Below, piece by piece: positions 1 through 61,820 of a DNA stretch of 61,820 nucleotides. Both the position numbers and the translations under genes were made by a program. The stretch is from Bacillota bacterium. Its GTDB lineage: Bacteria > Bacillota > Limnochordia > DTU087. Below the pieces are notes generated by a model that worked only from the letters and a program-made list of their open reading frames with translations, was not told the origin of the DNA and ran no database searches. The stretch is from NCBI GenBank assembly GCA_012798695.1, contig JAAZMR010000116.1, positions 1 to 61,820 on the forward strand, in the 5' to 3' direction. How positions within the stretch are numbered: position 1 is the first letter of the stretch; each line of letters opens with the position of its first letter.

Positions 1-22
1 CAAACCACCCACTCAAAAAAAG

Positions 23-100
23 TGGTCGGGGCGAGAGGATTTGAACCTCCGGCCTCCTGCTCCCAAGGCAGGCGCGCTAGCCAAACTGCGCTACGCCCCG
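23..100 (-). tRNA. tRNA-Pro (anticodon TGG)
   Basis: On the minus strand the sequence folds as a complete cloverleaf. The acceptor arms CGGGGCG and CGCCCCG pair perfectly, followed by discriminator A and an encoded CCA (positions 25-23). The anticodon loop is CTTGGGA between CCTGC and GCAGG, so the anticodon is TGG, which reads proline codons. The T arm GGAGG-TTCAAAT-CCTCT is standard. A run of T follows directly after CCA and may end transcription. Confidence 0.97.
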
Positions 101-127
101 TAGTCAAGTGTTCAACTGACGGATTTG

Positions 128-157
128 ATTATAACACACCCACCGGGATCCTGTCAA
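128..157 (-). promoter_or_regulatory. Consensus sigma-A promoter of tRNA-Pro
   Basis: On the minus strand TTGACA (157-152) is followed after 18 bases by TATAAT (133-128), both perfect matches to the vegetative consensus. The expected start of transcription lies near 121, about 20 bases before the mature tRNA 5' end. Confidence 0.85.
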
Positions 158-257
158 CGCTGTTTTTCCTTGTTATGCCTTGCCCCTCTCCGGTTTCCCT
201 TCGCGTGATATCCGCAAACATAGAGGATGTCCGATCCTCACCAGGAGCAAAATACCA

Positions 258-866
258 TCAGATCCATCCCCGATCCGACCATTCCCGGATTACAGCCAGT
301 ACTTTCCGCAATGCCTTGCCTCGGTGACTGATCCTGTTCTTCTCATCACTAGACAATTCAGCGAAAGTCTTTCCCAAATCAGGCACCATAAACAAGGGAT
401 CATAGCCAAACCCTCCAGTGCCTTGGGGTTGACTGATGATCACCCCTGAACAAATACCTTTCACCAATTCCTCGGCATCCCCACGACCTACGAGCGCGAT
501 AGCACAGCGGAAGCGTGCTGTTCTATCTGCCGCAGGGCATCTATCTAGAAGCCGCAGCAACTTGATGTTGTTCTCCTCATCAGTCGCCGATGCACCGGCA
601 AACCTAGCAGAATGAACACCAGGCTGCCCCCCAAGGGTATCTACCTCCAAACCAGAGTCATCAGCCAAGGTGGTCAGCCCGGTGAAGTCTGCAATGATCC
701 GCGCTTTTTTCAAGGCATTGGCCTCGAATGTATCTCCATCTTCCTCAACCTCGGGAGCATCGGGGAAATCCTGCAGTGATAGAACATCTATAGGAAGACC
801 CGCCAGCAACTGCCTTATCTCCTGGACCTTGTGCTTATTCCTGGAACCGATGACCACTGCGGCCAC
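258..866 (-). CDS. rdgB: XTP/dITP diphosphatase (RdgB/HAM1 family)
   Basis: This is a house-cleaning nucleotide pyrophosphatase that hydrolyses XTP, dITP and ITP to the monophosphates and keeps deaminated purines out of DNA and RNA. Visible family motifs are SRNKHK near the N-terminus (residues 8-13, substrate phosphate binding), ADDSG at 68-72 (metal and base site), FGYDP at 153-157 and SHRGKA at 180-185. The length of 202 residues is typical. The start overlaps the end of rph by 32 bases, so the two are probably translated from one message; rph followed by rdgB is a common Bacillota order. Confidence 0.95.
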
Positions 867-1614
867 GAATTTGTCCCCCCATTTTCGCGATCAAATCTTC
901 GGTCAAGGCTCGCCGCTGTAAGCCAACTAACTCCCTAATCCCTTGTTCGGCAAGGCTCAGCATTTCATCCATTTCTGCCCGCGAAAACGGAGCCTCTTCG
1001 GCGGTCCCCTGTATCTCGATAATCCTCCCATCCCCGCTCATCACGACATTCATGTCCACTTGGGCTTGAGAGTCTTCTGCATAGCAGAGATCCAATAGGG
1101 GCATGCCATTGACCAGTCCCACACTGATGGCGGCTACGAAATTGGCGATGGGCAGCTTCTCCCAGTTGACTCTCTGACCCAAGCGCTGTATGGCATCCAT
1201 CATTGCCACAAAGGCACCTGTAATAGAGGCAGTACGAGTACCTCCATCAGCCTGAATTACATCACAATCCAGCCAAACTGTCCGTTCCCCCAGGGCTTCC
1301 AGATCTACGACTGACCGCAACGCTCTGCCAATCAGCCTTTGTATCTCGGAAGTGCGTCCACTTAGCCTTCCCCGACTGGCCTCCCGCACATTGCGAGTTT
1401 CAGTGGCACGAGGCAACATGGAATACTCGGCCGTAACCCAACCCTGGCCATTACCTCGTAAGAAAGGAGGAACCTTGTCCTCAATGCTGGCAGTACAGAT
1501 GACTTTAGTGTCACCCACCTCAATCAGCACTGAGCCCTCTGCGTATTTGGTAAAATCGCGTGTAATCTTGACCTCTCGAAGTTCACCGGGCTTACGCCCA
1601 TCAACTCGTACCAT
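835..1614 (-). CDS. rph: Ribonuclease PH
   Basis: This is a phosphorolytic 3'-to-5' exoribonuclease that trims tRNA 3' ends, using phosphate and releasing nucleoside diphosphates. The N-terminal DGRKPGELR, the [14 protein letters not shown] segment (about residues 58-71), [16 protein letters not shown] (phosphate-binding arginines) and [19 protein letters not shown] are hallmark RNase PH blocks. The start is placed at the ATG at 1614, because GGGAGG lies 8 bases upstream and the family begins at the DGR motif; an ATG 42 bases further upstream adds a non-conserved tail. The protein is 259 residues, close to the usual 240-260. Confidence 0.96.
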
Positions 1615-1663
1615 TTTAGCGCCTCCCTGGCCCAAATTCACTCTCCCAAACCACAATCAAATG

Positions 1664-3052
1664 TCAGCTTTTCTCAACCATTCCTCGAACCAGATCTCTA
1701 AACCTCTGCCCGCGTTCTTCGAAATTCCTGAACATGTCATAGCTGGCACAAGCCGGGCTCATCAACACTACATCACCAGACTTGGCCAATTGTGAAGCCT
1801 TAATCACAGCACCATCGAAATCCGAGCTCCGATAAATCATCGGCTGATCAGGTCGGTTCTGTTTCTTCCGAATCGCTGCCTCAATCTTGTCTGCCGTGGC
1901 CCCTACCAAAATCACTGCCTTGACCCGCTCACTGACTGTTGCGGCTAGACGTTCAAAGGACAATTGCTTATCGTAGCCTCCGGCAATCAGGATGATGGGC
2001 TGATGAAACGCCTTAATACCCGCAATGGCTCGAGCGGGACTTGTGGCAATGGAGTCATTATAGTATTTTACTCCTTTGATCTCTTCCACTAGCTCCAATC
2101 GATGAGGCACTCCCGTAAAAGCAGCAATCACCTTCACAATATCTTCTGGCTTCGCTCCACATAGAGCCGCTAAGGTGACAGCCGCCAGCACATTTTCCCA
2201 GTTATGCACACCCAGCAGTCGGATGGCTCCGATGGAGCACAGTGCCTCCTCCTTGCCCTTGGCAAACCCTACATCCCGAACAGTAATCATGCCATTGCGC
2301 AAGAAAGCTCCCCGGGGCGGCTCAACCAGCCGACTGAAAAAGAACACCTGCCCAGGACATTCTGATGCCAGGGAACGAGTCGCCTCGTTATCATAGTTGA
2401 GCACTATATAATCATCCGGGCCCTGGAAGGTGAAGATATGGCGCTTAGCCGCGATATAAGCTTCCATGCTTCTATGTACATCCAAGTGATTAGGTGTAAT
2501 ATTGGTCACCAATGCATATCTGGGGCTGTAAGGTAACAACTCCAATTGAAAACTTGATAGTTCCAATACCACTAGATCCTCAGTTGATATGCTGGGAATC
2601 TCATCCAACAGAGATTTACCAATATTGCCTCCCACCCAGACTCTATGGTCTTCCTGGGCAGCCAGAATTTCGCCCACCAAAGTAGTGGTAGTAGTTTTCC
2701 CACTGCTGCCGGTGATCCCCACTATTGGGGCCGGACACAGCTGAAAGAACACTTCCATTTCGCTGCTTAACCTGACTTTGCGTTCTCTTAAGGCACTAAT
2801 CTCAGGCAAGTCTTTGGGAATTCCTGGGCTTAAGAAAAGCGCGTCAAAATCCTGCAGATCATCAAGGTATCCTTCACCTAGCTTATACGATAGAGGCAGA
2901 CCAGCGATCTGTGCCAATCGTGATTCCAGATCCACCGGTTTCTGGCGGTCGCAAACCGTGATCTCAGCCCCTTCATGCACCAAATACCTAATCAAGGGTA
3001 TGTTGCTGATTCCCAGGCCTATGACTGCTACCTTCTGACCCCGCCACTCCAT
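1664..3052 (-). CDS. murD: UDP-N-acetylmuramoylalanine--D-glutamate ligase
   Basis: MurD adds D-glutamate to UDP-MurNAc-L-Ala in the cytoplasm, at the cost of ATP, in peptidoglycan precursor synthesis. The N-terminal Rossmann domain begins VAVIGLGIS, the ATP loop GITGSSGKTT is at residues 112-121, ITPNHLDVH and the C-terminal ligase domain follow. The ATG at 3052 is chosen because GAAGGGTG sits 8 bases upstream; earlier in-frame ATGs lack a spaced ribosome site. The 462-residue protein is of normal size. It lies directly downstream of murI, which makes its D-glutamate substrate, so the pair is metabolically coherent outside the usual dcw cluster. Confidence 0.95.
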   Translation of the reverse strand: MEWRGQKVAVIGLGISNIPLIRYLVHEGAEITVCDRQKPVDLESRLAQIAGLPLSYKLGEGYLDDLQDFDALFLSPGIPKDLPEISALRERKVRLSSEMEVFFQLCPAPIVGITGSSGKTTTTTLVGEILAAQEDHRVWVGGNIGKSLLDEIPSISTEDLVVLELSSFQLELLPYSPRYALVTNITPNHLDVHRSMEAYIAAKRHIFTFQGPDDYIVLNYDNEATRSLASECPGQVFFFSRLVEPPRGAFLRNGMITVRDVGFAKGKEEALCSIGAIRLLGVHNWENVLAAVTLAALCGAKPEDIVKVIAAFTGVPHRLELVEEIKGVKYYNDSIATSPARAIAGIKAFHQPIILIAGGYDKQLSFERLAATVSERVKAVILVGATADKIEAAIRKKQNRPDQPMIYRSSDFDGAVIKASQLAKSGDVVLMSPACASYDMFRNFEERGQRFRDLVRGMVEKS

Positions 3053-3183
3053 GCTGGTTTCACCCTTCATCCCCGAAGCAGCATACTTCTTTTCCATAAG
3101 CCCACTATTAGTTGCCTGAAGAGGCATAGCCTCCATTTGCAGACCCCTTCCTCATGCTTCTACCCAAAACCAGATAGAGTACA

Positions 3184-4011
3184 CTAGACTCCCATTCCGA
3201 TACTATACTTTTTGACATCCACATGTTCCACCTGACAAGTATAGCCGAGCCGGGTGGCACTGGCTTGAAAACTCCGCGGATCACCACTGACAAAGTAACG
3301 ATCTTCCTGCGATTTCTCGCTACTCAACAGATCAAGCTCCTTAAGCCGATGAGCGGCTTCCCAGACAGTAGCCTCAGCTGGGTCTACCACTACTACTCCC
3401 TGTCCTAACACCTGCTGAATAGCCGAAAGCAGAAACGGATAATGTGTACAGCCGAGAATCAGAGTATCGATTTGATGCCCTGCCAATGGCGTCAAGTACT
3501 TATTCAGAGTATGCTCAATGGGATTTCCTTCCCAATGCCCTGCCTCAATAAGAGGCACCAACTCGGGACATGCCTGTTCATAGACGGAGATACTTGGTTC
3601 TAACTGCTGCAAAGCAAGGGCATACGCATGGCTCTTCACTGTCGCCTGAGTCCCGATCATGCCAATTCTCTTGTTCTGGGTGGCATCCAAAGCCGCTTTG
3701 GCACCGGCCTCAATCATACCCAGCAGGGGAATGGGCGCCTCTGGCGCTACTACAGGCAAGGCTATGGCGGATGATGTGTTGCAGGCGGCTATGACGAACT
3801 TGGCACCTTGCTCCCAGAGAAAGCCCAGGATTTGACGTGAGAAGGCGACTATCTCCTCTGGAAGTCGGCCTCCGTAGGGAACTCTCTCTGTATCTCCAAA
3901 GTACACAATTCGTTCTTGGGGCAATATCTCACGCAGCCAATGAACGACTGTCAGCCCGCCCACTCCAGAATCATACACCCCTATGGGGTGCTGCCTAGCC
4001 ACATCCTCCAC
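3184..4011 (-). CDS. murI: Glutamate racemase
   Basis: The enzyme converts L-glutamate to D-glutamate for the peptidoglycan stem peptide, without a cofactor, using two cysteines as acid/base pair. Both are visible: C77 in AACNTSSA and C188 in LILGCTHYP, with the glycine-rich GVYDSGVGGLTV at residues 11-22 and the FGDTERVPYG motif after it. The length of 275 residues is normal. It is the first gene after a terminator and a candidate promoter, and murD follows 131 bases downstream. Confidence 0.95.
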   Translation of the reverse strand: MEDVARQHPIGVYDSGVGGLTVVHWLREILPQERIVYFGDTERVPYGGRLPEEIVAFSRQILGFLWEQGAKFVIAACNTSSAIALPVVAPEAPIPLLGMIEAGAKAALDATQNKRIGMIGTQATVKSHAYALALQQLEPSISVYEQACPELVPLIEAGHWEGNPIEHTLNKYLTPLAGHQIDTLILGCTHYPFLLSAIQQVLGQGVVVVDPAEATVWEAAHRLKELDLLSSEKSQEDRYFVSGDPRSFQASATRLGYTCQVEHVDVKKYSIGMGV

Positions 4012-4113
4012 ATTCCCTCAACCTCTCCAATTCAACTATGTATGCAGCAGCATCTGACCCAGGCCTTGCAGTCTTTCACAAATATGTGTTTGCCACTGTA
4101 AGACACCATTCCT

Positions 4114-4143
4114 ATTCTATCCCGCCTAGGCAAGTACATGCAA
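4114..4143 (-). promoter_or_regulatory. Candidate promoter of murI-murD
   Basis: On the minus strand TTGCAT (4143-4138) and TAGAAT (4119-4114) are separated by 18 bases, located between the gerM terminator and the murI start about 100 bases downstream. Match to consensus is moderate (4 of 6 and 5 of 6). Confidence 0.45.
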
Positions 4144-4148
4144 GTACA

Positions 4149-4176
4149 AGAAAAGCCCCTCATCAAGAGCAGGGGC
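4149..4176 (-). terminator. Rho-independent terminator after the GerMN gene
   Basis: On the minus strand GCCCCT and AGGGGC form a stem around the loop GCTCTTGATG, followed at once by TTTTCTT. It lies about 30 bases past the stop codon of the GerMN gene. Confidence 0.75.
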
Positions 4177-4203
4177 ACCCGATCTCACTTGGACTAGACC
4201 CAC

Positions 4204-4725
4204 CTATTGGGTGATGATCAAAGTCAAGTCCGGTTCAAGGGGCGCAGTCAGATCTACGTGGTCTGCCAGGGACTCTACTGTATGACCCTCTATGAGAATT
4301 CGAACCGACTCGATACCCGGCAATTGGGCCATAGTATTCACAATGCAGTAAACCAATGCAATCTCTTGATTGCTGCCTAGATACTGACCTTGTGCCAGTT
4401 CCCTACTAAAGCTGACCACCAAGGTACTCCCTTCCTGCCGAGCTTCCAACAGTTCGGCATCGGCAGGCAATAGGGATTGGGGTTTGCGAACAGAGACAGC
4501 CTGCATTTCCTTCCAGAGACCTTGGGCATCAAATTGACTCTTAGCTATTTGAATAGATTCCACCTCTATCCCACCACCAGGTGCAGCTATATACAATTGG
4601 ATATCAGTCTTAGGCTCTAGATGCCAGCTAACCGTATTCCAGAGCCGCCCACCCCACACGATCGCAGCTAAGAGGAGCGATGCGAGAAAAAGCCAGCCGA
4701 TCCATTCTCTATAGCTTCTGTTCAA
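4204..4725 (-). CDS. GerMN-domain membrane protein
   Basis: The protein has one N-terminal membrane segment (WIGWLFLASLLLAAIVWGG) and an exported GerMN (sporulation/germination) domain, recognisable from the LYIAAPGG start, GQYLGSNQEIALVYCIVNTM and PGIESVRILIEG. GerM in Bacillus helps position the SpoIIIA complex at the engulfing membrane; a role in sporulation here is inference. The start is set at the TTG at 4725, because AGGGAG lies 8 bases upstream, inside the end of the amidase gene. An ATG at 4797 is possible but would give an unconserved 24-residue extension. It overlaps the amidase by 17 bases and shares its terminator. Confidence 0.8.
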   Translation of the reverse strand: MNRSYREWIGWLFLASLLLAAIVWGGRLWNTVSWHLEPKTDIQLYIAAPGGGIEVESIQIAKSQFDAQGLWKEMQAVSVRKPQSLLPADAELLEARQEGSTLVVSFSRELAQGQYLGSNQEIALVYCIVNTMAQLPGIESVRILIEGHTVESLADHVDLTAPLEPDLTLIITQ

Positions 4726-7330
4726 TAGTATCACTCCCTGTGGGCCGACCTGATCCGACTTCCTCCTCATTACCTGATGGCTCTCCCCGGTAGGCACCGT
4801 CTAGAAAGGCCTCCCCTTCGCTATCCTGTACCCCACCATCGCCCCTGTTATCTGCTGATGGTGGCTCCTGTTTAAGAGTATCAGCCGCTCTCGCCGGTCT
4901 AATGGGATGATCTCGGAAGAAAGCCGCGATCCCCCGGACCAAACCCATACTGGCTCTATCAATAGCCTCTGGAGTCAAGAGAAAGGGCCCCTCTTCTATG
5001 TGATCCAAGAAACCAACCTCTACCAGTGTACTAGGCACCGGCGAGTGTCGCAGAATATAAAGATCGTTTCTCTGCTTGATGCCTCTATCGAATAAGCCCA
5101 ATTGGCTCACAAGATTCTCTTGTACAGCCGCAGCTAATGACCGGCTTTCCGCAATCGCCGGATGATAAAGAGTCTCGGTACCGGTTGCATCCCGAGCTAG
5201 CGAAGCATTGGCGTGTATGCTAATCAGGATCTCTGCATCTACTGCCTGTACCATATCCACGCGTTCACGTAGACTAATCGTCTGATCTGTCATGCGGGTG
5301 TAGCTCACACGAGCTCCCGCCCACTGCAACAATTCTCCAACACGCAGAGCCAGCTCCAGGTTATATGTCTTTTCCCAGATACTATTCACTCCCGGTGCAC
5401 CTGGCTGAAACCCTCCATGTCCTGCATCTATCAAAATCGAGCGACCCTGTAAGGCAGTCCTGGCATCAGCTGTGATCCAGTTTGCTTGTAACCTCGGCCA
5501 TTGGGAGAAGTCAATTTGACGAGCACCGGTACTCAAAGGTACTGGTATATCATCAGAGTATGAGACTGGCGGAGAGATCAAAGGCTCCCCTTCTGGTTCC
5601 ACATCGGAGCCCTCACCCAGATCGTCCCACCTAATCTGTCCAAACTTCGGCTCCACCCATAGAGTCTCCATCAGGCTTCCCACACCGAGTCGTGGTTCCG
5701 TCTCACCATCACCTTCGATGTCATCTGCGAGCTTGTCCACCCTACCTACTGACAGATTCCAGCCCTCTTCTTGATGATCATGAGGATTAGCGGATGTATC
5801 GGTGAGTTGATTTTCCTCCATGGCTAAGGCTTTGCTGCTGGGGAAGAGCTCAACCAGACTCCGCCCTAGAGTCGCCAACTGCCGCAGCGAAACAAAAGGT
5901 GCTTCTCCTCCATCTTGTTCAGATGTTTTCACAAGAGCGCCGGAATTTTCAAAGCCGCTATCTTCTCCCCACTGCGGATCAAAGAAGGTCAATTCGATCT
6001 CGTGCTCATCGGTGCTTGCATCAACATCTATAATATCCAAAGCATGCTCTAAATCAATCACTATGCGAGTCTCGGTAGGGGTATATTGGCTAATCCGCAG
6101 ACTTTTGACCGCATTATCATTAACATTGACTTCAGCCGCACCTGCTACAAAGGTGGCATTATCTACATCCACTACTATACGGGTGGGAGATATGAGCCTA
6201 CGCACGGTATACCGCACCGGCCCTGATGTTTCCATCTTCAACCCTATACTGGTCCCACTTCGCCAAAGACTCACTCGACCGATGCGCTGGTTAAAGACAA
6301 CCGAAAACCCGCTATCTTCAGTCAAGTCCTTGATCTCGTACCCGGTAGGTTCCGTCAAATCAACCACCGCCCGGGCTACCCCTTCTTGATACTGGCTTAG
6401 CCTCACTCGATGGATGACTCCCCGACCTACATATAGCTCATCATCAATCGCATCTACGATAGCCTCTTCCACGTCTACGACCAGGCGAGCAGGATCGGCC
6501 AGTAGCATCGGGTGCACTTTCACCGGGGCATCGGTAATGAAATCCAGCCGCTGCCTACCTTGCTCAACACTAGGGAGCACCCCCACCAGCCTGATTCCCT
6601 GTGCTTGCCCAAAAACCTTCTCTCCGGCCAAGGCCGAGGTCTGGGTACGCATTTCCTGCAGAAACTGACTGATCGCCAGGGAATACACGCCATGCTCAGC
6701 AGTATCCCCGGTGTTTTCCATTTTGATCTCAACCTGGTGACTATCTTCGTCATCTGGCAAACCATCCGAGATTTCCTGCTGCAGCGGTTCCGCCGATTCA
6801 GTCTTGGCTGCTATCGATGCTGCCGCCTCAGGTTCTTTGGCTACATCAGACTGAGATGTAGTGGCCTCTAGGGGAAGCTCAGTACCCCCTTCAATAAACA
6901 GGGTTTGTCCAGCTTGATCCCATTCTACATTGATCTTCAAGACATTCACAAAGAGATTCATGGGTACCATCAGCTCGTCGTGTTTCCTATATGGAATAGT
7001 CCCCAGTTCTAAAGGAGTCCCGTCCACCATCGCTTGGGAGCTATCTGTTGAGAAGGTGACTTTTCTGTCACCCATCTCCAGGGCAATGGGTACTCCCTCG
7101 CTTTCTTCACATTCCACTAAGATCCCCAACGGGTTGATCAGGCAACTAAGAGGCAGCATGACTTTTCCCTGCCTCAAGGAGGGGCTGGTGGACAGTTCCA
7201 CCTCTACACCATTGATGCGAACATCAAAAGCTAAGGCATTAACTGCTGCCAAGCCAACCAAAAGACCAACCAGCAATGGCAACAGCCAATTGGTATGGGT
7301 TTTTGTTGGTTTTCTGTAGCCGGGTGACAC
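4709..7330 (-). CDS. Large N-acetylmuramoyl-L-alanine amidase (AMIN + Amidase_3)
   Basis: An exported hydrolase that cuts the bond between N-acetylmuramic acid and the stem peptide. A signal segment (residues 15-34) is followed by a copper-amine-oxidase-N-like wall domain (VMLPLSCLINPLGI and DELMVPMNLFVNVLKI), two AMIN-type beta domains (about 245-345 and 350-450), a low-complexity acidic linker, and a C-terminal Amidase_3 domain from about 625. Zinc and catalytic residues are visible in DAGHGG (His about 638), SIHANA and the LVEVGFLDH glutamate. The GTG start has GAGGGGTGAGG just upstream. At 873 residues it is much longer than usual AmiC-type enzymes. It is translationally coupled to the GerMN gene. 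Confidence 0.9.
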   Translation of the reverse strand: MSPGYRKPTKTHTNWLLPLLVGLLVGLAAVNALAFDVRINGVEVELSTSPSLRQGKVMLPLSCLINPLGILVECEESEGVPIALEMGDRKVTFSTDSSQAMVDGTPLELGTIPYRKHDELMVPMNLFVNVLKINVEWDQAGQTLFIEGGTELPLEATTSQSDVAKEPEAAASIAAKTESAEPLQQEISDGLPDDEDSHQVEIKMENTGDTAEHGVYSLAISQFLQEMRTQTSALAGEKVFGQAQGIRLVGVLPSVEQGRQRLDFITDAPVKVHPMLLADPARLVVDVEEAIVDAIDDELYVGRGVIHRVRLSQYQEGVARAVVDLTEPTGYEIKDLTEDSGFSVVFNQRIGRVSLWRSGTSIGLKMETSGPVRYTVRRLISPTRIVVDVDNATFVAGAAEVNVNDNAVKSLRISQYTPTETRIVIDLEHALDIIDVDASTDEHEIELTFFDPQWGEDSGFENSGALVKTSEQDGGEAPFVSLRQLATLGRSLVELFPSSKALAMEENQLTDTSANPHDHQEEGWNLSVGRVDKLADDIEGDGETEPRLGVGSLMETLWVEPKFGQIRWDDLGEGSDVEPEGEPLISPPVSYSDDIPVPLSTGARQIDFSQWPRLQANWITADARTALQGRSILIDAGHGGFQPGAPGVNSIWEKTYNLELALRVGELLQWAGARVSYTRMTDQTISLRERVDMVQAVDAEILISIHANASLARDATGTETLYHPAIAESRSLAAAVQENLVSQLGLFDRGIKQRNDLYILRHSPVPSTLVEVGFLDHIEEGPFLLTPEAIDRASMGLVRGIAAFFRDHPIRPARAADTLKQEPPSADNRGDGGVQDSEGEAFLDGAYRGEPSGNEEEVGSGRPTGSDTIEQKL

Positions 7331-7466
7331 TATGCCTCACCCCTCGAAGAATCTCGTGCAAGCACGCCGAAACAAACCTGAAACCCAGCCTGTATCTCAA
7401 TTTTCGACAAGAAACCCGAGCTTCCTTGTCGCGCAGTGGAAATACGCTGCTCTGCTGGGAAGTATT

Positions 7467-8297
7467 TCAGTGAGTGTGGGGATTGAGATCTGGATCAAAA
7501 TCCATTTCATCAGCAATGTGCATGGCCAGAAACCGTCCCCGCGCGTGATCGGCAGTGTTAGCGTAAGCCAGCCACAGATTATACTCTCCCCTGAGGGGTT
7601 TGGGCAAAGCATCAAGTTCCAGCACAGTAACACTCTGCGGCGGGATGAGATAAGCCGGGATAGGCTCCATTACAAGTTGAAGGTTATATGTTTGGCTGAT
7701 GTGATTTAATACTGCCTCCGATTCCAGCAGGTCATACGCAGTCTTTCCAGCGGGGTCTTTCACCTCTATACGGCTTACCAAAAGGGCTTCTTTGCTGGGG
7801 TTTGCCATTTCTACGATTCCAAAGAGCAACCTGGTGTCATCATCCTCCAGGGAATTGGTGAAAACATGGAAGCGTACGTAAAAACTCGTGGGCCACAGCC
7901 CAGTATCTTGCTTAATCAGAGGGTAATTCGTGCCGGGCTCCACCGAAACCCGAATGAGCGCATCCTGAAACCCTGCCGCCTTAACCAACAATTCAACCAT
8001 GCCTACCGGCACATTCTTTATACGAAACCTGCCCTGGTCATCAGTGATTACTTTTGCGTCCAGAATGTGAATTTCGGCTCCCGGAATTACATTGCCTAGC
8101 ACATCACACACTACCGCCTCTATGATACCACGATCCGATGGTGGGAGAAGCCCGGATACTGTAGTTGTAGGGATCAATCGTACCGGCACCCATCCCAGAG
8201 TATATGCGGAAATGACCAGATAGCCAACACCCAGACAGAAGATCATGGTCAGCCATCCTACCCTCCGGAATTTTCGCCAAAATTCGGGATCATACAC
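7467..8297 (-). CDS. Membrane-anchored protein with carboxypeptidase-regulatory-like domain
   Basis: A short basic N-terminus (PEFWRKFRRVG) and a membrane segment (about residues 15-37) are followed by an extracytoplasmic beta-sandwich typical of CarboxypepD_reg domains, with GNVIPGAEIHILDAK and TDDQGRFRIKNVPVGMVEL at about 65-105. The C-terminal 150 residues are beta-rich and not recognised. The GTG start has GGAGGGTG four bases upstream. It lies 136 bases upstream of the amidase gene on the same strand and may share its transcript, which suggests an envelope role; no enzyme motif is visible. Confidence 0.75.
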   Translation of the reverse strand: MYDPEFWRKFRRVGWLTMIFCLGVGYLVISAYTLGWVPVRLIPTTTVSGLLPPSDRGIIEAVVCDVLGNVIPGAEIHILDAKVITDDQGRFRIKNVPVGMVELLVKAAGFQDALIRVSVEPGTNYPLIKQDTGLWPTSFYVRFHVFTNSLEDDDTRLLFGIVEMANPSKEALLVSRIEVKDPAGKTAYDLLESEAVLNHISQTYNLQLVMEPIPAYLIPPQSVTVLELDALPKPLRGEYNLWLAYANTADHARGRFLAMHIADEMDFDPDLNPHTH

Positions 8298-8411
8298 TAC
8301 GCACCCTCCATTAGCTCCGTAGTGCTGTTTGCAGTATTTTGATCAAGGTTCCAGAGTAACTAATATACGCAAAGCCAGCTGTTTATGCCTTGACCTTGGC
8401 CTATTTGCCAA

Positions 8412-8440
8412 AGGGAAACAGGGTGCCCACTGGGCACCCT
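8412..8440 (-). terminator. Terminator of the ABC-2 exporter operon
   Basis: On the minus strand GGGTGCCC and GGGCACCC form an 8-base-pair stem with an AGT loop, followed by TGTTTCCCTTT. It lies about 40 bases past the stop of the secreted-protein gene and separates this operon from the next gene. Confidence 0.75.
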
Positions 8441-8476
8441 GACATATTGTTCATATTGAGTTTGGATCACCAAAAT

Positions 8477-9814
8477 CTAAGCAGTCACCAATTTGGATGC
8501 CTGCATCCGCCCCCTACGGCGCCGTATGACCACTATTATCCCAACCACTAAAGGTATCAGCGACAGCAAGACCAGCTGCCACATAGGCACAGTATTGATG
8601 GATCGGATCTCCCTAACACTACTATGCAGCACTTGGCCGGAAGCATCTACTACACGAATCTGATAGCTGCCCGGCTCCAATTCCAGCTTGATTGCTTCGA
8701 AGCTCGGGCGACGCCCTGCAAACTCGTCTGCATCCGGATCAAAATCAACTATCTCATAGCCCAGAGCATATCCGGAAGTCTGCTTCACATAATAGGGTTT
8801 CGTCTCTGCTTCCTCAATGACTTCTCCAGCCTGTAAGACCTGGACTTTGGCATCAGGCACCTCTTCTTCGTGTACCCACATATAGGCACTTTCTGCTCCT
8901 TTACCGGCCAGAGGTTTCTCCAGGCTAGTCATTCTCAGATAATCATGCTGGTTGTATTCAGCTTCGTGAAAAGCTTTGAGATACATTGTGCGCTTGCCTT
9001 CCAAGTACATGATCTGGCTGGCATCATCGGACTGCACCGGGCGGGTCCATTTGCTCTCTGGAATGATTTGATAACCTACACCACTCCGCCGCTTTTCAAA
9101 GACCTTGAGCTTTTTCTCAGTGCCCTCGACAATGTTGCCCTCGGCATCAATAGTCCGCACAGTATATTCGCCTACAGGCAAGTTGACAATAAAGGCTTCC
9201 GTCACGCCCGTCACATACCAGACCGGTGGCTCCGGCTGCTCGGGTGGGGTAGGCAATTCATCTTCAGAGTAGGTCTTGCCGGTCTCGGTCACTTCCTGCA
9301 GAATCTCACCCATGCGTTGCTCATAAGCAGTATAGTCCTCACGATATTCAACTATAGCCTTCCAGTAGTTATCAATCGCATCTTGATACTCCTGGTACTT
9401 CTCCTCGGCCTCTTCGCCCACTAAAAGCTGGGCGATACCGCCGTAGAATCCCTCGGGATACATGTGCGCATAAGGCTGTCTGTCCAGTAGCTGAACTTCT
9501 TTCCCGTCTTGTAGGATCTGCAGTCGACCGTCAATTACTGCTTTACTCTCAAACCAATTAGCCATATACTCATTCGTGATCGGCCAGAAATAGACTTCCG
9601 TTTCGAGTGTATTGATGACGTTATTTGTTCCAGCCAAGAGACACATTTTGTCCACACCTTTTGGCGCAAAGGTGCCTCCATACTCTTTGCCGGTCCAAGG
9701 AGTAATCCCATATACGTTTTGCTTTTCCCGCTGAGGGGGTGCTGCGTGCACACTAGCGAAGGCAGTGAAGACACAAAGCATTAAAATCGAAACACAAAGA
9801 ACTTTATTTCTCAT
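8477..9814 (-). CDS. Secreted, C-terminally anchored protein with duplicated module
   Basis: I do not recognise the family. It has a clear signal peptide (cleavage near AHA-A, about residue 24), a C-terminal membrane helix (411-430) and a basic tail (RRRRGRM), so nearly the whole chain faces outward. A glutamate-rich helical stretch lies at about 130-180. Two parts resemble each other: 96-111 with 321-336, and 207-239 with 374-405 (AFIVNLPVGEYTVRTID against AIKLELEPGSYQIRVVD), which indicates a tandem duplication. The ATG overlaps the permease stop by four bases, so it is coupled to the exporter. It may be a substrate-capturing or accessory subunit; that is inference. Confidence 0.8.
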   Translation of the reverse strand: MRNKVLCVSILMLCVFTAFASVHAAPPQREKQNVYGITPWTGKEYGGTFAPKGVDKMCLLAGTNNVINTLETEVYFWPITNEYMANWFESKAVIDGRLQILQDGKEVQLLDRQPYAHMYPEGFYGGIAQLLVGEEAEEKYQEYQDAIDNYWKAIVEYREDYTAYEQRMGEILQEVTETGKTYSEDELPTPPEQPEPPVWYVTGVTEAFIVNLPVGEYTVRTIDAEGNIVEGTEKKLKVFEKRRSGVGYQIIPESKWTRPVQSDDASQIMYLEGKRTMYLKAFHEAEYNQHDYLRMTSLEKPLAGKGAESAYMWVHEEEVPDAKVQVLQAGEVIEEAETKPYYVKQTSGYALGYEIVDFDPDADEFAGRRPSFEAIKLELEPGSYQIRVVDASGQVLHSSVREIRSINTVPMWQLVLLSLIPLVVGIIVVIRRRRGRMQASKLVTA

Positions 9815-10641
9815 TTGCGAACCCCCCTACGATCCAGGAAGTGGATAGCTAGAGCCAAGAGAGCAACAGTATACAGTAAGGAACCACCAATGCTGCTCAA
9901 TATACGGCTGGTACTGCCTAGCATTGCTGCTGATATGCCTCGATTGAGATAAGCAAAAGGTGAAATCCATTTTACACCCCGGTTGATCATGTCTATAGCT
10001 ACCCTAGCATAGATGAGTGTAGCTGACAGGTCCATGGCTGACATATTGTTGAGAATACTCGCCACAATGTCGATGGCCAAGAACGCCACCAGCAGCACGA
10101 GCAGTACTATGACAGAGCTGCGAGTACTACGGCAGATGGTCGACAAAAACAAGCCGAAAGCCACAATAGATGCTGCCAAAAGCACCGACAACCCAGCCAT
10201 GGCCAGAAAACTGCCGTGCAGTCCGAAATTGGTCAGCCTCGATATGATAAAAAAGAAGGCGATATAAACTACAATCAACCCTAGGAAAGTCACCAGCTGT
10301 TCCAGGAACTTGGCGAGAATATAGGTGGTACTATCAACGGGTCCGTAGAAAAGCACTTCCAGTGTCCCTTGGTCCCGCTCCCTACTAACAGAAATAGCAG
10401 ATGTCAGCGCTAAATACGTGGCGCCGATAATCACTGCTATGAAGAGGGGATAATTAAGGGGATTGCCCATCACCATCAAGCCATTCTCAGTAACGCCTTT
10501 GAGATTGCTGCGTACAAAGAGCATGGCTACCAAGAAGGCAAGGGATGCCGCTACATAAATACCCAACCCATTTACCGTGGAGCTGATGTCCCGGCGGGCG
10601 ATTACACTAATAGCATTAGATCTATCCTTCATTTTGCTCAC
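9811..10641 (-). CDS. ABC-2 type transporter permease
   Basis: About six membrane helices are visible (for example GLGIYVAASLAFLVAMLFV, YPLFIAVIIGATYLALTSAI, LVTFLGLIVVYIAFFFII, VIVLLVLLVAFLAIDIVASI and a last one near the C-terminus). The cytoplasmic SVSRERDQGTLEVLFYGPV segment is the usual ABC-2 permease coupling motif. The GTG start overlaps the ATPase stop by four bases and has AAGGAGGGG upstream. It forms the membrane channel of the exporter with the ATPase encoded just before it. The substrate is unknown. Confidence 0.9.
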   Translation of the reverse strand: MSKMKDRSNAISVIARRDISSTVNGLGIYVAASLAFLVAMLFVRSNLKGVTENGLMVMGNPLNYPLFIAVIIGATYLALTSAISVSRERDQGTLEVLFYGPVDSTTYILAKFLEQLVTFLGLIVVYIAFFFIISRLTNFGLHGSFLAMAGLSVLLAASIVAFGLFLSTICRSTRSSVIVLLVLLVAFLAIDIVASILNNMSAMDLSATLIYARVAIDMINRGVKWISPFAYLNRGISAAMLGSTSRILSSIGGSLLYTVALLALAIHFLDRRGVRK

Positions 10642-11585
10642 GATGCCTGCCCCTCCTTTGTCAGTAAGGAAAGGTTTTGCTCTGTAATGATCACAAAAGC
10701 CTCTTCCAGGCTGATCTCTTCAGCCACCATAGACAATACTACGCCACCATTATTTGATATGACACGGGAAATGTCAGAACGGTGGTCCTCATCGACAGAC
10801 GTCTTAATGGTCAACTGTAAACCCTCGTTGCTGACAGATTTGACGAACTCGAGTTCTTCTAGGCTCTTGCCGATAGCATCGGTATATGCCTCTAGCTCTA
10901 TCACGATTTCCCTTTCGTCGGCCACCTGCTGCTTAAGATGTGTCATGTCATCTTCGGCTAAAAGTACACCATGATGGATAATACCTACTCGATGGCATGT
11001 CCGCTCAATCTCTGAAAGGATATGAGACGATATGAACAGGGTCTTCCCCTTCATGTTCTCCTCCATGATGATATCCCTGATCTCTCTGATCCCGTATGGG
11101 TCCAAAGATGATTGTGGTTCGTCGAGAATGAGGAGATCGGGATCATGAAGTAGGGCCCGGGCCATGCTCAGCTTCTGCTTCATACCTTTGGAGTAGCCGC
11201 TGAGCAGTTCATGCTGCCGGTCTACGAGATCAATGCGGCTTAATACTTCATTGATCTTCCTGTCCGGGTTCTCTACCTCATATAGATCAGCAAAAAACCG
11301 CAGGTATTCCGTAGCTGTCATATCTTCATATAGGAATTGAAATTCGGATAGCACACCGATACGGCGCTTGATCTCGAAATAGTTCTCAGCCAAATCCTTC
11401 CCAAACAACTTGATCCTACCTGCTGTAGGTCGCTCCATCCCGAGGAGCAACATGATAGTAGTCGTCTTTCCTGCACCATTGGGGCCCAAGAAGCCGTAGA
11501 TCTCACCCTTCTCCACATGGATGTTCAAATCATTTACCGCAGTGAGACCATCGAATTTCTTCGTTAGCCCTTCTGTTTGGATCAT
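10638..11585 (-). CDS. ABC transporter ATP-binding protein (ABC-2 exporter)
   Basis: A cytoplasmic ATPase that drives the permease encoded downstream. The Walker A loop GPNGAGKTT (about residues 34-42), signature LSGYSKGMKQ, Walker B LLILDEPQSSLDP and the SSH switch are all present. The 90-residue C-terminal extension after the ATPase core is usual for CcmA/NatA-type exporters. AGGAGGGGG lies seven bases before the ATG. It is the first gene of a three-gene operon with overlapping stop and start codons. Confidence 0.93.
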   Translation of the reverse strand: MIQTEGLTKKFDGLTAVNDLNIHVEKGEIYGFLGPNGAGKTTTIMLLLGMERPTAGRIKLFGKDLAENYFEIKRRIGVLSEFQFLYEDMTATEYLRFFADLYEVENPDRKINEVLSRIDLVDRQHELLSGYSKGMKQKLSMARALLHDPDLLILDEPQSSLDPYGIREIRDIIMEENMKGKTLFISSHILSEIERTCHRVGIIHHGVLLAEDDMTHLKQQVADEREIVIELEAYTDAIGKSLEELEFVKSVSNEGLQLTIKTSVDEDHRSDISRVISNNGGVVLSMVAEEISLEEAFVIITEQNLSLLTKEGQAS

Positions 11586-11746
11586 CTGGTTTCCCCCTCC
11601 TGCTTCAACATTATGCCAATAATCGTGTTATCTCGTTATAGTAAGGGATCACTAACCTATGCCCTGTAGAGTCTAGTTCGACAAGTCCTTCTAGGATCCT
11701 TGCTTTTCTTAGTGACTTTCCTGGGAAAGTGAGGATCCAGCGCCAT

Positions 11747-11776
11747 TTGACACACCACCTCTTGGCCCCTTATAAT
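11747..11776 (+). promoter_or_regulatory. Consensus promoter of smpB-ssrA
   Basis: TTGACA (11747-11752) and TATAAT (11771-11776) are perfect vegetative elements 18 bases apart. The 307-base gap 11586-11892 between the divergent ABC operon and smpB holds this promoter, plus a nested inverted repeat at 11694-11738; I see no gene in it. Confidence 0.85.
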
Positions 11777-11892
11777 AGGGATGCAACTGTGGCAAATTCT
11801 ATCCGTGTGTTCCGCCTTGAACCCTCCTGGTGTTACTTCCTTAACCCGGCAGGGTGTTATTGTCCTGGGACCATCATATCGGAGGGAAAGCC

Positions 11893-12354
11893 GTGACTGA
11901 GGGCATCAAGATCATTGCCAATAATCGTAAAGCCCACCATGACTACCATATCGAAGAGACCTACGAGGCAGGCATCGTCCTCACCGGTACTGAGGTCAAA
12001 TCACTGCGACTTGGGCGAGCTAACCTACGGGACTCCTACGCGGTAGTTGAAAATGGTGAACTTTTCTTATATAATATGCATATAAGCCCCTATACTCAGG
12101 GCAATATGTTCAACCATGAGCCAAAGCGCACCCGCAAGCTGCTTATGCACAAAAGGGAGATCATGCGCCTCATGGGCCAGACTCAGGAAAAAGGCTATAC
12201 GCTCATACCATTAAAGGTGTATTTCCGGCGAGGCAAAGCCAAACTGGAACTGGCCCTAGCCAAAGGCAAAAGGCTCTATGACAAGCGGGAGGCCATCGCC
12301 AGGCGAGATGAAAAACGGCGAATCGATCGCATCTTGAAAGAACAGAACCAGTAA
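11893..12354 (+). CDS. smpB: SsrA-binding protein SmpB
   Basis: SmpB binds tmRNA and delivers it to stalled ribosomes for trans-translation. Family blocks are visible: [29 protein letters not shown] at the N-terminus, [17 protein letters not shown], and the basic C-terminal tail [19 protein letters not shown] that enters the decoding centre. The GTG at 11893 is chosen since GGAGGG lies six bases upstream and the family starts here; an in-frame ATG at 11854 adds unconserved residues. The 153-residue length is normal. The tmRNA gene follows 38 bases later on the same strand. Confidence 0.97.
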
Positions 12355-12392
12355 GTTTGGCATGAGCACTTCCAGGCATTTTTGATCAACTC

Positions 12393-12744
12393 GGGGGTGA
12401 ATTAGGTTCGACACAGATGGGAGTGGCAATGGAAGCGAGCCGAGGTCCCATGCCTCGTAAAACAGTGGGAACTTAAATTAAACGCAAACGATAATTACGC
12501 TCTAGCTGCTGCCTAATAGCAGCTACGCTCTACCCTTCTGTGCCTGCCAGAGGGGATAGAGTGTCATAATGCAGGATACCGTTCTGGGGATGCTCATAAC
12601 CGGAAGGGGAAACCTGATGAGCTAGCCTTTGCCTAATCCTGCCCTTGGGGTTTGGTAAAGGTGAATGCCAAGCAAGGGCTACGCTCGTAGAAGTCATTGT
12701 GGCTTCATTTGTGGACAGCGGTGCAACTCCGCTCACCTCCACCA
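12393..12744 (+). ncRNA. ssrA: Transfer-messenger RNA (tmRNA)
   Basis: The 5' end GGGGGTG pairs with CACCTCC near the 3' end, followed by A and an encoded CCA (12742-12744), giving the tRNA-like acceptor. TTCGACACAGATGG downstream of the 5' end and GTGCAACTCC of the T arm are conserved tmRNA sequences. The tag frame starts with resume codon GCA at 12484 and ends with TAA at 12516, encoding ANDNYALAAA. It shares the smpB promoter. Confidence 0.97.
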
Positions 12745-12756
12745 TTAACCATAATA

Positions 12757-12790
12757 AGCAAAGCAGGAGGCTTCCCTCCTGCTTTACTTA
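12757..12790. terminator. Bidirectional terminator between ssrA and yajC
   Basis: AAAGCAGGAGG and CCTCCTGCTTT form an 11-base-pair stem around CTTC-type loop bases at 12760-12785. A-rich and T-rich flanks on the two sides fit termination of both the tmRNA transcript and the convergent yajC transcript. Confidence 0.8.
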
Positions 12791-12815
12791 TCTTCTACCA
12801 TCAATTATGACTCCG

Positions 12816-13106
12816 CTAGCCTTGCACCCCTCCTACACCAGATCGAGATACCCGGATCTCCACCTTGTCAGCGACCCGCAAGGTGAGCTGATCATCTTTG
12901 ATGGCGGTAATCTCTCCATAGATACCACCGACGGTAACCACCTTATCGCCTTTTTTCAGCGAATCCAGCATATTCTGTCGTTCTTTTTGCTGTTTCTGCT
13001 GAGGCCGAATAAGAAACAGATAAAATACAACCAGCATGATGATAAAAGGCATGAACAGCGCAAATACGCTGCCTTGTGGCTCCGCCGCAGCGGTGAGAAA
13101 TACCAT
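12816..13106 (-). CDS. yajC: Preprotein translocase subunit YajC
   Basis: A small membrane protein that associates with SecDF and the SecYEG channel. One membrane helix (about residues 14-36) is followed by the family motif FLIRPQQKQQKERQNML and GDKVVTVGGIYGEITAI in the cytoplasmic part. The length of 96 residues is typical. AAAGGAGGAG lies six bases upstream of the ATG. It follows tgt and queA, the usual queA-tgt-yajC order, but secD and secF do not follow here; the gene ends at the tmRNA terminator. Confidence 0.94.
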   Translation of the reverse strand: MVFLTAAAEPQGSVFALFMPFIIMLVVFYLFLIRPQQKQQKERQNMLDSLKKGDKVVTVGGIYGEITAIKDDQLTLRVADKVEIRVSRSGVGGVQG

Positions 13107-13193
13107 CTTTCACTCCTCCTTTCCCTTACATCCCCGACAAATGGGGCAATAAACACTACTTCCCCGTTCTACACTTCATTCCTGCCCAAACGT

Positions 13194-14342
<1,149 letters not shown>

Positions 14343-14393
14343 CTATCGAACAGGTGCATCATATACAGCTGGGTAGCGGCACCAGCCACCATT

Positions 14394-15419
14394 CTACAAA
14401 ATCAACATTGCATCTCCAAAACTAAAGAATCGGTACTTCTGGTCGATCGCTTCCTGGTAAGCCCGAAGAACAAGGTCTCTGCCGGCCAAGGCTGCTACCA
14501 ACATCAACAGTGTTGAACGGGGTAAGTGGAAATTGGTAATCAATCCATCTATGATCTGAAATCTATAGCCTGGATAGATAAAAATATCAGTCCAACCGCG
14601 ATCAGCTGCCAGCTGTCCATGCTCCTGAACCACTGCTTCCAGGGTCCGGGTGGTCGTAGTACCCACAGCAATCACCCGGCCTCCCGCCTCACGAGCTCTT
14701 TGGATAGCTGTTACAGTCTCCTGGCCAATAGTATAGTACTCAGCATGCATCTTATGTTTAGCCACATCATCGACCTTGACTGGACGAAAAGTGCCCAGAC
14801 CGACATGCAAGGTAATGGGACAGATAGTGACACCCCGCGCAGCAATGGTCTCCAGGAGTGCCGGTGTAAAATGTAGGCCGGCGGTTGGTGCCGCGGCAGA
14901 GCCCTCTTCCCTGGCATATACCGTCTGATAACGTTCTTTGTCGACCAGGGCCTTGTGAATATATGGCGGCAAGGGCATGTTGCCTAGTTGGTCCAGAATG
15001 GCTTCAAAGACTCCATCATAGTTGAACTCTATGATCCGCCCACCTACAGGAGTGATATCTTTTACCTTACCGACCAGCAGACCTTCACCGAATTCCAGCC
15101 AAGTGCCTGGTGGCACCCGGCGTCCCGGCCTTACCAGTACTTCCCATTCATCTTGTGTTCTCCTTTGGAGCAACAGCACCTCGACTTTGGCACCAGTACC
15201 TCTCTTGATACCAAACAACCTGGCCGGAATCACCCTGGTGTCATTGAGTACTAACACATCAGCTGGCCGGAGATACCCGACTATATCTCCAAAAACACGA
15301 TGCTCCACTTGACCAGTCTGTCTGTGAAGCACCAGGAGCCGGGCAGCATCTCGCGGCTCCACCGGCTCCTGCGCGATCAACTCTTCCGGTAGATAGTAAT
15401 CAAAGTCGACTACTTTCAT
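14394..15419 (-). CDS. queA: S-adenosylmethionine:tRNA ribosyltransferase-isomerase QueA
   Basis: QueA transfers the ribosyl part of SAM to preQ1 in tRNA, making epoxyqueuosine. The protein starts with the conserved [26 protein letters not shown], and shows [24 protein letters not shown] and [19 protein letters not shown], all family blocks. The length of 341 residues is normal. The ATG at 15419 has no ribosome binding site next to it; a strong site lies 42 bases upstream behind a predicted hairpin (see the entry at 15426-15472). Confidence 0.97.
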
Positions 15420-15425
15420 CTGAGT

Positions 15426-15472
15426 GGCGCATCGTTTTGCCTTACACAGGCAAGTGCGCCTTCTCCTCCTTT
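15426..15472 (-). promoter_or_regulatory. Shine-Dalgarno plus intervening hairpin before queA
   Basis: On the minus strand AAAGGAGGAGAA (15472-15461) is followed by a two-part hairpin: outer arms GGCGCA and TGCGCC (15460-15455 and 15431-15426), inner arms TTGCCT and AGGCAA with a five-base loop. ATG follows six bases after the hairpin. If the hairpin folds, about 10 bases separate the ribosome site from the start codon; without it the distance is about 45. No other in-frame ATG, GTG or TTG lies between. Confidence 0.55.
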
Positions 15473-15525
15473 GATGCTAGCGGATTCTATGAGTGCAAAT
15501 CCCTTAGCTAGACTTAATTCCTGGT

Positions 15526-16437
15526 CTATGAATCCAACGTATACCCCAAGTCACTCAGGCTACCCGCTTTCTCCCGCCAGTCATCCTTGACCTTAACCCA
15601 GAGCTGTAGGTTGACCTGTGAGCCCAGAAGGGCTTCAATCTCTTCTCTAGCCAACTGCCCTACCTGTTTGAGCATACTACCTTTGCGCCCAATCACAATG
15701 CCTTTCTGCGAACTGCGTTCCACATAGATAGTGGCCCAAACATCGACGAGATCCCGTTCATCCCGGACCTGTACTTGGTCGATCACCACTGCTATCGCAT
15801 GAGGGATCTCTTCTCTCGTCAGATGCAGGATCTGTTCTCGAATAAGCTCAGCCATGATGAACTGCTCGGGATGATCAGTAACCCAATCATCGGGATAATA
15901 CTTGGGGCCCTCTGGCAAAAACTCCACTACCTGATCTACCAGTTCGGAAAGCCCCTGGCCTGCTAGAGCGGAAACCAGTATTACATTCGAAAAGTCTCCC
16001 AGCGCCGCATAGGCAGTCACGATGTCTGCCTGATGCTTATCTTCTTGCCTACCTTCCCATAAGTCGATTTTATTGACCACCAGGATCACTGGGGCATCTG
16101 CCTCCCGCAGATGAGCGGCAATGAATTCATCCCCTTTACCAGGCGGGTATGCGGCATCGACCACGAAAAGTACCGCTTCCACCTCATTGAGGGTCCGCAG
16201 GGCTGTCTGTACCATATACTCCCCTAGCCTATGCAAAGGCTTGTGAATACCCGGCGTATCCAGAAATACGATCTGGGCATCAGGACGGGTTAAGATGCAA
16301 TGAATGCGATTCCTCGTCGTCTGAGGTTTGTCAGAGACGATGGCCACCTTTTGCCCAACTAACCGATTCAGTAGAGTCGACTTCCCCACATTCGGCCGAC
16401 CCACTACCGCCACAAAGCCAGAACGAAATACAGTCAC
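15526..16437 (-). CDS. era: GTPase Era
   Basis: Era is an essential GTPase that binds the 3' end of 16S rRNA during 30S subunit assembly. The G1 loop GRPNVGKSTLLN (from residue 12), the switch TTRNRIHC, G3 DTPGIHKP, G4 NKID and the C-terminal KH domain (VERSSQKGIVIGRKGSMLKQVG) are all present. The length of 303 residues is standard. The GTG start has GGAGGTGG three to eight bases upstream. It follows an acetyltransferase and cdd gene; cdd-era linkage is common in Bacillota. Confidence 0.97.
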   Translation of the reverse strand: MTVFRSGFVAVVGRPNVGKSTLLNRLVGQKVAIVSDKPQTTRNRIHCILTRPDAQIVFLDTPGIHKPLHRLGEYMVQTALRTLNEVEAVLFVVDAAYPPGKGDEFIAAHLREADAPVILVVNKIDLWEGRQEDKHQADIVTAYAALGDFSNVILVSALAGQGLSELVDQVVEFLPEGPKYYPDDWVTDHPEQFIMAELIREQILHLTREEIPHAIAVVIDQVQVRDERDLVDVWATIYVERSSQKGIVIGRKGSMLKQVGQLAREEIEALLGSQVNLQLWVKVKDDWREKAGSLSDLGYTLDS

Positions 16438-16471
16438 TGGCCACCTCCTTCCTACTCCATAGATTATTCAT

Positions 16472-16969
16472 CTATGATCCCACTTCTCGGGTCAGATCGA
16501 GTCGCATCACCAAACGGTCCTCACCTTGCCCATATTCCGCCCGATGAAAAGCTATAATCCTAAAGCCCAGTTTCTCCTGATATACTCGCAAAGCTGCGAT
16601 GTTAGTCGGTGATACCGTCAAATCCAGAGCTGTGAAACCCATGCCCCTGAGTCGACGGCAAATCTCCTTTAAGAAGCGAGTCCCTAAACCCTTTCCCCGC
16701 CACCCATCACGTATCGCTATGCCAAACAAGTAAGCACACCGAGGCTGACCCCAACTGATCATACACTCGGCTACACCCAGGGGCTGCTCGCTACCTTCCA
16801 CCCAGAGGGCATAAACTCGCCCTCGGCGCACAAAAGGAGGCAAGAACCATTCATTCATGCCGCCTATGCCAAAGGCTTCCTGTTCGATTTCGATCAGGGC
16901 CAGCAAAAGCTGGGGCTCCACATCATCCACTTCCTGCACTCGAATCGAGAGCATCCCTGCATCTTGCAC
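16472..16969 (-). CDS. GNAT-family N-acetyltransferase
   Basis: An acetyl-CoA-dependent acetyltransferase of the RimI-like GNAT fold. The acetyl-CoA motif A is visible as DGWRGKGLGTRFLKEICRRL, followed by LTVSPTNIAALRVYQEKLGFR, the usual motif B. The substrate (protein N-terminus, amine or antibiotic) cannot be told. The start is uncertain: GTG at 16969 or ATG at 16954. It sits between cdd and era in one close gene run. Confidence 0.88.
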   Translation of the reverse strand: MQDAGMLSIRVQEVDDVEPQLLLALIEIEQEAFGIGGMNEWFLPPFVRRGRVYALWVEGSEQPLGVAECMISWGQPRCAYLFGIAIRDGWRGKGLGTRFLKEICRRLRGMGFTALDLTVSPTNIAALRVYQEKLGFRIIAFHRAEYGQGEDRLVMRLDLTREVGS

Positions 16970-17008
16970 ACCTACACCGCCTTATTCATGCCGAGAGCAG
17001 GCCTTTGC

Positions 17009-17407
17009 TCAAAGAAAACTGCCTCCAAAAGCACCAGGAAGCAGCTCTTTTACAGTCGTAACCACTCTTTTCCCTTCCAGATTAGCCATAGCGAGCACAG
17101 CCTGTGGTGCCAATTCTATCATAACCTGGCGGCAGATACCACAAGGCGGCACTGCTTCGTGAGAAGCGGCCACCACAGCTATTCCTCGAATATCCTCATG
17201 CCCCTCAGATATTGCCTTAAAAAGAGCCACTCGTTCCGCACAACATGTTGCGCCATAACTGGCATTCTCGATATTGCATCCCGTATAAACCTCTCCTGTA
17301 TTGGTCAGCACAGCAGCTCCCACCGGAAAATGCGAGTAAGGCGCGTAGGCTCTCTTGCGGGCAATGATAGCTTGCTCGATTAGATCATGAATCTCTTTTT
17401 CCGTCAT
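17009..17407 (-). CDS. cdd: Cytidine deaminase
   Basis: A zinc enzyme of pyrimidine salvage that converts cytidine and deoxycytidine to uridine and deoxyuridine. The catalytic CAE motif (C56, E58) and the second zinc half-site PPCGICRQ (C89, C92) are present, as are the substrate residues YSHFPVGAAV and NIENASYG. The length of 132 residues is that of the homotetrameric class. GGGGAGGG lies just upstream of the ATG. The DUF881 genes precede it in the same gene run. Confidence 0.95.
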   Translation of the reverse strand: MTEKEIHDLIEQAIIARKRAYAPYSHFPVGAAVLTNTGEVYTGCNIENASYGATCCAERVALFKAISEGHEDIRGIAVVAASHEAVPPCGICRQVMIELAPQAVLAMANLEGKRVVTTVKELLPGAFGGSFL

Positions 17408-17422
17408 AGCCCTCCCCTTCCA

Positions 17423-18439
17423 TCATCGAGGAAGTAATGCGATATGTTCACTCCCCTTTATATCTAGACGTTTCCCCGTTAGGGCAAAAACTTCCTGCAG
17501 TTCTCGCAGGCTCTCTTCTAGCTGCTCCGGTTTCCCCACTGCCTTGATCAGAATTGGATTGGCGGCTACCGTCTTACCATTGACTACTACTACCGGTCCT
17601 ACACACCTTACCCAACCCCCTGCTGCCAGTCTCTGGCCACCAATCTCCACCCCTGTCGCTCCGGCAAAAAATAGACTATTGACTATTTCCCGGATATCTT
17701 GGTCGTGAACGATTTCCTCCCACAAGTATCCACCGGGAGCATCAGCTGCCTCGATGATAACTCCCGGACCCTCAAGGGCAACCACACCACTAGCCTCCCG
17801 TATCCTCTGCAGTTGTCTTTGCAGCTGCTCAAACTCTACCTCCATGCTTTGGTAGAACTCCACATCCCGAGGTGGAGACAGGATCTGCACCTGGCCATCA
17901 CTCAGCACTACAAGAATAGGCTCGGCCATCCCCCGCAAGATGGTCTCTTTCTGCAAGCGTTTAATGCTTGTGGGGCTGAGGAACTCCTTTCCCTCCACGA
18001 CTTCTTGCTCATTGATCAAAATCGTACCAGCCAGCCGGTGGTCTTTTTGCACCTTTGGATCAGACCTGATGATTGCCAAAACGGCTGCTCTTTGATGATG
18101 CCGCTTCTCCGCCCCAATAGCCATCTCCACAGTATATGATTGGACAACTAGCTCTTCCATGATCTCAGCCATGGTCTTGCCGGCCAGAGCTTTTTCCATG
18201 GAAGCAAGTGCTCTATTAACTGCCTTGGTGTTGTATACTCCTGCAGATTTGGCCATCTGCCTATAGTAGTTCATGATCACCCTGGCAGCCTGCCTGGCCG
18301 TAGTTCTGCCGTGAACTTCTTCTGGCAGCATCCCCCCTTTAGACCAAGCTGCCACAAGCAAAGTATCCAGCATAAGGATACCGATCAATACTATCAGTAG
18401 GAGTCTAGGTATTCGATCAAACCCTCTCTTCCCCGGCAC
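17423..18439 (-). CDS. DUF881 family membrane protein (copy 2)
   Basis: A single N-terminal membrane segment (RLLLIVLIGILMLDTLLVAAW) is followed by an extracytoplasmic DUF881 domain, recognisable from the GPGVIIEAAD start, the DIREIVNSLFFAGATGVEIGGQRL core and PILIKAVG near the end. The biochemical role is unknown; family members are often encoded near division and envelope genes. The GTG at 18439 is chosen because AGAGG lies eight bases upstream; a GTG three codons earlier overlaps that site. It begins just past the stop of its paralog and shares its architecture, so the pair is a tandem duplication. Confidence 0.85.
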   Translation of the reverse strand: MPGKRGFDRIPRLLLIVLIGILMLDTLLVAAWSKGGMLPEEVHGRTTARQAARVIMNYYRQMAKSAGVYNTKAVNRALASMEKALAGKTMAEIMEELVVQSYTVEMAIGAEKRHHQRAAVLAIIRSDPKVQKDHRLAGTILINEQEVVEGKEFLSPTSIKRLQKETILRGMAEPILVVLSDGQVQILSPPRDVEFYQSMEVEFEQLQRQLQRIREASGVVALEGPGVIIEAADAPGGYLWEEIVHDQDIREIVNSLFFAGATGVEIGGQRLAAGGWVRCVGPVVVVNGKTVAANPILIKAVGKPEQLEESLRELQEVFALTGKRLDIKGSEHIALLPR

Positions 18440-18450
18440 GGATTTCACCT

Positions 18451-19488
18451 CTATCTCAAAGGATGAGCCACCAATGTAACAGTACCTTCCTTGCGGATAT
18501 CCAGCATCAAGCCAAAGTAGGGGGAATGAGTAATCAAATCCAATGCACTAGCTAATACTTCGGGATCTCCCACCGCGCGTACTTCCAGTGGTTGGGTTGC
18601 TACCGCCTGATGATTGACTAAGATACTATCACCTACAGCACGGATAGAGCTTGTGGCAATGAGTCGCTGTGCACCTACCTGGATACCGCTAGCGCCGGCA
18701 GCAAATAACTCATTAACAATATCTCGCACATCGTAACCCAGCACATTTTCAATCAAAGCTTGCCCCCGGCTCTGTCGAGCCCTAATCAGCAGACCCGGAC
18801 CGGTTAGTTCTGCAAATCCTCCAGCCTGCATGGCTTGCTGCAGCGCTGCTTGAGCAGCATTGATCTCCTGGCGCAATGCATGTACCTGACCGGGCAGGCT
18901 GCGGGTGGTCAGCAGTTTCGCCTGTCCATTACGCACCTGGATCTGCACCATTTCCGCAAGTCCTTGAACCTGATCACTAATCTTGAGTTTCTGCTCACTT
19001 GGCGGGGAAAGGATATCTTCAGGGTCTTCAATCACCACCTTGCCATTTTCGATCTGAACCGTGATAGTCGCCCCTTCCTTGGCTGTACTCACTCTGGGTT
19101 CCTGTTTGACGATATCCAGCACTGCCTGTTCCCTTGTCAGTTGCTGCTCCCGCTCAATTACATCGGCTAGGTTGCGCCCATAAACACTCATCGCCTGGGC
19201 CACCTGATCCCCGGCAAGAGCTTGCTCCACTTCAAATCGATACTTAGCCATGGCATTTCTGACAGCGGCATTGTTCTGCAGGCCCAGCTGCTTGATCTGA
19301 GTCCCATAGAAATCAGCTAGAGCCACTGCCCCCTGCCTGATGGCCTCCAACTCAGTAACCTCGCCTGGGCGACGCAGTAACTGCGTAGAGCGAGCCAGGA
19401 CTATAACATTGACAAGTATGACCACAAGTAAAGCTGTCACCCAAGGGTCGAATTTCCACTTCGACCTCCACTGGTTCTCTCTTGCCAT
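18451..19488 (-). CDS. DUF881 family membrane protein (copy 1)
   Basis: One membrane helix (VTALLVVILVNVIVLARS, about residues 17-34) is followed by a long helical part (about 40-220, with QALRQEINAAQAALQQAM as a likely coiled coil) and the DUF881 core: GPGLLIRARQ, DVRDIVNELFAAGASGIQVGAQRL and PLEVRAVGD. The function is unknown. The ATG has AGG and GGTGG just upstream. It is the first gene of the run that continues through the second DUF881 gene, cdd, the acetyltransferase and era. Confidence 0.85.
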   Translation of the reverse strand: MARENQWRSKWKFDPWVTALLVVILVNVIVLARSTQLLRRPGEVTELEAIRQGAVALADFYGTQIKQLGLQNNAAVRNAMAKYRFEVEQALAGDQVAQAMSVYGRNLADVIEREQQLTREQAVLDIVKQEPRVSTAKEGATITVQIENGKVVIEDPEDILSPPSEQKLKISDQVQGLAEMVQIQVRNGQAKLLTTRSLPGQVHALRQEINAAQAALQQAMQAGGFAELTGPGLLIRARQSRGQALIENVLGYDVRDIVNELFAAGASGIQVGAQRLIATSSIRAVGDSILVNHQAVATQPLEVRAVGDPEVLASALDLITHSPYFGLMLDIRKEGTVTLVAHPLR

Positions 19489-19568
19489 TACCTACCACCC
19501 TTTCCACACCCTGTGCCCACAGATCACCCTGTATTCGTTAAATAAGATCCCCTGACTGAGGGGTTCTT

Positions 19569-19597
19569 ATTATAGTGGAACAGCTTTCTTAGCTGTT
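19569..19597 (-). promoter_or_regulatory. Candidate promoter with overlapping operator, DUF881-cdd-era run
   Basis: On the minus strand TATAAT (19574-19569) lies 80 bases before the DUF881 start. Where a -35 box would be, a perfect inverted repeat AACAGCT-5-AGCTGTT (19597-19579) is found instead of TTGACA. This fits a weak promoter with a repressor or activator site. Downstream in the leader CCCCT and AGGGG form a small hairpin followed by ATCTTATTT. Confidence 0.4.
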
Positions 19598-19630
19598 AGA
19601 GATGGGCCATATCTAGGTAGGGAGATCGAT

Positions 19631-19664
19631 CAAAATAACCCCCTCCGTGATCGGTGGGGGTTAT
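19631..19664 (-). terminator. Terminator of the sugar-isomerase gene pair
   Basis: On the minus strand ATAACCCCC and GGGGGTTAT form a nine-base-pair stem around ACCGATCACGGA, followed by TTTTG. It lies about 25 bases past the stop of the gene at 19690. Confidence 0.8.
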
Positions 19665-19689
19665 GGAAAGGGCCTTCTTACTTGTCCAT

Positions 19690-20451
19690 TTACGCTTTTT
19701 GCCAAGCATCACGCAAAAACTCGAGTGAGGTTTCTATATCTCGGGCGAAATCATCCCAACCACATTCCAGGGACATTCGCTGGTCATAACCGGCTTCCTT
19801 GATGTTGCGGAAGAAGCTCAAGTAATCATACTCACCGCTTCCCGGCCACATCCGTCCGGTATCGGCCAAATGGACATGGGCAATTCTGTCTGCAGCGGTA
19901 ACGACATTTTTCAGCGGCTCTGCACCTTCCGTCATATGGTAGAAATCCGCTGTGATCCCCACTTGCTCTAGACCCACGTCCTCTGCCAACTGATGAGCTT
20001 GACTCACGAAGTTGAGCAGATTGCACTCCGCTTGCCGCAAAGGCTCCAGACCAATTACCAGGCCATGCTTGTCCGCCAGTTCAGTCAGAAACCTGACAAA
20101 ATCCACTACCTGTTGATATGCCTTTTCTCTAGGAAATCCCTCGGGCACGCGACGTGAACGACCACTACCAAATACGACGACCTGGCCCCCCAATGATGCA
20201 GCCCTGGGGAGGACAGTCTTGAGATGTCCTGAGATCTGATCCCAATCCACCTTGGGCCCAACTACCTTGATTTCACCGGGCAGAAGCACGTTGAAAGCTT
20301 CCACCTCTAGCCCTGATTGGTCTACTGCAGCCTTGATCTGGTTATATTGCTGCTCATCTGCGAGGCTAACCATGGTTAGTTCTATATAATCGTAACCGAC
20401 ACGCTCAAGTAGAGCCAAATTATCTACCGTAGTACAGCAACCCCAACGCAT
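19690..20451 (-). CDS. Sugar phosphate isomerase/epimerase-like TIM-barrel protein (third copy)
   Basis: A xylose-isomerase-like (AP endonuclease 2 superfamily) TIM barrel of 253 residues. The family pattern is visible: GCCTTVDNLALLERVGYDYIEL at the start, VVFGSGRSR, IGLEPLRQAECN (metal glutamate), ADFYHMTEG, IAHVHLADTGR and the C-terminal MSLECGWD glutamate. These residues bind a divalent metal in the family. The exact sugar substrate is unknown. It starts 12 bases after the previous isomerase-like gene and ends at a clear terminator, so the two are co-transcribed. Confidence 0.85.
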   Translation of the reverse strand: MRWGCCTTVDNLALLERVGYDYIELTMVSLADEQQYNQIKAAVDQSGLEVEAFNVLLPGEIKVVGPKVDWDQISGHLKTVLPRAASLGGQVVVFGSGRSRRVPEGFPREKAYQQVVDFVRFLTELADKHGLVIGLEPLRQAECNLLNFVSQAHQLAEDVGLEQVGITADFYHMTEGAEPLKNVVTAADRIAHVHLADTGRMWPGSGEYDYLSFFRNIKEAGYDQRMSLECGWDDFARDIETSLEFLRDAWQKA

Positions 20452-20463
20452 GTTAGCTCCCTC

Positions 20464-21288
20464 CTACTCATAGGCGATCTCGAGATCATCAAGCATGCTT
20501 TTGAGTGCCCGGCTCGCTTTCCGGAAGAGCTCCGGACCACTATATCCTCCTGCCGAACCGGCAACAGCCAGATGTGGTTCTAGAGACAAAAAGCCGGCAT
20601 AGTCTTTATCCTTTAGTGCCTGCAGCAGTTCTCGGACTTCGCCATCGCCTTCCCCTGCAGGAACAACCTTGCCATCAGCCATCATGGCATCTTTGATATG
20701 GCAATACTCCACATAGTCTTCGACAAGGGGATAACAATGAGTAAAAGGCTGCTGCTTTTGCTGCACAAAGTTGGCCGGATCGAAGATAGCCCGCAAATTC
20801 CACTCAGTCAGGCTATCCAGCAGATCCCGACAACGCTCCGCGATATTGCCATAGATGCCGCTTTCATTCTCATGTAACAGCATTACTTCAGAACCTTTGG
20901 CGGCTTCCAGCATAGCCGACAGTCTTTCCAGGACTTCACTGCGGTAGCTTTCGGGCTGTTTGCCGTCTGGAATATAGAACGAGAAAAGCCTTATATATGG
21001 GCTCTCTAAAGCCACTGCAATATCCAAAATGCGACGAAAATCGTCTAGGTGAGGCTCAAAAGGATCCTCAATCCCGATCTTGCCGATAGGTGAACCAATA
21101 GCAGACACTTTAAACCCACCCGTGGTTAGAGACTGCTTGACTCTCTTGACTTCACCATCATCCAGATCTAGGACGTTTTTCCCCCATACACTGCGCAACT
21201 CCAGATGTCGAATATCCTCTTGCTCCAAAACTTGCAGCTGTACCTCTAGTTCAGGTGATATCTCATCTGCAAATCCACTTAGTATCAT
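20464..21288 (-). CDS. Sugar phosphate isomerase/epimerase-like TIM-barrel protein (second copy)
   Basis: Another xylose-isomerase-like barrel. ILSGFADEISPELEVQLQVL opens the fold, VMLLHENESGIYG carries a metal glutamate, AIFDPANFVQ a metal aspartate, EYCHIKDAM the metal histidine region and FLSLEPHL the last glutamate. The ATG at 21288 is chosen because GAGGAGGTG lies about 10 bases upstream; a GTG at 21309 would place that site inside the gene. A strong terminator stands between it and the oxidoreductase gene upstream, so its expression may be partly separate. Confidence 0.85.
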   Translation of the reverse strand: MILSGFADEISPELEVQLQVLEQEDIRHLELRSVWGKNVLDLDDGEVKRVKQSLTTGGFKVSAIGSPIGKIGIEDPFEPHLDDFRRILDIAVALESPYIRLFSFYIPDGKQPESYRSEVLERLSAMLEAAKGSEVMLLHENESGIYGNIAERCRDLLDSLTEWNLRAIFDPANFVQQKQQPFTHCYPLVEDYVEYCHIKDAMMADGKVVPAGEGDGEVRELLQALKDKDYAGFLSLEPHLAVAGSAGGYSGPELFRKASRALKSMLDDLEIAYE

Positions 21289-21318
21289 CAAGTAGATGCA
21301 CCTCCTCACAATAGCTCA

Positions 21319-21360
21319 AGAAAGGTCGGGTAATAGGAGCTCTGGCCTAATACCCGACCT
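21319..21360 (-). terminator. Terminator after the Gfo/Idh/MocA gene
   Basis: On the minus strand AGGTCGGGTATTAGG and CCTATTACCCGACCT pair over about 15 bases with one mismatch-type offset, loop CCAGAGCT, then TTTCTT. It splits the sugar locus in two transcripts or attenuates the second half. Confidence 0.75.
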
Positions 21361-21382
21361 GAAAGCCTACCTCTGGTTGCTT

Positions 21383-22579
21383 TTAGTCTTCAAATGAACT
21401 CAGATATGCTTCCCAGTCAAAGACCTTATCGGGAGCATGCTGCCGTTCGTGGGTACGCAGCTCCTCCAACAGCTGGTCAAACTCATCTTCGCAAACCGGA
21501 AACTCCACTGGCTTGCCTCTCACCCCGGATAGCAAGATAGCATTGGCTAACTGCACAGATTTGATTCCCTCTGTACCGGGAGCAAGCAATTGCTCCTTGC
21601 CCAGTATAGTATTAACTACGTTTTGCGTGATGAATCTATGTCCATACTCTTTGGCTTCCACTGGTACCTCAATGACTTCCGGTCTTGATGAGTAGAATCC
21701 TTTATCGCTTTCATCCAGAATCTTCTGCACAGGCTGCTCTGTCCTGAAGAAAGTGATCTTGCCGCCTTCCAGTACTAGCTTGCCGTGATCAGCAGCAATC
21801 TCCAGGCGATTGGTACCGGGTGAATCAGCGGTAGTCGTGATGAAGCTGGCTGTGGCGCCATTCTCCAGTTCCATGATGACCGAGACATCATCATCCACTG
21901 TGATATCATGCCATTTACCCAAATAAACCAGGGCACTCAACTTCTTAGGCAGCCCAAAGAACCACTGAAACAGGTCCAAGTTATGAGGACATTGGTTCAT
22001 GAGCACACCGCCGCCTTCACCGGTCCAGTTGCCGCGCCAGCCGCCCGAATCATAGTAGGTCTGGGTGCGGAACCAGCTGGTGATGATCCAGTTGACTCGG
22101 CGGATATTTCCTAATGTACCGTCTTCCAGCATTTCTTTAACCTTAAGGTGCACTGGGTCTGTCCGCTGTTGGAACATTGCCCCAAATACCACATCAGAAT
22201 CAGCATGGGCAGCATTCATTTCCCGAGCTTCACGGCTCGTGATGGCCACCGGTTTCTCACAGATCACGTGAATGCCACGGCGAAAGGCCTCTTTAGCCAT
22301 CTCTGGATGGAAATAGTGCGGTACTGCTATGATAATGGCATCTACCTTGCCACTATCGAGCATTGCGCGGTAATCGGTAAATTTCGCTATATTGCTGACA
22401 TCAAAATCGGCGGCAGCCGTGTCATGATCAAAATCCTGCGGAGGTTTCAGATCAGTGAGCTTGGACTTATCAACATCGCAAATGGCGGTTAGCTCCGCAT
22501 TTTCCAACTCTGGCAAATAGCTGAAATGATGACTTCCGATATTGCCAAGCCCAATTAGACCAAATCTTACTTTTTTCAC
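21383..22579 (-). CDS. Gfo/Idh/MocA family NAD(P)-dependent oxidoreductase
   Basis: A soluble dehydrogenase acting on sugars, inositols or glycosides. The Rossmann start FGLIGLGNIGSHH, ICDVDKSK, IIAVPHYFHPEMA and the catalytic CEKPVAIT (lysine) are clear; GGGVLMNQCPHNLDLFQWFFG carries the usual histidine of the substrate site. The length of 398 residues is at the upper normal range, with an extra C-terminal tail. GTG start with GGAG nine bases upstream. Surrounded by three isomerase-like barrels and a glycoside hydrolase, it likely oxidises a sugar from that pathway; the position oxidised is inference. Confidence 0.9.
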   Translation of the reverse strand: MKKVRFGLIGLGNIGSHHFSYLPELENAELTAICDVDKSKLTDLKPPQDFDHDTAAADFDVSNIAKFTDYRAMLDSGKVDAIIIAVPHYFHPEMAKEAFRRGIHVICEKPVAITSREAREMNAAHADSDVVFGAMFQQRTDPVHLKVKEMLEDGTLGNIRRVNWIITSWFRTQTYYDSGGWRGNWTGEGGGVLMNQCPHNLDLFQWFFGLPKKLSALVYLGKWHDITVDDDVSVIMELENGATASFITTTADSPGTNRLEIAADHGKLVLEGGKITFFRTEQPVQKILDESDKGFYSSRPEVIEVPVEAKEYGHRFITQNVVNTILGKEQLLAPGTEGIKSVQLANAILLSGVRGKPVEFPVCEDEFDQLLEELRTHERQHAPDKVFDWEAYLSSFED

Positions 22580-22619
22580 GTGTCATAACTCCTCTCCATG
22601 CTCAAATGATAATTCGGTA

Positions 22620-23384
22620 CTATTTCAGTCCCATGGCCTTGAGATTCTTGAGACTGATGGCCAGGCTTTCGAAAGGATCCCGTTGGCAGACATCTTGTTC
22701 TACGATGTACCACTCAACTCCAGCTTCTTTACAGGCATCCAGAATCGCCGGCCAGTTGAGGTTGCCTTCTCCCACTTCTGCAAAGATGGGCTCCCATCCT
22801 CTTACTGCCATGTCCTTAAAGTGAACAATCGGTGCCCGACCTTTTAAATTGCGGATCCAGAGAGCGGGGTCACCACCACCGGCCTGAATCCAGTAAGTAT
22901 CAATTTCGCTGGTAAATAGCTCTGGATCACTCTCGGAGTAGAGAATCTCTAGAGCTGTCCGCCCACCAAATTTCTCCAGTTCAAAACTATGGTTATGGTA
23001 ACCAAAAACGAGACCACCCTCGCGCAGTTTCGCAGCTACCTGTGAAGCTTCTTTCGCAAAACGATAATAGCCTTCCTCATTACGATACTCTGACGGAATA
23101 CTACCAATGGCTACATACTTGCAGCCCAGCAGCTGGTGTTCTTCGATTACCTTCTGCGTTTCATCACGTAATCGGTTATAGGGAGTGTGTGTGGCAGCAA
23201 CGGTTAATCCCTCATCATCTAGCATTTTCTTGAGTTCGTTCGGGTCAATTGGCCCTAGGGCAGACAATTGCACCGCGTCATAGCCAATAGATTTTACCTT
23301 GTGCAGAGTCTTGGACAGCTCTGCCGGTGTCTGTGTGAACTCTCGTACTGTGTACAGAGTTGCAGCAATAACCGAATTCGACAC
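22620..23384 (-). CDS. Sugar phosphate isomerase/epimerase-like TIM-barrel protein (first copy)
   Basis: A 254-residue xylose-isomerase-like barrel. LYTVREFTQTPAELSKTLHKV and GYDAVQLSALG open it, YHNHSFELEKFGG carries the metal histidine and glutamate, TSEIDTYWIQAGG the next ligand, APIVHFKDM the histidine strand and WYIVEQDVCQRDP the C-terminal glutamate. This subset resembles IolE-like and 3-keto-sugar acting members more than true xylose isomerase. GTG start with GGAGGG upstream. The oxidoreductase gene follows 40 bases downstream. Confidence 0.87.
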   Translation of the reverse strand: MSNSVIAATLYTVREFTQTPAELSKTLHKVKSIGYDAVQLSALGPIDPNELKKMLDDEGLTVAATHTPYNRLRDETQKVIEEHQLLGCKYVAIGSIPSEYRNEEGYYRFAKEASQVAAKLREGGLVFGYHNHSFELEKFGGRTALEILYSESDPELFTSEIDTYWIQAGGGDPALWIRNLKGRAPIVHFKDMAVRGWEPIFAEVGEGNLNWPAILDACKEAGVEWYIVEQDVCQRDPFESLAISLKNLKAMGLK

Positions 23385-23439
23385 GTAAATCCCTCCTACA
23401 TCTTAGTTGGCTTTATTTTATCACCCTATACGTCTTCCG

Positions 23440-23483
23440 GGATTATTGTAATAATCCTTCTCCCATTTGAGAATTCCCAAATG
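23440..23483. promoter_or_regulatory. Two palindromes in the sugar locus (candidate operators)
   Basis: GGATTATT-GT-AATAATCC (23440-23457) is a perfect 8-base-pair palindrome with two central bases. CATTTG-8-CAAATG (23464-23483) is a second inverted repeat next to it. They lie between the glycoside hydrolase gene and the first isomerase gene. Neither is followed by a T-run on the minus strand, which favours protein-binding sites over a terminator; the regulator is not in the window. Confidence 0.4.
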
Positions 23484-23493
23484 CAGCAAACCA

Positions 23494-25524
23494 CTAAAAC
23501 GCGATCTCTATCATCTGATGCCCATCTAACCTAGGCAGAATCAAATTCAGCCTGCCATCCTTCCGCTCAAAAGGCAAGGCCTGCATGTCCGGCACCGAGG
23601 TAACCGCCTTAACTGGTTCGTCGATCTTGAGTGAGACTTCCAGATTGTATAACGGGATCACATCTTCAATGATGTCAATCTCCTGGCTGCGCCTCTCCGG
23701 CACATAATGAAGCAGATGTACTATCCAACGGTTTTCGTTTGGCTGTTCATTTATAGTAGCTAATGTAGTGGAAGGGCCACTATGACAAAGCAGTGGTTCG
23801 CCCAGCAGTAGTTCAAGAGTATTGAGCACTAGCTGCTTACACCAGCGGGGTGCATTCTTGTTATATATTGTAAAGATTGGATGGGCGAAGTAAATCACAT
23901 TCCCGTTGCGGACTACAGCAGGTTGGCTTACCTTGCCTGATGAGGGGGTCTGTCGATGAGAACAGAAGTGCTCCCCAGTCCGGTCAAAGTAGGAGGCTGC
24001 TACATCGGCTAACACCTCGGTACCGGGTTCTGCCTCAATCTCCACCGCCTTAAGATACATCGCGTGTTCGGTCGGTGGCAACCCCCTGCCAACTCCCTCC
24101 CCAGGCAGGATGTAATCGACATACTGCAGACAAGTCCCCACCTCTCTACCCCCAGCCGGAAGCCCGTCATCGGCCAGGGTCGGATTATCCTTGAGCCTTA
24201 TGCCCAGAGAATCAAGAGCAAAAGCGGTGCCTTCCGGGTTAAGGCCTGACAAACCTGTTACGATCAGCTTGCCACCATCAGCCACGAACTGGTCTAGCTT
24301 TGCCGCCAATTCCGGTTTCAGCTTTATTGCATCTGGCAAAATGAGAAGCTTATACCTCTCCAGATTGCTTCTACTGTCTAAGATATCAAACTGATAGGCT
24401 CCCTCTTGCAGCATCTGCACAGCCCCCGCAGTAGCCACCGGGACCCTCTCACCCGTAAATTCTTCCGAAGTAAATACTCCAACTTCCACGATCGCGCGGG
24501 CTTCCCGGCACCAAGGCTCCTTTTTCTCTACTTGGCTATAGACTGAGCCAATCAGATCATAGACGTACTGATCGATCTTGCCACTGGGATGCAGCTGATC
24601 ACCAATTTCGCACTTACAGTTGAGAGCCAGCATCCGGAAACACTCAAACTCCAGAGCAGCTTTGTTCTTGAATGAGTGAAAATCGCCCCAACTGGTATGG
24701 AACTTACCGGTATGGGACACACAATCAATGCCTAGATTGCGAGCATAGCGTACCGTTAGCGGAAAGTGCATATAACCCCACCCGCCACTAGGCAGTGATT
24801 CGAGCTCGAAATGAGAGTAAGCATCCTTTGACTCCCATACATAGGGACCAATATGTCCAGCATTGTAGAATATGCTGGCATCGGGGGCGTACTGACGCAC
24901 GAAATCTGATAGCTGCAGCTTGAAATCATCCAGAACCATTTTGTTGTAAGCTAGCCGGTCCGCCTGATTAGTTGGGTCCATACCTTTCTCCAGCATCCCC
25001 TGGCGGCAGTACCAACAAGAGCAATCTTGTTGCCTTACGATATCAAAGAAAAAGCCGTCTACTGGCAAAGTCTCCAATATTTCTCTTACATGAGCCTTGA
25101 TGAAATCCCGATAAGGGGTATTGACACAGATTTCCTGGTAAAACCCAGCCTCATAGGGCTTGGTGCCGACCAGCTCACCTTCAGGACCAATCACACGCCA
25201 CTCTGGGTGCCGCATGGCAGTATAGTAATCCCACTGGATGGTCGTATAGATCGGCACCCGAATTCCATAACTATGGCAAGCCTCGATCTGTTCTTTTAGC
25301 AGGTCGCGATTGGTTAGATGAGGGTGAATGCGCTCAGGAAACTTCTCTGAATCAAAATACATCCAGCCATGGTGACACCGAGCAAAGCAAGTAATCGAGT
25401 CTACCCTGGCCTTGTCCAAAGTGCTGGCAAACGATCTAGCGTCAAAATCCTGTCCCACTGAGGGAATGTGCTCACTGGTATGGAAATCCAAATGTATCTG
25501 CCGAAAACGTGACTCCCTGGCCAA
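23494..25524 (-). CDS. Putative glycoside hydrolase (GHL6-like barrel plus trimerisation-like domain)
   Basis: A 676-residue protein with no signal peptide, so cytoplasmic. The N-terminal 350 residues read as the hypothetical glycosyl hydrolase 6 type TIM barrel: IHLDFHTSEH, ITCFARCHHGWMYFDS, VPIYTTIQWDYY, VDGFFFDIVRQQDCSCWYC (likely catalytic region) and IFYNAGHIGPYVWES. From about 370 an amidotransferase-like, beta-galactosidase trimerisation-type domain follows (YKLLILPDAIKLKP, VADGGKLIVTGLSG). A beta-rich C-terminus ends the chain. TTG start with AAGGAGGGGG six bases upstream. It heads the sugar locus and probably releases the sugar used by the next genes. Confidence 0.75.
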   Translation of the reverse strand: MARESRFRQIHLDFHTSEHIPSVGQDFDARSFASTLDKARVDSITCFARCHHGWMYFDSEKFPERIHPHLTNRDLLKEQIEACHSYGIRVPIYTTIQWDYYTAMRHPEWRVIGPEGELVGTKPYEAGFYQEICVNTPYRDFIKAHVREILETLPVDGFFFDIVRQQDCSCWYCRQGMLEKGMDPTNQADRLAYNKMVLDDFKLQLSDFVRQYAPDASIFYNAGHIGPYVWESKDAYSHFELESLPSGGWGYMHFPLTVRYARNLGIDCVSHTGKFHTSWGDFHSFKNKAALEFECFRMLALNCKCEIGDQLHPSGKIDQYVYDLIGSVYSQVEKKEPWCREARAIVEVGVFTSEEFTGERVPVATAGAVQMLQEGAYQFDILDSRSNLERYKLLILPDAIKLKPELAAKLDQFVADGGKLIVTGLSGLNPEGTAFALDSLGIRLKDNPTLADDGLPAGGREVGTCLQYVDYILPGEGVGRGLPPTEHAMYLKAVEIEAEPGTEVLADVAASYFDRTGEHFCSHRQTPSSGKVSQPAVVRNGNVIYFAHPIFTIYNKNAPRWCKQLVLNTLELLLGEPLLCHSGPSTTLATINEQPNENRWIVHLLHYVPERRSQEIDIIEDVIPLYNLEVSLKIDEPVKAVTSVPDMQALPFERKDGRLNLILPRLDGHQMIEIAF

Positions 25525-25584
25525 ATCGATCCCCCTCCTTGTTTGTGGTCAACCTCCCAGGCCCTCCATGAGCCAGCCATACTC

Positions 25585-26658
25585 TTACCTAGCCTTACCT
25601 CTCACATGCCCAAAAGCTGCGATCGTTTTCTGAATATCTTCGTCATCTATATGCCTATGTACTACTGCCCTCAGGGTTGTCTTACTGCGGGGCAGGGCCC
25701 TGATTCCAGCTTGGTCCAGCTTGCCGGCAAACTGGCTGGCTGTGAGACCTGTCCCCCCAATATCTATTAACAAGATATTGGTCTGATAGTTGCTGGCAAT
25801 AACCTCAACACCTGGGATCAGAGCTAACCCCGCGGCCAAACGCTCGGCCCGGGCATGATCTTCGCTTAGCCGATCAATCATCTCCTCGAGGGCAATGATC
25901 CCGGCTGCCGCGATCACTCCCGCCTGCCGCATGCCGCCTCCCAATATCTTACGAAACTTACGAGCCCTAGCAATAAACTCAGCATCTCCCGCCAAGATCG
26001 AGCCCACTGGAGCACTTAGACCCTTGGATAGGCAAAACATCACTGAGTCTACCGGTTCTGTCAATTCGGTCACTGGAATGCCCAAAGCGACCGCCGCGTT
26101 GAAGATCCGGGCACCATCCATATGCAGCTTCAGCCCCCGCTCATGCACGGCAGCTGCCAAGGCACGAATCTGTGCAGCTTCCGTCACCCGGCCGCCGGAC
26201 ATATTATGGGTATTTTCTATGCAAACCAGGCGAGTGGGCGGGTAGTGGATATCTTCCCCTCGTAAAGCTGTCAGGACTTGTGCCGGCTGAATATTCCCTT
26301 CTCCATCATCCACTAAACGAGGCATTAAACCCCCGATCCTGGCTAATCCCCCCACTTCATGCCCATAGATATGGCTGTTGGCCCCCAAGATCACCTCATC
26401 ACCTGGCCGAGTATGGGTGAGTGTGGCCACTAGATTCCCCATAGTACCACTTACCACAAATAAAGCTGCCTCTTTGCCAACCCGTTCCGCAGCCAATTTC
26501 TCCAATCGCTTTACCGTCGGATCCTCCCCGAATACATCATCACCGACTGGTGCGTTGGCCATTGCTTCCCGCATCTTGTTGGTGGGTTGCGTAAATGTAT
26601 CACTGCGTAGATCTACGATGGTTTTTACCGGCTGACCGTTAATGAAGTAATCCTGCAT
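25585..26658 (-). CDS. ltaE: Low-specificity L-threonine aldolase
   Basis: A PLP enzyme that cleaves threonine or allo-threonine to glycine and acetaldehyde. The N-terminal VDLRSDTFTQPTNKMREAM, GDDVFGEDPTV, the PLP pocket HMDGAR (residues 179-184) and the Schiff-base lysine K212 in CLSKGLSAPVGS are all visible, then RKILGGGMRQAG. The length of 357 residues is standard. GGGAG lies nine bases upstream of the ATG, inside the previous gene, with which it overlaps by 20 bases. Confidence 0.93.
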   Translation of the reverse strand: MQDYFINGQPVKTIVDLRSDTFTQPTNKMREAMANAPVGDDVFGEDPTVKRLEKLAAERVGKEAALFVVSGTMGNLVATLTHTRPGDEVILGANSHIYGHEVGGLARIGGLMPRLVDDGEGNIQPAQVLTALRGEDIHYPPTRLVCIENTHNMSGGRVTEAAQIRALAAAVHERGLKLHMDGARIFNAAVALGIPVTELTEPVDSVMFCLSKGLSAPVGSILAGDAEFIARARKFRKILGGGMRQAGVIAAAGIIALEEMIDRLSEDHARAERLAAGLALIPGVEVIASNYQTNILLIDIGGTGLTASQFAGKLDQAGIRALPRSKTTLRAVVHRHIDDEDIQKTIAAFGHVRGKAR

Positions 26659-27634
26659 CTGACTCGACTCCCTTTCGTATATTACCTTTTATTGGCTGAT
26701 TGTCTTTTAATAATACCACGAGATCAGCAACAACTGCTAGGTGATCCGAAGCTGGAGATGGAACTACTCTATGGGATATTGCATCAAGGCTTTGATCCAG
26801 CCAGATGTAATCAATGCGCGGCATCGTTTGAGAGGCAGCCATATAGAAGGTGCCACCAGCATTGCCTATAAGCTCCCCGGTATCCTGTAATCGGTTGGCC
26901 ATCAGGCTGATCTCCGGCGAACCCGTTACAGCATTGAAGTCTCCCAGGATCACGCAAGGGCGCTCTTCTGCATTTACGGCTGTGAGCAGACTCCTTACCT
27001 GCTCAAGCCGCGCCCTATGAGAGAGACCCAAGTGGGTAGACCAAACCGCTATCTGCCCCTGGGGAGTCGCGATAATGGCCTTGAGAGCAGTACGTGCTTC
27101 TGCGCCCCAGGTAGTTGGCAATTTCAGCATCTGCGCGTCTATGATAGGGTAACGACTCAAGATCATGTTTCCATAGTAGCCAGTACCCTGGCCTGGAAAC
27201 AAGTGGTGTACCCTAATTGATTCGCCATAAACATAATGCATGCCTAGATAACGCGCCAGCAGCCTGGGTTGATCCTGAAACTCTGACCGCTTTCCGAAAT
27301 TTGAATCAACTTCCTGCAACCCAATGATGTCAGCATTAACTGCCCTGATCGTAGTGGCAATCTGCTCCAAATCAAGCTCACCTGATACCCCGGTACCGTA
27401 ATGAATATTATAGGTCATTACTCGCAAAGTGCCCCCACTTTGATCACCTCTCCTAGCCCCAGCTAGGTTCTCAGGCATATCATCAGAGGACCCATTACGA
27501 GTCACTAACTGTAGATCATCTTTCGCAACAGGCAAAGTCAATGCCGGCACAGCTAGATACCGAGCGTTTCCGAGAAGCATGATCCATATGCTAAGTAAAG
27601 CTACTAGCAAAGCTCCAGCCATGGGTTTACGCAC
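26639..27634 (-). CDS. Endonuclease/exonuclease/phosphatase family protein, membrane-anchored
   Basis: An N-terminal membrane or signal segment (MAGALLVALLSIWIMLLGNARYL) precedes a Mg-dependent EEP domain. Catalytic blocks are clear: RVMTYNIHYG, IIGLQEVDSNFG (metal glutamate), WSTHLGL, CVILGDFNA, RIDYIW and SDHLAVVADL. Substrates in the family range from nucleic acids to phospholipids; here it acts outside the membrane, perhaps on extracellular DNA or lipid head groups (inference). GTG at 27634 is preferred because AAGGG lies eight bases upstream; TTG at 27655 is the alternative. Its end overlaps ltaE. Confidence 0.85.
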   Translation of the reverse strand: MRKPMAGALLVALLSIWIMLLGNARYLAVPALTLPVAKDDLQLVTRNGSSDDMPENLAGARRGDQSGGTLRVMTYNIHYGTGVSGELDLEQIATTIRAVNADIIGLQEVDSNFGKRSEFQDQPRLLARYLGMHYVYGESIRVHHLFPGQGTGYYGNMILSRYPIIDAQMLKLPTTWGAEARTALKAIIATPQGQIAVWSTHLGLSHRARLEQVRSLLTAVNAEERPCVILGDFNAVTGSPEISLMANRLQDTGELIGNAGGTFYMAASQTMPRIDYIWLDQSLDAISHRVVPSPASDHLAVVADLVVLLKDNQPIKGNIRKGVESDAGLLH

Positions 27635-27739
27635 AGATATGTCCCTTCTCTTCAAGTACTAACTCAAGAATTCTTGACCAGATGCTTTGATCCTGCCCTT
27701 TGCTGCTCTGGCAATTTCTCCAGCCTTACATCAGCTCAT

Positions 27740-28378
27740 CTATACTTCTGTCGGTAGAGTGACATATTCATCTCCCAATTCAATGATGACAGCCTGACCA
27801 CTAGTCAGCTCGGTAAATACTTCCTTGAGCCTGGGAGCCTCTCGAACAGGGGCCAGCACCTTGAAACAGACCTGCACTCCATATTCGATATCGTCCAAGG
27901 GCCAAGATGATTGCATGACAACATTCTGCAATTTCCCAGCAAAGGTATAGTCTACAGTGATCTGGAAGCGGGTATGGAGCACCATTTTTACGATACCGGC
28001 AGCCAGGATGCCGATCTTAGCCGCCTCAGTATATGCTCTTACCAGGCCACCGGCGCCCAGCAAAGTCCCGCCGAAGTAGCGAGTTACCACTACTACCAGA
28101 TTCCGCAAGTCCATCTGTTTGATTACTTCTAGAACTGGCATGCCGGCTGTACCACTAGGCTCGCCATCATCACTAAACCTTTGCAGCTGATTATTTTCAC
28201 CGATCTGGTAAGCATAAACATGATGAGTAGCCTGTTTATGCTCTTGTTTGATACTTTCCAGGAACTCCAGGGCCTCGGCTTCGTCAGCGGCCGGCCCCGC
28301 AGCACCGATAAATTTGGATCGCTTAACAACTATCATGTCATTACCTGTGTTTCCCAGAGTTAGATACTCCTCCAACAC
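27740..28378 (-). CDS. yigZ: YigZ/IMPACT family protein
   Basis: Members bind ribosomes or nucleic acids; the eukaryotic IMPACT protein modulates translation control, the bacterial role is unclear. The signature FSDDGEPSGTAGMP (about residues 68-81) and VVVVTRYFGGTLLGAGGLVRAY are unmistakable, followed by the ferredoxin-like C-terminal domain from about 140. The length of 212 residues is standard. GTG start with GGAGGAGGG upstream. It diverges from the ADP-dependent kinase gene with a 94-base gap. Confidence 0.93.
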   Translation of the reverse strand: MLEEYLTLGNTGNDMIVVKRSKFIGAAGPAADEAEALEFLESIKQEHKQATHHVYAYQIGENNQLQRFSDDGEPSGTAGMPVLEVIKQMDLRNLVVVVTRYFGGTLLGAGGLVRAYTEAAKIGILAAGIVKMVLHTRFQITVDYTFAGKLQNVVMQSSWPLDDIEYGVQVCFKVLAPVREAPRLKEVFTELTSGQAVIIELGDEYVTLPTEV

Positions 28379-28472
28379 CTCATCCCTCCTCCCACTGAAA
28401 GGATAAAATCGAACCTATGTGGAAAGTATTATTGCACTATCATATATCCATAGATAAGGGAGTGACTTTCTA

Positions 28473-29891
28473 GTGTCAATACAGTCAAACTGGGAGAAAC
28501 TTTACCGGGAAGCAGTGCAGAAGAATTTCCCGGCTCTCCAATCGGTACCTGGCGTCATTTTAGGTTTTCATTCCACTATAGACGGCTTAAAACGGGTTAT
28601 CCCTGAAGAGATAGAGAGAATCCTCGCCAATGATCCGGCCCTAGAGAAGGAAGTCTGCAGCCGCCTAGATACTGTTCCTGCAGAAGTCCGTACACCAGCC
28701 GATCTTCTAGTTGGATTGGCTAGTTCCCTGCAAAAGGGCAAAGCCCTACAACTGATGGTCAGAGAAGAGAGTACCCATGAGTGGATCATGGAACACCTGG
28801 GATATGACACCATTCGCATGGGTGGGACCTCTGGCAACATGGCCAATTCATTGGCACCATTACCGCTTCCGCAGATTCTCGCCTACGCGAATCCTTTGAC
28901 CCGGGAACAAGCTGAGCTATTTGTGGATGCTCAGAATTTATTCGTGATCAATCAAGACGGGGAACTACAGCATCCTCACCAGGCATGGCAAGGAGAGGGA
29001 ATCTATGCCATCCACTGGATCTTCGAGTATCCCAAAGGACTAAAACTAAAGCTTGGTGATACTGTTCTGGAGACTCCTAGGGCTAACCGATTCATTGCGG
29101 CCTGGAATCCAGTGAACAACAAACTCCAGATCGAGGCTAACTTCATGGAGCATCTGCCTAGTCTGCTCGATCAGTTTAGCCATTTCATTGTTTCCGGATT
29201 TCATATTCTCTCAGAAACGTACCCTGATGGCACCACGTGGCTGGAGTATCTCAGACCGGTAGCTCGCTTCTTGAGAGAGACCAAGAAAACCCATTCCCAT
29301 CTGAGATTCCATTATGAATTCGCGTCCATCGCCAGTTCTGCCATCCGCAAGGGTATCGTTGATCATATTCTGCCAACGGTTGATAGTCTCGGCCTAAATG
29401 AAGTAGAGCTCTGCGCAGTCTTAAGAGACCAAGGTGAAGAGGAGCTAGCCCGAGACATTGAGGCACATTCATCGATGGCGGCTGTGCTGCGAGGCTTGGA
29501 GCGATTGGCAGATCGTACCGGCCTGCGCCGAATTCAGCTTCATGATCTAGGCTATTACCTGACCTTGGTAGATGCGGAGTTCACCACTGGAGAGAAGTGC
29601 CGTGATGGTATGCTCTTTGCAGCCACACTGGCCGCCAGCCGGTCTACCGTTGGCAAAGTGGGGACTGAGAGAGAAATTCTGGCGGGCCTAGATGTGCCCT
29701 TAGCAGATAAGGCTGAAGCACGGATGGCATCATTAGCCGAAGAGCTGGGTTCCACGGACTTTGCCCAAACTGGTATCGGTACCAAAAACGGCAGGTATGT
29801 CGTGTTTGTGCCCACCAAGATAGTGGCCAAACCAGTCCTCACTGTAGGCTTGGGAGACCTGATTTCATCTTCTGCCTTTATCTTGGGATAA
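28473..29891 (+). CDS. ADP-dependent sugar kinase (ADP-glucokinase/phosphofructokinase family)
   Basis: A ribokinase-fold kinase that uses ADP, not ATP, as phosphoryl donor; family members phosphorylate glucose or fructose 6-phosphate. Seen directly are GFHSTIDGLKR near the N-terminus, MGGTSGNMA for the sugar site, an HxE motif (H280, E282), an NxxE metal motif (N309, E312) and the catalytic GLGD (D462) in TVGLGDLISSSAF. The length of 472 residues fits. The GTG start has AGGGAG upstream. The family is best known from archaea and animals; bacterial copies are few. Whether glucose, fructose 6-phosphate or both is the substrate cannot be told by eye. Confidence 0.88.
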   Translation: MSIQSNWEKLYREAVQKNFPALQSVPGVILGFHSTIDGLKRVIPEEIERILANDPALEKEVCSRLDTVPAEVRTPADLLVGLASSLQKGKALQLMVREESTHEWIMEHLGYDTIRMGGTSGNMANSLAPLPLPQILAYANPLTREQAELFVDAQNLFVINQDGELQHPHQAWQGEGIYAIHWIFEYPKGLKLKLGDTVLETPRANRFIAAWNPVNNKLQIEANFMEHLPSLLDQFSHFIVSGFHILSETYPDGTTWLEYLRPVARFLRETKKTHSHLRFHYEFASIASSAIRKGIVDHILPTVDSLGLNEVELCAVLRDQGEEELARDIEAHSSMAAVLRGLERLADRTGLRRIQLHDLGYYLTLVDAEFTTGEKCRDGMLFAATLAASRSTVGKVGTEREILAGLDVPLADKAEARMASLAEELGSTDFAQTGIGTKNGRYVVFVPTKIVAKPVLTVGLGDLISSSAFILG

Positions 29892-29952
29892 GGAGTACAA
29901 GGATAGAGAGCACACTCATAGGTTGGCATAGAACTAAGCTCAAAATAGTAGA

Positions 29953-29974
29953 GGGGTACCTTCAGTGGTACCCC
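29953..29974. terminator. Hairpin between convergent genes
   Basis: GGGGTACC and GGTACCCC form a perfect eight-base-pair stem with loop TTCAGT, between the kinase gene and the convergent HEAT-like gene, whose stop codon begins at the next base. T-tracts are weak on both strands, so termination is probable but not certain. Confidence 0.5.
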
Positions 29975-31435
29975 TTAAGTGTTTCGGCCCCAGCGGCTAT
30001 AGGAGGCAAGCTGAGGAGCCCGGCCCCGCTGATGATCAGGCCCGTCACGCCGTGATACAGGACCACCTGCCTTTCCTAATATGCGCCGATTGCCATTTCG
30101 CAGTCGCCGAGAGGCTATATTGAGATACTCCTTTAGCAAACCACCATAGGGTGAGTTGGACAAAGCTGCCCCTAGACGGCGCAGATGGGGGACGGCACGA
30201 GCATCCCCTGTGCGCAAAAGACCTCTGGCTACGGCTAGTTTCTCTTCCCAGGTGACGGCTCTGTCCAGCAGATTGACCAAAGCAGGATAGACCTCAGTGG
30301 GGTGGAATCGAGCCAGAAAATCAATCATGGCAAGGGCTTCCCCAATAGCTAGTTCATCCTCCTTGAGCTTGGCTAAGGCAATGGTCACCACTTCACACTC
30401 ACGGCTTGTGAGAGCATCCATTACATGGTCATATATGACAGTACCAGGTCGGACTTTCCCCAAGAGTTCCAGTAAAGTAGTCGGGATCTCTGAGTAGTGC
30501 AGCCGATCCAGCAATCCCATGACATTGACTAGAGCCCAGCCCTCGCCAGCTGCGTCTTCTTCAGCTAGCTCCTCTGTGCTGAGAATCGTCAAGAGTACAT
30601 GCTCGATCGACTCAGCTGCTGCCACCAAACGTTCCGCTGTTTCAGCATCCAACGGTCTGCTGGCAAACAGCTGCAGCAGATCACCATCTAGCTCTCCTCG
30701 CCGGAGAATATCCGGAGTATCAGCTGGCATCATGGGATATCGCAGGTTGCGGAAGGCCTTTAGATCTACAACCGGCTTACCTGTATCGGTCCGCCATTTT
30801 TGCCTTTCTCTTTCCACGGTATCTACCGGAAACGAAAAATGGGCAGCAGCTGCGAAATTCTGCACTGCACCCAGTATCCCCCTCAGCCACATCTGCAACC
30901 GCGGCCGGGCGACGCAGAACCAAACCGGCCTGATTTCCACACCACGGAGGGCCATAGCCCCTACCTGGCCTACTAGTTTAGCTGCTGCCGCATTATCTTT
31001 CTCTACCAGGGCCTGCGCTTCTCTCAGTAGGCGATCAGGGCTATCTGCCAGATCATAGTCAGTCTCTCCATAGGCTTCAAACATATGCCGGAAAACAACG
31101 AATCGCTGTGCCAATATCCACCCGGTCGTCTGTAGGAAAGTTTCAACCAAGGCTGCAACATCCATGGTTGAGTCATCTGCACGCAGTCTATTTTCTAGAT
31201 TCCCCATAATGGCGGCGATTTCGTCAAAGACCTCTTCCACATTATCCGGTGCTTCCAATGTAGCCCAGAACATAGCAAAACTCATCAGCATCTCCGTGGA
31301 ACTGGCATAACCTGCCAAGATCAGATCCTTATCATAGAAGTACATGGAGTCTCGCAGATCCAGACAGGTTTCTACGAATCCTTCGTGGTCAGTGATATAG
31401 TCTAGTTCCTCCATGATTTCTTCGTACTTTTCCAT
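29975..31435 (-). CDS. Unrecognised cytoplasmic protein with HEAT-like C-terminal half
   Basis: I do not recognise this 486-residue family. It lacks a signal peptide and membrane helices. The N-terminal half is helical and rich in acidic residues (MEKYEEIMEELDYITDHEG). The C-terminal half (about 270-450) is a series of helix pairs with the spacing of HEAT or armadillo repeats (YDHVMDALTSRECEVVTIALAKL, YPALVNLLDRAVTWEEKLAVARGLL, AVPHLRRLGAALS), and the last 40 residues are basic. Such scaffolds bind proteins. The ATG at 31435 is chosen because GGGAGGG lies upstream; an earlier ATG gives an unlikely 37-residue extension. A Nudix gene precedes it. Confidence 0.7.
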   Translation of the reverse strand: MEKYEEIMEELDYITDHEGFVETCLDLRDSMYFYDKDLILAGYASSTEMLMSFAMFWATLEAPDNVEEVFDEIAAIMGNLENRLRADDSTMDVAALVETFLQTTGWILAQRFVVFRHMFEAYGETDYDLADSPDRLLREAQALVEKDNAAAAKLVGQVGAMALRGVEIRPVWFCVARPRLQMWLRGILGAVQNFAAAAHFSFPVDTVERERQKWRTDTGKPVVDLKAFRNLRYPMMPADTPDILRRGELDGDLLQLFASRPLDAETAERLVAAAESIEHVLLTILSTEELAEEDAAGEGWALVNVMGLLDRLHYSEIPTTLLELLGKVRPGTVIYDHVMDALTSRECEVVTIALAKLKEDELAIGEALAMIDFLARFHPTEVYPALVNLLDRAVTWEEKLAVARGLLRTGDARAVPHLRRLGAALSNSPYGGLLKEYLNIASRRLRNGNRRILGKAGGPVSRRDGPDHQRGRAPQLASYSRWGRNT

Positions 31436-31554
31436 CGAATTCAATCCCTCCCACATTGACACTGCCGGTCTGCCCCTAGATCCGCATCCGCTGACTGCCC
31501 ACCTCCCTGGAAATTTTGGGGAGGCGCTTGTGCGCCATGAAATCAAAGTCCCGA

Positions 31555-32064
31555 CTATTGGGCTTTCGACTGCAGCCTCTCTCGGTCCTGTGCCCAGATT
31601 TGTAGATGAAAAATAGCCGCTATTGTCTTGGCGTCTCTAAACTCACCCATCTGAGCCATCCTCAGAGCCTCTCTCAAGGGTAGATGGACCACTTCGATAT
31701 CCTCGGAATCATCTAGATCCTGTTCGCCCATGGATAAGTCAGTAGCTAGATATAAGTGCAGTATTTCACTACTATACCCAGGTGCCAAATATAACTCTCC
31801 TAGTTTGTGCCAGGTTTGGGCCCGCCAACCCGTTTCCTCTGCCAATTCCCGCTGGGCACAGGCAAAAGGATGCTCACCCTTTTCCAATGAACCAGCCGGG
31901 ATCTCCAGCAGCTTCCCTCCAATAGCGGGGCGAGTCTGTTTGACCAAAGTAATAGTCCCGTATTGATAAGGAATCATGGCCACAGCCCCGTCATGTTCCA
32001 CAATATGATATTCCCGCATCTGACCTCTGACTTGAGCCATTTTTCGGGTGAACTTGAAAGCCAT
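31555..32064 (-). CDS. Nudix hydrolase, ADP-ribose pyrophosphatase type
   Basis: The Nudix box is complete: G-x5-E-x7-REL-x-EETGW in GSLEKGEHPFACAQRELAEETGW (about residues 58-80). The upstream MIPYQYGTITLVKQTRPAIGGKLLEIPAG and the downstream LYLAPGYSSEILHLYLA are typical of ADP-ribose and nucleoside-diphosphate-sugar pyrophosphatases, which hydrolyse ADP-ribose to AMP and ribose 5-phosphate. The length of 169 residues is normal. It is the first gene before the HEAT-like gene on the minus strand. Confidence 0.9.
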   Translation of the reverse strand: MAFKFTRKMAQVRGQMREYHIVEHDGAVAMIPYQYGTITLVKQTRPAIGGKLLEIPAGSLEKGEHPFACAQRELAEETGWRAQTWHKLGELYLAPGYSSEILHLYLATDLSMGEQDLDDSEDIEVVHLPLREALRMAQMGEFRDAKTIAAIFHLQIWAQDRERLQSKAQ

Positions 32065-32132
32065 ATGCAGCCCGCCTTTGCTTATTCGTTAACTCCAGTG
32101 CTTATCAGCCTAGGATCCATGGTTCCTCTCGC

Positions 32133-32161
32133 TTGCGACCTTTTTCTTTTGATCATATCAT
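32133..32161 (+). promoter_or_regulatory. Candidate promoter of the 32,168 RNA
   Basis: TTGCGA (32133-32138) and TATCAT (32156-32161) are separated by 17 bases and match four and five of six consensus bases. Transcription would begin near 32168, at the base of the closing stem of the candidate RNA. Confidence 0.5.
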
Positions 32162-32167
32162 ACTTCC

Positions 32168-32331
32168 ACAGGGTCAACACCTAATCTCTTATGGCATCTG
32201 GCCGTATCCATAGCTTCTGGAAGAGAGCCTGTATGAGTGTATTCCCCCTTGCGGGAGCCACTGGGTTGAGTATGTCTCTACCCTACCCCTATCCCTTCAA
32301 TTACGCTGCCCCGGGTGTTGGCTTCTTTTTT
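32168..32331 (+). ncRNA. Candidate structured small RNA, 6S-like layout
   Basis: The 363-base gap 32065-32427 holds no plausible gene. Within it GTCAACACC (32173-32181) can pair with GGTGTTGGC (32314-32322) over nine base pairs, followed at once by TTCTTTTTT. Inner pairs AGAGA/TCTCT (32222-32226 and 32275-32279) and TCCC/GGGA with GTG/CAC support a long rod about 164 bases long. A promoter lies just upstream. Closing stem, rod shape, length and U-run fit 6S RNA; I cannot confirm the conserved central bubble. A leader controlling deoC is the alternative. Confidence 0.45.
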
Positions 32332-32427
32332 GGAAAGAGCAATAAAGGGAAAGGGCGCCTCTGACCCGAAATATGCAACCAATAAGTAACCATTCCAAGC
32401 ATATGAACTGGGAGGAGAGTGTAGAGC

Positions 32428-33123
32428 ATGATTAAGGCAAGCGATATCGCGGGAATGATCGACCACTCATTATTGCGCCCTAGTCTAACTATAGAGGATG
32501 TCAAGAAAGGCTGTGAAATCGCTAGGCAATACCAGGTGGCATCAGTATGTGTGCGGCCTTGCGATGCAGATCTTGTCCGGGAGCTCTTGGGCGACAGCGG
32601 CATAGCTTTAAGTACAGTAATCGGATTCCCCCACGGAAGTCATACCACTGCCATGAAATTGGCCGAAGCCTTAGAAGCCATAGAAAGCGGCGTGGTAGAA
32701 CTAGACATGGTGATGAACTACTCGCGCCTGCTTTCCGGCGACTGTGACTACGTCGCTGACGAAATCAAAGCCATAGTGGAGGCAGCCCACTCCCGAGGAG
32801 CAATAGTAAAAGTCATACTGGAAAACTGCTACCTAACCGATGAGTCGAAAGTAAAGGCCTGTCAGATCTGTGAGGCAAATGGGGCAGATTTCGTAAAAAC
32901 ATCCACTGGTTTCGGTTCTAGTGGTGCTACGGCAGAGGATGTCCGCCTGATGCGGAAGGCCACAGGGCCCAAAGTACAGGTGAAAGCTGCTGGGGGCATC
33001 AGAAGCCTGGATGCTCTCTTGGAGATGCGGAAGGCCGGTGCCACTCGTATTGGTGCTACAGCTACCGAAACCATCATGAAGGAGGCCCTAAAACGAGAGG
33101 CAGGCGGTACCTTATCCGAATGA
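32428..33123 (+). CDS. deoC: Deoxyribose-phosphate aldolase
   Basis: A class I aldolase that splits 2-deoxyribose 5-phosphate into glyceraldehyde 3-phosphate and acetaldehyde, for use of deoxynucleosides. The Schiff-base lysine lies in FVKTSTGFGSSGAT and the second active-site lysine in VQVKAAGGIR; IDHSLLRPSLTIEDV and VIGFPHG are further family blocks. The length of 231 residues is standard. GGAGGAG lies ten bases upstream of the ATG. It stands alone on the plus strand and ends at a GC-rich hairpin. Confidence 0.96.
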   Translation: MIKASDIAGMIDHSLLRPSLTIEDVKKGCEIARQYQVASVCVRPCDADLVRELLGDSGIALSTVIGFPHGSHTTAMKLAEALEAIESGVVELDMVMNYSRLLSGDCDYVADEIKAIVEAAHSRGAIVKVILENCYLTDESKVKACQICEANGADFVKTSTGFGSSGATAEDVRLMRKATGPKVQVKAAGGIRSLDALLEMRKAGATRIGATATETIMKEALKREAGGTLSE

Positions 33124-33128
33124 ACTGA

Positions 33129-33154
33129 GAGGGCCGGGAGAATATCCCGGCCTC
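33129..33154 (+). terminator. Hairpin after deoC
   Basis: GGCCGGGA and TCCCGGCC form an eight-base-pair stem with loop GAATA six bases past the deoC stop. AAAATTTC follows instead of a clean T-run, so it may terminate weakly or stabilise the 3' end. Confidence 0.5.
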
Positions 33155-33205
33155 AAAATTTCAGTATCCCCACGTCAGTCCCATAAGTTCCGCTAAACAA
33201 CCGGA

Positions 33206-33224
33206 AAGGAGCCCCAGGCTCCTT
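33206..33224 (-). terminator. Terminator after the ferredoxin gene
   Basis: On the minus strand AAGGAGCC and GGCTCCTT form an eight-base-pair stem with a three-base loop, followed by TCCGGTTGTTT, about 20 bases past the ferredoxin stop. Confidence 0.6.
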
Positions 33225-33243
33225 CTAGATTCAAATCTACACC

Positions 33244-33414
33244 TTACTCAGGCTGAGGGGCGTCAACCGGGCACACATCAGCACAGGATCCACAATCAAT
33301 ACAAAGATCAGCATCGATCTCGTACTTGTCGTCACCTTCACTAATGGCTTCAACCGGACATTCCGCCTCACAGGCACCACAGGAAATACAATCATCATTA
33401 ATTACATAGGCCAT
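33244..33414 (-). CDS. 2[4Fe-4S] ferredoxin
   Basis: A 56-residue electron carrier. Reading 33414-33244 on the minus strand gives MAYVINDDCISCGACEAECP followed by VEAISEG and a second set CIDCGSCADVCPVDA before the stop. Both clusters have the C-x2-C-x2-C-x3-C-P pattern of clostridial-type ferredoxins that hold two [4Fe-4S] centres. GGGGGAGGTGG lies six bases upstream of the ATG. The TM1266-like gene precedes it by 142 bases on the same strand. Confidence 0.95.
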   Translation of the reverse strand: MAYVINDDCISCGACEAECPVEAISEGDDKYEIDADLCIDCGSCADVCPVDAPQPE

Positions 33415-33556
33415 TGATTGCCACCTCCCCCAAGACTAGCATATAACACCTTCTCTATCCTACTATTTCACCCTAGGAGTGTCAACCACTGGGAGAGGGA
33501 TAGCATCAATCTAAGCAATCGCTGCATAGAGTGCTGCTAGGGTCTCTTCTGACCAG

Positions 33557-33793
33557 CTAGAAAAGTGCTATACTCACCTCCACTCCGGATACATCTTTCA
33601 GCTCCTCAGCAAGGGCCCGCACCTCGACTTCCGCTGCTTCCACAGCCAAGGTAATCAGGCCCTGCTCCTTAGCCGAATCGTGTACACCACTGCGACACAA
33701 AATGAGGTCTCCGTATTTTGTAAGAACTTCTTGTACATCCGGTGCTTGTTGGCGCCGATCATTCAGCAAAATTCCCATGACCCCAAGAGCCAT
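33557..33793 (-). CDS. TM1266-like iron-only hydrogenase system regulator (ACT-like)
   Basis: A 78-residue protein with the ferredoxin-like ACT fold of the TM1266 family: ALGVMGILLNDRRQQAPDVQEVL, KYGDLILCRSGV, GLITLAVEAAEVEVRALAEEL and VSGVEVSIALF follow the family pattern of strand, helix, strand. In other anaerobes this gene is found with FeFe-hydrogenase maturation genes, and its role is proposed, not proven. ATG at 33793 is set by GGAGGGAG six bases upstream. No hydrogenase or maturase is in the window. Confidence 0.75.
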   Translation of the reverse strand: MALGVMGILLNDRRQQAPDVQEVLTKYGDLILCRSGVHDSAKEQGLITLAVEAAEVEVRALAEELKDVSGVEVSIALF

Positions 33794-34011
33794 TAATATC
33801 TCCCTCCAGATTTGATGAGATGATTGACCATAAACAGAATGCCCGTTTACCCAAGGAGGCATACAATGCTCAGAAATACCCATTTGTGGTCGTCACTAAG
33901 ATGGCAGCATCCTCTGTGAGCCGTGTTTCCATAGAATTTCGGAGCCAAATGTGATATGCTGGAGCATAGATTCCTGTATACATGAGCTTGCTAGGGGGGG
34001 GGCAATGTTTC

Positions 34012-34863
34012 ATGGCCAGAGCAGAGAAGTTACTTGTGTTACCACCTGAGCATGAATTGGTGGGCAGGCAGTGCGTTGCCTGCCAGACAGAACTGGAGGC
34101 CAACGACGAGGTAGTGGTGTGTCCCCGGTGCAAATCTCCGCATCATGCTGACTGCTGGCGTGAGGCTGCTGGATGTCGGACTCATGGGTGCCCCCAAGTG
34201 GCCATTGCCATCAGGGCTGAAGAGAGAAAACCCTCGGGAGATGCCCACCTGCTCAAGCGCAGCCCTAAGCAGACTGCTCTGACGGTCATTTGCATAATCC
34301 TGGTCCTGGGAGTTATCGGCTTTGCTATGCGGCCCGGGCCGGATCCGGCAGCAGGGCGCACTAAGATCGGTATTATGGTGCCTGGTGGGATTCACGAAAC
34401 CAATTATTTCGAACCCTTTGTTAATCAGTTCAACAGTACTCAGTCCGATCTATACTTGGCTCTAGCTGTAACTCCTTCGATTGCCTATGATCAGAAACTA
34501 GTGGTTCTTTTGGGGGCCCGTGATGCTCCCGACATCTTTTCTCTCATGGAAGAGCGGTATCAGATGTTTGCTGAAAATGGCGGGCTTCTAGATCTGACTC
34601 CCTATTTGGCTAAAGAGCCTGAACTAATAGAGAGATACTTCCCTGATAAGCTAGACCAATGCCTAGTGGATGGGGCCATTTACGGAATACCCCATCCATG
34701 GCGCAATGAGATCCTAACTATCTGGGCACAATCTGCTCACCCCGATACAGCTTGGGAGATCCTGCTCATACTGCTTGAGCAAATTGCGGAGGATTGGCCC
34801 GAGGAACTCAAGGCTGATCTTCCCTCAGAGCCTTGGAAGATACCTATGCCCGGTTCATTCTAG
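34012..34863 (+). CDS. RING-finger/membrane/solute-binding-domain fusion protein
   Basis: The N-terminal 60 residues form a prokaryotic RING-type zinc site: C21-x2-C24, C37-x2-C40, H45, C48, C55 and C60 (CPRCKSPHHADCW is the core). One membrane helix follows (88-106). The outer part starts like an extracellular sugar-binding lipoprotein (KIGIMVPGG, FVNQFNSTQSDLYLAL, DAPDIFSLMEERYQMFAENGGLLDLTPYL, DGAIYGIPHPW) but jumps directly to the C-terminal helix SAHPDTAWEILLILLEQI, lacking about 150 residues of the second lobe. ATG at 34012 is chosen; a run of nine G stands just before it. Function is unknown; a membrane sensor is an inference. Confidence 0.7.
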   Translation: MARAEKLLVLPPEHELVGRQCVACQTELEANDEVVVCPRCKSPHHADCWREAAGCRTHGCPQVAIAIRAEERKPSGDAHLLKRSPKQTALTVICIILVLGVIGFAMRPGPDPAAGRTKIGIMVPGGIHETNYFEPFVNQFNSTQSDLYLALAVTPSIAYDQKLVVLLGARDAPDIFSLMEERYQMFAENGGLLDLTPYLAKEPELIERYFPDKLDQCLVDGAIYGIPHPWRNEILTIWAQSAHPDTAWEILLILLEQIAEDWPEELKADLPSEPWKIPMPGSF

Positions 34864-34893
34864 CTGTCTGGGATAACGCATTGAACATTATTT

Positions 34894-34928
34894 AAGGGCT
34901 GTCCTGTGAGACACGATGGACAGCCCTT
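34894..34928. terminator. Hairpin between convergent genes
   Basis: AAGGGCTGTCC and GGACAGCCCTT form a perfect eleven-base-pair stem with a 13-base loop between the RING-fusion gene and the convergent cyclase gene. The T-tracts are short on both sides but position and strength fit a bidirectional terminator. Confidence 0.65.
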
Positions 34929-34949
34929 AGCATTGGGCTAATCGGGGAT

Positions 34950-35582
34950 TTATGGGAGACGCCTCATTAATACGCGAGCGGGACTCCCCTCACTGCCTTC
35001 CAGAAGCAACGGCAAGGCCACCAACTCATAGCGACCAGGTGTGAGGTCCTTTAACTTGAGCCCTTCGACCACCACCATGCCTGCACCTAGCAGCACCCTA
35101 TGTACGGGGCAATCAGAATCCTCAAACCGCTCTACTGACAGATAATCAATTCCTACCAGCTCCACACCTGTAGTCACAAGAAATTCGGCAGCCGCCATAC
35201 TCAGACCTATATAATCAGGGCTAAAATCTCCATCCATGGGCAAGAATGAGTTCTTAGTGCGGAAAATAACTCGCGTGACACCTTCCCATGAGACTTTCTC
35301 CAAATCAGATACTTGGATGGTAGGCCCGTCCCCCTGATAATCTACCAGCAAACAGGGGCCGACAAATCTCTCCACTGGGATCTGATCAATGGTGGCACCA
35401 CCGGCAATGAAATGTCGCGGTGCATCGATGTGTGTACCGGTATGAGCACTGAACTGCAAGCGAGTGCCTTGGACCCCATCCTCTTCGACAGTTGCAATTC
35501 GCTCTAACAAAGGCCGCTTCTCACCTGGCCAAACCGGCAGCTGGGGATGGATCTTCCAGGTCACATCTATCCACTTAGACAA
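34950..35582 (-). CDS. Cyclase family protein (kynurenine formamidase-like)
   Basis: A metal-dependent hydrolase of the cyclase/KynB family. The metal site H-x3-H-x-D is visible in AHTGTHIDAPRHF (about residues 50-62), preceded by DVTWKIHPQLPVWPGEKRP and followed by FRTKNSF and GIDYLSVERFEDSDCPVHRVLLGAGMVVVEGL. Substrates in the family include N-formylkynurenine and other amides; no tryptophan pathway gene is near, so the substrate is open. TTG at 35582 is preferred because GGGAGG lies eight bases upstream; the first possible start, GTG at 35591, overlaps that site. Confidence 0.88.
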   Translation of the reverse strand: MSKWIDVTWKIHPQLPVWPGEKRPLLERIATVEEDGVQGTRLQFSAHTGTHIDAPRHFIAGGATIDQIPVERFVGPCLLVDYQGDGPTIQVSDLEKVSWEGVTRVIFRTKNSFLPMDGDFSPDYIGLSMAAAEFLVTTGVELVGIDYLSVERFEDSDCPVHRVLLGAGMVVVEGLKLKDLTPGRYELVALPLLLEGSEGSPARVLMRRLP

Positions 35583-35637
35583 CAATGACACCTCCCAAAA
35601 TTTAGTGCATTTCTCTTATTATACCATGAGGGCTGAA

Positions 35638-38600
35638 CTAATGAGCAAATAGCTGAACAAAGACTCCGGGTTTGACCGAGAGAAACCCGGGGTGGCCGTG
35701 GTTGATGGGCCAGGTATAGCCTGTGATCCAATTCAGCCCCGGTACTATCTGATAGCTCAATCCCAAGCTGTAGCCTAATTCTGCCTTATCTATCTGCTGC
35801 CAGCCGCCTATCTGTACGAAGCCAGCCAACCTGGGGCTTAATCGCCTAGAAAGGCGGATAATCCCCTGTTGGGTAATCAGGGTACCGGTTAGGTTATTGT
35901 TCACTGCTTTTACTGTGGCTCGGGCCCAGGCTTCCCATAGATTGTTTAGCTCTAGCACCGTTTCACTGATTACCTCCCAGCCCTCTAGGTTGCCTTCAAC
36001 CAAACTAGTGCCAACCACAAGCTTTGCCTCAGAGCCAGCCCTGTACGGCAGCTGCTGCACATCCAGCTGCAGTTGATCTACCCATTGCCCCGCCCGCAGA
36101 GCCCCTAATCTTTGGCTTCTTGCCCAACCGAGTTCTAGGAGAATCCCCCCATCTAGCTTACCTTCCAGCTCTATGCTGCCTCGCCACTGCGGTTTATCCC
36201 AACCTCCCCCGCTGTTGGTCACCCATTCCCCGGACCCTCGCACAGACCACTTTTCCAGAAAGGCATAGCGAGCGGCCAGGGAGAGCGTTTCTGACCTAGA
36301 GGTGGTGTAGCTCTGCTCCCGAGAGCCCGCAACCCTAATGGTCCCATCTGATGCCCGCTTATTGCTGTGGGCAACACTCACCTCCAAGTTTTCGGTGACA
36401 TCACTCTCTATCCCCACAGTCCATTCCTCGAAACTGCTTGGGGTCCGGTTGCCTGCCAACACAGGCGATGATCCCTGGCGTCCATTGACGTAAGGCCGAA
36501 GCTTGCCCTTTCCATACCTCGCACTAAAGCCCGCCACTGCCTTGATGGGCTGCCCCGCCTTGTTCATCACCTCACCGGTCAAGTTTTGCGTTAGAGCAAG
36601 CTGAGCACCCCACTCCAGATTCGGCAGTTCACCCTCGACTTCCAGCAACCCATAGTGGCTTTTGTTCTCATCTGCAGAATAGTGAGCCACTTGTTGACCA
36701 TATCCCAAGCTCCAGTGAGGCAGCCCTACCGCCTGGTAATTGAGCCTTTGCTCCCACCTTTGAATAGAATCACCCTGTTTGGACTCCATCTCATTTCCTT
36801 GCCGAGAGAGCTCTTCCTTTCTGGCCATAAACGATGCCATCCAACCGCCCACCAAGTCCACCTCTGCAGCAATGGCACGTGTCTGGGACTGTTTCCCTAC
36901 CACGGCCAGAGGCCCTACCCCTTGTCTAGTTCTGGGTGACATCCCAGTCAATTGCTCTCTTATCTTGAATGCCAGTTTGTCCAAAGGCTGATCAGCCCTG
37001 GCCGTTCTGATATCCTCGGATGTAATTCCCCAAGAGCCGCTATGCATTACACCCTCATGCCCCCAGCCGCCACCTAACCGCATGCCGGGGTGAATCTCCA
37101 GGGCCACTACTAACTTGCCGGCCGAACGGCTGCTCAATGCAGATGCATCGGTTGTTTGACAATCTGGCCGCAGAGCGGCTGTAACATCGAACCAGGGGCT
37201 GGCCTTGTCTCCCACAGCAGTCTGTAGGCTGCCATGCAGCCGCCACCTGTCATTTGTGATCTGGCCTCGCATGCCCATTAGCCGAATCTGGCCATTTACC
37301 CCAGTTTCCAGATAGTTGACCACCACCCCCCACCCAGGATGTGTCATGCTGACGGCAGCCTCTTTCCAGCCCAGGCCTTTGGTATCGGTTCCCCCAACAT
37401 AGGTTATCAAGATGTATTGCCTTTCCCCTCGGGAGTTATGGGCGCCAACTGCCCGCCCTAAGGTAAGAGCTCCCTGGGCATAATCTACTCGAAAGAGCAC
37501 TGACGGCTCTTCCCGCCAAACACCTCTTATGGGATCCCAGCTGACAATCTCTGCCTTCACCGAACCATGCAAGGGGAGGGGTTTGGGCAAGGCAAAAGGC
37601 CCGGATGTATTGTCTGCCGGATAAAGGCTGAACACGGGCCACATACGTGGTATCCCATAGAAACCCCGTACCACCAAAGGACCAAAGCGAGTTGCCCCCT
37701 GCAATCCTGCTATGGGAAACTTTCCAACAGATAACTGCTGCTGGGGTGAATCGTGCTCCCAGCTCCCACCTTCCACGGCCCATTCGCTTCCTTCCAGGCG
37801 GAATCTGAGTCTATGGGAATGCAACCAATCACCGGCCAGCATTAATGGTTCTGCAACGGGTACCAAAGGATTCCGGTCAATGTGTCGCTCTAGTTGCATA
37901 TCCTGAAAGGGTATACTGGGCTCGGCCACGGCAGGATGAGGCTCTATCTCCACCTCGATTGATACATCAGAGCCTATCGGCACGACAAAGTGGCTGTCCA
38001 CCAGGTTGCGGGGAGAGGTAGCGATAAACGGCCCTGCCGTCACTTCTACCATCTTAGATACCGCCTCTGTCTCAACTGTTCCCCAAGCTCCGTGGCCGAT
38101 AGCTCGAGCCCGAATATGGCTGTCCCGCCCAGCAGCATCCAACCCTACTAAAAACCAGAGCTCGGCTTGCGCAGATGCACCTTCACCTAAAGGTCCTACT
38201 TCCCAGGCTATCCTACCACCTGAATCGCTGCCGGCCTGTCTTGTATAGATACGGCCAGTCTCTCCTTGGCTCCCCACATAGGCAAAACCGGCAGGCACTG
38301 TCATCTCCCCGATAACCTCCTCGAGATCCCGCGTACCAGAGTTGGTGATCTGCACAGCAGCCATCAACAGATCCCCCATAGATACCGTTCTACTCGATAG
38401 CTGTAAATCGATATCCAAAGCTCGGTTAGGAAAAAGCTGCAAATCGAGTTGGCATTCTTCATGCCCATCTAGATAAAAGATGTCGGTAGTGGCTGCAACA
38501 TATCCCGGCATACTAGCTTCCAGGTAATACTCACCAGCAGGCAATAATGTCAAGCGGTAAGTCCCATCCCCTCCCGTGGGGCGATTGGCTGTGTGTCTGC

Positions 38601-39501
38601 GTTCCCGGGTATACAACGCAACTTGGGCTCCCACCAGCCCCTCACCGGTATCAGCTCCAGTCACTCGGCCACAGAGGGTCCCCTGTCCACTCCGGGGGCT
38701 ATTGGCAACCTCTATGATTCCAGCTGCGATCCGTTCTTCCCGGGATAAGACTATGACCTCATAGTAGTAGATACCGGGGAGAATGATTTCTCCTGCCCCT
38801 GTCAGGCCATCCCAAAACACTTCATACCACTGACCACCCAGCTGATTTGTGCGCATCTTCCTCACCAGCCCGCCCTCGGCATCAGTAATAGTCACTTCCA
38901 CCTGCTGCAGACCAATGCCCGGAAGCCAATAACCAATGGTTAATACTTCCGTACCATCTGGCCAAAAAGGGGTAGGGTATACCCAAGACTGCTTGGGATC
39001 GAGATCAGGGCTGAGCGTAAAGCAAAGCTCAGTGGCATACTGTTGGGGTAGAGGCGGATCTGCCCAGCTTGGGCAAAAACGGTAATCAATCCGCACGATT
39101 TCACCTGCGTCCTCGGTAGGGATGCTTGCATCAAGCACCGTCTGGGGCGTATTGGCCTGAAGCGGTGTCCACCGAGGTTGGTTGCCATCATTTACCGCCC
39201 ATGCTAGACGGCTGGCCGGGATCTGTATTTGAGGCTGTTCGATGTTGACTAGATCGCCCTTGGCCTCAATAGTTAAGGCCCAAGGGTCTTGGGGTGCTAC
39301 CACCAGCATTTGGGTGCCCCCGGTGATTACCACTGGCGGCCGTGCTGGATCAACTAGGCCGAAATGAATGAGGGGGGTTCCGTTATAGATGCCGATGAAA
39401 CTATCAGCTTTGACTACGGGAACAAGGATCAGGCTAGCTCCCCCGATGAGCAGAATGCATAAGCCTGCACATACCAGTCTACCTCTGGGCAATCGTGTCA
39501 C
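35638..39501 (-). CDS. Giant secreted protein with FlgD-Ig, regulatory-like, DUF11-like and beta-barrel-like parts
   Basis: A 1287-residue exported protein. In order: signal peptide (about 1-32), unknown beta domain, FlgD-like Ig domain (about 205-270, QQVEVTITDAEGGLVRKM), carboxypeptidase-regulatory-like domain (about 275-345, GTLCGRVTGADTGEGLVGA), a DUF11-like domain with ITNSGTRDLEEV (about 355-480), then about 700 residues of alternating amphipathic strands with aromatic girdle residues, ending in GVFVQLFAH. That last part reads as an outer-membrane beta-barrel. The start overlaps the chaperone-like gene by 23 bases. It may be an usher-like or anchoring pore for the neighbouring subunit (inference). 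Confidence 0.65.
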   Translation of the reverse strand: MTRLPRGRLVCAGLCILLIGGASLILVPVVKADSFIGIYNGTPLIHFGLVDPARPPVVITGGTQMLVVAPQDPWALTIEAKGDLVNIEQPQIQIPASRLAWAVNDGNQPRWTPLQANTPQTVLDASIPTEDAGEIVRIDYRFCPSWADPPLPQQYATELCFTLSPDLDPKQSWVYPTPFWPDGTEVLTIGYWLPGIGLQQVEVTITDAEGGLVRKMRTNQLGGQWYEVFWDGLTGAGEIILPGIYYYEVIVLSREERIAAGIIEVANSPRSGQGTLCGRVTGADTGEGLVGAQVALYTRERRHTANRPTGGDGTYRLTLLPAGEYYLEASMPGYVAATTDIFYLDGHEECQLDLQLFPNRALDIDLQLSSRTVSMGDLLMAAVQITNSGTRDLEEVIGEMTVPAGFAYVGSQGETGRIYTRQAGSDSGGRIAWEVGPLGEGASAQAELWFLVGLDAAGRDSHIRARAIGHGAWGTVETEAVSKMVEVTAGPFIATSPRNLVDSHFVVPIGSDVSIEVEIEPHPAVAEPSIPFQDMQLERHIDRNPLVPVAEPLMLAGDWLHSHRLRFRLEGSEWAVEGGSWEHDSPQQQLSVGKFPIAGLQGATRFGPLVVRGFYGIPRMWPVFSLYPADNTSGPFALPKPLPLHGSVKAEIVSWDPIRGVWREEPSVLFRVDYAQGALTLGRAVGAHNSRGERQYILITYVGGTDTKGLGWKEAAVSMTHPGWGVVVNYLETGVNGQIRLMGMRGQITNDRWRLHGSLQTAVGDKASPWFDVTAALRPDCQTTDASALSSRSAGKLVVALEIHPGMRLGGGWGHEGVMHSGSWGITSEDIRTARADQPLDKLAFKIREQLTGMSPRTRQGVGPLAVVGKQSQTRAIAAEVDLVGGWMASFMARKEELSRQGNEMESKQGDSIQRWEQRLNYQAVGLPHWSLGYGQQVAHYSADENKSHYGLLEVEGELPNLEWGAQLALTQNLTGEVMNKAGQPIKAVAGFSARYGKGKLRPYVNGRQGSSPVLAGNRTPSSFEEWTVGIESDVTENLEVSVAHSNKRASDGTIRVAGSREQSYTTSRSETLSLAARYAFLEKWSVRGSGEWVTNSGGGWDKPQWRGSIELEGKLDGGILLELGWARSQRLGALRAGQWVDQLQLDVQQLPYRAGSEAKLVVGTSLVEGNLEGWEVISETVLELNNLWEAWARATVKAVNNNLTGTLITQQGIIRLSRRLSPRLAGFVQIGGWQQIDKAELGYSLGLSYQIVPGLNWITGYTWPINHGHPGFLSVKPGVFVQLFAH

Positions 39502-40357
39502 CAGCCATTACATCGATGGTGCGCTCCGTACTGGCCAATTCGTAAGGTTGATTCACCTGGAATGCCCATTGCCCAGCTTCGATGGGTTCTCCCCCGGCAG
39601 AGAGGTGAGCATTGACCCGATATGTACCTACAGGCAATTTCTCTGGATGCCACCAAAGGGCTAGCTGCCGGCTGCAGCCCGGCAAGACTGTCATGGGCTG
39701 TACGGGCAAGCGGGTACCAATATCGCCCCCTACATGGGCAATCTCTATGTATCCGGAAAAACTGGCATGTACTTCACCTTGGTTCATAATAAGGGGGAAA
39801 ACGCCGATAGGCTCACCAGGATTGGCTTGGTCGATATCTAGGGTAGTCACTGCCAGATCCGAGGGTTTGCTACCGACTACCTGCAGCAAAGTAAGGACTG
39901 CCAGCCTGGACACAGCTACTGTGCCTACCGAGCCTTTTGGTGGCCGGATTTCTACGAAAATTACTGGGTAGAACCCACCGCGAATGTCACTGAGATCTCC
40001 TATGGTGGCAGTGATAGTACTCAATTCACCCGGTTCGAGCAGCAAATGAGTCTGATCGAGCCCCAGATGCCGGGCCCCCCAAGATCTTTCTGCCGGTGAA
40101 TCGAAGTATATAGGTGAGCCATTCCACCGGTGTTCGGCCCTCCCTACATAGACATCTATCTCTACCGGTGAGTTGGTGGCGTTTTTCACCCGTACCGGAG
40201 ATAGCTGCTCCCCAGGCTTTACTGTCGCCACTAACCGTGCAGGACTGACCAACACACCTCGATTCCGGCTTTCACTGCTTTGAGCGATGCCGCCAAGCAA
40301 AACAGCCAGCATCACGGCCAATAGAAGTACGCACCTAGCTCTCTTAATTGTTTTCAT
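39479..40357 (-). CDS. Periplasmic chaperone-like protein, two Ig-type domains (PapD/DUF916-like)
   Basis: A 292-residue exported protein with signal peptide (CVLLLAVMLAVLLGGIAQS). Domain one (about 35-165) has the PapD/DUF916 pattern VSPARLVATVKPGEQLSPVRVKN-type opening strand, EIDVYV and the RGGFYPVIFVEIRP edge strand; domain two (about 180-285) has IMNQGEVHASFSGYIEI and PVGTYRVNAHLSA. These folds bind pilus subunits or surface WxL-type proteins. The ATG at 40357 is chosen, with GGAGGAG eight bases upstream. It is placed between the small subunit gene and the beta-barrel gene. Confidence 0.65.
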   Translation of the reverse strand: MKTIKRARCVLLLAVMLAVLLGGIAQSSESRNRGVLVSPARLVATVKPGEQLSPVRVKNATNSPVEIDVYVGRAEHRWNGSPIYFDSPAERSWGARHLGLDQTHLLLEPGELSTITATIGDLSDIRGGFYPVIFVEIRPPKGSVGTVAVSRLAVLTLLQVVGSKPSDLAVTTLDIDQANPGEPIGVFPLIMNQGEVHASFSGYIEIAHVGGDIGTRLPVQPMTVLPGCSRQLALWWHPEKLPVGTYRVNAHLSAGGEPIEAGQWAFQVNQPYELASTERTIDVMAGDTIAQR

Positions 40358-40478
40358 GACCATTACTCCTCCCCGAATTGCTCCTTTCTAAGTTGGTCTT
40401 ACCTGATACCTTTCCAGTGGCTGCAGCCGCATACCGGCCCACTAATGGAAACACATACCGACACCTAGTCCTCTCTGC

Positions 40479-41018
40479 TCAGAAGTTGAGCCCGGCAGTA
40501 TATTGCACGACAATCCGGTAATCCAATCCAGGCGGCAGCGGCCGATCACCGTAATCAGCTACAAAGCGCAGGTAAAATTTGACCTCTTCGCCACTGTCGC
40601 CGGTAGGCGTTTGGTTTGCCACTATGGAACTTGGGGCCACCGACAATGGCTCCCATGGCCCAGAACTGCTTGCCGCAGACCATTCCATGGGATGAGTAAC
40701 TAAAGAACCATCAGGCACATAGGCTCCTAGTTCTTGGTCATATTCCTTCATTCTGCCATCCGGCAAATCGCAGCTGATCTCAATACCCCATAAGCTATTC
40801 GCTTTCACGCCGATGGTCAAGAGAGGAGACACCACCTCCTCTCCAGGCATGATGCCTCTGTCCAAATCTAGGAAACCATCGGGCCATGCCACTACTGCAA
40901 TGCTTTCGGCGATATTGACTGCCACCATCGTACTGTTGCTCTCCCTCTGAGCCTTGCCCGTTCCCCAGCCCAACACCATGCAGATCACTGCTATCCAAAG
41001 AATTGCCCGGTGCTGCAA
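40479..41018 (-). CDS. Small secreted beta-rich protein, candidate surface subunit
   Basis: A 179-residue exported protein. A signal peptide (about 1-23, ending GKAQ) is followed by a single beta-sandwich with VAVNIAESIAVVAWPDG, the PGEEVVSPLLTIGVKANSLWGIEISC block and the C-terminal strand DYRIVVQYTAGLNF. The pattern of a signal peptide, repeated short strands and a PG...KAN..W core is seen in pilin-like and WxL-like surface subunits; I cannot name the family. The TTG start has GGGGGTGG four bases upstream. It is the first gene of the three-gene locus. Confidence 0.7.
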   Translation of the reverse strand: MQHRAILWIAVICMVLGWGTGKAQRESNSTMVAVNIAESIAVVAWPDGFLDLDRGIMPGEEVVSPLLTIGVKANSLWGIEISCDLPDGRMKEYDQELGAYVPDGSLVTHPMEWSAASSSGPWEPLSVAPSSIVANQTPTGDSGEEVKFYLRFVADYGDRPLPPGLDYRIVVQYTAGLNF

Positions 41019-41161
41019 TCTTCCACCCCCTTCCTCTAGGTTAAGTGTCGTTTCACCATTGCTATACTTCCGTTCATCTTGCCTTACCCTGTTGTACAGC
41101 TTTAGTTTACCTGAAGCTCCACTGCTCCTGTGTCGATTTGTGTCGGCTCCACCTCAGAGAC

Positions 41162-41195
41162 AAAAAACCCCCACTCCCGTTAGAAGGAGAAGGGG
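41162..41195 (-). terminator. Terminator of metK
   Basis: On the minus strand CCCCTTCTCC and GGGAGTGGGG pair over ten bases with one T-T mismatch and loop TTCTAAC, followed by TTTTTTG. It is about 110 bases past the metK stop; the stretch between shows no gene. Confidence 0.8.
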
Positions 41196-41303
41196 CTATG
41201 CATTGCTTTGAAGTGTTCCTAGGATAATCAAATCCCGGCAAGTCGCGACTTACACCGAACTGCTCACACCACCTGCGCTTCGTGCTGTAGTCATTTCATG
41301 TCA

Positions 41304-42506
41304 TTATCGCTTCACTTCCGATGCCGCTTCAGCCAGTATAGCATCAATTTTGTCGGTTTTCTCCCAGGGGAGATCCAAGTCATCTCTGCCGAAATGGCCA
41401 TAAGATGCTACCTGACGATAAAGAGGCCGACATAGATCCATATCCCGAATGATGGCTGCCGGGCGCAAGTCAAAGACGGCATTGACCCATGAGCTGATCA
41501 TCTCATCGGGATAGAGGCCGGTGCCAAAGGTGTCAACCATCAAAGATACCGGCCGGGCAACACCGATGGCATAAGCTAGCTGCACTTCACAGCGGCGCGC
41601 CAGCTTGGCGGCCACGATATTTTTGGCCACATAACGAGCAGCATAAGCAGCAGAGCGATCAACTTTGGTCGGATCCTTACCAGATAATGCTCCACCACCG
41701 TGACGGCCCATACCGCCATAAGTATCCACAATAATCTTGCGACCAGTCAAGCCCGAATCCCCAGCAGGGCCTCCCACCACGAACCGGCCGGTTGGATTAA
41801 TATAATACTTCGTTTCCTCATCGAGAAACTCTTGAGGTATTATCGCAGTCACTATCTCCCGCATGATATCTTCATACAGCTGTTCTTGTTGAATTTCAGG
41901 ATGGTGCTGGGCAGAGACTACAACAGTATCCACTCTCAAAGGACGCCCATCTTCATATTCTACTGTTACCTGGGTTTTACCATCTGGTCGCAGGTAAGGA
42001 ATAATCTCAGTTTTGCGGGCTTCGGCCAGACGCCTAGCTAATTTGTGAGCCAGAGAAATGGGTAAAGGCATCAGTTCTGCCGTCTCATCGGTAGCATAGC
42101 CAAACATTAGCCCCTGGTCTCCGGCACCCAATAGTGATGCATTATCAGTATCTCCTTGTCGCGCTTCCCAGGCGAGATTCACCCCCAAAGCAATATCGGG
42201 GCTCTGCTCATTGATGGCCGTCAACACCGCACAAGTGTCAGCATCAAATCCAAACTTGGCCCTCGTATAACCGATCTCCCGCACCGTATCCCGGACAATC
42301 TTCGGGATGTCTACATAGCAGTGAGTGCTGATCTCCCCCATGACCAATACTAGGCCTGTACTCACTGCGGTCTCACAAGCCACCCGAGCATCGCGATCCT
42401 GCTCCAATATGGCATCGAGTATAGCATCAGATACTTGGTCACAGACTTTGTCAGGATGTCCTTCAGTAACTGACTCTGATGTAAATAGGTAACGCTTACT
42501 CGACAT
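41304..42506 (-). CDS. metK: S-adenosylmethionine synthetase
   Basis: MetK makes SAM from methionine and ATP. The N-terminal [25 protein letters not shown]-type segment ([12 protein letters not shown]), [12 protein letters not shown], the phosphate loop [21 protein letters not shown] and [19 protein letters not shown] are all hallmark motifs. The ATG at 42506 is set by AAGGAGGTG six bases upstream; an earlier in-frame ATG lies inside the riboswitch terminator. The length of 400 residues is typical. Expression is probably under the SAM riboswitch directly upstream, giving feedback by its own product. Confidence 0.97.
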
Positions 42507-42525
42507 GCCGAGCACCTCCTTCTGC

Positions 42526-42556
42526 AATAAAAAACTCTTCCCATTGGGGGAAGAGG
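42526..42556 (-). terminator. Expression-platform terminator of the SAM riboswitch
   Basis: On the minus strand CTCTTCCC(CC) and GGGAAGAG form an eight-base-pair stem with loop CCAAT, followed by TTTTTTATT, between the aptamer and metK. SAM binding should favour this terminator. Confidence 0.85.
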
Positions 42557-42569
42557 CAACCGGCAAGTA

Positions 42570-42686
42570 GCCTACTCATCTCCCAGAATGGCACACATCC
42601 TGCAGGAATTGGCACCTCGCTCCGTATCTGGTCGCCGGTTGCCGGGCTTCATCGGGCCAGTCCCTCCACCTCTCTTGATGAGCAGC
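42570..42686 (-). promoter_or_regulatory. SAM-I (S-box) riboswitch upstream of metK
   Basis: On the minus strand the S-box core is clear: CTCATCAAGAGAGGTGGAGG, GGCCCGATGAAGCCCGGCAACC, GGTGCCAATTCC and the closing P1 strand GATGAG. P1 pairs CTCATC with GATGAG. It lies between a candidate promoter and the metK terminator, the classical layout for SAM-dependent attenuation. Confidence 0.92.
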
Positions 42687-42732
42687 AAAACTATCTTCTT
42701 TCCTGGACATAGCTAGTACTATGTCATAACTT

Positions 42733-42761
42733 ATGGTATCATTCCCCAAAATGAAAGTCAA
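42733..42761 (-). promoter_or_regulatory. Candidate promoter of the metK transcript
   Basis: On the minus strand TTGACT (42761-42756) and TACCAT (42738-42733) are 17 bases apart. Just downstream, at the expected transcript start, lies an inverted repeat GACATAG-6-CTATGTC (42706-42725). Confidence 0.5.
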
Positions 42762-42778
42762 CGTCAACAAAGGGGGCG

Positions 42779-42814
42779 GGGTCTGGCTGCCTAGTACCGA
42801 CGGCTGCCAGACCC
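42779..42814 (-). terminator. Terminator after hppA
   Basis: On the minus strand GGGTCTGGC and GCCAGACCC form a nine-base-pair stem about 50 bases past the hppA stop, followed by CGCCCCCTTTGTT. The stem is strong but the T-run is short. Confidence 0.6.
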
Positions 42815-42862
42815 TTCACCTATCCCCTTAACTTCAGATCGGGACCCTACTCAACCTAGCTT

Positions 42863-44854
42863 CTAGCGCATGAAGAGCGGGGCAAATACCAGAGCAACAA
42901 TGGTCATCAATTTGATCAAAATGTTCAGCGAAGGTCCAGAAGTATCCTTGAAGGGGTCACCAACAGTATCGCCTACGACGGCAGCCTTATGGGCATCACT
43001 GCCCTTACCGCCATGTGCTCCACCTTCGATGTACTTCTTGGCATTATCCCACGCTCCGCCGGAGTTTGCCATCTGGATAGCCATGGCTACACCGACGATC
43101 AGAGAACCAGCCAACATACCACCCAATGCTGCTGAGCCGAGGATGAGGCCCACAGCAATCGGCGCGATCACAGCGATTAGCCCTGGAACGACCATCTCTT
43201 TCAGAGCTGCTTGGGTCGAAATATCTACACAGCTGGCATAGTCGGGTTTGGCTTTGCCTTCCATGATCCCGGCAATAGTCTTGAACTGGCGCCGCACTTC
43301 CTCGATCATCTCATTGGCAGCCTTACCCACTGCTTCCATAGTCATTGCCGAGAAAAGGTAGGGCAGCAGGCTGCCAATGAACAAACCGGCAATTACCATG
43401 GGATTGAGAATGTCAATACTGGATAGACCAACTACCTGAGAGTAAGAAGCAAACAATGCCAGAGCCGTCAAGGCTGCGGAGCCAATAGCAAAACCCTTAC
43501 CAATGGCAGCAGTCGTATTACCAACAGAATCGAGAGTATCAGTGATCTCTCTTACTTCATCGGGCAGCTCGGCCATCTCCGCAATACCACCGGCATTGTC
43601 CGCGATGGGGCCATAAGCATCAACGGCGATCGTGATACCGGCCGTGCTTAACATGCCAACCGCGGCTAAGGCTATACCATAGAGCCCGTGAGTAACATTA
43701 CTGCCACCGCCGGCTGCAAAGAAAGCGATAATGATACCAATGGCGATCAAGAATACGGGAATCGCCACTGAGTACATCCCCACAGCTAATCCACTGATAA
43801 TGGTTGTCGCTGCACCGGTCTCTGATTGCTGGGCAATCTTCTGTACCGGAGGATGTGCATCAGACGTATAGTACTCTGCCGCCCGGCCGATCGCTATACC
43901 AACCAGCAGACCTACGAGAACGGCCACAAATGGTGTGAGTGTTCCGAGCAGCGACCTGCTGAGGAAAAAAGCTGCGATGATGAGCAAAACACCACTCACA
44001 TAAGTAGCCCGACTCAATGCTGCTTGCGGATCGGTACCATTCTCAGATTTTGCAAATTGTGCACCAATAATCGATGCGATGATTCCCAACGCCGAGAGTG
44101 CTAATGGGAAAAGAGCACCATCAGACCCATAGGCAATTACACCCAAGGTAATCGCAGAAATGATCGAGCCCACATAGGACTCAAACAGGTCCGCACCCAT
44201 GCCGGCCACGTCACCAACGTTATCACCAACGTTATCAGCGATAACAGCCGGGTTCCGCGGATCGTCCTCAGGGATGCCGGCCTCTACCTTACCTACCAAG
44301 TCAGCACCGACGTCAGCCGCCTTAGTATAGATGCCTCCACCTACACGGGCAAACAGGGCGATCGATGAGGCCCCTAGACCGAAACCGGTGATAATCGCAG
44401 GATCACCATAGACCTTATAGAGGAAACTGACACCTAAAAGGCCCAATCCCACTACTGATAGTCCCATAACTAAGCCGCCAGAGAAGGCTATAGATAGCGC
44501 ATCATTTAGACCGCCTTCCCGAGCGGCATTAGCTGTTCGTACATTCGCTTTGGTTGCTACCTGCATACCGGCATAGCCAGTAGCAAGAGAGAAAATCGCA
44601 CCTACTAGGAAACAAAGGGCAACCTTGAATCCTAGCCCTGGTACGAAGCAAAGAACTAAGAACAACACAATGATGAATTTGACTAAAGAACTATACTCTC
44701 GCCGCAAGAACGCCATGGCTCCCTCATGAATATAGGAAGCAATCTCTTCCATGCGAGGCGTCCCTGCTGACATTGTACCCACCCTGGCCGAACGCATCCA
44801 GGCAACTACTAGTGCTGCCACTGAGGATAGAAAAATCAGCCACGTATAACCCAC
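42863..44854 (-). CDS. hppA: Membrane-bound ion-translocating inorganic pyrophosphatase
   Basis: A polytopic membrane enzyme that couples PPi hydrolysis to H+ or Na+ export. About 16 helices are visible, with the catalytic [46 protein letters not shown] region cut across here as [19 protein letters not shown] and the second PPi site [14 protein letters not shown] with [14 protein letters not shown] near the end. Alanine in [10 protein letters not shown] marks the K+-dependent class; H+ against Na+ cannot be settled by eye. The GTG start has GGGGAGG upstream. It stands alone with a long structured leader and its own promoter. Confidence 0.95.
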
Positions 44855-44948
44855 ACTTCATTCCTCCCCATCTGCAATCTCATTAGAAAATCCTCCACGT
44901 CTCTCCCCTAACTGCTAGCGAGAAACTACAAGCCTCCTTCCTCATACG

Positions 44949-45012
44949 TGCCAGTCTAACTCGGAATTACATCCTAACCGCCCATTTAACCCAGCCTGTC
45001 CGAGCACTGGCA
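44949..45012 (-). promoter_or_regulatory. Structured leader element of hppA
   Basis: On the minus strand TGCCAGT and CTCGG near 45012-45000 can pair with CCGAG and ACTGGCA near 44964-44949, giving a two-part stem of 12 base pairs around a 35-base loop in the 200-base hppA leader. I do not recognise it as a known riboswitch. Confidence 0.35.
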
Positions 45013-45059
45013 ATCTATCACTGTGGCGGTCTAATAATCCTCTACCGCAACCAAGCTCT

Positions 45060-45088
45060 ATTGTAGCATACGAGGATTGTCCTTTCAA
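45060..45088 (-). promoter_or_regulatory. Promoter of hppA
   Basis: On the minus strand TTGAAA (45088-45083) and TACAAT (45065-45060) are separated by 17 bases and match five of six consensus bases each. Transcription would start near 45053, leaving about 200 bases of leader before the hppA GTG. Confidence 0.65.
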
Positions 45089-45131
45089 TTGCTCCGAGTT
45101 TCTTGTGAAGAAGACATAATCATCAGAATAT

Positions 45132-46316
45132 CTACTCTTCCCCACAGATAATTAACTCGGTTCTTTCCAAGGCCTCCTGAATCAAGGCCTCTACCGGCAA
45201 TTTGGCTTCCGCATTTTCAACCTCAGACAGTTCTGGATATATTTCAGGATGCCGAGGCACAAAAATGGTACAGCAGTCTTCATAGGGCTGTATCGATAGT
45301 TTATAAGTCCCGATCTCCTGAGCCAATTCCACAATCTCCATTTTATCTGCACCAATCAAGGGCCGAAATACCGGCAGCTCCACCACCGCGTTAGTCACCA
45401 GAATGCTTTCCATGGTCTGGCTGGCTACCTGTCCAAGACTTTCTCCTGTAATCAGAGCCCCCGCTCCTTCTCGGCGAGCTATGGCTTCCGCTAGCCTGAG
45501 CATCATGCGACGCATAATGGTGATCATCAATCTGCCGGGGCAGTGTTGATTAATGGCTTTTTGGATCTCAGTGAAATGCACCACATGTACTGGAATCGGT
45601 CCCCCGTAAGTAGATAATACCCGGGCTAGCTCCAAAACCTTTTCCTTTGATCTCTCACTGGTAAAAGGGTAGCTGTGGAAGTGTACAGCGATGGGACGAA
45701 CTCCCCGCTTCATCATCCGATACCCTGCCACCGGGCTATCTATGCCTCCGGAAAGCAGTAATACCCCTTTACCGCTCACCCCCACCGGCAGCCCCCCGGG
45801 GCCGGGAATTCTCTCAGTATATACATAGCTGTACTGGTCGCGGATCTCAACTTGTACAGTTAGCTGCGGCTGATGGACATCCACCGCCAGCTGGGGAAAC
45901 TCCTGGAGCAGTACAGCACCCAGGTTGCTGCTCATCACCGGAGAGGTGATGGGAAATCCCTTGTTGGCTCGCCGAGTATCGACCTTGAAGGTCAATCTGC
46001 CCCCATCAGGCTGCTCTTGGCGAAGGCCGGCTGCCATGACCTCTATGGCTGCCTTTTCGATAGCTTGCGGATCCAATGGCACCCGCACTACCGGGCTAAA
46101 GGATGAGATGCCAAAGACCCGTTGTAGTCGCTTAACTACAGCTTCCAGATCCGCTTTTAATGGTACATAGAGGCGAGCATGGGCCCGCTCTACTTCCTCG
46201 ATCCCGAGCCCCTTGAGAGCTGATTGGATATTGGCCTGTAGGCGCTGCTCAAATACATGTCGATTTTTGCCTTTAGTGCCGATCTCACCATACCTGATGA
46301 GCAATAATTCATACAT
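45132..46316 (-). CDS. thiI: tRNA 4-thiouridine sulfurtransferase ThiI
   Basis: ThiI adenylates U8 of tRNA and transfers sulfur to make 4-thiouridine; it can also serve thiazole synthesis. The N-terminal ferredoxin-like and THUMP domains (LLIRYGEIGTKGKNRHVFEQRL, then about 55-165) precede the PP-loop SGGIDSPVAGYRMMKRG (from about residue 183). It has 394 residues and no C-terminal rhodanese domain, so sulfur must be delivered through a partner, as in Bacillus. The next gene upstream on the strand is a cysteine desulfurase, 14 bases away, the expected partner. Confidence 0.95.
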   Translation of the reverse strand: MYELLLIRYGEIGTKGKNRHVFEQRLQANIQSALKGLGIEEVERAHARLYVPLKADLEAVVKRLQRVFGISSFSPVVRVPLDPQAIEKAAIEVMAAGLRQEQPDGGRLTFKVDTRRANKGFPITSPVMSSNLGAVLLQEFPQLAVDVHQPQLTVQVEIRDQYSYVYTERIPGPGGLPVGVSGKGVLLLSGGIDSPVAGYRMMKRGVRPIAVHFHSYPFTSERSKEKVLELARVLSTYGGPIPVHVVHFTEIQKAINQHCPGRLMITIMRRMMLRLAEAIARREGAGALITGESLGQVASQTMESILVTNAVVELPVFRPLIGADKMEIVELAQEIGTYKLSIQPYEDCCTIFVPRHPEIYPELSEVENAEAKLPVEALIQEALERTELIICGEE

Positions 46317-46330
46317 ATTGTTGCCTCCTG

Positions 46331-47482
46331 CTAATACCGTTGAAACCGCCGTAGCTCTGCCACCGTTCTCTTGATCAATTCCACAGCCATTTGTACTTCG
46401 TCTTCAGTATTATCTGGTCCGAAGCTAATTCGGATACTGCCTGCGGCCACCAGCGGATCTACCTGCATAGCTGCCAGTACGTGACTGTGGGGCTCTCGCT
46501 TGGAGGAACAAGCCGAGCCAGTGGAGACAAATAACCCCTCTCCAGCCAGAGCATGGACCAATACCTCACCTTTGACACCGGGAAATCCCACATTCACAAT
46601 ATGGGGTGCATTAACTAAGGGCTCGCCATGAATGTCAACATCGGGGATTGGCAGCAATAGATCCAGCAGGCATTTTTGCAGGTGCTGCCAGTTCTTTACC
46701 CGCTCGGGCATTTGTTCCATGGCCAAGGCAACTGCCCGGCCGAAACCTGCGATACCGGGCACGTTTTCCGTACCAGAGCGCAGACCCTCTTCCTGCCCAC
46801 CTCCGGTCATTTGGCTGGCCAACCGCACTCCTTTTCGGCAGTAAAGGCTTCCTATCCCTTTGGGACCGGACAATTTGTGCCCACTAGCTGTCAACAGATC
46901 CACTCCCCAGTCGCTGACACGGCAGGGGATTTTGCCTAGGGCTTGGACCGCATCGGTATGGAAGTAGATTTCCGGATCTCGTGCCTTGACCAGCCGCACC
47001 ATTTCCGCCACCGGCTGTATGGTTCCGATCTCGTTATTGACGGCCATCACAGTCACTAAAACCGTATCATTGCGCAAAGCTTCACCTACAGCCTCAGGCC
47101 AAACACGACCCTTTTCATCAGGGGGAACTAACGTGTATTCGCACAGACCGGCCTGTTCAAGGTGTTTGAGTGTATCCAAAATAGCAGCATGTTCTATGGC
47201 TGATGCCACGATGTGCTTCCCCTTGCGGTTCTTCGTCTGAAGAACACCTCGGATGGCCAGATTGTCTGATTCAGTGCCTCCCGAGGTGAAATACACTTCA
47301 TCTTCATCACAGCCCAAAGCCGTGGCTAAGGCTGCTCTTGCGTGGCGCACCAAGCGTTCTGCTTCCAGCCCCAAAAGATGTGGTGAAGAAGGATTGCCGA
47401 AATTCTCCAGCATTGCCGCCTGCACCACACGAGCCACTGCCGGATGCACACGGGTGGTAGCCGCATTATCGAAATAAATCAT
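46331..47482 (-). CDS. Cysteine desulfurase (NifS/IscS class, NifZ-type partner of ThiI)
   Basis: A PLP enzyme that takes sulfur from cysteine as a persulfide. IYFDNAATTRVHPAV at the start, TSGGTESDNLAIRG, the PLP lysine in SGHKLSGPKGIGSLY and the active-site cysteine in STGSACSSKREPHSHVL are visible. The long flexible cysteine loop fits class I desulfurases. The length of 383 residues is normal. It is placed directly before thiI with a 14-base gap, the nifZ-thiI arrangement of Bacillota, so tRNA thiolation is the likely main role. Confidence 0.94.
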   Translation of the reverse strand: MIYFDNAATTRVHPAVARVVQAAMLENFGNPSSPHLLGLEAERLVRHARAALATALGCDEDEVYFTSGGTESDNLAIRGVLQTKNRKGKHIVASAIEHAAILDTLKHLEQAGLCEYTLVPPDEKGRVWPEAVGEALRNDTVLVTVMAVNNEIGTIQPVAEMVRLVKARDPEIYFHTDAVQALGKIPCRVSDWGVDLLTASGHKLSGPKGIGSLYCRKGVRLASQMTGGGQEEGLRSGTENVPGIAGFGRAVALAMEQMPERVKNWQHLQKCLLDLLLPIPDVDIHGEPLVNAPHIVNVGFPGVKGEVLVHALAGEGLFVSTGSACSSKREPHSHVLAAMQVDPLVAAGSIRISFGPDNTEDEVQMAVELIKRTVAELRRFQRY

Positions 47483-47521
47483 CTTAGGTATGCCCTACCT
47501 TCCCGGCCATAGTCCCAGTAA

Positions 47522-48706
47522 TCATAGTTCAATCCGTTTGGCTCCATCATCTGCTTCACAAACATAGAACTCAGGGTTGAGTCCAGTCTTGCCGGCATAA
47601 ACCTGCTTGACGTGAGCTGTGAAGTGATCAACCACATCTGCCTTGACCAAGTTAACTGTACATCCACCAAACCCTGCTCCCGTCATCCTCGCCCCATATG
47701 TACCAGGCACTCCCCAAGCCGCTTCTGTCATGATATCCAGCTCTTCACAGCTTACCTCATACAGATCTCTCAGGCTTTCGTGTGATGCCTTCATCAAGCG
47801 GCCAAATTCCTCAATATCATTAGCTTTGAGAGCCTTGATACTATCTAGAACCCTCTGATTCTCGGTAATCACATGTTCACATCGTTTGGCCACCACAGTA
47901 GGCAGCTTATCTTTATGTTCTGCAAAATCCGCCAGACTAACATCTCGCAGAGCGGTCACTTGCGGCAGGTATTTCTGCAAGATCTCGACTCCCGCTTCAC
48001 ACTGGCTGCGGCGCTCATTATAGGCGGAGTCCACTAGGCCCCGTTTTACCATGGTATTGGCAATCACTATCTTATACTCATTTGTAGGCGGCAGTGGTAC
48101 CAACTCATATTCCAAAGAGCGGCAATCCAAAAAAAGGGCATGGCCTTTTCTGCCCAAGCCGGAAATGAACTGATCCATGATGCCGCAATTCACCCCAACA
48201 AAGGTATTCTCCGCCTGCTGAGCTAGTTTGACGAGTTCCACCATGTCTATCTGAAACTGCCCGATCACCTTGGCCATGAGGCCGCTGGCCATCTCCAGGG
48301 CTGCTGATGAAGACATCCCCGCCGCCAAAGGTACATCGCCACTAAAAGCAGCATTCATACCTCGCACCGGCAACCCACGCTCCTGCAACTCCAGGAGCAC
48401 ACCACGGATATAATTGCTCCATGAAGCCTGAGTATCTCTCTCGATTCTCTCTAGGCTAAAGCTGGACTCCTCATCCATATCAATTGCATAAAGATGTACC
48501 TCGTCATCATTGCGAGGCCAAGCGGCCATGATAATCTCGCGGTCCACCGCCACTGGCAGCACAAAACCATCATTATAGTCTGTATGCTCTCCAATGAGAT
48601 TCACCCGTCCCGGCGCCTTGACGATCTCTACAGAGTGGTCGCCATCCCCGAAAACCTCTTGCAGCTGATCCCGCACCAACTCGGCTCTCTCCAGCATATT
48701 CACCAT
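47522..48706 (-). CDS. galK: Galactokinase
   Basis: A GHMP kinase that makes galactose 1-phosphate from galactose and ATP. The signature APGRVNLIGEHTDYNDGFVLP, the ATP loop PLAAGMSSSAALEMA and the C-terminal RMTGAGFGGCTVNLV are all present; the catalytic aspartate lies in CGIMDQFISGLG. The length of 394 residues is standard. GGGGAGGG lies six bases upstream of the ATG. It follows galT by about 100 bases; together with galE it completes the Leloir pathway. Confidence 0.97.
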   Translation of the reverse strand: MVNMLERAELVRDQLQEVFGDGDHSVEIVKAPGRVNLIGEHTDYNDGFVLPVAVDREIIMAAWPRNDDEVHLYAIDMDEESSFSLERIERDTQASWSNYIRGVLLELQERGLPVRGMNAAFSGDVPLAAGMSSSAALEMASGLMAKVIGQFQIDMVELVKLAQQAENTFVGVNCGIMDQFISGLGRKGHALFLDCRSLEYELVPLPPTNEYKIVIANTMVKRGLVDSAYNERRSQCEAGVEILQKYLPQVTALRDVSLADFAEHKDKLPTVVAKRCEHVITENQRVLDSIKALKANDIEEFGRLMKASHESLRDLYEVSCEELDIMTEAAWGVPGTYGARMTGAGFGGCTVNLVKADVVDHFTAHVKQVYAGKTGLNPEFYVCEADDGAKRIEL

Positions 48707-48810
48707 ACCATTCCCTCCCCAGTTACCATAGCTGTACTTAAAGATGGGCTGTGGCCTATTTCACCTGAGTCAAATGGCCTCACAGCTCCACTGGTTAGAT
48801 AGTATCTGCG

Positions 48811-49806
48811 CTAATCCTCGATCTCTTCGATAGCTTGGGGACCGGCTTCTCGCAGCTCAGCAGCTTTTACTTCAGGCGCAGAGTCATTGATAAAGGTACC
48901 TGCCCCCGACTCACAGCCTGCCAGGTATTTTAACTTATTGCTGCTGCGATGGGGTGGATAGAATTCAATCCTCAGGTGCCCTTCACCTTGGCAATCACCA
49001 CCGGTGGGGGCTTGGTGTATGGTCATCAGATATGGCAGTGAAAAACCGAACAAATGATCATATTTGACCATGACCAGCTTGAGGATTCGGGCCAAATCCC
49101 ACTCCCAATCACTATCTAGAGCCGCTAGTGAGCTCTTATGTTCCTTGGCGAAAATGTGCACCTCATAGGCATAACGAGCATAAAAGGGAATCGCGGCCAA
49201 GAAGTGCTTGCTCTCTGCCACCACCCGCCGACCATCTGCCTTTTCCCTAGCTGTGATATCACATACCAGGCAGTGCCCAGTTTTCTCCCGGTGTTTGGCT
49301 AATGCTCTAAGCTCCTGTTCTTGCACTGGTGGTATGAACGGGAAGGCATAGATCTGGCCATGGGGGTGATGCAGCGTGACACCCACTGCCTCACCTTTAT
49401 TTTCGAAAATCAGGACATATTGAATTTCCTCCCGGCTCCCCAGCTCTTGGTAGCGATCCTTCCAGACCCGAATCAAGTTGCGAATATGCCTCACCGGCTC
49501 CTGTGCCAGGGTACCTTCATGGCGAGGAGAGTAGAGGACCACCTCACACTCACCTTTAGCTAGATCCACTGGTGCAATGTCTGTTCCTACTACGTCTGGC
49601 TCCGGTGGCTGTGGCTGTAGAGAAGGGAACTTATTTTGAAATACTACGATCTCGTAATCAGCCGCCGGTACCTCTGTGGGAAATGCCCCTGGTCTGGTAG
49701 GACACAGAGGACAAAAATCCTTCGGTGGTTTGTACGTACGGTCCATCCGGTGAGTAGCCGTGATCACCCATTCCTGCCGCAAGGGGTGCCATCTCAATTC
49801 AGACAC
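48811..49806 (-). CDS. galT: Galactose-1-phosphate uridylyltransferase
   Basis: GalT exchanges UMP between UDP-glucose and galactose 1-phosphate through a histidine-bound intermediate. The zinc pair in CPLCP near residue 33, VGVTLHHPHGQIYAF with the nucleophile His-Pro-His, and the C-terminal HLRIEFYPPHRSSNKLKYLAGCE are class I GalT motifs. The length of 331 residues is normal. The ribosome site GGGGTG overlaps the stop of the small gene upstream, so the two are translationally linked. Confidence 0.96.
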   Translation of the reverse strand: MSELRWHPLRQEWVITATHRMDRTYKPPKDFCPLCPTRPGAFPTEVPAADYEIVVFQNKFPSLQPQPPEPDVVGTDIAPVDLAKGECEVVLYSPRHEGTLAQEPVRHIRNLIRVWKDRYQELGSREEIQYVLIFENKGEAVGVTLHHPHGQIYAFPFIPPVQEQELRALAKHREKTGHCLVCDITAREKADGRRVVAESKHFLAAIPFYARYAYEVHIFAKEHKSSLAALDSDWEWDLARILKLVMVKYDHLFGFSLPYLMTIHQAPTGGDCQGEGHLRIEFYPPHRSSNKLKYLAGCESGAGTFINDSAPEVKAAELREAGPQAIEEIED

Positions 49807-49809
49807 ATC

Positions 49810-50007
49810 TTACACCCCTTTCGCATCTTGCATACTTGTCTCTTGATTAGTAGAGCTTGTCCCACCGCAACAGCTGCTCGGGCAGGCATGCCTCCTGCAG
49901 ACTGTCGCATCATCCCCCACGCCGTCTTTTTCATCATCAAATCGGTAGTAAATCAGATAACGTCCATCATCTTTGGTGATCTGTTCTTTTTCCATGCCAT
50001 TTGGCAT
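49810..50007 (-). CDS. Small protein with Cys-rich tail in the gal operon
   Basis: A 65-residue protein I cannot name. The N-terminal half (EKEQITKDDGRYLIYYRFDDE) is a short acidic strand-forming segment, as in small uncharacterised Bacillota proteins; the C-terminal half has four cysteines in CRRHACPSSCCGG. Its stop lies three bases before galT and its end contains the galT ribosome site, which supports translation. AGAGGTGG lies next to the ATG at 50007. The first codons form a palindrome ATGCCA-AA-TGGCAT that could fold over the start. Confidence 0.6.
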   Translation of the reverse strand: MPNGMEKEQITKDDGRYLIYYRFDDEKDGVGDDATVCRRHACPSSCCGGTSSTNQETSMQDAKGV

Positions 50008-50122
50008 ACCACCTCTATCCTAGTGGCATGCACATTTTCTCCTCCTTCTCCAGATGCTTCTCCCATACAGCCCTAAGCTGTTCAACTACTAGCCAATATC
50101 ATCAATATACCTGAGAGGGTCT

Positions 50123-51112
50123 TCAGCTGCCGAAGCCTTGCGGGTGCTGCTTATGCCAATTCCAGGCAGTGCGCACGATGGTCTCTAGATCATCATACTG
50201 GGGCCGCCAGCCGAGTTCCTTGGTGATCCACTCTGAACTAGCCACCAGTACTGCCGGATCCCCGGCTCGCCTTTCTCCCTCCACTCGCGGCAGCGGCTTG
50301 CCCACTATCCTCTCCACCATATCGATGACCTCTCGCACACTAAACCCCTCACCATTGCCCAGGTTATAGACATTAGAGCCCGCTCCTTCGGCTAAGGCGT
50401 CCAAGGCCAACAGATGGGCTGCAGCCAGATCAGTGACATGGACATAATCTCTTATGCATGTGCCATCAGGGGTATCATAATCCGTACCGAAGATTGTCAC
50501 CTGTGCTCTCTGACCCAAGGCTACCTGGAGAACAATGGGTATCAGGTGGCTTTCCGGGCGGTGATCCTCCCCGATAGCACCACTAGGAGAGGCCCCGGCA
50601 GCATTGAAATACCGCAGTGAAATGTGCCGCAATCCATAAGCATGGTCATATCTGGCCATAGCCCTTTCGAAAAACAGCTTGCTCTCACCATAGGGATTGG
50701 TAGGAGTCTGGGGATGATCTTCTGTAATAGGAGTTCGTATTGGTTCACCATAGACTGCTGCTGTTGAAGAGAAGACTATATACTTGGCTTTGTTTCGTAC
50801 CATAGCATCCAGTAGATTCAGTCCATTAGTTACATTATTGCGGAAATACTTGTCTGGTCGTTGTACGGATTCACCCACCAGACTATCTGCAGCCATATGC
50901 ACCACTGCTTCGATACTGTGCTCAGTGAAGATTTTGTCCAAGAGCTTCTCATCAGCCAGGTCACCCTCTACGAACTCGCCCCCTAAGAGAGCATCTCGAT
51001 GCCCTTTCTGAAGATTATCTAAAACCACAACCCGGTGCTTACCTGTTTTGAGCAGCTCTTCTACCACATGGCTGCCCACATAACCAGCCCCACCCGTAAC
51101 CAGGATGTTCAC
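50123..51112 (-). CDS. galE: UDP-glucose 4-epimerase
   Basis: A short-chain dehydrogenase that interconverts UDP-galactose and UDP-glucose with bound NAD. The NAD loop TGGAGYVGSHVVEEL, FSSTAAVYGEP and the catalytic YGESK (Tyr and Lys), plus SLRYFNAAGA, are visible. The GTG at 51112 is chosen because the fold begins there and gives the usual 329 residues; an ATG at 51223 adds an unconserved basic tail and lacks a ribosome site. It is first in the galE-small gene-galT-galK order. Confidence 0.95.
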   Translation of the reverse strand: MNILVTGGAGYVGSHVVEELLKTGKHRVVVLDNLQKGHRDALLGGEFVEGDLADEKLLDKIFTEHSIEAVVHMAADSLVGESVQRPDKYFRNNVTNGLNLLDAMVRNKAKYIVFSSTAAVYGEPIRTPITEDHPQTPTNPYGESKLFFERAMARYDHAYGLRHISLRYFNAAGASPSGAIGEDHRPESHLIPIVLQVALGQRAQVTIFGTDYDTPDGTCIRDYVHVTDLAAAHLLALDALAEGAGSNVYNLGNGEGFSVREVIDMVERIVGKPLPRVEGERRAGDPAVLVASSEWITKELGWRPQYDDLETIVRTAWNWHKQHPQGFGS

Positions 51113-51287
51113 GCCTTGCGGCCTATCCCACCCAGCCCATTTTTGACCAAGCAGGATACGCCTTCTCTCCTCTCTCCATGTGATCAGAACCCTTGAATAT
51201 TCCGGTCTATAGTCGCTCTCCATGCACTATCAATGATACCCATACTTGGCAGATTTATCAACAACCGGCAAGACTATATCACCTCTC

Positions 51288-51316
51288 TAGACTTTCCCTC
51301 AGTGTTGCCCTACAAT
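51288..51316 (+). promoter_or_regulatory. Candidate promoter of the DUF523-HD-dehydrogenase genes
   Basis: TAGACT (51288-51293) and TACAAT (51311-51316) are 17 bases apart, about 45 bases before the DUF523 start and divergent from galE. Confidence 0.5.
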
Positions 51317-51366
51317 AAAGACAAGGGGCAAAGATAGTATCTGCAACCTAAAAGGTGGTTGTTGTT

Positions 51367-51867
51367 GTGAAGCCTTTATATTTGGTCAGTGCTTGCCTTG
51401 CAGGGGCCCGCACGCGTTTTGACGGCACGGCTCGCCCAGACCCGCAGATCGTCCAACTTGTGCGGGAGGGACGAGCTATTCCTATATGCCCCGAACAGCT
51501 TGGGGGTCTTGCTACACCTCGGCCGGCATCGGAAATCCTGAGTGGTGATGGCAGTGATGTAGTTGAGGGCAGAGCCCGGGTGATTACTTCGGAAGGGCAG
51601 GATGTGACTACTGCTTATCTGGTGGGAGCCCGAGAGACTCTGCGTTTGGCCGAGGACTGGCAGGTAGCAGCAGCTATTCTCAAAGCCCGCAGCCCCTCCT
51701 GTGGCAGCTTTGAGATTTATGATGGTAGTTTTCAGGGTCGACTGCGTCCCGGACTAGGTGTGACAGCAGTCTTGCTGAAACAGGCAGGATTGGCCGTGTT
51801 TTGCGAGAAAACTTGGAGGGATATTCAGGCTGCGACCCATATGGATGAAGGAGAGGCCAGACTATGA
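51367..51867 (+). CDS. DUF523 family protein
   Basis: A 166-residue cytoplasmic protein of a widely conserved family of unknown function. The family pattern is clear: LVSACLAGARTRFDG, PICPEQLGGLATPRPASEI, ARVITSEGQDVT and AAILKARSPSCGSFEIYDGSF. The cysteine positions in SACL and PSCGS are those of the family and might bind a metal or cluster. GTG at 51367 is chosen with AAAGGTGG eight bases upstream. It overlaps the HD-domain gene by four bases, so the two are coupled. Confidence 0.9.
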   Translation: MKPLYLVSACLAGARTRFDGTARPDPQIVQLVREGRAIPICPEQLGGLATPRPASEILSGDGSDVVEGRARVITSEGQDVTTAYLVGARETLRLAEDWQVAAAILKARSPSCGSFEIYDGSFQGRLRPGLGVTAVLLKQAGLAVFCEKTWRDIQAATHMDEGEARL

Positions 51868-52553
51868 TTACGATTGAGGATATACGCAATAACCCGAATT
51901 TCCGCCTAATGATCAAAAGAGCCCATGATTACTTGACCGAACGTGGTTATACAGAGCATGGGTTTCGGCATGTCAATTTCGTATCGCGGACCACAGCCAG
52001 GATTTTGGCCGAACTAGGTTATGACAAGCGTACAGTGGAGCTGGGGGCCATCGCCGGATATCTCCATGATATCGGCAATATGTTTAACCGCAAGTACCAT
52101 GGCATCTCCGGAGCCAATATCGTATATACCGAACTGAGACAGCTGGGTATGCCTCTGGATGAAATCTGTGACATCACTATGGCTATCGCCAACCATGAGG
52201 AGGAAATCGGTCAGCCTATCAGCCCCATTACTGCAGCCCTCATTATAGCTGATAAAAGTGATGCCCATCGCACCCGGGTCCATCGTCGCAATTCCAGTGA
52301 TATTCATGACCGCGTCAATCTAGCGATCCTCGACTCCAGAGTTGAGATCAACAGAAGGAATCGCAGTATCACATTGTTCATCGATTTTGATCAAAACAGC
52401 TGTGAGATCATGGACTATTTCGCTATCTATCTCAAGCGCATGACGATGTGCAAAGCCGCCGCTGCCCATCTAGGCTGTGAGTTCCATTTATTGATTAACA
52501 ACCTTGAGTTGTTGGGAATGATGGAGCAAAGACAGGCGGCGGGACAAAACTAG
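51864..52553 (+). CDS. HD-domain phosphohydrolase
   Basis: A 229-residue HD-superfamily protein. The metal-binding pattern is visible: HGFRHVNFV (histidine), AGYLHDIGNMF (HD), an IANHEEEI histidine and ADKSDA (aspartate). HD enzymes hydrolyse nucleotides or phosphate esters; the substrate is unknown. The C-terminal part (about 150-229) is not recognised. It starts in the end of the DUF523 gene (ATGA overlap) and is followed 31 bases later by a zinc dehydrogenase. Confidence 0.88.
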   Translation: MITIEDIRNNPNFRLMIKRAHDYLTERGYTEHGFRHVNFVSRTTARILAELGYDKRTVELGAIAGYLHDIGNMFNRKYHGISGANIVYTELRQLGMPLDEICDITMAIANHEEEIGQPISPITAALIIADKSDAHRTRVHRRNSSDIHDRVNLAILDSRVEINRRNRSITLFIDFDQNSCEIMDYFAIYLKRMTMCKAAAAHLGCEFHLLINNLELLGMMEQRQAAGQN

Positions 52554-52584
52554 GTAGGAAAGGAACAGAAAAGGGGGAAGAGCT

Positions 52585-53610
52585 GTGCGCCGTTACAACC
52601 TGATTCAACCTCAGAAATTAGTCGTAGAAGAAGTGCCCACTCCTCAACCGGGGCCAGATGAAGTGCTAATCGCCGTCAAGAGTGTCGGAATCTGTGGCTC
52701 TGATATCCATGCCTACTATGGCCAACACCCATACATTTCATGCCCCATCGTCCCTGGTCATGAATTTGCAGGAATAGTCACCCAGGTGGGGGATGGTGTT
52801 GACGAAGCTTGGTTGGGAAAGCGGGTCACTGCTTTGCCATCCTTAGTTTGTGGGCAATGCCACAACTGTCGAACAGATAGGTTCAACATCTGCCAGGAGC
52901 TCAAGGTCATAGGCTGCCAAAGTGATGGCGCCTTGGCCGAATTCGTCAAAGCTCCCGCAGATAAGCTGCTCACCTTGCCGGAGGCTATGTCCTGGGAAGA
53001 GGCAACCCTAATCGAGCCATTAGCTGTAGCCGTTCATGCCGTGCGGATGGCCGGTGATGTTGTTGGGCAGCGAGTAGTCGTTTACGGTGGCGGTACCATC
53101 GGTCTATCGGTCATGCAGGTAGCCAAAGCGTATGGAGCTAGGGAAGTAATCTTGAGTGAGCCCGATCCTTTCCGGCGTGATCTGGCCCAGAAACTCGGAG
53201 CAGATTATGTCATAGACCCCACATCCATTCAGCCGGTGAAATGGCTGGAAAATAAGTTTGGGGCTGAGGGTGTAGACCTCTCCTTTGAGTGTGTAGGGAT
53301 TGAGGCTACCGTCCACCAGGCTATTGCATCCAATCGCAAGGGCACGACCATCGTGATTGTCGGTGTCTACAGCAAACCCGTCATGGTAGATATGGGCTTG
53401 GTGCAAGATCGGGAGCTGAGGCTTCTGGGTACACTCATGTATACCATGACTGATTTCTCTGAAGCCATGCACCTGCTGGATCAAGGCAAAGTACAAGGGC
53501 TGCCCTTGGTCACTCACCGCCTGACCTTTGATGATGCTGCCCGAGCTTTTGAGGTAATCGAGCAACAAAAAGGCAGCTGTGTTAAAGTCCTGATCAAAGC
53601 TAACGAATAA
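52585..53610 (+). CDS. Zinc-dependent medium-chain alcohol/polyol dehydrogenase
   Basis: A GroES-like plus Rossmann MDR dehydrogenase of 341 residues. The catalytic zinc site is in VGICGSDIHAYYG and PGHEFAGIV; the structural zinc cysteines are C-x2-C-x2-C-x7-C in CGQCHNCRTDRFNIC; the NAD loop reads VVYGGGTIGLSVMQVA. Close relatives are sorbitol, threonine and other polyol or galactitol dehydrogenases; substrate cannot be named. GTG start with GGGGGAAG four bases upstream. Last gene of the plus-strand run; it converges on the peptide importer genes. Confidence 0.92.
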   Translation: MRRYNLIQPQKLVVEEVPTPQPGPDEVLIAVKSVGICGSDIHAYYGQHPYISCPIVPGHEFAGIVTQVGDGVDEAWLGKRVTALPSLVCGQCHNCRTDRFNICQELKVIGCQSDGALAEFVKAPADKLLTLPEAMSWEEATLIEPLAVAVHAVRMAGDVVGQRVVVYGGGTIGLSVMQVAKAYGAREVILSEPDPFRRDLAQKLGADYVIDPTSIQPVKWLENKFGAEGVDLSFECVGIEATVHQAIASNRKGTTIVIVGVYSKPVMVDMGLVQDRELRLLGTLMYTMTDFSEAMHLLDQGKVQGLPLVTHRLTFDDAARAFEVIEQQKGSCVKVLIKANE

Positions 53611-53659
53611 CGTATGTGTATGGAACATGCCCCATCTTGACTATTGAGGGATCGGCGAT

Positions 53660-54550
53660 CTACCGCATCTGGGGATCGAGCCGGTCCCTAATTCCATCAC
53701 CAATTAGGTTGAGGGCTGTAACTGTGGTAAAAATCGCCAAGCCTGGTGCCAGAACCAACCACAATGCCCTACCCATATAAGGTTGAGCTTCCTTGAGCAT
53801 GCGTCCCCAACTCGCATCGGGTGGCTGGATACCTAACCCCAAATAACTTAAAGACGCCTCTGTCAATATCGCAGTGGAAAACGTAATCGTGGCCTGTACT
53901 ATGATCGGCCCAATGCTATTGGGCAAAACATGCCGCCTGATAGTGTGCCAGTGCCGGGCCCCCAAAGCATGAGCAGCTTCTACATAAAGGGCCGTGCGGC
54001 CGGTAAGAAATACTCCCCGGGTGATGCGGGCAAACAACGGCAGATTAGCAAGCCCTATAGCCAAGATAGTATTGGCTATACCAGGGCCTAAGACTGAAAC
54101 CAGCATAATGGCTAAAAGGATGCCGGGAAAGGCCATCAACCCATCCATGAGCCGCATAATCACTTCATCCCACCAACCGCCCTTGTAGCCGGCCCACGCA
54201 CCTAATGTCACCCCGAGCAATGCCGCGCATAGGGTGCTTCCTACTCCTACCCGTAATGCCATCCGGCTGCCATAGGCTATTCTACCCAAAACATCCCGGC
54301 CAAAATGATCTGTCCCCAACCAGTGTGCACTACTCGGTGGAGCCAGTCGAGCGCGAATATCCATAGCATTGGGAGCTGGAGTCAAACCCCACCAACTAGC
54401 CAGGGCCAGTATCAAAATAGCCAATAGCAGCATTACTCCCAACCAAATATTTATCCCTTTTCCCTGCAGTTGTGGTGAGCCCAATTGCCATGGACGTTCA
54501 CGTCCTCGCCCTTCCGCTGCCAACTGCTTTTCCCGCCATACTACGGCCAC
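53660..54550 (-). CDS. Oligopeptide-type ABC transporter permease (DppC/OppC)
   Basis: Inner-membrane channel subunit of a dipeptide, oligopeptide or nickel importer. An N-terminal helix (LGVMLLLAILILALASW), the HWLGTDHFGRDVLGRIAYGSRMAL motif of DppC, the EAA loop EAAHALGARHWHTIRRHVLPN and further helices are visible. The length of 296 residues is normal. GTG start with AGGAG nine bases upstream. It is the last of the three transporter genes and no ATPase gene follows. Confidence 0.93.
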   Translation of the reverse strand: MAVVWREKQLAAEGRGRERPWQLGSPQLQGKGINIWLGVMLLLAILILALASWWGLTPAPNAMDIRARLAPPSSAHWLGTDHFGRDVLGRIAYGSRMALRVGVGSTLCAALLGVTLGAWAGYKGGWWDEVIMRLMDGLMAFPGILLAIMLVSVLGPGIANTILAIGLANLPLFARITRGVFLTGRTALYVEAAHALGARHWHTIRRHVLPNSIGPIIVQATITFSTAILTEASLSYLGLGIQPPDASWGRMLKEAQPYMGRALWLVLAPGLAIFTTVTALNLIGDGIRDRLDPQMR

Positions 54551-54623
54551 AGCCCGATTCTCCTTCCCTGCTTACCCGATCGACCTTTGAGGCAAGGGGA
54601 TGCCATTATCTACTCAATCTCGT

Positions 54624-55577
54624 CTACTCGTAGCGAACCCGCGGATCAAGCACTAGATATAGTATATCTGTAGCGAAATTAGTCAAAACAACCACCATCG
54701 CTATAAATAGAGCGATTCCCTGTACCAATGGCAGGTCTCGGTAACCGATGGCCTGTAATAGGAGCCGCCCCAATCCTGGCAGTGCAAAGACTTCCTCAGC
54801 CACTATACTGCCAGCCAACAGCCCAGCAAAATGCATACTGGCAACAGTCACTATCGGAATGAGACTGTTTTTTAGTGCATGCTTGTAAATAAGCACTTGC
54901 TTGGGCAGCCCCTTACTCAAACCTGTGCGGATATAGTCCTTACCCAATGCATCTAGCATCGCTGCCCGGGTGATGCGAGTCACAATCGCGATACGATGAG
55001 AAGCCAAAGCCAGGGCCGGTAGCAAGAGTGACAAAAAAGCTTGCCAGGGATTGGTGCTCCACGGGACAAATCCCCCCGGAGGCAGAAGCTGCCAGCGTAC
55101 GGAAAAGAGCAAGAGCAGCAAGATACCGAGCCAAAAATGCGGTACAGCCAGGCCCAATTGGGAAACAAAGACAGTCAGATAATCAGCTAGCCGACCTCGA
55201 TGAGCTGCCGCGTAGGCTCCCGCTGGAATGGAGATTACCAAGGTGAGCACCATAGATAGCACAGCCAAGCCGGCAGTCACTGGCAAGCGTTCCTTAATCA
55301 GGTCAGTAACCGGTCGCTCCAGACGCAGGGAGATACCCAGATTGCCCGTGAAAAGGCCCCTTAGCCACTGGAAATACTGAACATGTAAAGGCAGATCCAG
55401 GCCTAACTCCCGCCGCAGGCTCTCCAATACATCTGGATCTGCCTCTATGCCCAGCATCAATAAAGCTGGATCCCCCGGTATAATATTGAACACTACAAAT
55501 GTAATGGTACAGGCAATGATTAAAGTGACCAACAGCGCTGCGATGCGCCGCCACAAGTACTGCAACGGAACCACCAT
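54624..55577 (-). CDS. Oligopeptide-type ABC transporter permease (DppB/OppB)
   Basis: The partner channel subunit. The first helix LLVTLIIACTITFVVFNIIPGDP, WLRGLFTGNLGISLRLERPVTDLI, the EAA motif TRAAMLDALGKDYIRTGLSKGLP and LLAGSIVAEEVFALPGLGRLL are DppB hallmarks. The length of 317 residues is normal. It begins 14 bases after the binding-protein gene and ends 73 bases before DppC. Confidence 0.94.
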   Translation of the reverse strand: MVVPLQYLWRRIAALLVTLIIACTITFVVFNIIPGDPALLMLGIEADPDVLESLRRELGLDLPLHVQYFQWLRGLFTGNLGISLRLERPVTDLIKERLPVTAGLAVLSMVLTLVISIPAGAYAAAHRGRLADYLTVFVSQLGLAVPHFWLGILLLLLFSVRWQLLPPGGFVPWSTNPWQAFLSLLLPALALASHRIAIVTRITRAAMLDALGKDYIRTGLSKGLPKQVLIYKHALKNSLIPIVTVASMHFAGLLAGSIVAEEVFALPGLGRLLLQAIGYRDLPLVQGIALFIAMVVVLTNFATDILYLVLDPRVRYE

Positions 55578-55591
55578 ATCTTCCCATGGTT

Positions 55592-57136
55592 TTATTTTAT
55601 GAAATGCACATACCTCATGTCATCCACATACTTGGGATAATACCGCCAGCCGCTCACGTTTTCTCTCATGGCTACTAAGTCATTGGGATCCATGATATAG
55701 ACCGCTACAGCTTCTTCGGCCAAGATCTCCTGACACCGCCGGTAGATTTCCTGGCGTCGAGCCACATCGGTGATGCGCAGTCCCTCCTGGATCAGGATAT
55801 CATATTCTCTATTGCGGAAATTGCAGAAATTCCTGGCATAGTCAGACTCATAGCGGCTGAGCACCGTATGCGGATCTAGCTTACCAGTGAATCCAACTAT
55901 GGTCATATCATAATCACGCTTCGTATAAATCCGCTCCAGCCATGTGCCCCACTCCACCAGCTCAATCTCTGCTCGGATGCCCACTTCCGCCAACATGGCG
56001 GCTACCATTTCACCGGTCTTAACATGCAGATCGTAAGACGCAGGCAAAGAAAGAGTGACTGTAAACCCATCCGGATAGCCGGCAGCGGCCATCAGGGTTT
56101 TGGCCTTAACCGGATCATATGGGTAGTAATCAGATAAATCGGTATAATAGGCTTCCATCACTGGACTCATATTGCTGCCCAACTTGCTCCCAAAGCCCCA
56201 AGCAGCCCCCTCGATCAGCAAATCCTTATCAATAGCATAGTTGATCACCTGCCGTATTCGCTGATCTGTAAAGGGCTCTCGAGCCTGGTTGAGGGCCATC
56301 AACTGTACCACATTCATAGGCCCTTGCAGCAGCTTCAGCCCTGGCGATGCTTCCACCTCCCAGGCCACATCTGGTGATAGACGCGGAATGGCATGAACTG
56401 CGCCGGCCTTGAGATTAATGATGGCAGTTGACGGATCTGGAATGATCCGAAAGGTGACTGAGTCCAGATAAGGTAGACCTGCCTCCCAATAATCATCGAA
56501 ACGCTCCAGCCGCACATGCTGCCCTGTCACCCATTCCACCATTCGAAAAGGACCGGTTCCCACCGGTTTGGCAGCCAAACTCGCCACCGCCTCTGCGGGA
56601 ATAATGGCAGCATCAGCTAGTTCACTCAAGAAAGGTGCATATGGCTCCTTTAATTCGATGCGAATTCTTCCATTCTCCCAGCTGGTGAGTGCCTCGATAT
56701 TTTTAGGCCAACTTAAAGGGTATCCGGTGGCCTCATCTCGGATTCTCTCCAGGCTGTAAATAACATCATCACTGGTTAAAGCCCGCCCGTTATGAAAAAA
56801 GACTCCCTCCCTCAGCCTAAATGTATAGACGGTACCATCTTCCGATATGTTCCAGCTGTCAGCAAGGCAGGGAATTATGCGGCCCTCTGTATCAAAGCTC
56901 ACCAACCCTTGGTAGATATTGAAATCGATCTCCTTCGCAGCCGCTGCGACGGCTTTATGAGGATCGAAGGTATCTGGTTCTATGGGCACTCCTACTACCA
57001 AATGCCCACCGGATTGGGGCACAGCTGCCGCAAAACCTAAGCCGCTGCCACACAGCCATAGACTGATACCCAACATGGATAGCAGAACCAGCCTGAGTAA
57101 AGGTAGCGATCTCTGATACCGGTTTCCATTACTCAA
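55592..57136 (-). CDS. Oligopeptide-type ABC transporter substrate-binding protein
   Basis: An exported family-5 solute-binding protein. A signal peptide (LPLLRLVLLSMLGISLWLCGSGLGFAA) is followed by GGHLVVGVPIEPDTFDPHKA, the family blocks NIYQGLVSFD, DSWNISEDGTVYTFRLREGVFFHNGRALTSDDV, and the C-terminal IMDPNDLVAMRENVSGW. The peptide, sugar or nickel specificity cannot be told. TTG at 57136 is chosen because AAAGGAG lies eight bases upstream; GTG at 57145 is too close to it. It is the first of the three transporter genes. Confidence 0.92.
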   Translation of the reverse strand: MSNGNRYQRSLPLLRLVLLSMLGISLWLCGSGLGFAAAVPQSGGHLVVGVPIEPDTFDPHKAVAAAAKEIDFNIYQGLVSFDTEGRIIPCLADSWNISEDGTVYTFRLREGVFFHNGRALTSDDVIYSLERIRDEATGYPLSWPKNIEALTSWENGRIRIELKEPYAPFLSELADAAIIPAEAVASLAAKPVGTGPFRMVEWVTGQHVRLERFDDYWEAGLPYLDSVTFRIIPDPSTAIINLKAGAVHAIPRLSPDVAWEVEASPGLKLLQGPMNVVQLMALNQAREPFTDQRIRQVINYAIDKDLLIEGAAWGFGSKLGSNMSPVMEAYYTDLSDYYPYDPVKAKTLMAAAGYPDGFTVTLSLPASYDLHVKTGEMVAAMLAEVGIRAEIELVEWGTWLERIYTKRDYDMTIVGFTGKLDPHTVLSRYESDYARNFCNFRNREYDILIQEGLRITDVARRQEIYRRCQEILAEEAVAVYIMDPNDLVAMRENVSGWRYYPKYVDDMRYVHFIK

Positions 57137-57173
57137 CTTCCCCACTCCTTTCTCTGATCACTTCCATTATACT

Positions 57174-57203
57174 TATATATCCGCTCCCTAGAGTAAATAT
57201 CAA
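57174..57203 (-). promoter_or_regulatory. Candidate promoter of the peptide importer genes
   Basis: On the minus strand TTGATA (57203-57198) and TATATA (57179-57174) are 18 bases apart, in the 90-base gap between the dehydrogenase gene and the binding-protein gene. A TATAAT further downstream may serve instead. Confidence 0.4.
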
Positions 57204-57226
57204 GTTAATCTTGGCCATCTCTTGAC

Positions 57227-58276
57227 TCAATTTTTGCCCAATCCGGCAATCACTGCTGCAGTGAATTCCCGAGTCCCCACAGTACCACCTAAATCCTGGG
57301 TCCGAATACCTGCCTTGAGGCAAGCAAGTGCCGATTGCTCTATAGCTCGCCCCACGGCCTGAGCTTGCTGATCAGGAAAGGTTCTGAGAAGTGCCGCTCC
57401 CGCCAAAATCATGGCTAACGGATTCGCCTCATTCCTACCCTCCAGTGATGGTGCTGTACCATGCGGGGCCTCTGCCAATACGACTCTAGGAGAGAGATCG
57501 TCTCGAAAGCTCAATATTAGGGATTCCGCGCCTGCTATTGAGCCAAACATCTGCAATACCAAATCAGACAAACAATCACCATCGCGGTTGAGAGCGGGAA
57601 TTACTAAAGCATCCCCATCGGTTCGGCACAGCAGCGCGTAGGTGGCATCAATTAGCTGTGGTTCATAGGGTACATCGGGGTGTCGGGCTGCGGCAGCATC
57701 CATCTCTTCTTTGAGCATACCTTCATAGATGGGGCTAACCGTATACTTGGGCCCCCCAAAGACTTTCGCTCCTGCGTTCCGGGCATGGCGAAAGGCATAC
57801 TCTGCCACATAACGACAGATATCTCGCGAAATACACTCTGTCCTATAGGCCTTTTCTCCCGCCTCTGCGGTTTCTCGCCATTCCTTGGCTCCATAGGCAT
57901 CACCGACCGCCATTCGCACTACGGAGATAGGAGATTGCAGATTTCCTAATGGCCTAACCCCTGGCAAGGGGCGGCCAGTTCTCACGATTACCTGAGCATG
58001 GAGAGCTTCGCGCAGTATGGCATTGGCGCTACCTACATCGCCTTGGGTCTCAGGGGTAATAGTAGCTGCCTTGAGGCCATATCCGGCTCTGTTCATCGCC
58101 TGAGCCGCGTCCCATACAACTTGGTTCTGAGTCTGGCGACGGTATTCTAGACTGAGATCGAAAAACTCGAAATCAATCTCTATACCGGTCACCTTTGGTT
58201 CTAATACCCTGAGAGCCTCCTCCAAGAGCTCCTGCCCTGTCTGATCACCCTTTAATACTATGACCGTCTGGCTCAT
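57227..58276 (-). CDS. Isocitrate/isopropylmalate-type decarboxylating dehydrogenase
   Basis: A beta-decarboxylating dehydrogenase of 349 residues. ILKGDQTGQELLEEALRVL opens the fold, VIVRTGRPLPGVRPLGNLQSPI and AVGDAYGAKE shape the substrate site, NRDGDCLSDLVLQMFGSIAGAESL is the metal motif, and EAPHGTAPSLEGRNEANPLAMILAG the cofactor loop. It differs from typical IDH (NxxGDYxSD) by a cysteine and an unusual N-terminal site, so citramalate, homoisocitrate or tartrate-type activity is possible. ATG at 58276 is set by GGGGAAGGG upstream and drops a 19-residue unconserved tail. Confidence 0.85.
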   Translation of the reverse strand: MSQTVIVLKGDQTGQELLEEALRVLEPKVTGIEIDFEFFDLSLEYRRQTQNQVVWDAAQAMNRAGYGLKAATITPETQGDVGSANAILREALHAQVIVRTGRPLPGVRPLGNLQSPISVVRMAVGDAYGAKEWRETAEAGEKAYRTECISRDICRYVAEYAFRHARNAGAKVFGGPKYTVSPIYEGMLKEEMDAAAARHPDVPYEPQLIDATYALLCRTDGDALVIPALNRDGDCLSDLVLQMFGSIAGAESLILSFRDDLSPRVVLAEAPHGTAPSLEGRNEANPLAMILAGAALLRTFPDQQAQAVGRAIEQSALACLKAGIRTQDLGGTVGTREFTAAVIAGLGKN

Positions 58277-58548
58277 GCCCTTCCCCTTTCTTCCTACCCT
58301 TATGGGGCCTTTACTCAGACCGGTTGGCTGCAAAAACCCTTCCGGCCTATCTCCCCCATTTATTCGCTATGTGGATCCTGATCCCTGCTGCTGCCCATAG
58401 CCGGCCATGCTGGCAACTTGCTGCTGAGACTAGGGTGAAAAACTCTGACAGGCATCCCAAGAACAAGGCCAGCAAACGGCTTTTTTCATATTCCGGATTA
58501 TGATATACTCTCATGAGTGGGTACGAGTCATTAAGACAAGGTGATCAT

Positions 58549-59589
58549 ATGAAGTTCCGAAGCATTACTTGGGGCATAATCGCAGTGATGATGGTGATCG
58601 GAGCTTTGGGGATAGCCTCTACCCAAACCTGTACACCTCAAGCTATTTCTGATAGTCAGTTTCTCATGGGCACATTGGTCGAATTGCGGATTTTTGGCTC
58701 TCAAAAGGCCATGGATGCTGCCTTCCAACATGTGCAACACCTCGATCAAATGATGAGTCGCACCCTGGAGGGCAGTCAGATCTATGAAATCAACCGACAA
58801 GCAGGCCAGGACTGGGTGACAGTCAGTACAGATACGTTCCAAGTCATTCAGACGGCCCTTCAATATGCTAAATTGACGGATGGTTTGTTTGATCCAACTG
58901 TCGCACCCTTGGTAGATCTGTGGGGCATCGGAACCAGCCATGCCCACATCCCAGAGGCAAAGGCACTACAGGATGCTCGTGCACTAATCGATTATCGAGC
59001 TGTAGAGTTAGATACTAAGGCTAAGAGAGTGAGATTACCGAGCCCAGGCATGGGTCTTGATCTAGGCGGTATAGCCAAAGGCTATGCAGCAGACACTACC
59101 ACGAAACTGCTGCGCAGCCAAGGTGTCAAGAGTGGTTTCTTAAGTCTGGGGGGCAATGTATCAGTGATCGGTAGTAAACCCGATGGCTCTCCCTGGCGCA
59201 TCGGTATTCAGGACCCCTTTGCACCACGGGGTACCCATGCCGCAGTGCTTGAGGTGAAGGATACCTCCATCGTAACTTCCGGACCATATGAGCGGTATTT
59301 CATGCGTAATAACAAGCGCTATCATCATATCCTAGATCCAACCACGGGATTTCCAGTAGAAAACGGCCTAGCCAGTGTCTCTATCGTCACACCTTGTTCG
59401 ATGACCGCAGATGCCCTGTCCACTGGAGTCTTTCTCTTGGGACGAGAGCGGGGGCTAGCGCTTTTGGAAGAGCTGGAAGGGGTTGAAGGACTCTTGATTA
59501 CTGATGATCGGCACATCTATGTCACCAGCGGCCTTCAGCATCAGTTGAAGTCGCTATCTGAGGGGTTCGAGCTGCATGAAGCAGAGTAG
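58549..59589 (+). CDS. apbE: FAD:protein FMN transferase (ApbE)
   Basis: An exported flavin transferase that attaches FMN from FAD to serine or threonine of target proteins. After a membrane or signal segment (about 7-27) come FLMGTLVELRIFG, the family block GLDLGGIAKGYAADTTTKLL, SLGGNVSVIG and the Mg motif HHILDPTTGFPVENGLASVSI, then SMTADALSTGVFLLG. The length of 346 residues is normal. ATG at 58549 is chosen with AAGGTG five bases upstream. It overlaps the NusG-II gene by 14 bases. Confidence 0.95.
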   Translation: MKFRSITWGIIAVMMVIGALGIASTQTCTPQAISDSQFLMGTLVELRIFGSQKAMDAAFQHVQHLDQMMSRTLEGSQIYEINRQAGQDWVTVSTDTFQVIQTALQYAKLTDGLFDPTVAPLVDLWGIGTSHAHIPEAKALQDARALIDYRAVELDTKAKRVRLPSPGMGLDLGGIAKGYAADTTTKLLRSQGVKSGFLSLGGNVSVIGSKPDGSPWRIGIQDPFAPRGTHAAVLEVKDTSIVTSGPYERYFMRNNKRYHHILDPTTGFPVENGLASVSIVTPCSMTADALSTGVFLLGRERGLALLEELEGVEGLLITDDRHIYVTSGLQHQLKSLSEGFELHEAE

Positions 59590-59980
59590 ATATTTTCGAC
59601 CAGGTGATTTGATTATCTATATCGCTCTCTTGTCAATCTTTGCTCTTGGTGTCGCCATAGCCGCTGGTGATCAGCATTCAGCATCTTCCACAGCTGTGGT
59701 GACACTGGATGGCCGGGAAGTGCATCGGGTCAACCTCGATACGGTAGCAAAACCCTACGAATTTCGGGTGGAGACTCCTCAAGGCGGCTATAACCTGATT
59801 CGGGTGGAACAAGGGCGCATTCGAGTGCTGGAAGCCTCCTGCCCTGACAAGATCGATGTAAAACAGGGATGGATTGGCCGTGCCAATCAATCGATAGTCT
59901 GTCTGCCCAATCGTTTAGTGATTCGCGTCTTGAGAGATGGCCCGGCATCAGAGAGTACCATAGATGGTCTAGCTTTCTAA
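59576..59980 (+). CDS. NusG domain II protein, EetA-like
   Basis: A membrane helix (LIIYIALLSIFALGVAIAAG) is followed by one NusG domain II: TVVTLDGREVHRVNLD-type opening, FRVETPQGGYNLIRVE, the RVLEASCPDKIDVKQGWIG block and NQSIVCLPNRLVIRVL. Relatives usually show a second cysteine where this protein has aspartate (CPDKID). Such proteins occur next to ApbE and Gx-transporter genes in extracellular electron transfer loci of Bacillota, where one is called EetA; that link is from memory. GAGGGG lies about ten bases upstream of the ATG. Confidence 0.85.
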   Translation: MKQSRYFRPGDLIIYIALLSIFALGVAIAAGDQHSASSTAVVTLDGREVHRVNLDTVAKPYEFRVETPQGGYNLIRVEQGRIRVLEASCPDKIDVKQGWIGRANQSIVCLPNRLVIRVLRDGPASESTIDGLAF

Positions 59981-60018
59981 ATGGGGAGAACCTTCTAGCC
60001 AATGAAAGGAGCACCCTA

Positions 60019-60564
60019 ATGACTGCTCGTCGCGTAACCTGGATAGGAGTCCTTATATCCCAGGCTTTAGTCCTGCATGGGGTCGAGCGATTATTGCCCA
60101 TTCCCCAGCTAGCACCTGGCGTAAAGCTAGGTTTAGCCAATATTGTTACTTTGGTAGCCCTGAATATCCTGCCTTGGGAAGACGCATTACTGGTCGTTAT
60201 CCTCAGAAGCACTCTGGGAGCGCTCTTGGGCGGTGGCGCCAGTGGCGTACTGTTCAGCCTTGCTGGAGGCATCTTGAGCTTTCTGGTCATGTCCTATTTA
60301 ATGCGATATAAAGACACTCTATTTAGCATGCCTGGTATCAGTATCGCCGGAGCTTTCCTGCATAATGTGGGGCAGCTCTTGGTCGCGGCTTTGGTAGTGG
60401 ATACCTTCAATATCATTGTCTATTTTCCCATCCTCGCCGCCTCAGCACTGATTACCGGCTTTTTCACCGGTGTGATCAGTGACCTAATCATCACTGCCAT
60501 CTCCCATGCTCGCCTGCAACCAGCAGTGCTGCGCCATGGCCGTCAGAGGGACAGGCATACCTAA
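60019..60564 (+). CDS. Gx transporter family protein, EetB-like
   Basis: A 181-residue polytopic membrane protein of the Gx transporter family (often labelled heptaprenyl diphosphate synthase component I). The start motif RVTWIGVLISQALVLHGVERLLPIP, the GxxGxxx-rich helix PGVKLGLANIVTLVAL, STLGALLGGGASGVLFSLAGGILSFL and GAFLHNVGQL are typical. ATG at 60019 is set by AAAGGAG seven bases upstream. It lies 38 bases after the NusG-II gene in the same direction, so the three genes form one run. Confidence 0.87.
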   Translation: MTARRVTWIGVLISQALVLHGVERLLPIPQLAPGVKLGLANIVTLVALNILPWEDALLVVILRSTLGALLGGGASGVLFSLAGGILSFLVMSYLMRYKDTLFSMPGISIAGAFLHNVGQLLVAALVVDTFNIIVYFPILAASALITGFFTGVISDLIITAISHARLQPAVLRHGRQRDRHT

Positions 60565-60581
60565 AACGGCATCAACCATAA

Positions 60582-61364
60582 TCAATAGCGTTGATATATG
60601 CAATACGAAACTCGTTTCAGGTTAGCTGTCTCCGGCTCCAACAAGTTTTCAGCACTACCGACAATGAAGAACCCACCCGGTACTAATGATTGGCTGAATT
60701 TCTTGGTCAAGAATGCCTGAGTTTCCGGAGTAAAGTAAATGAAGACATTCCGGCAGAGGATTAGGTGAAAACCCGTACCAAAGGGGTCTTCCAAGAGGTT
60801 ATGCCTTACAAAGCTCACCCGCCCCTTGATATCATCACCCAGTCGCCACACCCGACCCTCCTGGGTAAAGTGTTTGTTCCTATATTGGTCTGGCAGGCTG
60901 TTTAGCAAGTTTGCCGCATAAACAGCTTCCTTGGCTTTGGCTAGAGCGCCCACATCAAAATCCGTTCCCAGAAGCGTATGCCGCCTGCCGGGAGTGAGCT
61001 CCAGCAACAGCATGGCCACTGTATAGATCTCCGGCCCAGTAGAACACCCAGCACTCCATACCTTCAGGCGGCGATAGCGCTCCACCAAATCCGGCAATAC
61101 CTGTTCCTCGATCTCCTTGAATACCTTAACATCCCGGTAAAACTGAGAGGTATTGATCGTCAGATATTCGGTAAACTTGCTCCGCTCTTCTGGATCAGTT
61201 TGAAGAGTTTTTATGTACTCTCCATAGTTAGCGGCACCAACTCTGGTCAGCCACTGATTGATCCGCCGCTTCATCTGTTGTTGTTTGTAATGGTTGAGGT
61301 CAAGGCCAATGGTATCCTTCAGTCTCCGCTTAAACAGTTCGTAGTCAGTTACACTTAAACTCAT
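60582..61364 (-). CDS. cheR: Chemotaxis protein methyltransferase CheR
   Basis: CheR uses SAM to methylate glutamates of chemoreceptors. The N-terminal helical domain (DYELFKRRLKDTIGLDLNHYK), NTSQFYRDVKVF, the SAM loop VWSAGCSTGPEIYTVAML, LGTDFDVGALAKAKEAVY and LILCRNVFIYF are visible. CSTGPEIYT departs from the common CSTGEEPYS pattern. The length of 260 residues is normal. Its ATG overlaps the cheB stop by one base (TAATG), so both are translated together. No receptor gene is in the window. Confidence 0.93.
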   Translation of the reverse strand: MSLSVTDYELFKRRLKDTIGLDLNHYKQQQMKRRINQWLTRVGAANYGEYIKTLQTDPEERSKFTEYLTINTSQFYRDVKVFKEIEEQVLPDLVERYRRLKVWSAGCSTGPEIYTVAMLLLELTPGRRHTLLGTDFDVGALAKAKEAVYAANLLNSLPDQYRNKHFTQEGRVWRLGDDIKGRVSFVRHNLLEDPFGTGFHLILCRNVFIYFTPETQAFLTKKFSQSLVPGGFFIVGSAENLLEPETANLKRVSYCIYQRY

Positions 61365-61820
61365 TACCTTTTCCCAACCCTTTGCTGTAGTTTTTTCACT
61401 GCCCGTACAGCTGCATCACCAATGCGATCCAAAGGTAGGATGAAATCAGCATCACCGTTTTCCACCACCGCCCGAGGCATGCTGTAGATGGTGGAAGTGG
61501 TTTCATCTTGGACAATAGTCACCCCACCCCCAGCTTTGATCTTGGCCATTCCCGCCGCCCCATCTTTGCCCATCCCAGTTAAGATCACACCCACCAGCTG
61601 ATCGGAATATATGGATGGCAAGCTCGATAAAGTTACATCCACCGAAGGTCGTACGTAATTTACCGGCGATGTTTGCTCTACGTGAATCACTCCATCTCCC
61701 GAAACGACCATATGATAGTCCCCTGGTGCTATATAAACTACCCCAGCTCTGATGTGCTCCCCATTTTCCGCCTCTTTCACCTTGATACTGCTGAGCTGAT
61801 CCAGCCGTTCCGCCATGGAA
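61364..61820 (-). CDS. cheB: Chemotaxis methylesterase CheB, catalytic domain (cut by window edge)
   Basis: The visible 152 codons are the C-terminal CheB methylesterase domain, which removes methyl groups from receptors. VKEAENGEHIRAGVVYIAPGDYHMVV, RPSVDVTLSSLP and the catalytic ILTGMGKDGAAGMAKIKAGGGVTIVQDE with MPRAVVE are clear. The frame is open to the window end; the ATG at 61816 is internal to the domain (the family has FAERL here), so the true start lies outside. The next gene on the strand is cheR. Confidence 0.92.
   Translation of the reverse strand, partial: SMAERLDQLSSIKVKEAENGEHIRAGVVYIAPGDYHMVVSGDGVIHVEQTSPVNYVRPSVDVTLSSLPSIYSDQLVGVILTGMGKDGAAGMAKIKAGGGVTIVQDETTSTIYSMPRAVVENGDADFILPLDRIGDAAVRAVKKLQQRVGKR

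Follow-up and report, generated by a model that had tools for sequence, protein, structure and literature searches.

A three-gene locus in Limnochordia with a small subunit, a chaperone distantly related to WxLIP and a probable outer-membrane barrel protein

Organization and conservation of the locus

The window, i.e., the entire 61,820-nucleotide stretch of DNA that was analyzed from a Limnochordia genome, holds three open reading frames on the minus strand, here named sub, chap and big; all locus features given below lie on that strand. The first, sub (P0003, 40479..41018), encodes a small exported β-sandwich subunit of 179 aa, and its TTG start is preceded by GAGGAAGGGGG. The second, chap (P0002, 39479..40363), encodes a protein of 294 aa with two Ig-like domains, which we describe below as a chaperone related to WxLIP. 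The third, big (P0001, 35638..39501), encodes a large exported protein of 1287 aa, and its GTG start overlaps the end of chap. Sub and chap are separated by 115 nt, chap and big share 23 nt at their junction, and a hydrophobic, signal-peptide-like segment is found at the start of all three sequences, in agreement with an earlier note that described three exported reading frames in one order with short or overlapping junctions. An intrinsic terminator between metK and sub (41162..41196, z −3.9) splits the three genes from metK (41304-42566), and sub-chap-big is therefore probably a separate transcription unit. The metK gene, the upstream neighbor of the locus, is itself preceded by a SAM riboswitch (42573-42684).

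The order sub-chap-big is kept in 28 genomes besides that of the window, within and beyond the class, which is far above chance and bears out the linkage in relatives that the note had proposed to look for; for this count, the third gene was scored as a large exported protein and the subunit domain was not required. In genomes with the conserved order, the locus is often placed directly after metK. Relatives of chap occur in 33 of the 73 genomes of our class sample (three single-contig, two sampled at about 69% GC; three closed Limnochordia genomes have been reported, PMC11456536), and relatives of sub in 38 of the 398 genomes of a phylum sample. A shorter third protein, of about 680–725 aa, is encoded in the f9 and a few other lineages; third proteins of this type give no overall hhalign match to the sub profile, and their N-termini look similar by eye. 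Some diderm (Omp85-positive) carriers have a sub-chap pair with no adjoining barrel gene, and the barrel would thus be dispensable in these genomes or encoded elsewhere.

Variants of the locus were also noted. Tandem, double-length chaperones of the chap family are found in L062 (8176-11330), L068 (3984-7162) and L069 (2116-8292), and also in L058, L065 and L066. The first three of these loci contain secretin genes (PF00263, E down to 4e-46), with other small exported proteins nearby, and this second arrangement may provide subunits of the same kind with a different outlet. In L061 (6762-12414), several small β-sandwich-like genes surround the chaperone gene, three of them preceding it, as in a multi-subunit version of the locus.

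The chaperone and its subunit

For the sub and chap families, no hit above cut-off was obtained in Pfam or NCBIfam, and a profile search of PDB sequences returned only designed Ig proteins and one lectin. Among the members of the chap family, none reaches a Pfam cut-off, with a single weak match to WxLIP_PGBD, and the PapD-type chaperone family (PF00345) has no match in the 29 members. Profile–profile comparison with hhalign, by contrast with the Pfam WxLIP model, for which chap stays below cut-off, aligned the chap profile with a WxLIP profile over 228 columns, with both domains in order (probability 93.5, E 2e-7). The WxLIP profile was built from proteins of two other genomes of the sample, and unrelated control pairs scored <2%. 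By this comparison, chap is a distant homologue of WxLIP (DUF916-DUF3324) across both domains; of the two families with which the note had suggested comparing the protein, PapD and DUF916, the profile match is to DUF916 proteins, and PapD-type chaperones gave no hit. WxLIP_PGBD also scores over cut-off in our control genome Thermotoga maritima, a diderm outside the Bacillota, and the origin of the wider family may predate the WxL clusters described so far.

When compared with the proteins of E. coli K-12, chap aligns first with EcpB (hhalign probability 53-58%, 164-169 columns, colinear), whereas the classical PapD-type chaperones of this strain give no score. This link rests on two ECP sequences, and the support for a relation of chap to EcpB is moderate and weaker than for that to WxLIP. 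Since WxLIP itself detects neither EcpB nor FimC by the same method, the chap family appears to sit between WxLIP and EcpB in sequence.

The structure was predicted for L034, a close relative, whose sub and chap were joined into a single artificial chain by reading through the intervening stop codons; the alignment had 53 rows. The AlphaFold model has a mean pLDDT of 86.7 and a pTM of 0.73, with a disordered linker. Many multi-Ig proteins head the Foldseek list for this model, and good whole-chain matches include CfaA (PDB code 4y2o, TMt 0.55) and WxL-bound WxLIP (PDB code 9i25, TMt 0.49), such that the chaperone is predicted, from this relative, to have the two-Ig fold of pilus chaperones. 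The edge strand that ends domain 1 (residues ~151-163, VSRLAVLTLLQVV, 39875..39913) would correspond to the G1 strand that pilus chaperones donate. Arg153 in this strand is conserved in 25 of the 29 family members, and Arg232 in domain 2 is invariant (29/29). In the alternative and archaic pathways, the subunit C-terminus is held by the chaperone through residues from both of its domains (PMC4654587), and the conservation pattern is compatible with Arg232 and Arg153 as a candidate anchor of this kind. Most close relatives keep a third Ig-like domain in chap, which has been lost from the window protein while the C-terminal tail is retained; this looks like a clean internal deletion.

The extension at the N-terminus of sub (residues 30-39, TMVAVNIAES, 40902..40931) has alternating hydrophobic residues and is a candidate donor strand, and a stretch of the same type (TTVAVNIAESIAVV and variants) is seen across the small subunits of relatives. 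The extension is predicted to lie outside the folded domain: in the L034 model, residues 17-26 are not part of a strand, and the block of residues 11-20, which contains the first part of the candidate donor strand, has a pLDDT of ~55, unlike the rest of the subunit. At the other end of the protein, almost all small subunits terminate at the same aligned position, with a last residue that is mostly aromatic or aliphatic, as would be expected if the chaperone anchors the subunit C-terminus (compare PMC4654587). Comparison by hhalign of sub with the WxL domain profile (0.3%) and with pilins gave no significant similarity, and an assignment of sub as a WxL domain was dropped because its hhalign match was not significant.

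The large protein and the outer membrane

The N-terminal part of big contains a subunit-like domain (residues ~34-170, 38992..39402), supported by reciprocal HMMs, BLASTP and alignment. An HMM built from the N-terminal domains of big proteins only matches nearly all small subunits, and one built from small subunits only matches the corresponding place in big proteins; the two were built separately, and the reciprocal result is not circular. Direct BLASTP of sub against big from the window gives an E value of 5e-6. In the alignment, the hydrophobic N-terminal extension is present in sub and absent from the subunit-like domain of big, which begins directly after the signal peptide.

Known domains were found by the domain scan in big only among the three proteins, and there at residues 199-452. 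They comprise an FlgD-type Ig domain (residues 199-249, 38755..38907), which is below the curated cut-off in the window and above it in a relative, a CarboxypepD_reg domain (residues 276-355, 38437..38676, E 2.9e-15) and a DUF11 domain (residues 363-452, 38146..38415, E 6.2e-6). Neither an SLH domain nor a TonB-dependent receptor or plug family was matched in the scans of big. The middle region that follows (residues 483-869, 36895..38055) is conserved in the family, has no known domain and is modeled with low confidence. Between DUF11 and the C-terminal part, it carries the motif PADNTSGPF...GSV...RVDY..G..TLGRAV, and its role may be that of a plug or a linker.

The C-terminal part of big (residues 870-1287, 35641..36894) is a probable outer-membrane β-barrel of ~23 predicted strands, the last of which is GVFVQLFA. 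Compared with shuffled sequences, amphipathic alternation is clear in residues 871-1287 (z 3.2), weak in residues 481-870 (z 1.6) and absent from residues 1-480, and AlphaFold places a run of 23 antiparallel strands with short turns at residues 870-1286. Based on these two results, the barrel-like part spans about the last 415 residues rather than the 700 given in the note. A barrel-like last strand is also found in several relatives of big. The model of the fragment 483-1287 is poor (pLDDT 50), and the best PDB matches that Foldseek finds for it (TM <0.4) are outer-membrane barrels with few exceptions, TonB-dependent receptors dominating and LptD, SlpA and SprA being among the others. At this level, the matches support the class of fold and not a family, and the C-terminus of big is barrel-like, as proposed in the note, in a model of low confidence. 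No usher is present among the 50 matches listed. Comparison of the barrel with FimD or EcpC by hhalign gave no signal, which is uninformative since FimD against EcpC fails the same test.

The genome of the window encodes Omp85/BamA and LpxC on one contig, as expected for the diderm envelope suggested in the note. In the phylum sample, Omp85 is present in 35 of 38 sub carriers and in 67 of 360 non-carriers, a difference whose significance is inflated by genome relatedness, although the carriers come from many families. One of the three Omp85-negative carriers, G425, is fragmented, and Omp85 is present in its sister genomes. In the remaining two, which are well supported (G278 and the complete genome G092), sub and chap occur as a pair, a barrel gene is missing, and the chaperone ends in a C-terminal transmembrane helix, the architecture of WxLIP. 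This helix was found only in the two Omp85-negative relatives (L100 and L101), and is absent from the chap of the window and from the chaperones of other diderm carriers.

Proposed assembly model and comparison with known systems

We consider it fairly probable that sub-chap-big is a strand-complementation module of chaperone and subunit of the WxL/WxLIP kind, which has been fitted to the outer membrane by means of a barrel protein. The best reading of the latter is a dedicated anchor or outlet at the outer membrane, and the three-gene set as a whole appears to be an undescribed route, similar to pilus assembly, to surface structures in diderm relatives of Gram-positive bacteria. The linkage, the homologies, the co-occurrence with Omp85 and the altered chaperone of the Omp85-negative carriers are observed; strand donation, barrel closure and polymerization are the steps that we infer. 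In the proposed mechanism, chap would stabilize the incomplete β-sandwich of sub through temporary donation of the edge strand from domain 1, and would do the same for the subunit-like domain of big. The C-terminal barrel of big would be inserted in the outer membrane by BamA. The free N-terminal extension of sub would then replace the chap strand, either in the subunit-like domain of big or in another subunit. The domain in big, which would offer a groove and lacks a donor strand, would serve as acceptor, and the product would be a subunit complex or fiber attached to the outer membrane through big.

A possible, though less likely, alternative is secretion in the manner of ushers, with the barrel of big as a true pore through which the subunits polymerize to a surface fiber; the outer-membrane part would then be unrelated to ushers, or have diverged past recognition. 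The free N-terminal extension in sub, combined with a domain on big that could act solely as acceptor, fits such a process, as do the weak colinear similarity of chap to EcpB and the three small β-sandwich-like genes before the chaperone in L061. Ushers have a 24-strand barrel, and the number of about 23 strands predicted for big is close to this. However, neither the class genomes nor the 50 listed barrel matches yielded an usher, and the barrel has no hhalign signal with FimD or EcpC, even if this weighs little given the failure of FimD against EcpC. Most loci have a single subunit gene, and a domain N-terminal to an outer-membrane barrel is usually periplasmic, which means that a fiber anchored there would start on the wrong side of the membrane.

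Somewhat doubtful, but still to be weighed, is a fixed platform or tether in the envelope from which nothing is secreted. Here, sub and the subunit-like domain of big would reside on or near the peptidoglycan, like WxL domains, and big would link this layer to the outer membrane. The gene set is that of a WxL cluster (PMC10599100), a periplasmic stack of domains followed by a C-terminal barrel parallels SlpA/OmpM (PMC9388160, PMC10628300) with SlpA itself among the barrel matches, and the Omp85-negative pair with its membrane-anchored chaperone is WxLIP-like. Against this, sequence comparison detects no similarity between sub and WxL, no peptidoglycan-binding domain was recognized, and the conserved N-terminal extension is left unexplained.

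Two further explanations are improbable. If big were a common type of outer-membrane transporter to which Ig-like domains had been added, with sub and chap as its periplasmic partners, the dominance of TonB-dependent receptors in the Foldseek list would be accounted for, but not the occurrence of sub-chap pairs without a barrel, Omp85-negative genomes included, nor the failure of big to match a TonB-dependent receptor or plug family; moreover, the presence of a subunit domain in big connects the protein with sub and not with a solute. A surface adhesin whose C-terminus consists of more Ig-like or β-solenoid repeats instead of a membrane barrel would agree with the low AlphaFold confidence for the fragment and the plentiful Ig-like domains in the N-terminal half of big, but is hard to reconcile with ~23 amphipathically alternating strands joined by short turns, the barrel-like last strand in several relatives and the linkage to Omp85 genomes.

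Returning to the module of WxL/WxLIP kind fitted to the outer membrane, strand-complementation assembly would, if this is right, not fall into two separate groups, the Gram-negative pili and the Gram-positive WxL complexes; the two would be linked in sequence by a single protein family, in lineages of Bacillota that have kept an outer membrane. Loss of the barrel together with gain of a membrane anchor on the chaperone, or the reverse, would record how a surface system is rebuilt when the envelope changes. More speculatively, the locus could represent a third evolutionary class of strand-complementation systems, between WxL/WxLIP and chaperone-usher, in which a barrel with a built-in subunit domain secretes or nucleates the fiber, and whose distribution would connect the diderm–monoderm transition in Bacillota with how such systems arose or were lost. 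The locus also offers a candidate for surface assembly in a group for which the literature searched has no pilus-type chaperone pathway; publications on chaperone-usher systems in diderm Firmicutes include none that describes a sub-chap-big locus, and the published distribution of chaperone-usher systems does not include Bacillota (PMC4654587).

The note had suggested that the locus could belong to neither of the described classes. With regard to chaperone-usher systems this holds by homology, because Usher (PF00577, positive in the E. coli control) and PapD_N (PF00345) are each found in none of the 73 class genomes; the locus may nevertheless work like such a system. It does not hold as independence from both classes, since chap is homologous to WxLIP, as judged from the profiles, and the gene set mirrors the WxL cluster, although Pfam WxL has no match in the genome of the window. 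A WxL cluster consists of a small WxL protein, WxLIP and a large WxL protein, and AlphaFold2 predictions indicate that a WxLIP strand completes the WxL sandwich (PMC10599100). In these clusters of monoderm Bacillota, as here, a three-part set has one domain common to the small and the large protein, and the two-Ig chaperone-like protein (WxLIP, DUF916-DUF3324-TM) corresponds to chap in both domains. The differences are that the shared domain is at the C-terminus of the large WxL protein and at the N-terminus of big, that big ends in a probable outer-membrane barrel, and that the membrane helix of WxLIP is missing from the diderm chaperones.

The alternative and archaic chaperone-usher systems (CfaA, EcpB, CsuC) resemble the locus in the fold of the chaperone and, for EcpB, in a weak colinear profile similarity. 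They also share a subunit with an N-terminal extension and a fixed C-terminus, as in sub, the order subunit, chaperone, outer-membrane protein, and a barrel partner, which is probable in the case of big. In the chaperone-usher pathway, the G1 strand of the chaperone completes an Ig-like subunit that is itself incomplete, and the N-terminal extension of the following subunit later takes this place; sub would have a candidate for such an extension. Unlike these systems, sub-chap-big has no PapD_N or Usher homologue, and big adds the subunit-family, CarboxypepD_reg and DUF11 domains. In its overall architecture, big is similar to the SlpA/OmpM connectors of diderm Terrabacteria, which occur in the same groups and have a periplasmic N-terminal part followed by a C-terminal barrel (PMC9388160); in these connectors an SLH domain and a coiled coil precede the barrel, whereas the Pfam scan of big finds no SLH domain, and big also differs in being accompanied by a subunit and a chaperone.
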